NCBI GenBank assembly: GCA_025927935.1 | Contig: JAICKM010000002.1 | Location: 1 to 39,361 of the forward strand | Reading direction: 5' to 3' | Source of the DNA: Chloroflexia bacterium | Lineage (GTDB): Bacteria > Chloroflexota > Chloroflexia > QHBQ01 > JADMIH01 | Length of the DNA: 39,361 nt | Part shown: positions 1 to 39,361 of the stretch, one piece after another | How the letters are laid out: every line of letters begins with the position of its first letter | Numbering within the stretch: the first letter of the stretch is position 1 | Position numbers and translations under genes: made by a program | The notes under the pieces: generated by a model | What the model was told of the DNA's origin: nothing | What the model saw: only the letters and a program-made list of their open reading frames with translations | The model's database searches: none

Positions 1-117
1 GCGATTGGGGCCGGGCTCAACGGCGCACTGCTAGCGGGTAGCGGGCGGAAAGGTCAGCCGCCGCAGCGCATGAGCGAGGTCGCCTGCCGCTCCTCGAGGG
101 GGATGCGCCCCTGTGTG
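1..117. other. Left-edge sequence without a recognised gene
   Basis: This GC-rich stretch lies upstream of the proposed left end of the first insertion sequence. I see no coding similarity in any frame. It could be the flank of the insertion or the remainder of an older element cut by the window edge. Confidence 0.4.
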
Positions 118-1342
118 GTGCGGACTTGGCGTACGGAGCCGAAATACACCCGGCGAAATGCAAGCAACGGCAGTGGACGACTGCCCGGCACAGCTCATGC
201 ACGTCATCAGCCATGATTTACTTTCTCATCGCTCAGCTCGTCTCGCTACTACCCGACCTGTTCGCCACCACCCGCCGCTCGGAGCGCCACCAGGACCTGC
301 CGATCCTGCTGCTCCGCCAGCAACTTCGTATTCTGCAACGCCATCATCCCAAGACCCCGCGTGTTTCGCGCTGGGAGAAACTCACGCTGGCTGTACTCAC
401 TACCAAACTTACCGCTCTCGGCCAGGACACCAACGCGAACCTGGACGAGGTGCTGCTCTTGGTCAAGCCAGGCACTGTTCTTAAATGGCCTCGCGAACTT
501 GTCCGTCGCAAATGGACCTTCAGGCAGCCGCCGTTTATCGCTCGCCGCAAAAGTAATCCTGAGCTGGTCGCCTTGCTGCTGCGCCTGGCCCGGGAAAACC
601 CGACTTGGGGCTATAGTCGCGTGCATGGCGAACTGCTCAAGCTGGGCTACAGGATCGGCCGCTCCACAGTGCGGGATATTCTTAAACGTGAACATGTGCC
701 GCCAGCGCCCAAGCGAGCAGATGCGGGCAGTAATTGGTCGACGTTTCTCGCTCACTATGCGCGCCAAATGCTTGCTTGCGATTTCTTCACGGTAGAAACC
801 GCTTGGTTGCGCACTCTGTATGTGTTTTTCTTCATCGAGTTGGACAGCCGGCGGGTGCATTTCGTCGGCTGTACGGCCCATCCCAGTGCAGCATGGGTGA
901 CCCAGCAGGCGCGGCACCTAACCGGGACGCTGCAGGATCAGGGTAAGCAGATCCGTTTCTTGATTCGTGACCGCGATGCCAAGTGCGCGGATAGCTTCGA
1001 CATGGTCTTCGCGGCTGAAGGTGTCGAGATTGTGCGGACACCCTTCAGCGCACCCAAAGCGAATGCCTTCGCCGAACGATGGATCCGCAGTGCCAGAAAC
1101 GGGTGCCTGGATCGCTTGCTGATCCTAAATGCAGCACACTTGCGGCGAGTAATGAAGGCGTACATCGAGCATTACAATGAGGCCAGGCCGCATCAAGGGA
1201 TCGAACAGCGTTGCCCTATTCCGATTGAGCACGCTCGCCGAGAAGGCGTGGTGAGACGGCGGGACGTGCTGGGCGGCATCATTCACGAATATCGCCGAGA
1301 GGCCGCGTGACATCATAGCAGCCGCAGATAACAAAACCGCAC
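118..1342 (+). mobile_element. Integrase-type (DDE/rve) insertion sequence, likely complete
   Basis: The element carries one transposase gene. The proposed ends come from two observations. Near 118 the plus strand reads GTGCGGACTTG, and the reverse complement of the right end at 1342 begins GTGCGGTTTTG. The same GTGCGGTTTTG terminus is seen in the decayed relative at 36197, which supports the right boundary. The termini are only short and imperfect, and I found no clear target duplication, so the ends may be off by several bases. The right end abuts a truncated IS630 transposase, suggesting insertion into, or deletion next to, that older element. Confidence 0.6.
213..1310 (+). CDS. Transposase with integrase (rve) catalytic core
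   Basis: The protein is 365 residues from the ATG at 213. An upstream in-frame ATG at 126 is possible, but the 213 start gives the usual hydrophobic N-terminus of this family (MIYFLIAQLVSLLP). A helix-turn-helix-like region is followed by an RNase H-fold core. The DDE residues are visible: D190 in LACDFF, D253 in LIRDRDAK and E288 in AFAERW. The spacing of 34 residues between the second D and E is normal for IS3/IS481-like integrases. The C-terminus has the conserved YIEHYNEARPHQGI block. It would catalyse cut or copy-out transposition of the surrounding element. The frame is intact, so it may be active. Assignment to IS481 or IS3 is uncertain; membership of the rve superfamily is firm. Confidence 0.85.
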   Translation: MIYFLIAQLVSLLPDLFATTRRSERHQDLPILLLRQQLRILQRHHPKTPRVSRWEKLTLAVLTTKLTALGQDTNANLDEVLLLVKPGTVLKWPRELVRRKWTFRQPPFIARRKSNPELVALLLRLARENPTWGYSRVHGELLKLGYRIGRSTVRDILKREHVPPAPKRADAGSNWSTFLAHYARQMLACDFFTVETAWLRTLYVFFFIELDSRRVHFVGCTAHPSAAWVTQQARHLTGTLQDQGKQIRFLIRDRDAKCADSFDMVFAAEGVEIVRTPFSAPKANAFAERWIRSARNGCLDRLLILNAAHLRRVMKAYIEHYNEARPHQGIEQRCPIPIEHARREGVVRRRDVLGGIIHEYRREAA

Positions 1343-2233
1343 CCTACAGGCCGTCAGCCAGTGGCTCCAACGCGCGCAGTTGGCGGGCCCCCAAGCTTTG
1401 CATGCACATCCGGCTCCTGGGCGACAACCCTTGCTCAGCTCGGCTCAATTGGCGCAACTGCCACGCTTGCTCGCTCAAGGAGCGGAAGCCTGCGGCTTTC
1501 TTGGGGCGGTCTGGACTAGACGGCGGGTCGCCCAACTGATCCAAGACGCGTTCGGCGTCCGCTATCATCCGCGGCATGTCGGTCGCCTACTCAAGCCAAT
1601 CGGCTGGAGCCCCCAACACCCCGTCGTGCGCGCCAGCCAACGGGCCAACGCCCAGATCGCGGCGTGGTATGAGCAACGCTGGCCCACACTCAAAAAAACT
1701 GCCTGCGCGAGGGCCGAATCATCGTCTTCGTAGACGAGGCGGCCTGCTACCTGTTGGCGGGTGTGGTGCGCACCTACGCCCCGCGTGGCCAAACACCGGT
1801 GCTGCACGTGCCCCTGACGCGCGATCATCTTTCGCTGATCAGTGGGATCACCGCCGAGGGGCTGTTGTTGACCGGCATGCAAGAGCGCGCCTTTAGGGGA
1901 ACCAAGGTGGTCGGCTTCCTCAAACACCTGCTGAACCAACTCGACGGCCGACTGTTGGTGATCTGGGACGGCGGGCCGATCCATCGCGACAAAGCGGTCC
2001 AAGGGTTCTTGGCGAGGGGCGCAGCAGAGCGGCTTCAGTTGGAGCAGTTGCCAGGGTACGCCCCGAATCTTAATCCGGACGAGGGGGTCTGGAACTACCT
2101 CAAGCATGTAGAGTTGCGCAATGTCACCTGCCATGATCTGACTGAACTCCGTTATGAGTTAGGCCTAGCGATTGGCCGGCTGCGCCGCAAACCGGAGGTG
2201 CTGCGCAGCTTCTTTAAGCAGTACGGCTATTAG
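1341..2233 (+). pseudogene. IS630-type transposase, 5'-truncated, with a frame change at an A7 run
   Basis: Reading starts abruptly at the junction with the preceding element, in frame with TLQAVSQWLQ, a block from the middle of the IS630 N-terminal helix-turn-helix; about 40 upstream residues are missing. The first frame runs to 1733. The second frame, open to 2233, contains the DDE domain: IVFVDEA, LVIWDGGPIH and the NPDEGVW glutamate motif. The two join at an A7 run at 1692-1698, where a -1 shift gives LKKNCLREGRIIVFVDE, the expected family sequence. A7 runs permit polymerase or ribosome slippage, so the frame change may be functional in intact copies, but this copy lacks its N-terminus and is likely dead. 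The stop codon is the TAG at 2231-2233. I could not place its terminal inverted repeats. Confidence 0.75.
1692..1698 (+). other. A7 slippage-prone run at the frame change of IS630 copy 1
   Basis: Seven adenines in codons AAA AAA A follow a CTC codon. A -1 shift here joins the N-terminal and catalytic frames. It is not a perfect X XXY YYZ heptamer, because the preceding base is C. Confidence 0.5.
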
Positions 2234-2450
2234 ATATCAATGTCCCAATCAGTAGGCGGGGGTTCGCCAGCGGTGTCCCTACAGGGTTGGCTATAGTCGC
2301 CGACCGATCGTAGGTAGGTGAGCGGATATGCAGGTTCAGCACAGTCCCTTTACCCAAGTTAGGGGTATGCATGAAGGAGTAGGAGATGCTTTACCCCCGT
2401 AATGGCCGCCGGTCACAGTGCAGATCGGCGCCATACGTTAGCGTGCCTTT
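2234..2450. other. Intergenic region between the IS630 remnant and the GH51 gene
   Basis: This stretch lies downstream of the end of the minus-strand glycosidase operon and should hold its terminator and the right end of the IS630 remnant. I see neither a convincing hairpin followed by a T run on the minus strand nor a coding frame. Confidence 0.4.
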
Positions 2451-4694
2451 CTAGGGTATGTTTATCCAGGTCACTGAAAACGGTGGCAGGTGCAGGATTA
2501 CATTATCCTGCACCAGTAGCACATCACTATCCACTAGCTGGAAGAGATCGAGCTGCACCGGGTTTGCCGTGGCGGTGATGTCAGGGTAGGCCAGCACTGA
2601 CGAATGAATATCTTCTGAAAAGCGGTGGCCGGGGAGCTGGATGACCAGCTCCATCGACCGCTTTAGATGTTTGTTCACCGCCGCTATCTGCAACCCCGAG
2701 GCGTTATCTGACCGGCACACGATTACATCCACGAACGGGATATCGGAGTCTTTGGCCCCGAGATCCGATGGATGTGGCACGTCGTAGCCCGGTCCGCTCA
2801 GATGACACGCCAGAGGCCTCTTGCCGATGAAAGGCGTGTATTGCTGCATGGCGAAGAACTGCGGATCGTAATACACGACCCCATAGGCCTTGCGGATGCC
2901 CCCGCCGTGCATGAACCCGTTGGGCAGCGCAATCGGGATGCGGTCGGCGTTGCGCAGTACCATGTTGAGGAAGGCGCCGGCATATACAACCGCGCCGAAA
3001 TTATGCACATTGAGCCGGTTCGGGTGGCCGCCGAGCGGCCCCCATTCGGTGATGGCCAGCTTGATCGGCGCCTTTCCTCCGCGGTCGGAGCGGTCGCAGC
3101 GTGCGAGCAAGTCGGGCAGGAAGCGGCGCTCCCAGGTGGTCACCTGGCCCAGGACGGCGTTATGCGCCTCCTCATCGCTCACATTTTCCAGTAGCAGGTC
3201 GTTGACGGGCAGCGAGTGCAGCGAGATGTAGTCGATCTGCTCGGGCGCCTGCTTGAGCAACTGGTCGTGCCAGCGCCGGTCGGCATGCGTGTGGTCGTAG
3301 CCCAGCCCTACCTCGTCCGCGAAGTCGAAGTTGTTGCCGCAGGCGATTAACTCGATCGGGATGGGGCTGGCCGCCCGCATCGCTGGCGCGAACTCGCTGA
3401 AGCGACGGGCGTTCTCATCAGCGCCCTGGAAGCCACCCTGCCAGGTGCCGAACACTTCGTTGCCAACTTCCCAGAAGGTGACGTTGTACGGCGCGGGGTG
3501 ACCATTCCCGGCGCGCAGGAGACCCATCGGCGTGCTGGTGTCGCCGTTGCAATACTCGACCCAGGCCGCCGCTTCCTCTGCCGTCCCGGTGCCCGAGTTC
3601 ACGGTGATATGCGGCTCGATGCCGACCTTACGGCAGAAGGCGATGTACTCGTCGGTGCCGAACAGGTTGTAATCCAGTCCGCCCCAGGCGTTATTCGGTA
3701 CGGTGGGCCGGAGATCAAGCGGACCGACGGCATCGCGCCAGTGGTAGTAACTGACGAAGTTGCCGCCGGGCCAGCGTAGTTGGGGCATGGTCGAGTTACG
3801 TACGAGCTCAACAACTTCCGGGTCGAGACCGTCGTCTTCATCTTGCGGCAGCAGGAAGGCGCGGTCGACGAGCAGATGCAAGGCCGTGTTGGAGCGTGGC
3901 AGCCAGCGCAGGTAGAAATCGACCGGCTCGCCGAAGGCGACCTGGCCCTCCTGCAGCTCTAGCGCGAAGGGCAGCTTTACCCATTCGGCACCCCGGATCT
4001 GCACTCGTACTGAGCCGAGACGTTCTCCGGCCTGGCCGCGCCCGTCAGGTGTAGCCACGCGGCGGCGGAAGCCCACCTCGACCTCACCCTGCGCGGCGGG
4101 ATCCAGCACTCCTATCCTAACCCAGAGATCGCCTTTGTAGGCGCGGCAGCGCTTAATGGGCAGGAATACGCCCTGCCGGATGCCGGCGGGACCATCTTCC
4201 AGGACCGGCCAATAGTGCTCCGGGCCGCTGGGCCAGTTGCCACCCAGGAGCCGGACGGCGCCGCCCAGGCGCCCAGCTGAAGCAGTGACGCCGCCGAGGC
4301 AGCCGAGGGGTGCCCAGCCGAAGGGCAGGCTCAGCGCGGTCGCATCGTCCAAGACGCATACCCCAAAGCCGGTCGCCGCAACACCTATTCGGCCGTGGCG
4401 CACTACCGCTGGATTACTACCGGAGAGATAGAGCTTGACCAGGGTCTGGCCGCTCCTCAGCAACTGCTGAACCTGCCTGGAGCTCAGATTGTGGCTACGG
4501 GCGAAGGTCGGGTTCGCTAACAGCTGGGCGGGAAGTCCACCTGCGATGGTGAATGCCAGGTGCTCCATGAAGGTACCCAGGATGGATGGCGGGGCCACCG
4601 GGCCCGCCTGCTGCACGTCCACGCGCAAGATATTCTGCGCTGCGGTGTCGTCCCGTGTGAATCGGAACAGTGGATTATCCGGATCTGCAGCCAT
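2451..4694 (-). CDS. Long GH51-type alpha-L-arabinofuranosidase, copy A
   Basis: The protein is 747 residues, longer than the usual ~500 of intracellular GH51 enzymes. It has no signal peptide, so a cytoplasmic location is likely. Residues from about 300 onward form the catalytic barrel: MPQLRWPGGNFVS, the acid/base E413 in WEVGNEVFG, and the nucleophile E550 in AITEWGPLGG. The N-terminal ~280 residues are probably a carbohydrate-binding-like beta domain plus the first barrel strand. The predicted reaction is hydrolysis of terminal non-reducing alpha-L-arabinofuranosides. The start is supported by a GGAGG ribosome-binding site just upstream of the ATG at 4694. It is the last gene of the minus-strand operon, 89 bp after the GH29 gene. 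A close paralogue lies at 17455-19734 in inverted orientation. Family assignment is firm; substrate is inferred. Confidence 0.85.
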   Translation of the reverse strand: MAADPDNPLFRFTRDDTAAQNILRVDVQQAGPVAPPSILGTFMEHLAFTIAGGLPAQLLANPTFARSHNLSSRQVQQLLRSGQTLVKLYLSGSNPAVVRHGRIGVAATGFGVCVLDDATALSLPFGWAPLGCLGGVTASAGRLGGAVRLLGGNWPSGPEHYWPVLEDGPAGIRQGVFLPIKRCRAYKGDLWVRIGVLDPAAQGEVEVGFRRRVATPDGRGQAGERLGSVRVQIRGAEWVKLPFALELQEGQVAFGEPVDFYLRWLPRSNTALHLLVDRAFLLPQDEDDGLDPEVVELVRNSTMPQLRWPGGNFVSYYHWRDAVGPLDLRPTVPNNAWGGLDYNLFGTDEYIAFCRKVGIEPHITVNSGTGTAEEAAAWVEYCNGDTSTPMGLLRAGNGHPAPYNVTFWEVGNEVFGTWQGGFQGADENARRFSEFAPAMRAASPIPIELIACGNNFDFADEVGLGYDHTHADRRWHDQLLKQAPEQIDYISLHSLPVNDLLLENVSDEEAHNAVLGQVTTWERRFLPDLLARCDRSDRGGKAPIKLAITEWGPLGGHPNRLNVHNFGAVVYAGAFLNMVLRNADRIPIALPNGFMHGGGIRKAYGVVYYDPQFFAMQQYTPFIGKRPLACHLSGPGYDVPHPSDLGAKDSDIPFVDVIVCRSDNASGLQIAAVNKHLKRSMELVIQLPGHRFSEDIHSSVLAYPDITATANPVQLDLFQLVDSDVLLVQDNVILHLPPFSVTWINIP

Positions 4695-4783
4695 GCTACG
4701 CCTCCAATTGTCATAGTACCGGTGCTCATCATGGGGCTTTGGCGGGCAGTAGATATTGGACTTGCTATTCTAGACCCGCTGGG

Positions 4784-6265
4784 TCAATCTCTCGTAGCTC
4801 CTTTAAGCGAAATCTTGAAAGTATAGGCGTGCTCACCGGGCGGACGGGTTGGCGGCTCGATACGTAGCCCAGTGGAATCCTGTGCCCAGTTCAGCTTTGC
4901 GTCCGAGCCAAGCAGACTGATGTTCGCGATGGCTTCGGTGCGCAATGACGAGCTAGCACTGAGCGATTGAATTATGAGGGCCGACTCGGGCCACGCCAGG
5001 CAGATCGCGTAGAGCGCGTTCTTGCCGACCGTGCAGCGGATATCCCGACTAGTAAAGCGCTGCCGCCGTGTGTCGGCGAATGCGCCTTCAATCACCTCGG
5101 TAGGGCCTTCGCCAAACACCTGCCACGGACGCGTGCCATAGATCGCCTCGCCGTTGACTGCCAGCCAGCGACCGATAGCGTGCAGCATCTCCTGCTCCGG
5201 CGCAGGGATCGTACCGTCTGCCCGCGGCCCGATATTCAGCAGCAAAACCCCGTTCTTGCTGACAATGTCGACCAGGTCACCGACAATCGAACCTGCCGTC
5301 TTGTAGTCCTGGCTCGCCACATAGCCCCACGAATTCTTTGAAACTGCGGTGTCGGTCTGCCAAAGGAACGACTGCACTCCTGCCAGTTGGCCGCGCTCAA
5401 TCGTGATCACGCCGGTACCTTGCGGGAATGCCTCGTATTTATCGTTGACGGCAGCGCCGCTGATGTCCCAGTCAGGTCCCCATGTGCCCGCGCGGTTGTA
5501 ATAGTAGGCCGCGAACTGTGGCAGAACCGGCTTGAAGGCGTCGTGCCCGATCCACCAGTCGAAGTAGAAGACCTGGGGGCGGTACTTATCCACCAATTCA
5601 CAGCCCCGATGCAGCCACTCTTCGAGAAAAGCGCCATGGGGTCCCGCACCCGCGTGGGGATCGGAGAAGTCAGCAGGCGCAGGCTGCGCTGGACCGTATA
5701 AGCCCCGGTAGCGATCGTCCTGGACATCAGATGGGAAGCACCGGCCGCCGTCGAAGAACCACCAGTTCTCGGCCCGATGATAGGATAGTCCAAACACCAT
5801 CCCTTCCTGGCGCACCGCCTCGGCCAGCTCACCGATCAGATCGCGGTGCGGCCCCATCTTCACGGCGCTCCATTCTGTGAGCGCGCTGTCGTACATTGCG
5901 AAGCCGTCGTGATGCTCGGCCACCGGGACGATATATCGGGCGCCCGCCTCTTTGAAGAGTTTGGCCCACGCCGCTTGGTCATAGTGCTCAGCGGTCAGCT
6001 TTGGAATGAAGTCTTTGTAGCCGAACTCGGTCTGCGGGCCATACGTGGCTACATGATGCGCGAACTCCGGCGAATCCTGCTGGTACATATTGCGGGCATA
6101 CCACTCACTGGCGAAGGCGGGTACCGAGTAGACTCCCCAATGGATAAAGATGCCGAACTTCGCATCCTTGTACCACTGCGGCACCTTATAACCCTGCAGG
6201 GACTCCCAGGTCGGCTGGAATCTACTGCCTTGTTCAGGCTGGTGGCTCACGAAGTCTTCTTCCAT
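4784..6265 (-). CDS. Alpha-L-fucosidase, GH29
   Basis: The protein is 493 residues from the ATG at 6265; a GTG nine bases further upstream (6274) is possible, but GAGAGG lies at good distance from the ATG. Diagnostic GH29 motifs are present: KFGIFIHWGVYSVPAF near the N-terminus, VAEHHDGFAMYDS, and YFDWWIG, whose D236 matches the family nucleophile. The later block LLLNIGPRADGTIP is also typical. It would release alpha-linked L-fucose in the cytoplasm, since no export signal is visible. Related arabinan or arabinogalactan side chains carry such fucose caps. The upstream edge has been altered by the IS630 element, whose left end is only 37 bp from this start, so expression is probably cut off from the operon promoter or driven from the element. 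Confidence 0.9.
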   Translation of the reverse strand: MEEDFVSHQPEQGSRFQPTWESLQGYKVPQWYKDAKFGIFIHWGVYSVPAFASEWYARNMYQQDSPEFAHHVATYGPQTEFGYKDFIPKLTAEHYDQAAWAKLFKEAGARYIVPVAEHHDGFAMYDSALTEWSAVKMGPHRDLIGELAEAVRQEGMVFGLSYHRAENWWFFDGGRCFPSDVQDDRYRGLYGPAQPAPADFSDPHAGAGPHGAFLEEWLHRGCELVDKYRPQVFYFDWWIGHDAFKPVLPQFAAYYYNRAGTWGPDWDISGAAVNDKYEAFPQGTGVITIERGQLAGVQSFLWQTDTAVSKNSWGYVASQDYKTAGSIVGDLVDIVSKNGVLLLNIGPRADGTIPAPEQEMLHAIGRWLAVNGEAIYGTRPWQVFGEGPTEVIEGAFADTRRQRFTSRDIRCTVGKNALYAICLAWPESALIIQSLSASSSLRTEAIANISLLGSDAKLNWAQDSTGLRIEPPTRPPGEHAYTFKISLKGATRD

Positions 6266-6302
6266 TATGACCACCTCTCGTTACAATTGCTGCTCACCCG
6301 GC

Positions 6303-6328
6303 TAGTAGTCGGCCACTATGGATTTGAA
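6303..6328 (+). repeat. Left terminal inverted repeat of IS630 copy 2
   Basis: It starts TAGTAGTCGGCCACTATGG and pairs with 7471-7496. The first two bases are the TA target. Confidence 0.9.
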
Positions 6329-6372
6329 CAGTCTGCCTCCTCTTTGGTATGCTAACCACACAGGAGGTTCGC

Positions 6373-7483
6373 ATGGCAAAGAAATATGTTGTCGCGCTTC
6401 CCGCTGAGGAGCGCACGGACTTGTTGGGGTTGCTCAAACATGGGACGCTCTCGGCCCGCAAACTCAACCGCATCCAGATCTTATTATTGGCCGACGAGGG
6501 CCACCCGGATGAGCACATTGCCGCCAGCTTGCATACCGGGCTCTCTACCGTGGCCCGCACCCGCCAACGCTGGGTGGAAGCCGGCTTGGACGGCGCACTC
6601 CACGAACGCCCCCGCCCTGGTCGTGTGCCGCGCCTCGCTGCGCGGGCCAATGCCCATCTGGTGGCCCGCGCCTGCACCGATCCACCGGACGGGCGCAGCG
6701 CCTGGACGATGCCGTTACTCGCCGACGAACTCGTCATCTTAGAAGTGGTCGAGCGCGTCTCCGATGAAACGGTACGCCGGGCGTTAAAAAAACGACCTCA
6801 AGCCGTGGTTGAAACAGCAGTGGTGTATCGGCCGCTTGGATAGCGAGTACCTCGCGCGGATGGAGGATGTGTTGGATCTGTACGCCACGCCGGATAGCGA
6901 GGCCGAACCAACCGTCTGCGTGGACGAAAAACTGGTGCAATTGGTGCGCGAGGTACGCCCGCCGGTCGCGCCGAAACCCGGCCAAGTGGCGCGCGTGGAT
7001 TACGAATATCACCGCGAGGGGACGGCGAATCTGTTCATGGCGGTGCGGCCCAGTATCGGCTGGCGGCATGTGGCCGTGACGGAGCGGCGCACGACGGGGG
7101 ATTTTGCCGAGTTTTTGCGCACCGTGGTGGATGAGTGCTGCCCGACGGCGCGCAAAATCCGGCTGGTGACGGACAACTTGAACACGCACACGCTGGGAGC
7201 GCTGTACGAACGCTTCCCGGCGGCAGAAGCGCGGCGGATCGCCCGCAAACTGGAATGGCATTACACCCCCAAGCACGGCAGTTGGCTGAACCAAGTAGAG
7301 ATCGAGTTGGGCGTGGTGGAACGGCAGTGCCTGGACCGGCGGCTGGGCAGTCGGGAGACCTTGGCCCGCGAGATCGCCGCGTGGCAGGAGCGGCGCAACA
7401 CGAAGGGGGCCAGGATCAACTGGCGCTTTAGTATTGAAGCGGCCCGCGACAAGGTCCAACGGCATTACCCTTCCAATTCATAG
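6373..7483 (+). pseudogene. IS630-type transposase with a frame change at an A7 run
   Basis: Translation would start at the ATG at 6373, preceded by AGGAGG at 6362. The first frame, to 6843, encodes an N-terminal helix-turn-helix (MAKKYVVALPAEER, DEHIAASLHTGLSTVARTRQ). The second frame, to 7483, encodes the DDE domain: CVDEKLVQLV, LVTDNLNTHT and the SWLNQVEIE glutamate. The two meet at an A7 run at 6786-6792. Here the catalytic frame is +1 (equivalently -2) from the first, giving LKN or LKKN at the join, while copy 1 needs a -1 shift. Intact relatives read LKKN. The gene is otherwise undamaged. It could be decoded by transcriptional slippage, or it could be an indel mutant or a homopolymer sequencing error. 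Confidence 0.75.
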
Positions 7484-7496
7484 TGGTGGACTACTA
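7471..7496 (-). repeat. Right terminal inverted repeat of IS630 copy 2
   Basis: Read on the minus strand it begins TAGTAGTCCACCACTATG, matching the left end at 6303-6328. Confidence 0.9.
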
Positions 7497-7554
7497 GCGC
7501 AGCCGCAATCTTCTCTGTTCCTCTTGTGGCATCTATTTGTTAGATGGGTTGCTC

Positions 7555-8472
7555 CTATCTTTCGAGCAACGCGCTGGGTGACAGTGGCCACTCCTCCTGA
7601 TCCCAACCAAGCTGCTCAATCCGCAAGGTGGGTGCCCCTTCGGCGTCAGCATCATATGAGTGGTAAACCAGGAAGTAGTTGTCGTTTTCAACGTATATGG
7701 AATTATGTCCAGGGCCACGCCAGCGGGACGAACCGGCGTAGATCAGGGTGCCCCCGCCGTCGGTCAAGAGCTTGCCATCGCGATCCCGATATGGTCCGGC
7801 GATGTCCCGTGCACGACCCACCTTGATCTTATAGGTGCTCAAGGTACCACGGCAGCAGTAATCATGGGAGATGAACAGGTAATAGACGTCTCCACGGCGG
7901 ACGATATACGCACCTTCCACGGCGGCTGATCCGGGATTGCTAGCAATAGAGATCAACTCCGCGCCCCGGCTGGGCTTCATCGTGCGTCGATCGACTTGCA
8001 CGAGCTTGATCCCGCTCCAAAAGCTGCCAAAGGCCAGCCAGGGCTGACCCCCCTCGTCGAAACTCAGTTGCGGATCGATGGCGTTGTAATCATCACTCTC
8101 TTGCGACGAAATCACCGCACCCTCGTCCACCCAGTTGTAGTTGGGATCGCGTGGGTCCAGAGTTACATTTGTCGCCAGCCCGATGACTGAACGGCGTGAG
8201 CCAAAAGTAGATGCCGCATAATATAGGTAGTACTTCCCTGCATGGAAGACAATGTCCGGCGCCCACAAGCTCTTGGCATTGGGGACAGCCTGCTCAACCC
8301 ATTCTGGATAAGTGTCAAACACGCGGCCGGCCTGCTCCCAAGCCAGCATATCTTTTGAACGGCGCATCGGAATACCCTTGCCGGTCGAAAACAGGTAGTA
8401 GGTGTGCCCCTCTTTTATCATCACCACATCATGGACGTGGGCGATATCCCCTGTCGTCTCCAAGATGATCAT
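7555..8472 (-). CDS. Cytoplasmic GH43 arabinanase-like hydrolase
   Basis: The protein is 305 residues and consists of a five-bladed beta-propeller with no signal peptide. The three GH43 acids are present: D15 in HVHDVV (general base), D133 in NAIDPQLSF (pKa modulator) and E186 in VEGAYI (general acid). SLWAPDIVFHAGKYYLYY and AFGSFWSGIKL are characteristic of endo-1,5-alpha-L-arabinanases. It would cut internalised arabino-oligosaccharides. The start at 8472 has AGGAG upstream and lies 27 bp after the GH27 stop codon. A paralogue with about 60 percent identity and a lipoprotein signal lies at 19731-20885, suggesting an inside/outside division of labour. Exo- or endo-mode cannot be told from sequence. 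Confidence 0.85.
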   Translation of the reverse strand: MIILETTGDIAHVHDVVMIKEGHTYYLFSTGKGIPMRRSKDMLAWEQAGRVFDTYPEWVEQAVPNAKSLWAPDIVFHAGKYYLYYAASTFGSRRSVIGLATNVTLDPRDPNYNWVDEGAVISSQESDDYNAIDPQLSFDEGGQPWLAFGSFWSGIKLVQVDRRTMKPSRGAELISIASNPGSAAVEGAYIVRRGDVYYLFISHDYCCRGTLSTYKIKVGRARDIAGPYRDRDGKLLTDGGGTLIYAGSSRWRGPGHNSIYVENDNYFLVYHSYDADAEGAPTLRIEQLGWDQEEWPLSPSALLER

Positions 8473-8499
8473 GGCAAGCTCCTATGAGTGCCGAATAAG

Positions 8500-9792
8500 T
8501 CAATGGTTAGCGCTCACTCTGGTAGCCGAACTCACTTTCACTAACCTCGCCCCATGTGGCGGGACTTGCACGGCGATACTGTTTTCGAACTCCCCCAGGT
8601 CCGCCTGCTGCCACACATCCCGAACTGCCTGCGGCCCGGTGAGGCCCAGTTTGGCCAGGGGAGTTTCGATGCTAACTGTTGTCACACCTGTGTTGAAAAC
8701 GGCAAGATATTGGCGGCCATCTTCATCTTGAGCCGTCCAGGCGATATGCGGCCCGAACCGATACAACTGCCTGCCCGAATGCGAATGATTCAAGAGACGC
8801 AGTACTTCCGGGTTCGTTAGCAACCCCAGAGTCCAGTCATCGTTATCACGCAACTCGCACCCGAGCATGAGGGGCGATCGGAATATACACCACAAAGTCA
8901 TCATCGTCAGTTGCTCGTCCCGGCTAAAGCGAGTCCAGCGATCCCCAACACCATGCTCGAAGGATCGAATAGCCAAGTGCCCTAAAGGCAGCATATCCGC
9001 ATCGGGCCAGTGCCCCGGTCCAACATGCTCGCTCCAGACGTGACATCTGTCAAACTCGTTGTAGAGATCTTCCCACCGATCCCAATAATCGTCTGTCATG
9101 CGCCACATGTTCGCGTTGTTCTTTACATGTTCCGCCATAGCGAGCGTCGTCGGACCAGGAGAGAGACTGAGCACCATTGTCCGGCCGCACCGATCGATGG
9201 CATTGCGCACCAGCTCGATCTCGCCTGCTGAATAGGGAGAGGAAATATCGTCCACTTTGACAAAGTCAACCCCCCAGGAGGCATACAACTCAAACAGTGA
9301 CTCATAGTAACGGCGCGCCCCTTCTTTGACTGGGTCAACCCCATACATATCCGTATTCCACGTGCTAATGGAGTTGGGATGCGCGATGTCTCTGGCCCGC
9401 AGGGTGGTTCCCAGGATCGGCGTATTCGCATGCACGGCTTGCCGAGGAATGCCGCGCATGATGTGGATTCCGAACTTCAAGCCCAATGCGTGAATTCGAT
9501 CGGCCAACGGTGTGAAGCCCGCGCCACCGGCGGCGGAGGGGAATCGGTTCGCGGTCGGCATGAGGCGGGAATGGTCGTCCATTTCCAACGGTACGAACGG
9601 CCTGTAGATCGAGGAGTTTGCGCCCGGCTCATACCACTGAATATCCACCACCACATACTCCCAACCGTACGGACTTAAGTGCTTAGCCATATATTGGGCA
9701 TTCCCCAGCACTTCCTCTTCGGTGACGCTTGCACCGTACACATCCCAACTGTTCCAGCCCATTGGAGGCGTAAGGACGGTATTCTGGCTCAT
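8500..9792 (-). CDS. GH27 alpha-galactosidase or beta-L-arabinopyranosidase
   Basis: The protein is 430 residues. The start at 9792 is preferred over a longer frame because its ATG overlaps the TGA of the upstream gene in an ATGA quartet, which implies translational coupling, and because the protein then begins MSQNTVLTPPMGWNSWD, the standard GH27 opening. The nucleophile is D181 in DFVKVDDI and the acid/base lies at D234/D235 in WRMTDDYWD. A small beta-sandwich follows the barrel at the C-terminus. Family members release alpha-D-galactose or beta-L-arabinopyranose, which have the same ring geometry. With the arabinose genes around it, the arabinopyranosidase activity is attractive, but the sequence does not decide this. 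No signal peptide is seen. Confidence 0.85.
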   Translation of the reverse strand: MSQNTVLTPPMGWNSWDVYGASVTEEEVLGNAQYMAKHLSPYGWEYVVVDIQWYEPGANSSIYRPFVPLEMDDHSRLMPTANRFPSAAGGAGFTPLADRIHALGLKFGIHIMRGIPRQAVHANTPILGTTLRARDIAHPNSISTWNTDMYGVDPVKEGARRYYESLFELYASWGVDFVKVDDISSPYSAGEIELVRNAIDRCGRTMVLSLSPGPTTLAMAEHVKNNANMWRMTDDYWDRWEDLYNEFDRCHVWSEHVGPGHWPDADMLPLGHLAIRSFEHGVGDRWTRFSRDEQLTMMTLWCIFRSPLMLGCELRDNDDWTLGLLTNPEVLRLLNHSHSGRQLYRFGPHIAWTAQDEDGRQYLAVFNTGVTTVSIETPLAKLGLTGPQAVRDVWQQADLGEFENSIAVQVPPHGARLVKVSSATRVSANH

Positions 9793-11468
9793 AAAGATCC
9801 CCCAGGCACACTGATTTCGATCAGCGAAACGCTTGGCAGCGGTAAGCGAATTGGCAGCACCAGGCAAGAGTCGCTCGGCGTCTCTGCTTGGTCAGGCTCC
9901 AACAGCTCAAGCCGTTGCCGATCTTTGATCCCGCGTAACTCTCCCGGCGAGGGATCCTGCGGTGCACCGATTTCTTGCCACGCTGTATAGCTATTGCTGT
10001 GCCGCGCATCGATACGCCAGTGGCGAATGTGCACGGGGTGCGCCGCGAAGGGGAGCCGCTCAATCCGCAGCGTTACCTCCGTCTCACCCGAGTCAATGAG
10101 GTACTGATCATCCGCGTGGCGCCACAGCAGGACGGCCACACGATCGCGACCGTTGAAAGTGGCCAGGGCATCCACCTCCTCGGGCATGCCGGTCGCTTCC
10201 TCGTCGAGCCGTTGCAGCGACCAAGCGTGACTGGATTCCACCGATAACCGCGTGTCACCTAGCCGGGCGAGCATCCGGTAGGCGTTCAGGATCGGCTTCT
10301 CGACCTGCGCGGCGGTGAAGAGACTGCGGGTGCCTTCGAAGAAACGCTCCCCTTCGAAGTAGAAGCTCCAGGTGGTAGCTTGATGAACTTGTGCGCTGCT
10401 TACTGCGTTCAGGTCCAATAGTTTCTTCATCAGCTTGCATTGAAAGACGGCATAGTACTCCGTGTTGCGGTAGCCAAAGTTGGCGTTGTCATACACGCCC
10501 CAGTGTGCCGGCACCGAGGCGTCGCACTCGTCGACGAAACAGGGCAAGGCGCGGAACTGCGGATGGCCGGCCACCGCTTGCAGCCCGGCCTGCACTTCGC
10601 GCAGCATCTTGAGCATGGATGGTGATTGCCGGACGGGGGCGGGCGCGCCGAGCGGGCCGTAGACCCGCCAGGGGGAGAAGGCAGCGCCTTTGGTATGGAA
10701 CGACACGAAGTCGAGCGGCGTCCGATGGCGTGCACAGTGGTCTAGAAAACCACGGAGAAAGGTAGGCCCGCGGCCCTGAAGATCGCCCGTGGTGCTCGGG
10801 CCGCCCACTTGGGCATCGACGAGTGCCGCCTTTACCGCGGCCGCCGTGCTGTCATAGAGTTCATAGTACTGCTCAGGTGTGCCCCGCCAGTAGAAGATAT
10901 CCGGTTCGTTCCAGACTTCCCACAACCAGGTACGCACACGATCTGCCCCGTAGCGCTGGACACAGTGCTCCACGAGGGCGCGCACCAGGCCATTCCACTT
11001 GGCATAGTCTTTTGGTGGGAAGGACCAGAGACCAGCCTCGTAGGCACTCCACTGCGTAGGACTCGGCTCGAAGAGGAAGCGCCCTGGCGCGTCGTCGGGG
11101 ACAAGCGCGCGGGGGGTAAAACCAAGTTCGACGAGTGGCCGGTGCCCGGCCTGCACGATGGCGTCGTACACTGCGTCGGCAACCTGGAAATCATAGAACG
11201 GGTTGCCGTTAGCATCTTCATGGTAAACGTTGCCGGCTCCCCAATGGGGCAAGGACCAGCCGACCCCGCTGTTGAAGATATAGTGCGGGCGCACGTAGTA
11301 GGGTTGCTCGGCCAGAGCGCCAATCACCCGCAGAGCGTGCTTGCCCTTGGGGGTGTAAGTCCAGTTGAGTTCGTCATAGCCAAAGCTGGTCCAGATGCGG
11401 CGGACTGGCCCGTGCCAAACTCCGCAATCCACACGTACACTTGCTTGCCCGATCGTCGCTTTCGCCAC
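9789..11468 (-). CDS. GH39-type glycosidase (beta-xylosidase family)
   Basis: The protein is 559 residues. It has the GH39 N-terminal block GYDELNWTYTPKGKHAL, the acid/base E188 in LWEVWNEPDIF, and a probable nucleophile E314 in CFVDECD. A beta-sandwich domain follows after about residue 400. Known GH39 activities include beta-xylosidase, alpha-L-iduronidase and arabinobiosidase-type enzymes, so the activity on this locus's substrate is open. No export signal is visible. It starts 25 bp downstream of the decayed HAD gene and overlaps the GH27 gene by four bases. Confidence 0.8.
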   Translation of the reverse strand: MAKATIGQASVRVDCGVWHGPVRRIWTSFGYDELNWTYTPKGKHALRVIGALAEQPYYVRPHYIFNSGVGWSLPHWGAGNVYHEDANGNPFYDFQVADAVYDAIVQAGHRPLVELGFTPRALVPDDAPGRFLFEPSPTQWSAYEAGLWSFPPKDYAKWNGLVRALVEHCVQRYGADRVRTWLWEVWNEPDIFYWRGTPEQYYELYDSTAAAVKAALVDAQVGGPSTTGDLQGRGPTFLRGFLDHCARHRTPLDFVSFHTKGAAFSPWRVYGPLGAPAPVRQSPSMLKMLREVQAGLQAVAGHPQFRALPCFVDECDASVPAHWGVYDNANFGYRNTEYYAVFQCKLMKKLLDLNAVSSAQVHQATTWSFYFEGERFFEGTRSLFTAAQVEKPILNAYRMLARLGDTRLSVESSHAWSLQRLDEEATGMPEEVDALATFNGRDRVAVLLWRHADDQYLIDSGETEVTLRIERLPFAAHPVHIRHWRIDARHSNSYTAWQEIGAPQDPSPGELRGIKDRQRLELLEPDQAETPSDSCLVLPIRLPLPSVSLIEISVPGGSL

Positions 11469-11493
11469 CTGTATCGCTTTGCCTCCTGTGCGA

Positions 11494-11911
11494 CTAAAGT
11501 AGCCTATCCATGCGCTCGAGCACGAGCGTGGCCCTCAGACCCGACACAGCTAGCTTTTCACGGTCTGTATCATTCGTCAGGACGAGGTGGTTTCCATGCC
11601 GGCGTCAATCCTCATCTTGATATAGATCTCCAGCCGGTCGCCGACCATAAGGCCGTGATCGGGCGGCAGATCAAGCGGAGTTACGGCACCAGCACAAATG
11701 AGGCGTTCATAATATGCTTGGCGGATGTAGGAATGTTCAGAGCCGTGAGCTCCATCGCGTATTGCTGCCGCGTTCGGCTCGGGGTATTCGACAGGAAGAT
11801 CGTACGCCGACTCGCTGCCCATAGCAGGGCTCCGATTTCCGCGACGCGCGGCAGCAGTGTGTGGCCAAGGTAGATCATGCCGTCCAAGTGAAAGAGATAA
11901 GCGCTGTACAT
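11494..11911 (-). pseudogene. Decayed HAD-IIA sugar phosphatase (NagD/AraL-like)
   Basis: Three pieces in changing frames together spell a HAD-IIA phosphatase. The first, from ATG 11911, has YLFHLDGMIYLG and RTIFLSNTPSRTR, corresponding to the DxDGT loop and motif II, but with the first catalytic Asp replaced by His. The second has LPPDHGLMVGDRLEIYIK, motif IV near the C-terminus. After another frame change it ends TNDTDREKLAVSGL and stops at 11494. An intact member is about 260 residues; here only about 140 codons remain, so roughly the whole cap domain is deleted. In Bacillus subtilis, AraL of the same family sits in the arabinose operon. The remnant keeps its operon position, 7 bp after the regulator and 25 bp before GH39. 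Confidence 0.8.
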
Positions 11912-11918
11912 TGGTCGA

Positions 11919-12986
11919 TTAGCAAGCGCCCGAATAGCGCGGTTCGCCAATAACCTTCCCGGCGTGGAGATGGGCACCACAGGATTGCCGCACGATCAGC
12001 TCGCCATAGACAATGCTTTTCACCGGTATCTCTGCCTCGCCGCTGATCAAGCGCTGCAACTTCTGCATAGCAAGGATCCCCATTTCGTATTTCGGAATAC
12101 GATACGTTGTTAGCGCGGGCTGACTATAGGCGCTCTCACTGACGTCGTCAATGCTGACGATGGCCATGTCCTCCGGTATCCGCAAGCCTGATTCTTTGAT
12201 CGCCTCCATCGCGCCAAAAGCCGTCTTATCGCTCACCGCCACCACTGCGGTTGGCTTGTTGCGCTGATGGAGGATCTCTTGCATTTGCAGGTATCCTTTC
12301 TTGGGATGCCCAGAGCTGGGCTGCGGAATCCATTCCGGCGGGATGAGTAGCCCTGCTTCGGCTGCCCCGGCGAGACAGCCGCGGACGCGCTCCACCAGAC
12401 TGCTGTATTTGTGGGGACCAGGCAAGACGGCGATCGCCCGATGCCCCAGGCTGAGCAGATGCTGCATGACTGTATAGCCTGCAGTAAAGTTGTCGCCCAC
12501 AACGCAAGGAAGCCGCTGCCCGGCAATACAGTTCTCGATCAGTACTAACGGTAAATTCAGCGCGCCGAGCCGGATCACCATCTCGGGAGCAATATCCCCG
12601 TCGTTGGCAACGACCAAGCCCCGCACTTGACTCGCCAGGCGGCCGCGTAGTCCATCCAGGTTTTCCGCACTGCGATCGAACATGTGCAGGACCACATGAA
12701 AGCCCAACCGCTGCGCTTCGGCTTGAAATCCACCGATGACCTGGCCGTAGAAAATGTCCAGGATGACGGGCATTGAACTCTTCTCAATCAGCAAGCCGAC
12801 GGCTTGTGGCTTGCCGTCCTCCACGGGGGGCCGGATGGAGTAACCAAGACTCGTGATGGTCTGCCAGACTCGTTCGCGCGTGTCGAGAGATACGCCCGGC
12901 CTCCCGTTGATGACGATCGAGACTGCGGCGGCCGAGACGTTCGCCGCATGCGCGACATCTCGGATGGTCGGTTTCTGCTTAGGCAT
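11919..12986 (-). CDS. LacI-family transcriptional regulator
   Basis: The protein is 355 residues, normal for the family. Residues 7-27 form the LacI helix-turn-helix (TIRDVAHAANVSAAAVSIV) followed by the hinge. A periplasmic-binding-like ligand domain follows, with GLLIEKSS, GHRAIAVLPGP and AIVSIDDVSESAYSQPALTT. The start is supported by a GGAG site 8-10 bases upstream. It is the first gene of the minus-strand operon and lies opposite the transporter operon, so it probably controls both in response to arabinose, an arabinoside or an oligosaccharide. The operator is not known; candidate inverted repeats are listed in the promoter region. Confidence 0.9.
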   Translation of the reverse strand: MPKQKPTIRDVAHAANVSAAAVSIVINGRPGVSLDTRERVWQTITSLGYSIRPPVEDGKPQAVGLLIEKSSMPVILDIFYGQVIGGFQAEAQRLGFHVVLHMFDRSAENLDGLRGRLASQVRGLVVANDGDIAPEMVIRLGALNLPLVLIENCIAGQRLPCVVGDNFTAGYTVMQHLLSLGHRAIAVLPGPHKYSSLVERVRGCLAGAAEAGLLIPPEWIPQPSSGHPKKGYLQMQEILHQRNKPTAVVAVSDKTAFGAMEAIKESGLRIPEDMAIVSIDDVSESAYSQPALTTYRIPKYEMGILAMQKLQRLISGEAEIPVKSIVYGELIVRQSCGAHLHAGKVIGEPRYSGAC

Positions 12987-13224
12987 AAGGTACTCCGTTA
13001 TTCATTAGAAGATCGCTATAACAGGCGGAATCGCTTCATTCGAGGCGGAGGCGGGCGGAGAGCAGGGAGCGTGACCACGAAACCGATATTTACCAGCAGG
13101 CTCCTGTGGGTCGCGGTTTAGGACCCATAGGATTTTTCGCATCCAGCACGTGCCCGGATCTACCGGCACTATCTCTGTATAACGCCAGTATAGACGATTT
13201 GTTTAGTGACGTGTTTAGTACCCA

Positions 13225-13251
13225 ATTTGTGGTATGTTCCCTATACCAAAT
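13225..13251. promoter_or_regulatory. Candidate operator upstream of the plus-strand promoter
   Basis: An inverted repeat with cores GGTAT (13231-13235) and ATACC (13243-13247) is flanked by ATTTG and AAAT. Its centre lies about 14 bp upstream of the -35 box. A regulator bound here would sit just outside the polymerase. A second GGTATGTT follows inside the spacer at 13260. Function is inferred from position only. Confidence 0.35.
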
Positions 13252-13252
13252 C

Positions 13253-13281
13253 TTGACAGGGTATGTTTTCTCTGCTAAAAT
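13253..13281 (+). promoter_or_regulatory. Sigma-70 promoter for the transporter and arabinose operon
   Basis: TTGACA at 13253-13258 and TAAAAT at 13276-13281 are separated by 17 bp. This is a perfect -35 and a five-of-six -10 with ideal spacing. The start point would be near 13289, giving a leader of about 675 nt to the binding-protein start. Confidence 0.75.
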
Positions 13282-13358
13282 GCGAGATGTAACTTCACCT
13301 GAACCGCCCTTAGGATGGAGCGGCAGGCGATCGTGCTCAGGTGTAGTATCTAGAGTTT

Positions 13359-13386
13359 ATTATAGCCGGACTCTGCTAAATGTCAA
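13359..13386 (-). promoter_or_regulatory. Sigma-70 promoter for the regulator and glycosidase operon
   Basis: On the minus strand TTGACA (13386-13381) and TATAAT (13364-13359) are both perfect consensus boxes with a 16-bp spacer. The start point would be near 13352, about 365 nt before the regulator start. It lies downstream of, and faces, the plus-strand promoter. Confidence 0.75.
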
Positions 13387-13963
13387 GTAAGGAAACCTAC
13401 ACTCACGTACTAAATATTCGTTATGCGTTCAGGGATGTTTAGCGGAACCGAAGATGAAGCGACTGACTGATTAGTCACTTCAACCATCATGCGGCGAATA
13501 CCCAGCCTGTCTATTGGTACCTCGATCCACCAGTTTGTGGTGGCGTAAGGGGTGTAGCGATGCAGGTGATCCAGGAGCAGATCGAGCTAAGCTATCGTCG
13601 GGGCTCGATGGCGGCAGTGATATCGGTGGCGCAACTCCCATACGGCGCAGCCGGCAGGCCGTACAGCAGCATGCTCCTTGCCTGTGTCCCGGATCTGGAC
13701 TCGCATCTCAGCAGCACATTCCGCAACTCAAACCAGCCCCCTTCCCTAACAGATTCAAAGAATACCGCACTCCCTAGCACAGCGTATGGCGACGAAGCTG
13801 GGCGCCCGATCCGGCCAGCCGATCGCCTCTGCGCAAACAGGGAGAGCAACATGTCCACGGCGCGGGAGCAGCCGTGGCATGGCACCTCTTGCTCCCGCGA
13901 GCAACAGGCGCAGCAGTTACGAATTTGGACGGCTGCCTGGTTATTAGGGAATAGGAGGAGGAA

Positions 13964-15412
13964 ATGTCCGATAACTCAGAGAATAAGTTTTCAAGAAGAG
14001 AAGTTCTTCGCCTGCTTGGCCTGACCGCTGCTGGTGCTCTATTGAGCGCCTGCGGCGACACGGGCCAGACCAACGCCACGCCGACCACCGGCACGGCCGC
14101 CGGGGCCACGCCGACCACCGGCGCGGCCGCCGGGACCACGGCAACCACCGCTGGCGCGGCCGCCGGAGCCGCGGCAACCGAGGCGCCTGGGGCGGCGGCG
14201 ACCGCGGCCGCCGCTTCGGGGGAGATCATTATCTGGGACCGCGCCGGCGACCTGTTCCAGGTGCTGGATGCAGCCATCCCGGCGTTCAACAAGCGGTATC
14301 CCCATATCAAGGTCACCCACCAGCCAGTCGATGTTGGCGCCAAGCTTCCGTCCACGCTGGCCACTGGCGTTAACGTGCCCGATGGCTCCTTCATCGAGGA
14401 CAACAACCTAGGCCCGATCAACGAGCACCTCTACGATATCACCGATTGGATTCAACCCTACGTCAACGATCTGGTCACCTACAAGGTGCGCGTTAACACC
14501 TGGAACGGCAAAATCAAAGGCATTCCTTACGACGTCGATCCGGGCTTGTTGTATTACCGCGCCGATATCCTCGATCAAAATGGTATCAAGATCGAGGACA
14601 TCAAAACCTACGACGATCTCCTCACGGCCGCAAAGACCCTGAAGGGCAAGAACCCCAACCTAAAGCCGATCCATATCGAGAACGATCAGGGCACGATCCC
14701 ATTGTGGATCTCGATGTTCCTCAACCAACAGGGCGTCAGCTACCTCGATGAAAAAGGGAACCTGACCCTCGATAACCCAGAGTTCCGCAACGTGACGACC
14801 TGGCTCAAAGCCGTAGTGGACGCCGGGGTGGCCAGCCGTACCGCCCTGTTCTCGCCGGACGATATCGCGGCCGACGATAAGGACGTTCAGATCTTCGTCC
14901 CGTACGCGATCTGGTATAACTACGGCATCGGGAACCTGCTCAAGACGTCCAAGGGCAAATGGCGCGCTACTCGCCTGCCCGCTTGGAAGGCCGGAGGCAG
15001 CACCGCTGCCTCGATGGGTGGGTCATCGTTCGTCATCCCGGCGAAAGGCAAGAACCCGCAACTCGCCTGGCTCTTCTACGAGTACATGATGCTGAATCCC
15101 GAAGGCTACAAGGCGGCCTTCGGCGCGAACAAGATCTACGCGACCGGCATCGACACACTGCTGCCCTCGTACAAGCCCGCCTACAGCAGCCAGCTCATGG
15201 GCAATCCGGCGGGCCTCGGCGGGCAGAACCTTTGGGAGCTCGCCACTAGCGTGGCCGCCGACATTCCTCAAAACTTCTACTTCCCTGTCTGGTATAACCA
15301 GTTGCCCCCGATCTTGGGGGCCAATATCCAGAAGCTGTACGACGGCAAGCTCTCGCCTGAGGATGCAGTGAAGCAATCCGCGAGCGACATCAAAGCCAAA
15401 CTGATGCGCTAG
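13964..15412 (+). CDS. ABC sugar transporter, substrate-binding lipoprotein
   Basis: The protein is 482 residues. The N-terminus combines a twin-arginine-like motif (FSRREVLRL, R11-R12) with a lipobox LLSAC, so C30 would be lipidated and the protein anchored outside the membrane. Residues 31-83 form a low-complexity Thr/Ala/Gly linker. The remainder is a family 1 solute-binding fold (EIIIWDRAGD at the start, GGSSFVIPAKGKNPQLAW near the hinge). It would bind an arabinose-containing oligosaccharide and pass it to the two permeases encoded next. AGGAGG lies five bases before the ATG. The ligand is inferred from the neighbourhood. Confidence 0.9.
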   Translation: MSDNSENKFSRREVLRLLGLTAAGALLSACGDTGQTNATPTTGTAAGATPTTGAAAGTTATTAGAAAGAAATEAPGAAATAAAASGEIIIWDRAGDLFQVLDAAIPAFNKRYPHIKVTHQPVDVGAKLPSTLATGVNVPDGSFIEDNNLGPINEHLYDITDWIQPYVNDLVTYKVRVNTWNGKIKGIPYDVDPGLLYYRADILDQNGIKIEDIKTYDDLLTAAKTLKGKNPNLKPIHIENDQGTIPLWISMFLNQQGVSYLDEKGNLTLDNPEFRNVTTWLKAVVDAGVASRTALFSPDDIAADDKDVQIFVPYAIWYNYGIGNLLKTSKGKWRATRLPAWKAGGSTAASMGGSSFVIPAKGKNPQLAWLFYEYMMLNPEGYKAAFGANKIYATGIDTLLPSYKPAYSSQLMGNPAGLGGQNLWELATSVAADIPQNFYFPVWYNQLPPILGANIQKLYDGKLSPEDAVKQSASDIKAKLMR

Positions 15413-15423
15413 CACCCGCAAGA

Positions 15424-15455
15424 TCAGGGGGATCCGGGCGGCCGGATCCCCCTGA
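15424..15455 (+). terminator. Strong intercistronic hairpin after the binding-protein gene
   Basis: A perfect 14-bp stem, 15424-15437 pairing with 15442-15455, has a GCGG loop. No T run follows, so it is more likely an mRNA-stabilising or partial-termination hairpin that keeps binding-protein mRNA in excess, as is common in such operons. Confidence 0.75.
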
Positions 15456-15472
15456 CCCTCCACACTGATCCG

Positions 15473-15504
15473 CAGGGGCAATATCGCAAGTGCTATTGCC
15501 CCTG
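15473..15504 (+). terminator. Second intercistronic hairpin, with short T tract
   Basis: CAGGGGCAATA at 15473-15483 pairs perfectly with TATTGCCCCTG at 15494-15504 around a 10-nt loop, followed by TTTA. It could act as a leaky intrinsic terminator between the binding-protein and permease genes. Confidence 0.65.
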
Positions 15505-15537
15505 TTTACGCGCCGGCGCACCGGCCTGGAGGCTAAC

Positions 15538-16485
15538 ATGAAAACCCAATCTGCCGTTTCCATGGATAGAAGCGGGGGTGGTGAGCTTGTTGCCGCGCTT
15601 CCCGCGATAGAGAGGCTCAGAAGATGGGTGGGCGGGAGTTTCGCGCCTTACCTGTTTATCTCGCCTTTCTTCGTCCTCTTCTTCGCTTTTGGGCTTTACC
15701 CGCTGCTTTATGCCTTTGTCCTGAGTTTCACCAAGTGGCATGGCGCAGGCACGCCCGAGTTCATCGGCCTGGGCAACTATACCTTTTTGCTCACCGACAG
15801 CTTTTTCTGGGGATCGATCGCGACCTCGGTCATTCTGTGGCTGTGGATCGTGCCGGCCCAGACGCTCTTATCGATCCTGGTGGCTGCGCTATTGTCCCGG
15901 CCCCGTCCGTTGCAGTCTTTCTTCCGCACGGTTTTCCTGGTGCCTTACCTGGTGCCGCTCGTGGCTATTGCCCAGGTCTGGTTGATCCTGTTTGACCAAA
16001 ACTCCGGGGCGGTGAATCAGTTCCTCCAGCTTTTCGCCGTCCCCAACATCGGCTGGCTAACCACGGAGTTCTGGGCCCGGGCGACCATCGCCCTGCTGGT
16101 CTTCTGGAAGGGCTTTGGCTTCGCGGTGTTGATCATGCTGGCCGCCATCCAGGCGATTCCAGCCGATATTTATGAGGCGGCCGCCATCGACGGCGCGACC
16201 GGCAGATCCCAGTTCCGGTATATTACCGTCCCGCTCATGCGCCGGACGATTGCCTTCTTCCTGGTCGTTTCAACGCTCGGCGTGCTGCAAATGTTTGCCG
16301 AGCCCTATGTGCTCACTGCGGGCGGCCCTTACAACGCGACTACCACCGCTGGGTTCGCGCTGTTGAGCTATACGCGCAACCTGGACTTGGGAACCGGCGC
16401 GGCCAACTCATTCCTGCTGATGATTATCGTCACAATCGTAGCGTTGCTGATGCTCAAATTCCTGCGAGCGGGCGACGAGGTTTAG
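15538..16485 (+). CDS. ABC sugar transporter permease, MalF/UgpA type
   Basis: The protein is 315 residues from the ATG at 15538, chosen over a frame opening at 15490 because GGAGG lies six bases before it and the upstream frame runs through a hairpin. About six transmembrane helices are visible, starting APYLFISPFFVLFFAFGLY. The EAA loop that contacts the ATPase reads YEAAAIDGATGRSQFRYITV. It forms the membrane channel with the next gene product. No ATPase gene is present in the window, so a shared MsmX/UgpC-type ATPase encoded elsewhere is likely. Confidence 0.9.
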   Translation: MKTQSAVSMDRSGGGELVAALPAIERLRRWVGGSFAPYLFISPFFVLFFAFGLYPLLYAFVLSFTKWHGAGTPEFIGLGNYTFLLTDSFFWGSIATSVILWLWIVPAQTLLSILVAALLSRPRPLQSFFRTVFLVPYLVPLVAIAQVWLILFDQNSGAVNQFLQLFAVPNIGWLTTEFWARATIALLVFWKGFGFAVLIMLAAIQAIPADIYEAAAIDGATGRSQFRYITVPLMRRTIAFFLVVSTLGVLQMFAEPYVLTAGGPYNATTTAGFALLSYTRNLDLGTGAANSFLLMIIVTIVALLMLKFLRAGDEV

Positions 16486-16498
16486 GAGGACCACGACA

Positions 16499-17410
16499 AT
16501 GGCGACCACACTACAAGCCCAAACCCAAACCGGAACCGTAGAGGGGACAAAAGGCGACCCGCGCCACTCGCCGTTCGCCGACCTGCTGGCGTATCTCTTT
16601 CTCGGGCTCCTGGCCGTCTTTTTCCTGTTCCCGTTGGCCTGGATGATGTTGTCGTCCCTGAAGACTGGACAAGATATTGCCACCAGCCCGCTCGTGTTCG
16701 ACCCCAGGGCAATGTCGTTTGACAGCTATGGGGCGATGCTGGCAAACGTGCCACTCCTGGATGGCTTCAAGAACACACTGATTGTCGTCGTTTTCAAGGG
16801 TGGCCTGGAACTCTTCTTTTGCCCCTTGGCCGGCTATACGTTTGCCAAGCTCCGCTTCCGGGGCCGCGAGGCACTGTTCAATATTGTGCTGGCCACGTTG
16901 ATGCTGCCGGTGATCGTCATGCTGATCCCTTTGCTGCTGGAAATGGGGGCGCTCGGCTGGGTTGACTCGTACCAGGCGCTCATTTTGCCGGGCGCGGTCA
17001 GCGCGTTTGCCATCTTCTTTATGCGCCAGCAGATGGCAGATATTCCCGACGAGCTGATCGAGTCGGGCCGCTTAGATGGAGCGGGGCCATTTCGTATCTA
17101 CTGGAGCATTGCCCTGCCGATCATGCGCCCGGCACTGGCGGCGCTCGCCATCCTGACTTTCCTGGCGATTTACAACGATTTCGTCTGGCCGGTGATCGTC
17201 ATCAGTTCGGTAGACAAACAGACCCTGCAGATCATGCTCTCGTACCTCGCCACCCAGATCAACAACGCCTCGGTGGGCACGGCCGGCAGTAACGCATGGG
17301 GTCAGATTCTGGCCGCGAGCACCCTGGCCACGCTCCCGCTGCTGATTCTCTTCATTGCCTTGCAGCGGCATTTCGTCGCCGGGTTGATGGCCGGGGCGTT
17401 GAAAGGCTAA
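16499..17410 (+). CDS. ABC sugar transporter permease, MalG/UgpE type
   Basis: The protein is 303 residues. After a polar N-terminus (residues 1-28) come about six transmembrane helices; the second-permease EAA loop reads PDELIESGRLDGAGPFRIYW and the C-terminal segment HFVAGLMAGALKG is typical. The start is 13 bp after the previous stop with AGGAGG between them, so the two permeases are probably translated from one message and coupled. Confidence 0.9.
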   Translation: MATTLQAQTQTGTVEGTKGDPRHSPFADLLAYLFLGLLAVFFLFPLAWMMLSSLKTGQDIATSPLVFDPRAMSFDSYGAMLANVPLLDGFKNTLIVVVFKGGLELFFCPLAGYTFAKLRFRGREALFNIVLATLMLPVIVMLIPLLLEMGALGWVDSYQALILPGAVSAFAIFFMRQQMADIPDELIESGRLDGAGPFRIYWSIALPIMRPALAALAILTFLAIYNDFVWPVIVISSVDKQTLQIMLSYLATQINNASVGTAGSNAWGQILAASTLATLPLLILFIALQRHFVAGLMAGALKG

Positions 17411-17454
17411 GTGGAGCGGACGCGCGAAATCCAGAGTTCCAGTGGAGGCGTTGC

Positions 17455-19734
17455 ATGGCTACAGATCCGGATAATCCACTGTTCCGATTCACACGAGACG
17501 ACACCGCCGCGCAGAATATCTTGCGCGTGGATGTGCAGCAGGCGGGCCCGGTGGCCCCGCCATCCATCCTGGGCAACTTTTTCGAAAACCTGACGTTCGC
17601 TGTCGTCGGAGGGATTTCGGCCGAGCTTTTATCAAATCCAACCTTCGCCCGTGACCCGCACCTTCTGCCTGGGCAGAAGGCGCAGTTACTGACCAACGGC
17701 AGTGCCCTGGTTGCGCTCTATCTCTCGGGCGGCGACCCGGCCATACTGCACTGGGGCTGGGGTGCCGAAGATCCGGCCATATTGCGTCGGCGCTGGTGGC
17801 CCACACCTTTGTGCACCGGCTTTGGCGTGAGCGTCCTCGATGACGCCACCGCACAGGGGATCCCCTTCGCCTGGGGACCGCTCGGCTACCCCGGTGGCGT
17901 CACTGCTTCGGCCGGTCGCCTGGGCGGCGCCGTCCGGCTCCTGGGTGGCGACTGGCCCAGCGGCCCGGAGCACTATTGGCCGGTCCTGGAAGATGGTCCC
18001 GCCGGCATCCGGCAGGGCGTCTTCCTGCCCATTAAGCGCTGCCGCGCCTACAAAGGCGATCTCTGGGTCAGGATCGGCACAACCAGGGGCGGGGAGCACG
18101 GCGAGGTCGAGGTGGGCTTCCGCCGTCGCGTGGCAACCCCGGATGGCCAGCGGCAGGCCGGGGAGCGCATTGCTGCTACCAGGCTGCGCGTGGAGTCGCC
18201 CGAATGGCAGAAGCTGCCCTTCGAACTGAAGCTGCAGGAGGGCCAGGTCGCCTTCGGCGAGCCGGTCGATTTCTACCTGCGCTGGCTGCCGCGCTCCAAC
18301 ACGGCCTTGCATCTGCTCGTCGACCGCGCCTTCCTGCTGCCGCAGGATGAGGAGGATGGGCTTGACCCCGAGGTGGTCGCGCTGGTGCGTAACTCGACCA
18401 TGCCCCAACTACGTTGGCCCGGTGGCAACTACGTCAGCTACCATCACTGGCGCGACGCCGTCGGCCCGGTTGACCTGCGGGCAACTTACCCTAACTATGC
18501 CTGGGGCGGGTTGGACTACAACCTGTTCGGCACCGACGAATACATCACCTTCTGCCGCAAGCTCGGCATCCGGCCGCATATTACGGTCAACCAGGGTACC
18601 GGGACGGCAGAGGAAGCGGCCGCCTGGGTCGAGTATTGCAACGGCGACGAAACTACCCCAATGGGCAAGCTCCGAGCCCGGAACGGCCACCCCGCGCCGT
18701 ACAACGTGACCATCTGGGAAGTGGGTAATGAGATTTTCGGCACCTGGCAGGGCGGCTTCGTCAGCTCTGACGAGAATGCCCGCCGCTTCAGCGAGTTCGC
18801 GCCAGCGATGCGCGCGGCCAGCCTCATCCCCATCGAGGTGATCGCCTGTGGCAACAACTTCGATTTTGCTGAGCCGGGACTGGGCTATGACCACACGCAT
18901 GCTGACCGCCGCTGGCATGACCAGTTGCTCAAGCAGGCGCCCGAGCAGATCGACTACATCTCACTGCACTCGCTGCCCGTCAACGATCTGTTGCTGGAGA
19001 ACGTGAGCGATGAGGAGGCGCATAACGCCGTCCTGGGCCAGGTGACCACCTGGGAGCGCCGCTTCCTGCCTGATCTGCTCGAACGTGCCCAGCGTGCGAA
19101 CCGGCCCGGCAAGGCGTCGCCCATCAAGCTGGCCATCACCGAATGGGGACCGCTGGGTGGGCACCCGAACCGGCTCAACGTCGAGAACTTCGGGGCAGTA
19201 GTATACGCCGGCGTATTCCTCAACATGGTGCTGCGCAACGCCGACCGCATCCCGATTGCGCTGCCCAACGGGTTCATGCACGGCGGCTGCATTCGCAAGG
19301 CCTACGGGGTGGTTTACTACGATCCGCAGTTCTTCGCCATGCAGCAATATGGGCCTTTCATCGGCACGAAGCCACTGGCCTGTGAGTTGACCGGGCCGGG
19401 CTACGATGTGCCGCATCCTTGCGATCTGGGGGCCAAAGACTCCGATATCCCGTTCGTAGATGCCGTAGTTTGCCAGTCGGATCACTCCCCGGGGCTGCTC
19501 GTAGCGGCCGCAAACAAACACCTGACGCGGACAATGGAGCTGGTCATTCAGATACCTGGCTACAACGTCTCGGCAGGTGCCCACGCGGCGGTACTCGCTT
19601 ATCCGGAAATAACGGCGATGACCAACCCAGTGCAGCCGGATCTTTTCCAGTTGGGACACATCGAGATAACGCCTGTCGGGGACATGATAACCATACAACT
19701 GCCGCCCTTCTCGGCTGCCTGGATCACCTTATGA
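17455..19734 (+). CDS. Long GH51-type alpha-L-arabinofuranosidase, copy B
   Basis: The protein is 759 residues from the ATG at 17455, which has GGAGG at 17443-17447 and aligns with the start of copy A (MATDPDNPLFRFTRDD). The frame is open further upstream but that part overlaps the permease gene and is rejected. Acid/base E426 lies in WEVGNEIFG and nucleophile E563 in AITEWGPLGG. The protein is highly similar to copy A at 2451-4694, with an extra segment around residue 100 (GWGAEDPAILRRRWW). No export signal is seen. It ends in an ATGA overlap with the GH43 lipoprotein gene, so the pair is probably co-translated. The two copies may differ in linkage preference. Confidence 0.85.
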   Translation: MATDPDNPLFRFTRDDTAAQNILRVDVQQAGPVAPPSILGNFFENLTFAVVGGISAELLSNPTFARDPHLLPGQKAQLLTNGSALVALYLSGGDPAILHWGWGAEDPAILRRRWWPTPLCTGFGVSVLDDATAQGIPFAWGPLGYPGGVTASAGRLGGAVRLLGGDWPSGPEHYWPVLEDGPAGIRQGVFLPIKRCRAYKGDLWVRIGTTRGGEHGEVEVGFRRRVATPDGQRQAGERIAATRLRVESPEWQKLPFELKLQEGQVAFGEPVDFYLRWLPRSNTALHLLVDRAFLLPQDEEDGLDPEVVALVRNSTMPQLRWPGGNYVSYHHWRDAVGPVDLRATYPNYAWGGLDYNLFGTDEYITFCRKLGIRPHITVNQGTGTAEEAAAWVEYCNGDETTPMGKLRARNGHPAPYNVTIWEVGNEIFGTWQGGFVSSDENARRFSEFAPAMRAASLIPIEVIACGNNFDFAEPGLGYDHTHADRRWHDQLLKQAPEQIDYISLHSLPVNDLLLENVSDEEAHNAVLGQVTTWERRFLPDLLERAQRANRPGKASPIKLAITEWGPLGGHPNRLNVENFGAVVYAGVFLNMVLRNADRIPIALPNGFMHGGCIRKAYGVVYYDPQFFAMQQYGPFIGTKPLACELTGPGYDVPHPCDLGAKDSDIPFVDAVVCQSDHSPGLLVAAANKHLTRTMELVIQIPGYNVSAGAHAAVLAYPEITAMTNPVQPDLFQLGHIEITPVGDMITIQLPPFSAAWITL

Positions 19735-20885
19735 AACTTCGCTCTACACAGCGGGTAGGCGTCGTAATCCTTACCCTAATGATGGGCATGCTGCTGCCGG
19801 CGTGCGGCCAGGAGGCGCCGACAGCGACCACGGCGCCTGCGGCCACCGCCACCACGGCCATGGCTGCCACGGCAACTGCGCCACCAGCCGCGACGGACAC
19901 GCTACCGCCTGCCACTTCCACCACCGTACCGGAGCCAACGGCCACCATTTCGCCCGAGCTGGCGTCAAAGATCTTTGACGCCCAGGGCTCGACGACGGTG
20001 CACGACCCCTCCATGGCAAAAGACGGAGAGACTTACTACGTCTTCATGACCGGGCCGGGAATTCCCATTCATTGCTCCAAAGATCTGCGCGTGTGGGAGG
20101 ATTGCGGCAACGTCTTTCAGGTGTTACCCGATTGGCTCACAGCGGCGGTTCCAGGAGTGAAGGATCCCTGGGCGCCGGATATCAATTTCCACGACGGCAA
20201 ATACTACCTCTACTATGCCGGGTCTACCTTCGGCTCGAACCATTCGGCGATCGGGCTGGCAACAAATGCGACCCTGGACGAGAGCAGCCCGAATTACAAG
20301 TGGGTGGATCAGGGGCTGGTCATCGCTTCCGATACGCCGGATAACTACAACGCCATCGACCCCAACCTGAGCTACGATCAGGCTGGCCAGCCCTGGCTAA
20401 GTTTTGGCAGCTTCTGGTCTGGTATCAAGCTCGTCAAGCTGGATCCATCCACCTATAAGCCGGCAAAAGGAGCCGAACTTGTCTCGCTCGCGGATTACCC
20501 GCTGTCCAGCGCCGATGCCATTGAAGCGCCCTTCATCACCCACCGCGGCGACTTCTACTACCTGTTCGTTTCGCGCGATTTCTGCTGCAAAGGCGTAGAT
20601 AGCACCTACAATATTAGGGTGGGGCGTGCGAAGGAGATCAGCGGGCCCTATGTGGATCAGGACGGCAAGCCGATGCTCGGCGGAGGAGGGACGCTCGTCT
20701 ACGACGGATCAGCGCGCTGGCACGGGCCAGGCGGGCAGTCGATCTTCGTGGAAGGGGATACCTACTACCTGGTTTATCACTCCTACGACGCGGATTACAA
20801 TGGCACCCCCACGCTGCGCATCGAGAAGCTTAGCTGGGACCAGGCCAACTGGCCTGTAGCACCCAGCGCCTTAGCGGGAGAATAG
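19731..20885 (+). CDS. Secreted GH43 endo-arabinanase-like lipoprotein
   Basis: The protein is 384 residues. The start at 19731 overlaps the stop of the GH51 gene (ATGA) and begins a classical lipoprotein signal: charged MKLRSTQR, hydrophobic core, then LLPAC, with C25 as the lipidation site. A Thr/Ala/Pro linker runs to about residue 75. The propeller follows with D92 (VHDPSM), D210 (NAIDPNLSY) and E265 (IEAPFI) as the catalytic triad. LWAPDI-type and SFGSFWSGIKL motifs match endo-1,5-arabinanases. It would act on the cell surface, supplying oligosaccharides to the binding protein. It is a paralogue of the signal-less protein at 7555-8472. Confidence 0.9.
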   Translation: MKLRSTQRVGVVILTLMMGMLLPACGQEAPTATTAPAATATTAMAATATAPPAATDTLPPATSTTVPEPTATISPELASKIFDAQGSTTVHDPSMAKDGETYYVFMTGPGIPIHCSKDLRVWEDCGNVFQVLPDWLTAAVPGVKDPWAPDINFHDGKYYLYYAGSTFGSNHSAIGLATNATLDESSPNYKWVDQGLVIASDTPDNYNAIDPNLSYDQAGQPWLSFGSFWSGIKLVKLDPSTYKPAKGAELVSLADYPLSSADAIEAPFITHRGDFYYLFVSRDFCCKGVDSTYNIRVGRAKEISGPYVDQDGKPMLGGGGTLVYDGSARWHGPGGQSIFVEGDTYYLVYHSYDADYNGTPTLRIEKLSWDQANWPVAPSALAGE

Positions 20886-20957
20886 TGCGCACGCGTATAG
20901 GCTTTCTTAGCTACGGCCGATCTGTAAATCAACACTCGTAGTTCTGGAGAGAGAACA

Positions 20958-22445
20958 ATGCCTGATACCACATTACAGGTTCGTACGGATCGCCCGATAG
21001 GCCGGATTTCGCCGCGCCTGTACGGCCATTTTGCCGAGCACCTGGGCCGTTGTTGCTATGAGGGGCTCTGCATTGACCTCGACCGTAACGACATCCCGCA
21101 GCAGAACGGCTTCCGCACCGACGTGCTCGAAGCGCTGCGCGGTCTCCCGGTGCCGCTGTTGCGCTGGCCCGGTGGCTGCTACGCCGATCACTACCACTGG
21201 CGCGACGGCATCGGACCGCGCGCCGATCGCCCCCGCCGGTTGGGAATGTCCTGTGATCTGCAGGTCGAAGACGACAACAGCCTGGGCACACATGAATTCC
21301 TGTGGCTCTGTGCAGCCCTTGGCGCTGAGCCGTATCTGGCCGGCAATATGGCGACCGGCACACCCCAGGAACTGTGCGATTGGCTCGAATACTGTAACAG
21401 CGCCGCCGATACCACGCTGACACGCCTGCGCACGGCCAATGGCGCCCCTGCGCCGTTCCGGGTGCCGCTCTGGGGAGTGGGCAACGAAAACTGGGGCTGC
21501 GGCGGCAACTATGACGCGATAACCTACACCCACGAATATCGCCGCTATGCCACGATGCTCCGGCATATTGACCCGACTGCCGAACTGGTCGCCTGCGGGT
21601 ACGAAGATGACTGGAACGCGACGCTGCTCGATACGCTGGGCCCGCATCTTTATCTGGTCGACCACCTCTCGATCCATCGCTACTGGATTCACGGCGGGCC
21701 GGAGACGGGGTTCACCGAAGAGGCCTATTATACCCTGCTGGCCGAGGCCGAGGGAACCGAGGCGTTCGTCCAGCGCACCGCAGAAATTATCGCCAACGCC
21801 ACCGGCGGCAAACGCCGCATTGGGATCGCGCTGGACGAGTGGGGCGTGTGGCACCCGGAGGCCCGGGATTGGGGACCGGACGCGAACCCGCGCACACCGC
21901 AAACGTATGAGCAAGCGGGCACGCTGCGCGACGCGCTGGCGGCCGGGATCGCCCTGGAAGGGTTTCATCGCCAATGCCAGGTGCTGACGCTCGCGAATCT
22001 GGCCCAGATTGTTAACGTCCTGCACGCGCCGGTGATGACGGAGGGGGCGAGCATGTGGCTGACGCCCACGTACCATGCGCTGCAACTGCACGCCCCGCAC
22101 ATCGAGGCAACCGCGCTACCTGTCGAGGTCGTGCACGGCGCGACACTGCCCGGCGGGTCGAGCGCGGTCAGTGCGACCGCATCGCTGACGGCACAGCGCC
22201 TGGCGCTCACAGTGATTAACCGACATATCGCCGCACCGGCTAGCGTACGCATCGTCTGTCCCGCCGGATTCACGCAGGGGACCGGCCGCCTGTTGGCGGC
22301 GACAAGTCCCCAAGCAACCAACAGTGCCATGGATCCACAGCGCGTGGCACCAGTCCCCTTCGCCGTTGCGCCGGACGGGGCGGGCGGCTGGCGTGCCGAG
22401 TTGCCTGCCCACGCCCTCGCGACCATCGTGTTTCAGCGGGGCTAA
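20958..22445 (+). CDS. GH51 alpha-L-arabinofuranosidase
   Basis: The protein is 495 residues, standard for intracellular GH51 enzymes. The N-terminus RISPRLYGHFAEHLGR, the LLRWPGGCYADHYHWRDG block, acid/base E177 in WGVGNENWG and nucleophile E294 in ALDEWGVW are all present, followed by a C-terminal beta-sandwich. It would release terminal alpha-1,2-, 1,3- or 1,5-linked arabinofuranose. GGAGAGAG lies upstream of the ATG. It is clearly distinct from the two long GH51 genes and from the gene at 34018. Confidence 0.92.
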   Translation: MPDTTLQVRTDRPIGRISPRLYGHFAEHLGRCCYEGLCIDLDRNDIPQQNGFRTDVLEALRGLPVPLLRWPGGCYADHYHWRDGIGPRADRPRRLGMSCDLQVEDDNSLGTHEFLWLCAALGAEPYLAGNMATGTPQELCDWLEYCNSAADTTLTRLRTANGAPAPFRVPLWGVGNENWGCGGNYDAITYTHEYRRYATMLRHIDPTAELVACGYEDDWNATLLDTLGPHLYLVDHLSIHRYWIHGGPETGFTEEAYYTLLAEAEGTEAFVQRTAEIIANATGGKRRIGIALDEWGVWHPEARDWGPDANPRTPQTYEQAGTLRDALAAGIALEGFHRQCQVLTLANLAQIVNVLHAPVMTEGASMWLTPTYHALQLHAPHIEATALPVEVVHGATLPGGSSAVSATASLTAQRLALTVINRHIAAPASVRIVCPAGFTQGTGRLLAATSPQATNSAMDPQRVAPVPFAVAPDGAGGWRAELPAHALATIVFQRG

Positions 22446-22745
22446 CCAGATGCGTGCTCTGATCTCGCCCGCGTGCGGCAAGGGCGGCCGTGCACGAGGC
22501 CAGCGCAGGGCCAAGCAGGGCGGTGCTTGCTCGGAGTGTGGCACTTAATGTGGGAGGCAGGCTTCCTGCTGAGCGATCAGGCTGGGAAGGTCGCCCTGGA
22601 GCCGATGTGGGTGTTGGAGCGCCCGGATGACGGGCTGGAAGCTAGGCGGAACGGCGCCGGGTGAGACCGCCCGCAAAGGCAAAGCGCAACGCACAGGCCG
22701 AATATAACCGCCCCTAGCTGGGCGGGGATGCGGAGGACGATCTCT
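22446..22745. other. Intergenic region before the araBDA genes
   Basis: This 300-bp gap is the largest inside the plus-strand operon. The frame at 22473-22664 has no family features and is not called. An inverted repeat CCGCCC (22708-22713) and GGGCGG (22720-22725) around CTAGCT lies 20 bp before the araB start and could be an operator or an mRNA hairpin. A separate internal promoter could lie here, but I see no good -35/-10 pair. Confidence 0.4.
22708..22725. repeat. Inverted repeat just upstream of araB
   Basis: CCGCCC and GGGCGG arms flank a CTAGCT centre. Its position between the gap and the araB ribosome-binding site suggests control of araB expression or translation. Confidence 0.4.
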
Positions 22746-24491
22746 ATGAAATATGCTATCGGCGTCGATTTCGGGACCGAGTCAGGCCGCGCCGTCCTGG
22801 TGGAGGTGGCGACCGGCCGCGAGGTGGCCACCCGGGTCCATACCTATGCCCATGGCGTGATCGACGAACGGCTACCCGACTCGGATATCGGGCTCGAGCC
22901 CGATTGGGCGTTGCAAGATCCCAATGATTACCTCGAAGTGTTCAAACAAACGATCCCGGCCGTGCTAGCGGAGAGCGGGGTGAATCCCGACGACGTGATC
23001 GGCATCGGCATCGACTTCACCGCTTGCACCATGCTGCCTACCACGGCCGAGGGTACGCCGCTCTGTTTCTTGCCGGAGTGGCGCGCCTATCCGCACGCCT
23101 GGGTCAAGCTCTGGAAGCACCACGCGGCGCAGCCGGAGGCGGACCGCATTAACGAAGTCGCCGGCCAGCGGGGGGAGCCGTGGCTGAAGCTCTACGGCGG
23201 CAAGATCTCCTCGGAGTGGTTCTACGCCAAAGCGCTCCAGATTCTCAACGAAGCCCCGGAGGTCTATCGCACGGCGGATCGGCTGATCGAGGCCGCCGAC
23301 TGGGTGGTCTGGCAACTCACCGGGCGCGAGACCCGCAACGCCTGTACCGCCGGCTACAAAGCCATCTGGCAGCAAGATGAGGGCTTTCCCTCCCGCGACT
23401 ACTTTGCCGCCCTGCATCCGGACATGGCCGACATCGTGGATACCAAAATGCGCCGCGAGATCGCGCCGCTGGGCAGCAAGGCCGGCGAGTTGACCTCGCA
23501 AGCGGCCGCCTGGACGGGACTGCGCGCCGGCACGGCCGTGGCCGTCGCCAATGTGGACGCCCACGTCACCGTGCCAGTCACCGGCAGCGCCGCCCCGGGC
23601 ACAATGGTCCTGATCATGGGCACCAGCACCTGCCACGTCATGATCGGCGAGACGCGCGCTGAGGTGCCTGGCATGTGCGGTGTGGTCGAGGGGGGCGTGG
23701 TGCCCGGCCTGTTTGGCTACGAGGCGGGCCAAAGCGCGGTGGGCGATATCTTCGCCTGGTTCGTAGAGAATGGGGTGCCGCCCGAGTACCACGAGGCCGC
23801 CCGGCAGCGGGGTGTTGGCCTGCATACCTTGCTGGAGGAGGAAGCCGCCCGGCTCAAGCCCGGCCAGAGCGGGCTGCTGGCCCTCGACTGGTGGAACGGC
23901 AACCGCTCCACCCTGGTCGACGTCGAACTGAGTGGGCTGCTGCTGGGGATGACCCTGGCCACCAGGGCACCCGAGATCTACCGGGCGTTGATCGAGGCCA
24001 CCGCCTTCGGCACCCGGACCATCATCGAGACGCTGGAAGCCAGCGGGGTGCCGATGCGGGCCCTAGTGGCGGCCGGTGGCCTGCCGGAGCGCAACAAGTT
24101 CCTCATGCAAGTCTACGCCGATGTGACCCACCGCGAGATCGGCGTGGTGCGCAGCAGCCAGGCCCCGGCCGTCGGATCGGCCATGCATGCCACGGTGGCG
24201 GCGGGAGTGGCGGCCGGCGGCTACCCGGATATCGCCACAGCCGCCGAACACATGGGGGGCCTGCGCGAGGAGGTGTTCCGGCCCATTGCCGCGAACGTCC
24301 GCGTCTATGACCGGCTGTACGCCGAGTATCAGACGCTGTACGATTACTTTGGGCGGGGGGGCAATGACGTGATGAAGCGGCTGCGGGCCCTGCGGCGGGA
24401 GGCTCTGGCCCCGCAGGAGCGCGCGCTGGAAGAGAGCTTGCAAAGCCGGGCCCTGCCCGATGCCACCGAACAACAGGCGCTGGCCCAGTAG
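22746..24491 (+). CDS. araB: L-ribulokinase
   Basis: The protein is 581 residues from the ATG at 22746, which has GGAGGA eight to nine bases upstream; the family begins MKYAIGVDFGTESGR, which sets the start. It is an FGGY-family kinase: N-terminal phosphate-binding loop DFGTESGR, IGIGIDFTACTMLP, then SEWFYAKALQIL, and the C-terminal ATP domain with MGTSTCHVMIG and AAGGLPERNKFLMQVYADV. It phosphorylates L-ribulose to L-ribulose 5-phosphate. The gene is followed after 12 bp by araD and then araA, an araBDA order rather than the araBAD order of enteric bacteria. Confidence 0.95.
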   Translation: MKYAIGVDFGTESGRAVLVEVATGREVATRVHTYAHGVIDERLPDSDIGLEPDWALQDPNDYLEVFKQTIPAVLAESGVNPDDVIGIGIDFTACTMLPTTAEGTPLCFLPEWRAYPHAWVKLWKHHAAQPEADRINEVAGQRGEPWLKLYGGKISSEWFYAKALQILNEAPEVYRTADRLIEAADWVVWQLTGRETRNACTAGYKAIWQQDEGFPSRDYFAALHPDMADIVDTKMRREIAPLGSKAGELTSQAAAWTGLRAGTAVAVANVDAHVTVPVTGSAAPGTMVLIMGTSTCHVMIGETRAEVPGMCGVVEGGVVPGLFGYEAGQSAVGDIFAWFVENGVPPEYHEAARQRGVGLHTLLEEEAARLKPGQSGLLALDWWNGNRSTLVDVELSGLLLGMTLATRAPEIYRALIEATAFGTRTIIETLEASGVPMRALVAAGGLPERNKFLMQVYADVTHREIGVVRSSQAPAVGSAMHATVAAGVAAGGYPDIATAAEHMGGLREEVFRPIAANVRVYDRLYAEYQTLYDYFGRGGNDVMKRLRALRREALAPQERALEESLQSRALPDATEQQALAQ

Positions 24492-24503
24492 GAGGAATAG
24501 CCC

Positions 24504-25145
24504 GTGCTCGAACAACTCAAGGAAGAACTCTACCGCCTGCACCTGGAACTGCCCCGCCATAACCTGGTGGTCTGGACGGGTGGCAACGTCAGCGCGCGTG
24601 ACCCGGCCACCGGGCTGGTCGTGATCAAGCCGTCGGGCGTGCGGTATGAAGACCTCCAGCCCGAGCAGATGGTGGTTTTGGATCTGGACGGCAAGCAGAT
24701 AGAGGGCGCGCTCAAGCCGTCCTCGGACACGGCCAGCCACCTGTACATTTATCGCCACCGGCCCGATGTCGGCGGGGTGGTGCACACCCACTCCCGCTAT
24801 GCCACCGCGTTCGCCGCCGTGGGCCGCCCCATCCCGGTGGTGCTCACCGCCATGGCCGACGAATTCGGCGGGCCGATCCCCTGTGCCGGCTTTACGCTCA
24901 TCGGCGACGAGTCGATCGGCAAGCTGGTGGTCGAGGGAATCGGCAACTCCCCCGCCGTGTTACTGAAGAATCATGGCGTGTTCACCATCGGCAAAACCGC
25001 CGAAGCGGCGGTCAAGGCGGCGGTGATGACGGAGGATGTCGCGGCGTCGGTCTGGATGGCCCTCCAACTGGGCACGCCCGATGAGATCCCCCCGGAGGCC
25101 GTGGAAAAGCTCCATTATCGCTACACCCACGTCTACGGGCAATGA
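24504..25145 (+). CDS. araD: L-ribulose-5-phosphate 4-epimerase
   Basis: The protein is 213 residues and starts with GTG at 24504; AGGAGG at 24490 overlaps the araB stop. It is a class II aldolase-fold enzyme. Zinc ligands H94 and H96 lie in VVHTHSRYA and H157 in LLKNHGVF; D75 in KPSSDTASH and the C-terminal VYGQ tyrosine match the catalytic residues of AraD. It converts L-ribulose 5-phosphate to D-xylulose 5-phosphate. The related L-fuculose-phosphate aldolase is an alternative by fold, but the intact VYGQ end and the araB/araA neighbours favour AraD. It is somewhat shorter than the enteric enzyme (about 231 residues). Confidence 0.9.
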
Positions 25146-25170
25146 TTTCGCAGGCAGGAGGCTTTTTGCG

Positions 25171-26676
25171 ATGATCGATCTGCAACAATACGAGGTTTGG
25201 TTCGTGACCGGCAGCCAGCATCTCTACGGGCCGGAAACGCTGGAGCAAGTGGCGGTTCACTCCCGCGAGATCGCTCAGGTCCTGGGCCAAGCCGCCGCTA
25301 TTCCGGTCAACGTCGTCTATAAGCCGGTTCTGACCGGGCCGGATGCCATCCGCGACCTGTGCCTGGAGGCCAACGCCACCCGCAACTGCGTCGGGCTGAT
25401 CACCTGGATGCATACCTTCTCGCCAGCCAAGATGTGGATTGCCGGCCTGACCGCGCTGCAAAAACCGCTGGCCCATCTGCACACCCAGTACAACCGCGAG
25501 ATTCCCTGGGCCGATATCGACATGGATTTTATGAACCTGAACCAGTCGGCCCATGGCGATCGCGAGTTCGGGTTTATCGGCAGCCGGCTGCGGCTGAATC
25601 GTAAAGTGATCGTCGGCTACTGGCAGGACGCAGACGTGCAGGCGAGCCTGGGCGCCTGGGCCCGCGCGGCCTGCGCCTGGGCCGATTGGCAGGGCGCCCG
25701 GGTCGCGCGCTTCGGCGACAATATGCGCGAGGTGGCCGTCACCGAGGGCGATAAGGTGGAGGCCCAGCGGCGCCTCGGCTACTCGGTGAACGGCTACGGG
25801 GTGGGCGATCTCGTCGCGTATGTAAACCAGGTGGCGGACGACGAGATCAATGACCTGGTGGCGGAGTACGAGCAGCGTTATGACGTGACGCCGGAACTGC
25901 GCCCTGGCGGCAGCCGGCACGAGCGGCTCCGTGCCGGGGCGCGGCTCGAAGCGGGCGTACGGCATTTCCTGGAAGCCGGTAACTTCAAGGCCTGGACGAC
26001 CACCTTTGAAGATCTGCACGGCATCGACCAACTGCCCGGCCTGGCCGCGCAGCGCTTGATGGCGGATGGGTACGGCTATGGCGGAGAGGGGGACTGGAAG
26101 ACGGCGGCGCTGGTGCGGGCGATGATGGTGATGAGCGCCGGGTTGGAGGGTGGTACCTCCTTCATGGAGGACTACACCTATCACTTTAGCGACGGGGGCG
26201 GGAAGATCCTAGGCTCGCACATGCTGGAAGTGTCGGAGCAGATCGCCGCCGAGAAGCCCCGGCTGGAGGTGCATCCGCTCTCCATCGGTGGGAAGGCCGA
26301 CCCGGCGCGGCTGGTGTTCAACGCGCGCACCGGTCGGGCGGTGGCCGCCTCCATCGTCGACATGGGCAACCGGTTCCGTATGGTGGTCAATGTCGTGGAC
26401 GCGGTGCCGACGGAGGCGCCGCTACCCAAGCTGCCGGTGGCCCGGGCGCTCTGGCAGCCGCAGCCCGATTTCAAAACGGCGACCACGGCCTGGATCCTGG
26501 CGGGCGGGGCGCATCACACCGGGTTCAGCTACGCGCTCACCGCCGAGCACCTGGAAGATTTCGCCGCAATGGCCGGCATCGAGTGCTTGCTCATCGACCA
26601 GGACACCACATTGCGCGCCTTCAAGAACGAGTTGCACTGGAATGACCTATATTATGCCCTGGCCAAAGGATTGTAG
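25171..26676 (+). CDS. araA: L-arabinose isomerase
   Basis: The protein is 501 residues, the normal length. The start at 25171 has AGGAGG ten bases upstream and the family opening [14 protein letters not shown]. Conserved blocks follow: [44 protein letters not shown], the metal-site segment [13 protein letters not shown] with its glutamate, GSHMLEVS and the late [12 protein letters not shown] histidine. It converts L-arabinose to L-ribulose in the cytoplasm with a divalent metal. It sits 25 bp after araD and 6 bp before araM. Confidence 0.96.
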
Positions 26677-26682
26677 CTACGC

Positions 26683-28095
26683 ATGGATGACACACGGATC
26701 ACCACGGCCTTGCGCGGGGCCGGCGATACGCGCAAAGTCGTGATCGGCCCCGGCGCGCTCGCCGCCGTCGACGCGACATTCGCGGAGTGCTTCGCGGACC
26801 AGCCGGCGGTCGTCATCGCCGATGACAATACGTTTGCCGTCGCCGGGCGGGCTGTCGACGCACGGTTGCGGGCGGCGGGGCGGCGAGTGGTAGCGCCCAT
26901 CGTCTTCCCCGGCACGCCACCACTTTATGCGGACTTCGCCAACGTGCTCGCCCTGGAAGACCAGCTCCGCGCGCTGGAGGCCATCCCGGTCGTCGTCGGC
27001 TCGGGGACGTTGAACGACCTCACTAAGCTCGCGGCACATCGGGTGGGGCGGCCGTATATGTGCGTCGGCACGGCAGCCTCGATGGACGGGTACACGGCGT
27101 TCGGCGCGGCGATTACCAAAGGGGGTTTCAAGCAGACGATGGCCTGCCCGGCGCCGCGGGCCTTGCTGGCCGATCTGGACGTGCTCATCCAGGGGCCCCG
27201 GCAAATGAACGCCACGGGCTACGGCGATCTGCTGGGCAAGGTCACGGCGGGGGCCGATTGGATCCTCGCCGACGCCCTGGACATTGAGCCAATTGATGCG
27301 CGGGCCTGGCCCTTAGTGCAAGACTCGTTGCGCGCTTGGACCGCGCACCCCGACAAGCTGCGCGCCGGCGATCCTCCGACGATCGCCGCGCTCTTCGAGG
27401 GGCTGATTCTGAGCGGGGTGGCAATGCAGATCAGCGCGTCCTCGCGGCCGGCCTCGGGCAGCGAACACCGGTTCAGCCACCTGTGGGAGATGCAGGCGCT
27501 GGGCTATAGCCATCCGGCGGTGCCGCACGGCTTCAAGGTTGGGGTGGGCACGATCGCCGCGGCGGCGCTGTACGAGCGGCTGCTGGCCCGCGACCTGACC
27601 CACCTCGATATTGACCCACTCTGTAGCGCCTGGCCATCGCGCGCGGAGGTCGAAGTGATGGTGCGGCGGAGTCACGACATCCCCCAACTAGCCGAGAACG
27701 CGGTGGAGGAGACCCTGGCCAAGTACATCACACCCGATCAGCTCCGCGCGCGACTGCGGCTGATCCAGGCGCGCTGGCCGGGGATCCGCGAACGGCTGCG
27801 CGCCCAGCTGCTGCCCGCAAGCCGGCTGCGCGATCTGCTGGCGGCGGCCGGCTGCCCCACCGACCCGGCCGCTATCGGGATCGATCTGGCCCGGCTGCGG
27901 GCCAGCTACGCCCTCGCCCGGACGATCCGCAGTCGCTACACAGTGCTGGACCTGGTGTACGAGACAGGGCTACTAGCTGAGTTGGTCGAGGAGCTTTTCG
28001 CTCCGGGCGGCTTTTGGACATCAGGTCCCGCGGCGACGGATCAGCAGGTGGGAGCTGTCCCATCAACGGCGCGGCAGGAGGAGAAGGAAAGCTGA
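26683..28095 (+). CDS. araM: AraM/EgsA-type glycerol-1-phosphate dehydrogenase homologue
   Basis: The protein is 470 residues, longer than the ~395 of Bacillus AraM because of an extended C-terminal region. It is an iron-type alcohol dehydrogenase fold: PVVVGSGTLNDLTKLAA is the nucleotide-binding loop, TAASMDGYTAFGAAIT is the family signature, and metal ligands are expected in the GSEHRFSH and VPHGFKVG histidines. Family members reduce dihydroxyacetone phosphate to sn-glycerol 1-phosphate, although the role of AraM in arabinose loci is not settled. It lies 6 bp after araA with no clear ribosome-binding site, which suggests translational coupling. Confidence 0.85.
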   Translation: MDDTRITTALRGAGDTRKVVIGPGALAAVDATFAECFADQPAVVIADDNTFAVAGRAVDARLRAAGRRVVAPIVFPGTPPLYADFANVLALEDQLRALEAIPVVVGSGTLNDLTKLAAHRVGRPYMCVGTAASMDGYTAFGAAITKGGFKQTMACPAPRALLADLDVLIQGPRQMNATGYGDLLGKVTAGADWILADALDIEPIDARAWPLVQDSLRAWTAHPDKLRAGDPPTIAALFEGLILSGVAMQISASSRPASGSEHRFSHLWEMQALGYSHPAVPHGFKVGVGTIAAAALYERLLARDLTHLDIDPLCSAWPSRAEVEVMVRRSHDIPQLAENAVEETLAKYITPDQLRARLRLIQARWPGIRERLRAQLLPASRLRDLLAAAGCPTDPAAIGIDLARLRASYALARTIRSRYTVLDLVYETGLLAELVEELFAPGGFWTSGPAATDQQVGAVPSTARQEEKES

Positions 28096-28103
28096 ACGGG
28101 TAT

Positions 28104-28381
28104 GTGATCAAGCTGACAAACCATCTGCGGACCTACTTCTTCGGTGGGCAGCTCATTCCCGAGCGGCTCCCGCAGCCGAATCTACCGGAGGGCGGGGTGG
28201 CGGAGATCTGGGAGGTCCGCAACGATCGTGCGACAACTGGCCGCCTGACCAACCACGCGCTTGGAGGGCGCACCCTGCATGACCTGGTCACTGGTGATCC
28301 CGAGGCCCTGGTTGGCGGGGGCTGGCGCGACCCGCAGTTCCCGCTGCGCGTGAAATTCCTGGACGCCTCCTGGCGGCGCGC
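28104..28381 (+). pseudogene. N-terminal fragment of a ManA-like mannose-6-phosphate isomerase
   Basis: The frame, from about the GTG at 28104, reads VIKLTNHLRTYFFGGQ, GGVAEIWEVRND, LTNHALGGRTLHDLVTGDPE and FPLRVKFLDAS. This order is typical of the N-terminus of type I phosphomannose isomerases in this kind of bacterium. After KFLDAS the frame degenerates and the rest of the enzyme, including the histidine metal ligands that should follow, is absent. An intact gene would be roughly 900 bp or more. It sits right after araM. Its original sugar phosphate substrate is unknown. Confidence 0.65.
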
Positions 28382-28387
28382 CGCGGG

Positions 28388-28525
28388 GTGCGCATCGCCT
28401 CCAGGGAGCAGGTCCAACTGATCGCCTGTTACGTCCCCGACCCGGAGCAGGGTAGCATGCCGCTGATACGCGCCGCCGGGTATATCGACCAGGAGATCCG
28501 CATCCGGGCCGAAGTAGACATCTAG
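28388..28525 (+). pseudogene. C-terminal gene remnant of unknown family
   Basis: A short frame, open from about the GTG at 28388 to the TAG at 28523-28525, encodes REQVQLIACYVPDPEQGS and then LIRAAGYIDQEIRIRAEVDI. It looks like the tail of a protein rather than a whole one, and directly follows the ManA fragment in another frame. It may be the C-terminus of the same broken gene or of a second gene fused by deletion. I do not recognise the family. Confidence 0.4.
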
Positions 28526-28552
28526 CCGGAGCCGCAGAAGGGACACAGGGAT

Positions 28553-29536
28553 ATGCACATCTTGGTCACAGGGGGCGCGGGCTACCTGGGTAGCGTAGTC
28601 ACCGAAGAACTACTGAACGCGGGCCAGGACGTGATTATCTTTGATAATCTGGCGCACGGGCACCGGGCGGCGGTGCATCCCGCCGCCACGTTTGTCCACG
28701 GTGATCTAGGCGACAGGGCAGCGCTCGAGCGAACCTTCACGACCTATCGGGGCATCAAGGCGGTGATACACCTGGCCATGCATACATCGGCCAGCGAGTC
28801 GTGGCAACGGCCGGAGCGGTACCTGCACGAGAACCTCGCAAACGGCGTCAATCTGATGGCTACCGCTGTGCGGCACGATATTGGGCGTTTCATCCTGGCC
28901 TCCAGCGCGGATGTGTGCGGAGGACCGGGACCCGTCCCGATTATCGAGCAGGCGCCCAGCTACCCCGTCTCGCCCTATAGCGAGTCACTGTATCTACTCG
29001 AGCGGGCCCTCAGTTGGTACGAGCGTTGTGCCGGGCTGCGCTATGCCGTGTTGCGTTGCTTCAATGTCGCCGGGGCCACGGAACGGTGTGGCGAGCACCA
29101 TGTACCGGAGACCCATCTCATCCCCGGGCTACTGAACGTCGCGCTCGGCTGGCGCTCGCACGTCACCCTCTTCGGTGACGATTACCCCACGCCGGATGGC
29201 ACCACCGTCCGCGATTACGTCCATGTGAGGGACGTGGCCCGCGCGATGATAGGGGTCTTGGCGGCGCTGGAGCAACGCAGCCGGATTTACAACGTGGGTG
29301 CGGGGCAGGGCAGCAGTACCATGGAGGTGATCATGGTAGCGCGCCGGGTCACGGGCCATGCCCTGCCCTGCGTGGTAGAGCCGCGCCGGCCTTATGAGCC
29401 CATCGTGCAGATCGCCGCGACCCAACAGATTCGGGCGGAGCTCGGGTGGGAACCGCGCTACTCCGACCTAGAGGGGATTATCGAGAGCGCCTGGGCGTGG
29501 CAGCGGCGCCATCCGTACGGCTATGATAGCGATTGA
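28553..29536 (+). CDS. GalE-like NAD-dependent epimerase with an altered catalytic site
   Basis: The protein is 327 residues, an extended short-chain dehydrogenase like UDP-glucose 4-epimerase. The NAD-binding motif MHILVTGGAGYLGS, the IIFDNLAHGHR strand and the substrate part RDYVHVRDVARAM are all well kept. The catalytic YxxxK should read PYGxSK; here it reads PYSESLYLLE, with Y142 retained but L146 (codon CTG) in place of the lysine. The preceding SSAxVYG motif reads SSADVCG, so its tyrosine is cysteine 122. Without the lysine, hydride transfer should be strongly impaired. It could bind a nucleotide sugar without turnover, or be a gene in early decay. The ATG has weak GGGACACAGGG purines upstream. 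Confidence 0.8.
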   Translation: MHILVTGGAGYLGSVVTEELLNAGQDVIIFDNLAHGHRAAVHPAATFVHGDLGDRAALERTFTTYRGIKAVIHLAMHTSASESWQRPERYLHENLANGVNLMATAVRHDIGRFILASSADVCGGPGPVPIIEQAPSYPVSPYSESLYLLERALSWYERCAGLRYAVLRCFNVAGATERCGEHHVPETHLIPGLLNVALGWRSHVTLFGDDYPTPDGTTVRDYVHVRDVARAMIGVLAALEQRSRIYNVGAGQGSSTMEVIMVARRVTGHALPCVVEPRRPYEPIVQIAATQQIRAELGWEPRYSDLEGIIESAWAWQRRHPYGYDSD

Positions 29537-29590
29537 CAACGCCAGCACAGGCGGCGGGCGTACCGTGTCGACCGGGGAGGGGTTTGATAT

Positions 29591-30026
29591 ATGCAGGTAC
29601 TGATGACTGGAGCGACAGGCACCCTCGGGGACAGCCCTAGCGCCCGCGCTTGCGATCGTCAGCAGCATGAAGGCTATCGTGTCAGCAGCACAATAGGCGT
29701 GTATGGCGACCGCCGCCGGCCCACCAGCTCTGACGAGGTCGTTGCCGTGCGCGAGGATCTGCCTCTGCGGTCAGCAGACATCTACGGTTTTAGCAAGGTG
29801 GTCGGTGAAGAGAAGGGCCGTTTCTATCGACGTAAGCAGGGGATTCTAAGTGTCGCCCTCCGCTATGGGATGTTCGTGCCGCAACCCTTCTTTCGCTACG
29901 GCGGCCGTTGCTTGCGCCGTGGATGCAGGACATGTGGTCCAGGCCGTCCTCGCGGCTATCCGCAAGCTGATTAATGGAGCCCGTGGCGGCACGGCGCGGT
30001 TTCACACCCCCCGACAACTTTGGTGA
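29591..30026 (+). pseudogene. Decayed NAD-dependent epimerase/dehydratase
   Basis: The first piece starts MQVLMTGATGTLG, the NAD-binding motif of extended short-chain dehydrogenases. It is then joined by a large internal deletion to STIGVYGDRR and ADIYGFSKVVGEEKGR, which holds the YxxxK catalytic motif. After about 29900 the frame changes and continues as AVDAGHVVQAVLAAI, the usual late segment, ending at the TGA at 30024-30026. Roughly 70-100 residues are missing in the middle. It follows the altered GalE-like gene, so two neighbouring epimerases show loss of function. Confidence 0.75.
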
Positions 30027-30123
30027 GTGGTTAGAAGCGCTGCGTCCAGGCGAACGGGCCGAGAAGACGCCGCCCTGACCCTAGTAGCGTCAATGGAGAA
30101 GGCAGGACAGACCGGGTAAACAG

Positions 30124-31119
30124 ATGGAGATGCGATCGCTAGGAACGACAGGACTGCGGGTGTCAGGCATCGGCCTGGGCCTCGCTGCGCTTGGCCGGCC
30201 CGGTTACGTGAACCTGGGTCACGCCGCTGACCTGAAGGGAAACTACGCGGTGGCGGCGATGGAAGCGCAGACGCACGCGGTGCTCGACGCGGCCTGGGAG
30301 GCGGGCGTGCGCTACTACGATGTCGCCCGCTCCTACGGGCGCGCGGAGCCGTTCCTTGCCTCTTGGCTCGCCGCGCGGGGCATCCCGCCCGCCGAGGTAG
30401 TTATCGGCTCCAAGTGGGGCTACATTTACACTGCCGATTGGCGCCCCGATGCCCCAGTCCACGAAATCAAGGACCACACGCTACCCAACCTCCAGCGCCA
30501 GTGGCAGGAAAGTCAAGAGTGGCTCACATCCTATCTGCGGCTGTACCAGATTCATTCGGCGACGTTCGAGAGTGGGGTGCTCGACAACATAGCCGTGCTG
30601 ACCGAGCTGATGCGCCAGAAGGAGGGCGGCATCGTCGTCGGCCTCTCCCTGAGCGGACCTAACCAGCCGGCTGTGCTTGAACGCGCAGCCGCGATCGAGG
30701 TCGACGGTGTGCGTCTCTTTGACGTGGTACAGGCAACCTGGAATCTGCTGGAGCCATCTGTCGGCCCCATGCTACAGAGCGCGCGGACCCGTGGAATGGG
30801 CGTCCTGGTTAAGGAGGCGCTGGCGAACGGCCGCTTGACCACCCGCAACACGGACCCGGCTTGCGCCGCTAAGCGGCAGGTGCTCGAGCAGCAGGCGGCC
30901 CGGCTGGCAACCACACTGGATGCCCTGGCGCTGGCCGCGGTGCTAGCCCAGCCCTGGGTCGATGTGGTGCTGAGCGGGGCAACCACGGTCGATCAACTCC
31001 AGTCTAACCTGCGCGCGTTGGGAGTGTCCTGGGATGCGGAGGCGGCCAGCGCGCTCGCGCAACTCGTCGAAGAACCGACGCGCTACTGGCAGATCCGCCG
31101 CAGTCTGCCCTGGAACTGA
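30124..31119 (+). CDS. Aldo/keto reductase
   Basis: The protein is 331 residues, normal for the family. The barrel opens MEMRSLGTTGLRVSGIGLG. The catalytic tetrad is visible: D66 and Y71 in YYDVARSYGRAE, K97 in VIGSKWGY and H144 in YQIHSAT. It would reduce a sugar, sugar acid or aldehyde with NAD(P)H. The substrate is not evident; arabinose or arabino-lactone chemistry is possible from context. It starts 45 bp before the GH127 gene in the same direction. The family is firm, the substrate unknown. Confidence 0.85.
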   Translation: MEMRSLGTTGLRVSGIGLGLAALGRPGYVNLGHAADLKGNYAVAAMEAQTHAVLDAAWEAGVRYYDVARSYGRAEPFLASWLAARGIPPAEVVIGSKWGYIYTADWRPDAPVHEIKDHTLPNLQRQWQESQEWLTSYLRLYQIHSATFESGVLDNIAVLTELMRQKEGGIVVGLSLSGPNQPAVLERAAAIEVDGVRLFDVVQATWNLLEPSVGPMLQSARTRGMGVLVKEALANGRLTTRNTDPACAAKRQVLEQQAARLATTLDALALAAVLAQPWVDVVLSGATTVDQLQSNLRALGVSWDAEAASALAQLVEEPTRYWQIRRSLPWN

Positions 31120-31164
31120 ACTGTGAGTCTTGCCGCTCACAATCTAGAGAGGTGATCCGCAACA

Positions 31165-33105
31165 ATGGAAACCGTCAAGCCATACGCCCCTACCGCGCGG
31201 GATTACCCGGTCAAGCCGGTGCCGTTTACTGCCGTCCAGTGTGACGACGTCTTCTGGGCGCCTCGCATCGAAATCAATCGCGCGGTTACAATTCCGTTCG
31301 CCTTCCAAAAGTGCGAGGAGACCGGGCGCGTCGATAACTTTCGGCGTGCCGCCGCGGTACTGCGGGGCGATGCCCTGGTCGATAGAACGCCGCCCGGTTT
31401 CCCGTTCGACGACACGGATGTTTATAAGGTCATTGAAGGAGCCGCTTACGCCTTACGCGTCCACTCTGATCCCAGCCTGGAGGCGTATGTTGATGGGCTG
31501 GTCGCTGTGATTGCGGCGGCACAAGAGGCGGATGGCTATCTGTACCCGGCGCGCACTATTGATCCACAGCACCCCCATCCCTGGGCCGGGAGCCAACGCT
31601 GGGAGTTGGAACGGGCCCACAGCCACGAGCTGTACAACCTGGGGCACCTTTACGAGGCCGCAGTCGCCTATGCGCAGGCCACCGGGAAGCGCGGCCTCCT
31701 CGATATTGCTCGCCGGACCGCCGACTTGCTCACCCGTACGTTTGGCCCCGATAAGCAAGCGATCTGGCCCGGCCACCAGATCACCGAACTGGCGCTCGTT
31801 AAGCTCTACCGCGCCACCGGCGACGCACGCTATCGCGAACTGGCGAAGTTCCTGCTTGACGCGCGCGGCCCGGACGGCGCCGAGGGCGGCGGCAACCCGT
31901 ATAACCAGTCACATATGCGCGTGGTGGACCAGACGGCGGCCGTTGGCCATGCCGTGCGGGCCACGTACATGTACGCCGGGATGGCCGATGTCGCCGCTGT
32001 GCTGGGTGAGCCGCGCTACATCCGCGCCCTCGCCGGCATCTGGCAGGATGTGGTCAGCAAGAAGCTGTACATCACAGGCGGTATTGGCGCGACAGCCGAA
32101 GGCGAGGCGTTTGGCCCTCCCTATGACCTGCCCAACCTGACCGCCTATAGTGAGACCTGCGCGGCGATCGGCAACGTCTTCTGGAACCAGCGGCTCTTCC
32201 TGCTCCATGGGGACGCGCGCTACATTGACGTGCTGGAGCGGACGCTCTACAACGCCCTGCTCGCCGGAATATCACTCGACGGCATGGCCTTCTTCTATGA
32301 CAATCCTCTGGAGTCCGACAGCCAGCACCAGCGCCAGCCCTGGTTCGGCTGTGCCTGCTGCCCCGGCAATATCGCCCGCTTCTTGCCCTCGTTACCGGGC
32401 TACGTCTACGCACAGCAGGACGACATCATTTATGTCAACCTGTTTGTGGCCGGCAGCGCGGTGCTTTCGCTGGGTGATGAGCGCGTGGCCCGGCTGGATC
32501 AGGAGACGAACTATCCATGGGATGGGGTGGTCCGGCTGCGCGTCGGTGTTGACACACCAGACACATTCACGATCAAATTACGCATTCCCGGCTGGGCGCG
32601 GAACGAGGCGGTGCCCAGTGACCTTTATCGATTCCTGGACAGCGCCGAGGAGCCGGCGACACTCACAGTCAACGGCCAGGCTGTCGACCTGGAGCTTGAG
32701 CGCGGTTACGCCAGCCTGACGCGCGAGTGGCAGGCCGGAGATGTAGTGGACCTGCGCTTGCCGATGCCGGTCCGCCGCGTCGTAGCGCAGGAGCAGGTAA
32801 AGGCCGCCCGGGGCAAGGTGGCGCTGCAGCGCGGCCCGCTCGTCTACTGTGCCGAGTGGCCCGACAACCTTGGCGGATCGGTACGCAACCTCCTGCTTCC
32901 CGACGATACGCCCTTGACCGCCCAGTTTACGCCCGCCCTGTTGGCCGGCGTGACGGCGATCAAGGGCCGTGCCCTTAGCCGGGCCCAGGACGAAGGCGGC
33001 GCCGCGCTTGAAACTGAGCATGATTTCACGGCGATCCCCTATTACGCTTGGGCCAATCGAGGTCCCGGCGAGATGGCCGTCTGGATCGCCCGCACGCGGT
33101 CATAG
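31165..33105 (+). CDS. GH127 beta-L-arabinofuranosidase
   Basis: The protein is 646 residues, near the size of the Bifidobacterium HypBA1 enzyme. The N-terminal (alpha/alpha)6 barrel contains FPFDDTDVYKVIEGAAYAL, HELYNLGHLYEAAVAY and YITGGIGATAEGEAFG. The zinc-thiolate active site of GH127 is visible: E330 and C332 in YSETCAAIG and C398-C399 in WFGCACCPGN, one of which is the unusual cysteine nucleophile. Beta-sandwich domains follow. It would release beta-L-arabinofuranose, found in hydroxyproline-rich plant glycoproteins and some pectic chains. No signal peptide is seen. Its presence distinguishes this locus from plain arabinan-degrading loci. GAGAGG precedes the ATG. Confidence 0.92.
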   Translation: METVKPYAPTARDYPVKPVPFTAVQCDDVFWAPRIEINRAVTIPFAFQKCEETGRVDNFRRAAAVLRGDALVDRTPPGFPFDDTDVYKVIEGAAYALRVHSDPSLEAYVDGLVAVIAAAQEADGYLYPARTIDPQHPHPWAGSQRWELERAHSHELYNLGHLYEAAVAYAQATGKRGLLDIARRTADLLTRTFGPDKQAIWPGHQITELALVKLYRATGDARYRELAKFLLDARGPDGAEGGGNPYNQSHMRVVDQTAAVGHAVRATYMYAGMADVAAVLGEPRYIRALAGIWQDVVSKKLYITGGIGATAEGEAFGPPYDLPNLTAYSETCAAIGNVFWNQRLFLLHGDARYIDVLERTLYNALLAGISLDGMAFFYDNPLESDSQHQRQPWFGCACCPGNIARFLPSLPGYVYAQQDDIIYVNLFVAGSAVLSLGDERVARLDQETNYPWDGVVRLRVGVDTPDTFTIKLRIPGWARNEAVPSDLYRFLDSAEEPATLTVNGQAVDLELERGYASLTREWQAGDVVDLRLPMPVRRVVAQEQVKAARGKVALQRGPLVYCAEWPDNLGGSVRNLLLPDDTPLTAQFTPALLAGVTAIKGRALSRAQDEGGAALETEHDFTAIPYYAWANRGPGEMAVWIARTRS

Positions 33106-33150
33106 TACGGGCAAGGACCCTCGTTCCTATTTCGCGGGGAGGTAAGTCCT

Positions 33151-33963
33151 ATGGATGGATGGCACGAAGGTGTGATAGAGGCGAATGGCTTGCAACTGCA
33201 CTATATCCGGACGGGCCGCGGTGACCAGCCTGCCCTGCTGTTGCTGCATGGCCTGACCGACAATGGGCGGTACTGGTCGCGCACAGCCGCTGCGCTTCAG
33301 GATCGGTTCGATGTCATCATGCTGGATCAGCGCGGACATGGGCAATCGGCCCGGCCCAGCGGAGGCTATAGTGCAGAAAACATGGCCGACGATGCCGCCG
33401 GAGTCGTCCACGCCCTACGCCTCGCCTCGGTAACAGTGCTGGGTCACTCAATGGGCGGATCGGTCGCGATCGCCCTGGCGGTGGCCTATCGCGATCTGGT
33501 TACCCGGCTCCTCCTGCTCGATCCGGCGCTGCGCCTTTCCGCCGACGAGGAGGACTCCGGGGAGCAGCGCCGACAGCGGATGGACGGGTGGCGCCGCGAT
33601 ACACTCGCCAACCAGCAACTCTCACTGACGGAGCTTGAACGTCGCTGCATTGCGCAGCATCCCGCGTGGTCAAGCGAAGACTGCCACTATTGGGCAGAAT
33701 CCAATCTCCAGGTTTATCCGGATGCCATTCCTCTGTTTCAGGTGCAACATGCCTGGCAGGATCTGATCCTGCGGATCAGCTGCCCGGTGCTGCTGATTTA
33801 TGGAGATAGGGACCTTGGGAGCATCGTGGATGATGATCTAGCGGCCGAGGTCGCACGCCTGGCCCCAAACGTCACAGCGGTGCACATCGCGGGTGCGGGG
33901 CATTCGGCGCACCGCGAGCAATTTGACCTCTATATCGCCGCCGTGCGCGCGTTTCTCAACTGA
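33151..33963 (+). CDS. Alpha/beta hydrolase
   Basis: The protein is 270 residues. The oxyanion strand LLLLHGLTDNGRYW, the nucleophile elbow LGHSMGGS with S100, a late aspartate in YGDRDLGS and H251 in GAGHSAHRE make a complete triad. A cap domain lies around residues 135-200. Such enzymes hydrolyse esters, lactones or amides. Among glycosidase genes an esterase removing acetyl or feruloyl groups, or a lactonase, is plausible, but there is no direct evidence. It is spaced 45 bp from the GH127 gene and 54 bp from the next GH51, consistent with one operon. A GGGGAGG site precedes the ATG. Confidence 0.85.
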   Translation: MDGWHEGVIEANGLQLHYIRTGRGDQPALLLLHGLTDNGRYWSRTAAALQDRFDVIMLDQRGHGQSARPSGGYSAENMADDAAGVVHALRLASVTVLGHSMGGSVAIALAVAYRDLVTRLLLLDPALRLSADEEDSGEQRRQRMDGWRRDTLANQQLSLTELERRCIAQHPAWSSEDCHYWAESNLQVYPDAIPLFQVQHAWQDLILRISCPVLLIYGDRDLGSIVDDDLAAEVARLAPNVTAVHIAGAGHSAHREQFDLYIAAVRAFLN

Positions 33964-35541
<1,578 letters not shown>

Positions 35542-35694
35542 CCTCTGGCTGAGACCCAAACCCGCAGCATTCCCGAGGCAGGTTCCGCTCGCCCTAGGCT
35601 TGGTCGTAGACAAAGGTGGGGCAATAGCGAATCTGCCTGGTTTGGCGGGGCTGTTGGCGCTTCGTTCAGGACTCTGCCGTGTGCTACACCGGCG
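35542..35694. other. Gap between the converging abfA and small-protein genes
   Basis: These 153 bp lie between genes reading toward each other. I see no coding frame of interest and no strong hairpin with a T run. Confidence 0.3.
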
Positions 35695-35931
35695 CTATTT
35701 CTCTAGCCCGAAGCCCTGTCCCATGCTGAGCTCCTGCCCCAGACCTGGTTCCGGCGTTTCACCATCCGGCGCTGCAGCACGCGATGAAGGGATCGACGTG
35801 CCATCGATCAAGGTCTGAGGATCCCTTTGCTCTTCTGCCCGCACCCGGTCCTGTTGATCAAGAGGCAGTTCCTCAGGAGCGTAGATACGTTCCTCTTCGT
35901 CCATCTTCTGGAATACCGATTCGTCACTCAT
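35695..35931 (-). CDS. Small acidic hypothetical protein
   Basis: The frame encodes 78 residues rich in Glu, Asp and Gln (MSDESVFQKMDEEERIYAPE). The start is supported by a strong GGAGGAG site with a 5-base spacer before the ATG at 35931. No transmembrane segment or cysteine is present, and it is predicted to be largely unstructured. I do not recognise a family. It is separate from the arabinose operon and may belong to the older chromosomal flank. Confidence 0.6.
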   Translation of the reverse strand: MSDESVFQKMDEEERIYAPEELPLDQQDRVRAEEQRDPQTLIDGTSIPSSRAAAPDGETPEPGLGQELSMGQGFGLEK

Positions 35932-36120
35932 GGTTTCTCCTCCAGATTCTCTCTAAGAGCGAGATGACCGGGGCAGTGCAGGTGGTACCTCCTGTCCTTC
36001 AGCGGCATCCTGCTCTGTCGCTAACTCAGCAGGATAGCAAAAGGCATGCCCAGGACTCATGGGATCCAGACCATTTCAAACGGGGTGCGTGCCAGGATTT
36101 AGGCACACAAGGACGAGGAA

Positions 36121-36182
36121 ATGGGATACCTTCCAGGCGCTTACATCCCGGCCTATGGGCGAAATCCTGGAGGGTATCCCAT
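36121..36182. repeat. 17-bp inverted repeat beside the IS relic
   Basis: ATGGGATACCTTCCAGG at 36121-36137 and its complement at 36166-36182 match at 16 of 17 positions around a 28-bp spacer. It lies 15 bp outside the right end of the integrase-type IS relic. It may be the end of a small element, a terminator-like hairpin, or the target of the insertion. It is not present beside the intact copy at 1342. Confidence 0.6.
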
Positions 36183-36196
36183 GACCAGTCTGTACT

Positions 36197-36456
36197 GTGC
36201 GGTTTTGTCATCCCCTGCTGCAACGTCACGCAGCCCCCGTCTATATTCGTGAATGATGCGGCCCAATGGAATGGGGAAACGCTGTTCGATCCCTTGGTGC
36301 GGCCGGGCCCGGTTGTAATGCTCGATGTATGCCTTCATTACTCGCCAGCAGTGCGCTTCATTCTGGGCTCATCTTGTAGTGCCCAGCTCAGCTGACGCGC
36401 TTGCTGCGTTACCCATTCGCAAGTCGGGGGCGCCGTGCAACCAGCGCAATGAACCC
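36197..36456 (-). pseudogene. Relic of the integrase-type insertion sequence
   Basis: On the minus strand, two blocks match the intact transposase at 213-1310: VHCAGCTAPPTCEWVTQQAR, corresponding to VHFVGCTAHPSAAWVTQQAR, and VMKAYIEHYNRARPHQGIEQ, matching the C-terminal end. The piece between them that carries the second aspartate and the glutamate is deleted, and the whole N-terminal half is missing. The outer end GTGCGGTTTTG matches the terminus of the intact element. It is certainly dead. Its orientation is opposite to the intact copy at the left edge, so both flank the carbohydrate genes as an inverted pair. Confidence 0.85.
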
Positions 36457-36461
36457 GTTGC

Positions 36462-36755
36462 CTAAAGAACGTGGGCGGGCTGTGGCTTCGGCAGAAGACC
36501 CTACGCGAGTGGCAGCGCGGGCCAATCCTACAGCTGGCTGGCCCTGGAAGCGTTCGCCGTGGAGACCCCGCCGCGCCCACGTTCCGCAACCCGGACGACA
36601 TGCCGGCGGCGATCCGCGCATACTGCCGGCGTAGTGGGCAACCGGAGCCGGAGAGCGTGGGCGAGATCGTGCGCTGCTGCCTAGAAAGCCGGGCGCTGCG
36701 CTATCGTTGGGTCTTGTCCGCGCTGGAGGAGCTGATCAGGCACAAGCGCGAATAG
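36462..36755 (+). pseudogene. Fragment of rhamnulokinase
   Basis: The region encodes a middle-to-C-terminal portion of RhaB in two frames. The first piece reads LKNVGGLWLRQKTLREWQR, and the later piece reads FRNPDDMPAAIRAYCRR, GEIVRCCLESRALRYRWVL and ends at 36755. The pieces are joined by frame changes around 36520-36570. Both the N-terminal half and the final ATP-binding portion are missing. Its left end coincides with the edge of the IS relic, so the insertion or a later deletion destroyed the gene. It indicates a former rhamnose catabolic gene next to the arabinose locus. Confidence 0.75.
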
Positions 36756-37098
36756 AGAGGCGCGCTGGGGACAACTGGCCTGCAGGTGTCACGGAGCGGC
36801 ATATAGAGGTCCTGAACGCAGTTCCAGCCGCGCAGCGACGGCACGAGTTGCGCTTGGCTGACACCCGTCGTATAGTGGTCGCAGCCCGTCACGAACGCGG
36901 CGCCATCGTTAGTGCAGTCCTCGGGGATCGCCATCTAGGCCACCCGGATTCCCTTGGTGACCTGCAGCACCCCTTGTGATTCCGGAGTCCTCGGACTCCG
37001 GTTATATCGAGGTGCGGTAGAACGCCGGAGCCAGCGAGCGACGGATCGGGATCGGACGGCGTTATAACCGAGGGTCACGTCAACAGCGGGAGGGTCGG
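36756..37098. other. Non-coding stretch with a palindrome before the dehydrogenase gene
   Basis: No frame shows a family. The notable element is the palindrome at 36982-37001: CCGGAGTCC and GGACTCCGG around TC. It could be an operator or the end of an upstream message. A purine-rich GGGAGGG site precedes the dehydrogenase start at 37099. Confidence 0.45.
36982..37001. repeat. Near-perfect 20-bp palindrome
   Basis: Nine-base arms CCGGAGTCC and GGACTCCGG flank a TC centre, followed by TTATAT. Candidate regulator site or hairpin upstream of the short-chain dehydrogenase gene. Confidence 0.5.
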
Positions 37099-37845
<747 letters not shown>

Positions 37846-38121
37846 GGGCCCGCAACAAGCAAGAACCAACAATTGATGATATCCGCGGCCCTGCGCCGGA
37901 GCACCGGGCGCGTAGCGCGAGCGAGCCGCCAAAACTCTTCAGCGGGCCAGGTTATGTACCTGGCCTGCCGCTTTTGCTGAGCACACACGGTAGCCACGCT
38001 AATATCGATACCCATACCCATCAAGCTTAATTTCCCAGTTGGTCCCCCAGTTCGAGGACTAAAGGAGCTGCTTCTGGCGTTATGTGTTTCACACTACCAT
38101 CTCGCCGAAAGGAGCTCCTCT
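37846..38121. other. Region between the dehydrogenase gene and the IS4-type transposase
   Basis: Apart from the terminator at 37939-37973, this stretch should include the left end of the IS4-type element, somewhere after about 38030. I could not identify its terminal repeat because the right end is missing. Confidence 0.4.
37939..37973 (+). terminator. Intrinsic terminator after the short-chain dehydrogenase
   Basis: An interrupted stem, AGCGG-GCCAGGT pairing with ACCTGGC-CTGCCGCT across a short TATGT loop, is followed by TTTT. Good form for a rho-independent terminator. Confidence 0.75.
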
Positions 38122-39285
38122 ATGTCTACTATACCCAAAATCACCGCCGCCCTGCGCCTGATCCTGGGTCCCCAAGCCGATACCATTGCCTGGGGCAATG
38201 GCTTTGGGCGCCGCCGGGATAAGCCGCTCACCGGGGCCCGCTTCGGCCAGCTGCTGCTGACCATGCTGACCACACCTAATCCGTCGCTGACCGCTTTTTG
38301 CCACACCGCTGCGGCCTTGGGACTGGCCCTCAGCGCCCAGGCCGTGGCCCAGAACTTCACCGCGGCGGCGGATTTGCTCCTGGCGGTCTTACAACGACTG
38401 GCCCTCGTGACCGTGGCGGCCGTCGACCCGCTGGCCACCGGACTGCTGACGCGCTTCCGGGCCGTCCATGTGTTCGACTCCTCCTGTATTGGCTTACCCG
38501 CCAGCTTGGCGCCGTTTTGGACCGGCTGCGGCAATGGCAGTCGGCCTCAGGCTGGCACAGTGACGACCCTCAAACTGGCCCTCGGCATCGAATTGCGCCG
38601 CGGCAGCCTAGTTGAGCGATGTGCTAGATCAAATTAGTTTTAAAAGGCTGACGCAAGAACAACCTGCGTAAAAGCCTGTGCGGAGTTGGGCTGAGTAGTA
38701 GATCCGGGTCGTCCAGCAGGGCTTAGAACCGGGACGGACCCTCCTTCAGCTACACAATAACTCGTATTAGCCTTTTTAAATTTACTTGATCTGGCACATC
38801 GCCCTAGTTGGCTTTGAATTACTCGATGGGGTGGTGCATGCCCGCTTCGCGGCAGTGCAGCACCGTCCGGTGCTGGCGCAGAGCCTGCGGCTCACGGACC
38901 TAGGCTTCTTGGGCCTGACCCGCTTCGCGGCCGTGGGCGCCCAAGGCAGCTGGTGGTTCTCGCGCTTGCAAACCAGCGTGGGGATCTTCACGGCCGACGG
39001 GCGGCGGGCGGAGTTGGAGGACTTGCTGGCGGCGCCCACCGCGGATGCGTATGACGCCTGGGTGGAACTAGGGGTGACGGCGCGGCTGATGGCGGTGCGG
39101 GTGCGCCAGGACGTGGCCGACAACACGCGGCGCAAGCTGCGGGCGGCCGCCACGGGCAAAGGCCAGCCGGTGAGCAAGCGGCGCTTAGCCAGCGCGGGCT
39201 GGAATGTGTACGTCAGCAACATCCCGGTGGAGCATTTGAGCATGCAAGAGGCAGTCGTACTGGCCGGTGTGCGCTGGCAGATCGA
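38122..39285 (+). pseudogene. IS4-type DDE transposase, interrupted by a MITE and truncated
   Basis: The N-terminal part, from ATG 38122 (AAAGGAG upstream), reads to 38606 and contains the first catalytic aspartate in VHVFDSSCIGLP. A 187-bp insertion at 38616-38802, plus one copy of a 9-bp duplication, breaks the frame. Beyond it the frame resumes as LVGFELLDGVVHARF and continues with SWWFSRLQTSVGIFTADG and VYVSNIPVEHLSM to VRWQIE at about 39285. There the family sequence should continue with the YREK region, but unrelated sequence follows. Removing the insertion restores LRRGSLVGFELLDG exactly. The gene is therefore broken twice. Confidence 0.85.
38616..38802. mobile_element. 187-bp MITE-like element inserted in the IS4 transposase
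   Basis: The element has 34-bp imperfect terminal inverted repeats (38616-38649 and 38769-38802), both ending GCGATGTGC outward. It is flanked by a 9-bp duplication, CCTAGTTGA at 38607-38615 and CCTAGTTGG at 38803-38811, with one changed base. It has no coding capacity. The interior is GC-richer than the AT-rich inner ends and contains small stems (ACGCA/TGCGT near 38650-38670; GGGTCGTCC with GGACGGACCC). It must be mobilised by a transposase encoded elsewhere. The 9-bp duplication would fit families such as IS256, but the source is unknown. Confidence 0.88.
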
Positions 39286-39361
39286 AATAGTCCAATCGCA
39301 AATAACAAAATCGCACGTGTTCGCTCCGGCGGGAGGTCGGGATCACATAGCGGATCTCGAC
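39286..39361. other. Unrelated sequence after the transposase break
   Basis: After the WQIE codons the sequence no longer fits an IS4 transposase. It is less GC-rich (for example AATCGCAAATAACAAAATCG). It may be another insertion end, a deletion junction or a contig-edge artefact. Confidence 0.4.

Follow-up and report, generated by a model that had tools for sequence, protein, structure and literature searches.

Face-to-face promoters between a LacI-family regulator gene and an arabinose-type operon in Chloroflexota, with a possible role for promoter interference

Promoters that face each other with a short overlap, one serving a repressor gene and the other its target, are known, judging from the parts of the accounts drawn on here, from scbA-scbR (PMC3134472) and from P2-like phages (PMC7498355). 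In Streptomyces coelicolor, scbA and scbR are an opposite-strand pair, one of which encodes a repressor, and their face-to-face promoters produce a 53-bp overlap. The repressor's operators adjoin the promoters, and interference together with a possible antisense effect is described in an account that cites the known starts, models the switch and uses a polymerase footprint of -50/+20 (PMC3134472). In P2-like phages the lytic and lysogenic promoters oppose each other at 40-60 bp, and in phage 186 pR inhibits pL by interference (PMC7498355).

The locus considered here lies within a window (the whole stretch of DNA analysed) of 39,361 bases. It resembles scbA-scbR in the opposed promoters of a repressor/target pair, the candidate operator sites close by and the short overlap of the predicted leaders; however, scbA-scbR has another regulator, with the butyrolactone SCB1 as its signal (PMC3134472), whereas the window carries a LacI-family regulator of sugar genes that is known from sequence. 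It shares the face-to-face promoter pair with the P2-like phages, but these use it for lysis/lysogeny control, with Apl/Cox sites between or over the promoters, while the top operator-like site of the window lies outside the pair (PMC7498355). The likeness to an excludon is that the transcription of neighbouring genes would overlap, although in the window it is predicted leaders that overlap, in non-coding sequence only (PMC7154746). The window also differs from bidirectional promoters with a shared -10, since its predicted starts, in the opposite order, are separated by 64 nt and no element is common to both (PMC12825309); the two -10 elements are separate, at 13276-13281 and 13359-13364. Within the open-licence literature on a Chloroflexota arabinose LacI operator and on the 13-mers of the palindrome, as far as its accessible parts go, no description was found of this regulator, and the combination of face-to-face promoters with divergently transcribed repressors gave no match under that description.

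The gene assignments of the initial annotation, with lacI and glycosidases running leftward and an ABC transporter and araB/araD/araA homologs running rightward, were borne out by ORF homology and Pfam (Table 1). The regulator has the helix-turn-helix and periplasmic-binding-like domains of the LacI family (PF00356, 46.2 bits with a cut-off of 27; PF13377, 114.7 bits with a cut-off of 26.5). To its right, the plus operon encodes the lipoprotein, two permease-like proteins, arabinofuranosidase-like and GH43 proteins and the three ara homologs. To its left, the minus strand encodes GH39, alpha-galactosidase-like, GH43, fucosidase and arabinofuranosidase-like proteins, of which the GH43 protein is endo-arabinanase-like with a score under the curated cut-off. 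A transposase-like integrase-core protein (PF13683) is encoded at the left edge of the window (126-1310). The locus had no plasmid match and no related locus in viral contigs. Among 120 listed proteins, six bear an organism name, five of them Chloroflexota and one Alphaproteobacteria, and the genome contigs with the best names are Chloroflexota, so that the window probably comes from this phylum.

Table 1. Coordinates of the genes, predicted promoters and operator-like sites around the opposed promoters of the window
Feature	Position	Strand	Remarks
LacI-family regulator gene (lacI)	11919..12986	-	Predicted leader of 366 nt
Operator-like site, second and weaker, TGTTTAGTGACGT	13200..13212		4 mismatches; TTTAGT enrichment
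Operator-like palindrome TGTTTAGTACCCA	13212..13224		2 mismatches to TGTTTANTAAACA; centre 13218, i.e., -70 from the plus start
Plus promoter, TTGACA-17-TAAAAT	13253..13281	+	TG at 13273-13274; predicted start 13288/13289
Overlap of the predicted 5' leaders, 64-65 nt	13288..13352		Contains a hairpin-forming inverted repeat
Minus promoter, TTGACA-16-TATAAT	13359..13386	-	Predicted start 13352; directed at lacI
Possible decayed right-hand operator, ACTCTGCTAAATG	13370..13382		One half retained; overlaps the edge of the minus -35
TTTAGTAC	13407..13414	-	Repeats the left-site core in inverted orientation; 2 copies found in the window against 0.15 expected
Extracellular solute-binding lipoprotein gene, first of the plus operon	13964..15412	+	AGGAGGAGG upstream; predicted leader of about 675 nt

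Re-reading of the sequence placed both hexamer pairs where the initial annotation had them and confirmed that the promoters are opposed: the genes are divergent and each promoter is directed across the other. The plus promoter matches the consensus at 11/12 positions and the minus promoter at 12/12. The pattern TTGACAN{16,18}TAWAAT occurs twice in the window, at exactly these two promoters, while none of 100 shuffles reached two matches (0 expected). At a threshold of 9/12, seven sites were found in 8000-18000 against 4.0 (sd 2.1) expected, an unremarkable count, and the two promoters score highest among them. The runners-up within the 977-nt intergenic region (spacing of 16-18 nt) reach 8/12 on the plus strand and 9/12 on the minus strand (13513). 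Shuffling the 140 nt downstream of the plus start 1000 times did not once produce a 12/12 minus promoter. Setting +1 at 7 nt past the -10 gives predicted starts of 13288 and 13352 for the plus and minus promoters, in agreement with the roughly 64 nt of mutually complementary 5' leader that had been proposed.

Promoter- and operator-like sequences with a common spacing in this gene order, which recur in some orthologs, lead us to infer active promoters, a binder, an inducer and interference. On balance, we think it probable that both promoters are real and that mutual polymerase interference is combined with repressor control. In this view lacI would be expressed from the minus promoter, and the ABC transporter/arabinofuranosidase/ara operon from the plus promoter. 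As the promoters are opposed and about 64 bp apart, a polymerase from either must traverse the other, so that the two transcription units would suppress each other in cis, with the polymerase at the opposing promoter dislodged or blocked. The -70 palindrome would be occupied by a repressor, for which the LacI-family protein itself is the likeliest candidate; this repressor may also take a second site near the lacI promoter, and both promoters would be held low until arabinose or an arabino-oligosaccharide frees it. Autorepression of lacI is probable, and the strong plus promoter, once induced, would also reduce lacI transcription, so that the regulator and operon arms would restrain each other. 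The complementary leaders would then be chiefly a by-product.

By arithmetic from a -50/+20 footprint, two polymerases fit on both promoters simultaneously with about 23 bp between them. In a Monte Carlo simulation with assumed rates, promoter strengths and collision rules, and one short run per setting, output fell to 34-93% of the unopposed level if both polymerases were removed on collision and to 63-91% if the promoter-bound polymerase alone was lost. In each of the three settings with unequal promoters, the weaker one was hit harder, whichever collision rule applied. The transcription interference that the initial annotation had suggested is partly supported, in that it would fit the geometry, which recurs in some orthologs.

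The same annotation had raised antisense pairing. A switch of this kind would join the two leaders in a duplex and silence the rarer transcript through RNase III or a block to translation. The complementarity is perfect across 64-65 nt, and the inverted repeat is present (CACCTGA at 13296-13302, TCAGGTG at 13337-13343). Such a 7-bp repeat arises in 6% of shuffles of the same stretch, and arms of 11 nt with a single mismatch arise in 0.45%, an arm length picked after the repeat had been seen. In the window, each strand folds into a stable hairpin (-21.3 kcal/mol with z -1.4, and -22.4 kcal/mol with z -2.9), but in six face-to-face relatives the fold z of the overlap ranges from -2.6 (L043) to +0.9 (L059), a variation that makes the repeat likely to be a local feature. 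In the orthologous regions L038 and L043, moreover, the left operator (13/13), the plus promoter (25/30) and the minus promoter (24/31) are kept, whereas drift is seen in the overlap (25/56), in the stretch from operator to -35 (10/29) and in the right flank (55/147). With leaders of the predicted lengths the overlap lies in non-coding leader, distant from the gene starts, and does not reach the coding part of either lacI or the transporter gene; it ends about 612 nt ahead of the plus gene and 302 nt ahead of lacI, so pairing would miss the ribosome sites. A switch that relies on pairing via a defined RNA structure is therefore unsupported, and we regard an antisense switch as improbable. Since neither the inter-start sequence nor the hairpin is conserved, polymerase interference plus repressor control is favoured over it. 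A riboswitch or other known RNA in the leaders was rejected, as Rfam gave no match at gathering level across the whole window or at E up to 1 in 12950-14100. The plus leader (13289-13963) contains a 154-aa open reading frame (13560-14024) that has no Pfam match.

Orthologous loci were collected by means of the regulator. Genome contigs yielded 10 loci with LacI relatives, the last of them a weak match, and whole genomes were searched at E limits of 1e-60 to 1e-85 in sets that overlap. A relative was present in 3/3 chosen genomes, 5/400 of a phylum sample, 6/150 relatives, 6/158 genomes of one class, 0/47 of another class (1e-80) and 31/154 of one order, with 5/396, 2/29 and 4/46 in further sets. 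The comparison set comprised 35 regions with a LacI identity of at least 50%. Five of these were dropped, L015, L047 and L054 for want of a 10/12 plus promoter and L029 and L057 for a short upstream region, which left 30 usable regions, i.e., the window and 29 orthologous regions with 52-68% LacI identity. One partial ortholog (G883) stayed outside the comparison, and closer relatives of the window are represented by the cluster P0001, with 7 members on 4 contigs. In L058, where two plus promoters score 10/12 alike, TTGACT-16-TACAAT was taken for its alignment with L059. The intergenic DNA itself gave a match in one of 10 genomes, of about 31 nt and on another contig than that genome's regulator gene.

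Counting minus promoters of at least 10/12 up to 120 nt from the plus start, a limit of our own choosing that omits L014 (-236), we found 20 in the 30 regions. Their offsets from the plus start were -64 (8), -63 (5), -71 (1) and -15 (1), with one each at +47, +55, +56, +64 and +68. The commonest layout consists of back-to-back promoters with a common -35 (14/30 regions: the -63/-64 class and L051 at 9/12), in which TTGACAA, or a close variant, reads as TTGTCAA on the opposite strand and the starts are 63-64 nt apart. This layout would leave room for one polymerase at a time. At 10/12 or better it is seen in L028, L033, L034, L035, L037, L039, L040, L042, L044, L045, L048, L053 and L056. In L027 (-15), overlapping -10 elements (TACGATTATA) are read both ways from predicted starts 15 nt apart, a resemblance to the bidirectional shared -10 promoters (PMC12825309, as far as described there). 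Within 120 nt, a lacI promoter of 10/12 is missing from seven regions (L001, L014, L036, L046, L049, L050 and L055).

Face-to-face promoters of at least 10/12 are present in 5/30 regions (the window, L041, L038, L043 and L060), with overlaps of 47-68 nt, and face-to-face sites at 9/12 in four more (L035, L050, L058 and L059). An earlier view from 14 relatives that the layout was unique to the window was overturned once more orthologs came in. When the 140 nt past the plus start were shuffled, minus promoters of at least 10/12 turned up at a frequency of 0.9-4.2% per locus and those of 9/12 at 8-25%; 9/12 sites being so frequent, L058 and L059 are weak taken alone, and they were counted as face-to-face on the strength of their alignment with L060, a label given before tree building. 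The common -35 (14 regions) and the face-to-face layout at 10/12 or better (5 regions) never occur in one region (P 0.03 by chance); at 9/12, L035 has both.

This variety of layouts bears on whether the overlap matters. The locus may hold ordinary repressor-controlled divergent genes, in which both promoters work and the overlap is neutral: under repression neither would fire often, under induction the plus promoter would win, and the geometry would drift because it is immaterial. The geometry does vary, L014 and 5 of the 12 distinct regions with less than 50% identity (L002, L005, L006, L018 and L031) having back-to-back promoters 203-307 nt apart; the closer relatives mostly have the common -35, and good palindromes are found in most regions. 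Against drift, the minus promoters of at least 10/12 within 120 nt in the 30 regions always overlap, abut or oppose the plus promoter, and we rate a neutral overlap as rather unlikely. Another reading, that the plus promoter alone matters for mRNA while the minus promoter yields a short antisense transcript and transcription of lacI begins elsewhere, would account for a 366-nt lacI leader, which is long beside the roughly 26-173 nt predicted for most relatives with a minus promoter of at least 10/12. However, L034, L037, L042 and L045, all with the common -35, have predicted leaders of 315-373 nt, the other minus sites upstream of lacI do not exceed 9/12, and no terminator-like site is listed on the minus strand from 13352 to 12986. 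We consider this reading very improbable.

On the LacI tree the seven face-to-face rows fall in three places, namely the window, L041/L038/L043 and L058/L059/L060. Three label changes are needed, forced by well-supported branches, and these could represent one gain and two losses. The nearest row to the window by path is L027, which has overlapping -10 elements and not facing promoters.

The other half of the favoured mechanism, repressor control, draws on a shared palindrome. In a count of 6-mers upstream of ten relatives, from which the window was left out, an uncalibrated ranking by z placed TTGACA first (20 against 3.3 expected) and TTTAGT second (15 against 3.3); equally high raw counts arise for some 6-mer in shuffles. 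The other expected values for TTTAGT enrichment concern patterns picked after looking. The consensus TGTTTANTAAACA was read by eye from the ortholog regions after this count, and 51 sites with at most two mismatches occur in the orthologous regions, the window excluded. The site at 13212-13224 is the top match in all 39 kb of the window. A palindrome lies at -75 to -65 from the plus start in 19/30 regions (the window and 18/29 orthologous regions) and at +45 to +110 in 20/30, and the motif is missing from most regions below 50% LacI identity. The second-best match in the window (TGTCTACTATACC, 38123-38135, 3 mismatches) stands at the start of an open reading frame (38122-38637) that has no Pfam match.

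No right-hand operator with two or fewer mismatches is present in the window. In L041, L038 and L043 a right site with 2, 2 and 3 mismatches, respectively, reaches into the lacI -35; the site at 13370-13382 of the window is possibly a decayed right operator, and TTTAGTAC is a possible alternative. In the E. coli gal system a LacI-family repressor has operators flanking the promoters on both sides, with GalR looping. The window is alike in its LacI-family regulator with candidate sites on either side, although its right site is doubtful and looping belongs to gal.

The binder of the palindrome is probably the neighbouring LacI-family protein. In Anaerocellum bescii, however, a site with the identical core has been checked as an operator of XylR, a member of the ROK family, in the available part of that account (PMC12285236), which weakened LacI as a certain binder. 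Pfam scans of 30 window ORFs, hand-picked from 98, gave no ROK match, and a ROK regulator encoded elsewhere in the genome may be the binder. The LacI-type control that had been added to the proposed switch is thus plausible, with a palindrome at -70 that is common to orthologs and a binder that is a candidate only.

A single locus rarely tells whether promoter interference in regulator/operon pairs is selected or incidental. The presence of one orthologous regulator with at least two promoter layouts and a similar operator position makes this family a natural comparison. We tentatively entertain, as possible though short of probable, that across this Chloroflexota regulator family the lacI and operon promoters are kept mutually obstructive through a common palindromic -35, overlapping -10 elements or a face-to-face arrangement, the layouts having been swapped several times while the operator was held near -70, so that interference itself, and no one layout, would be the selected trait. 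A further product of the comparison is TGTTTANTAAACA, a candidate operator close to Chloroflexota LacI genes of arabinose type.
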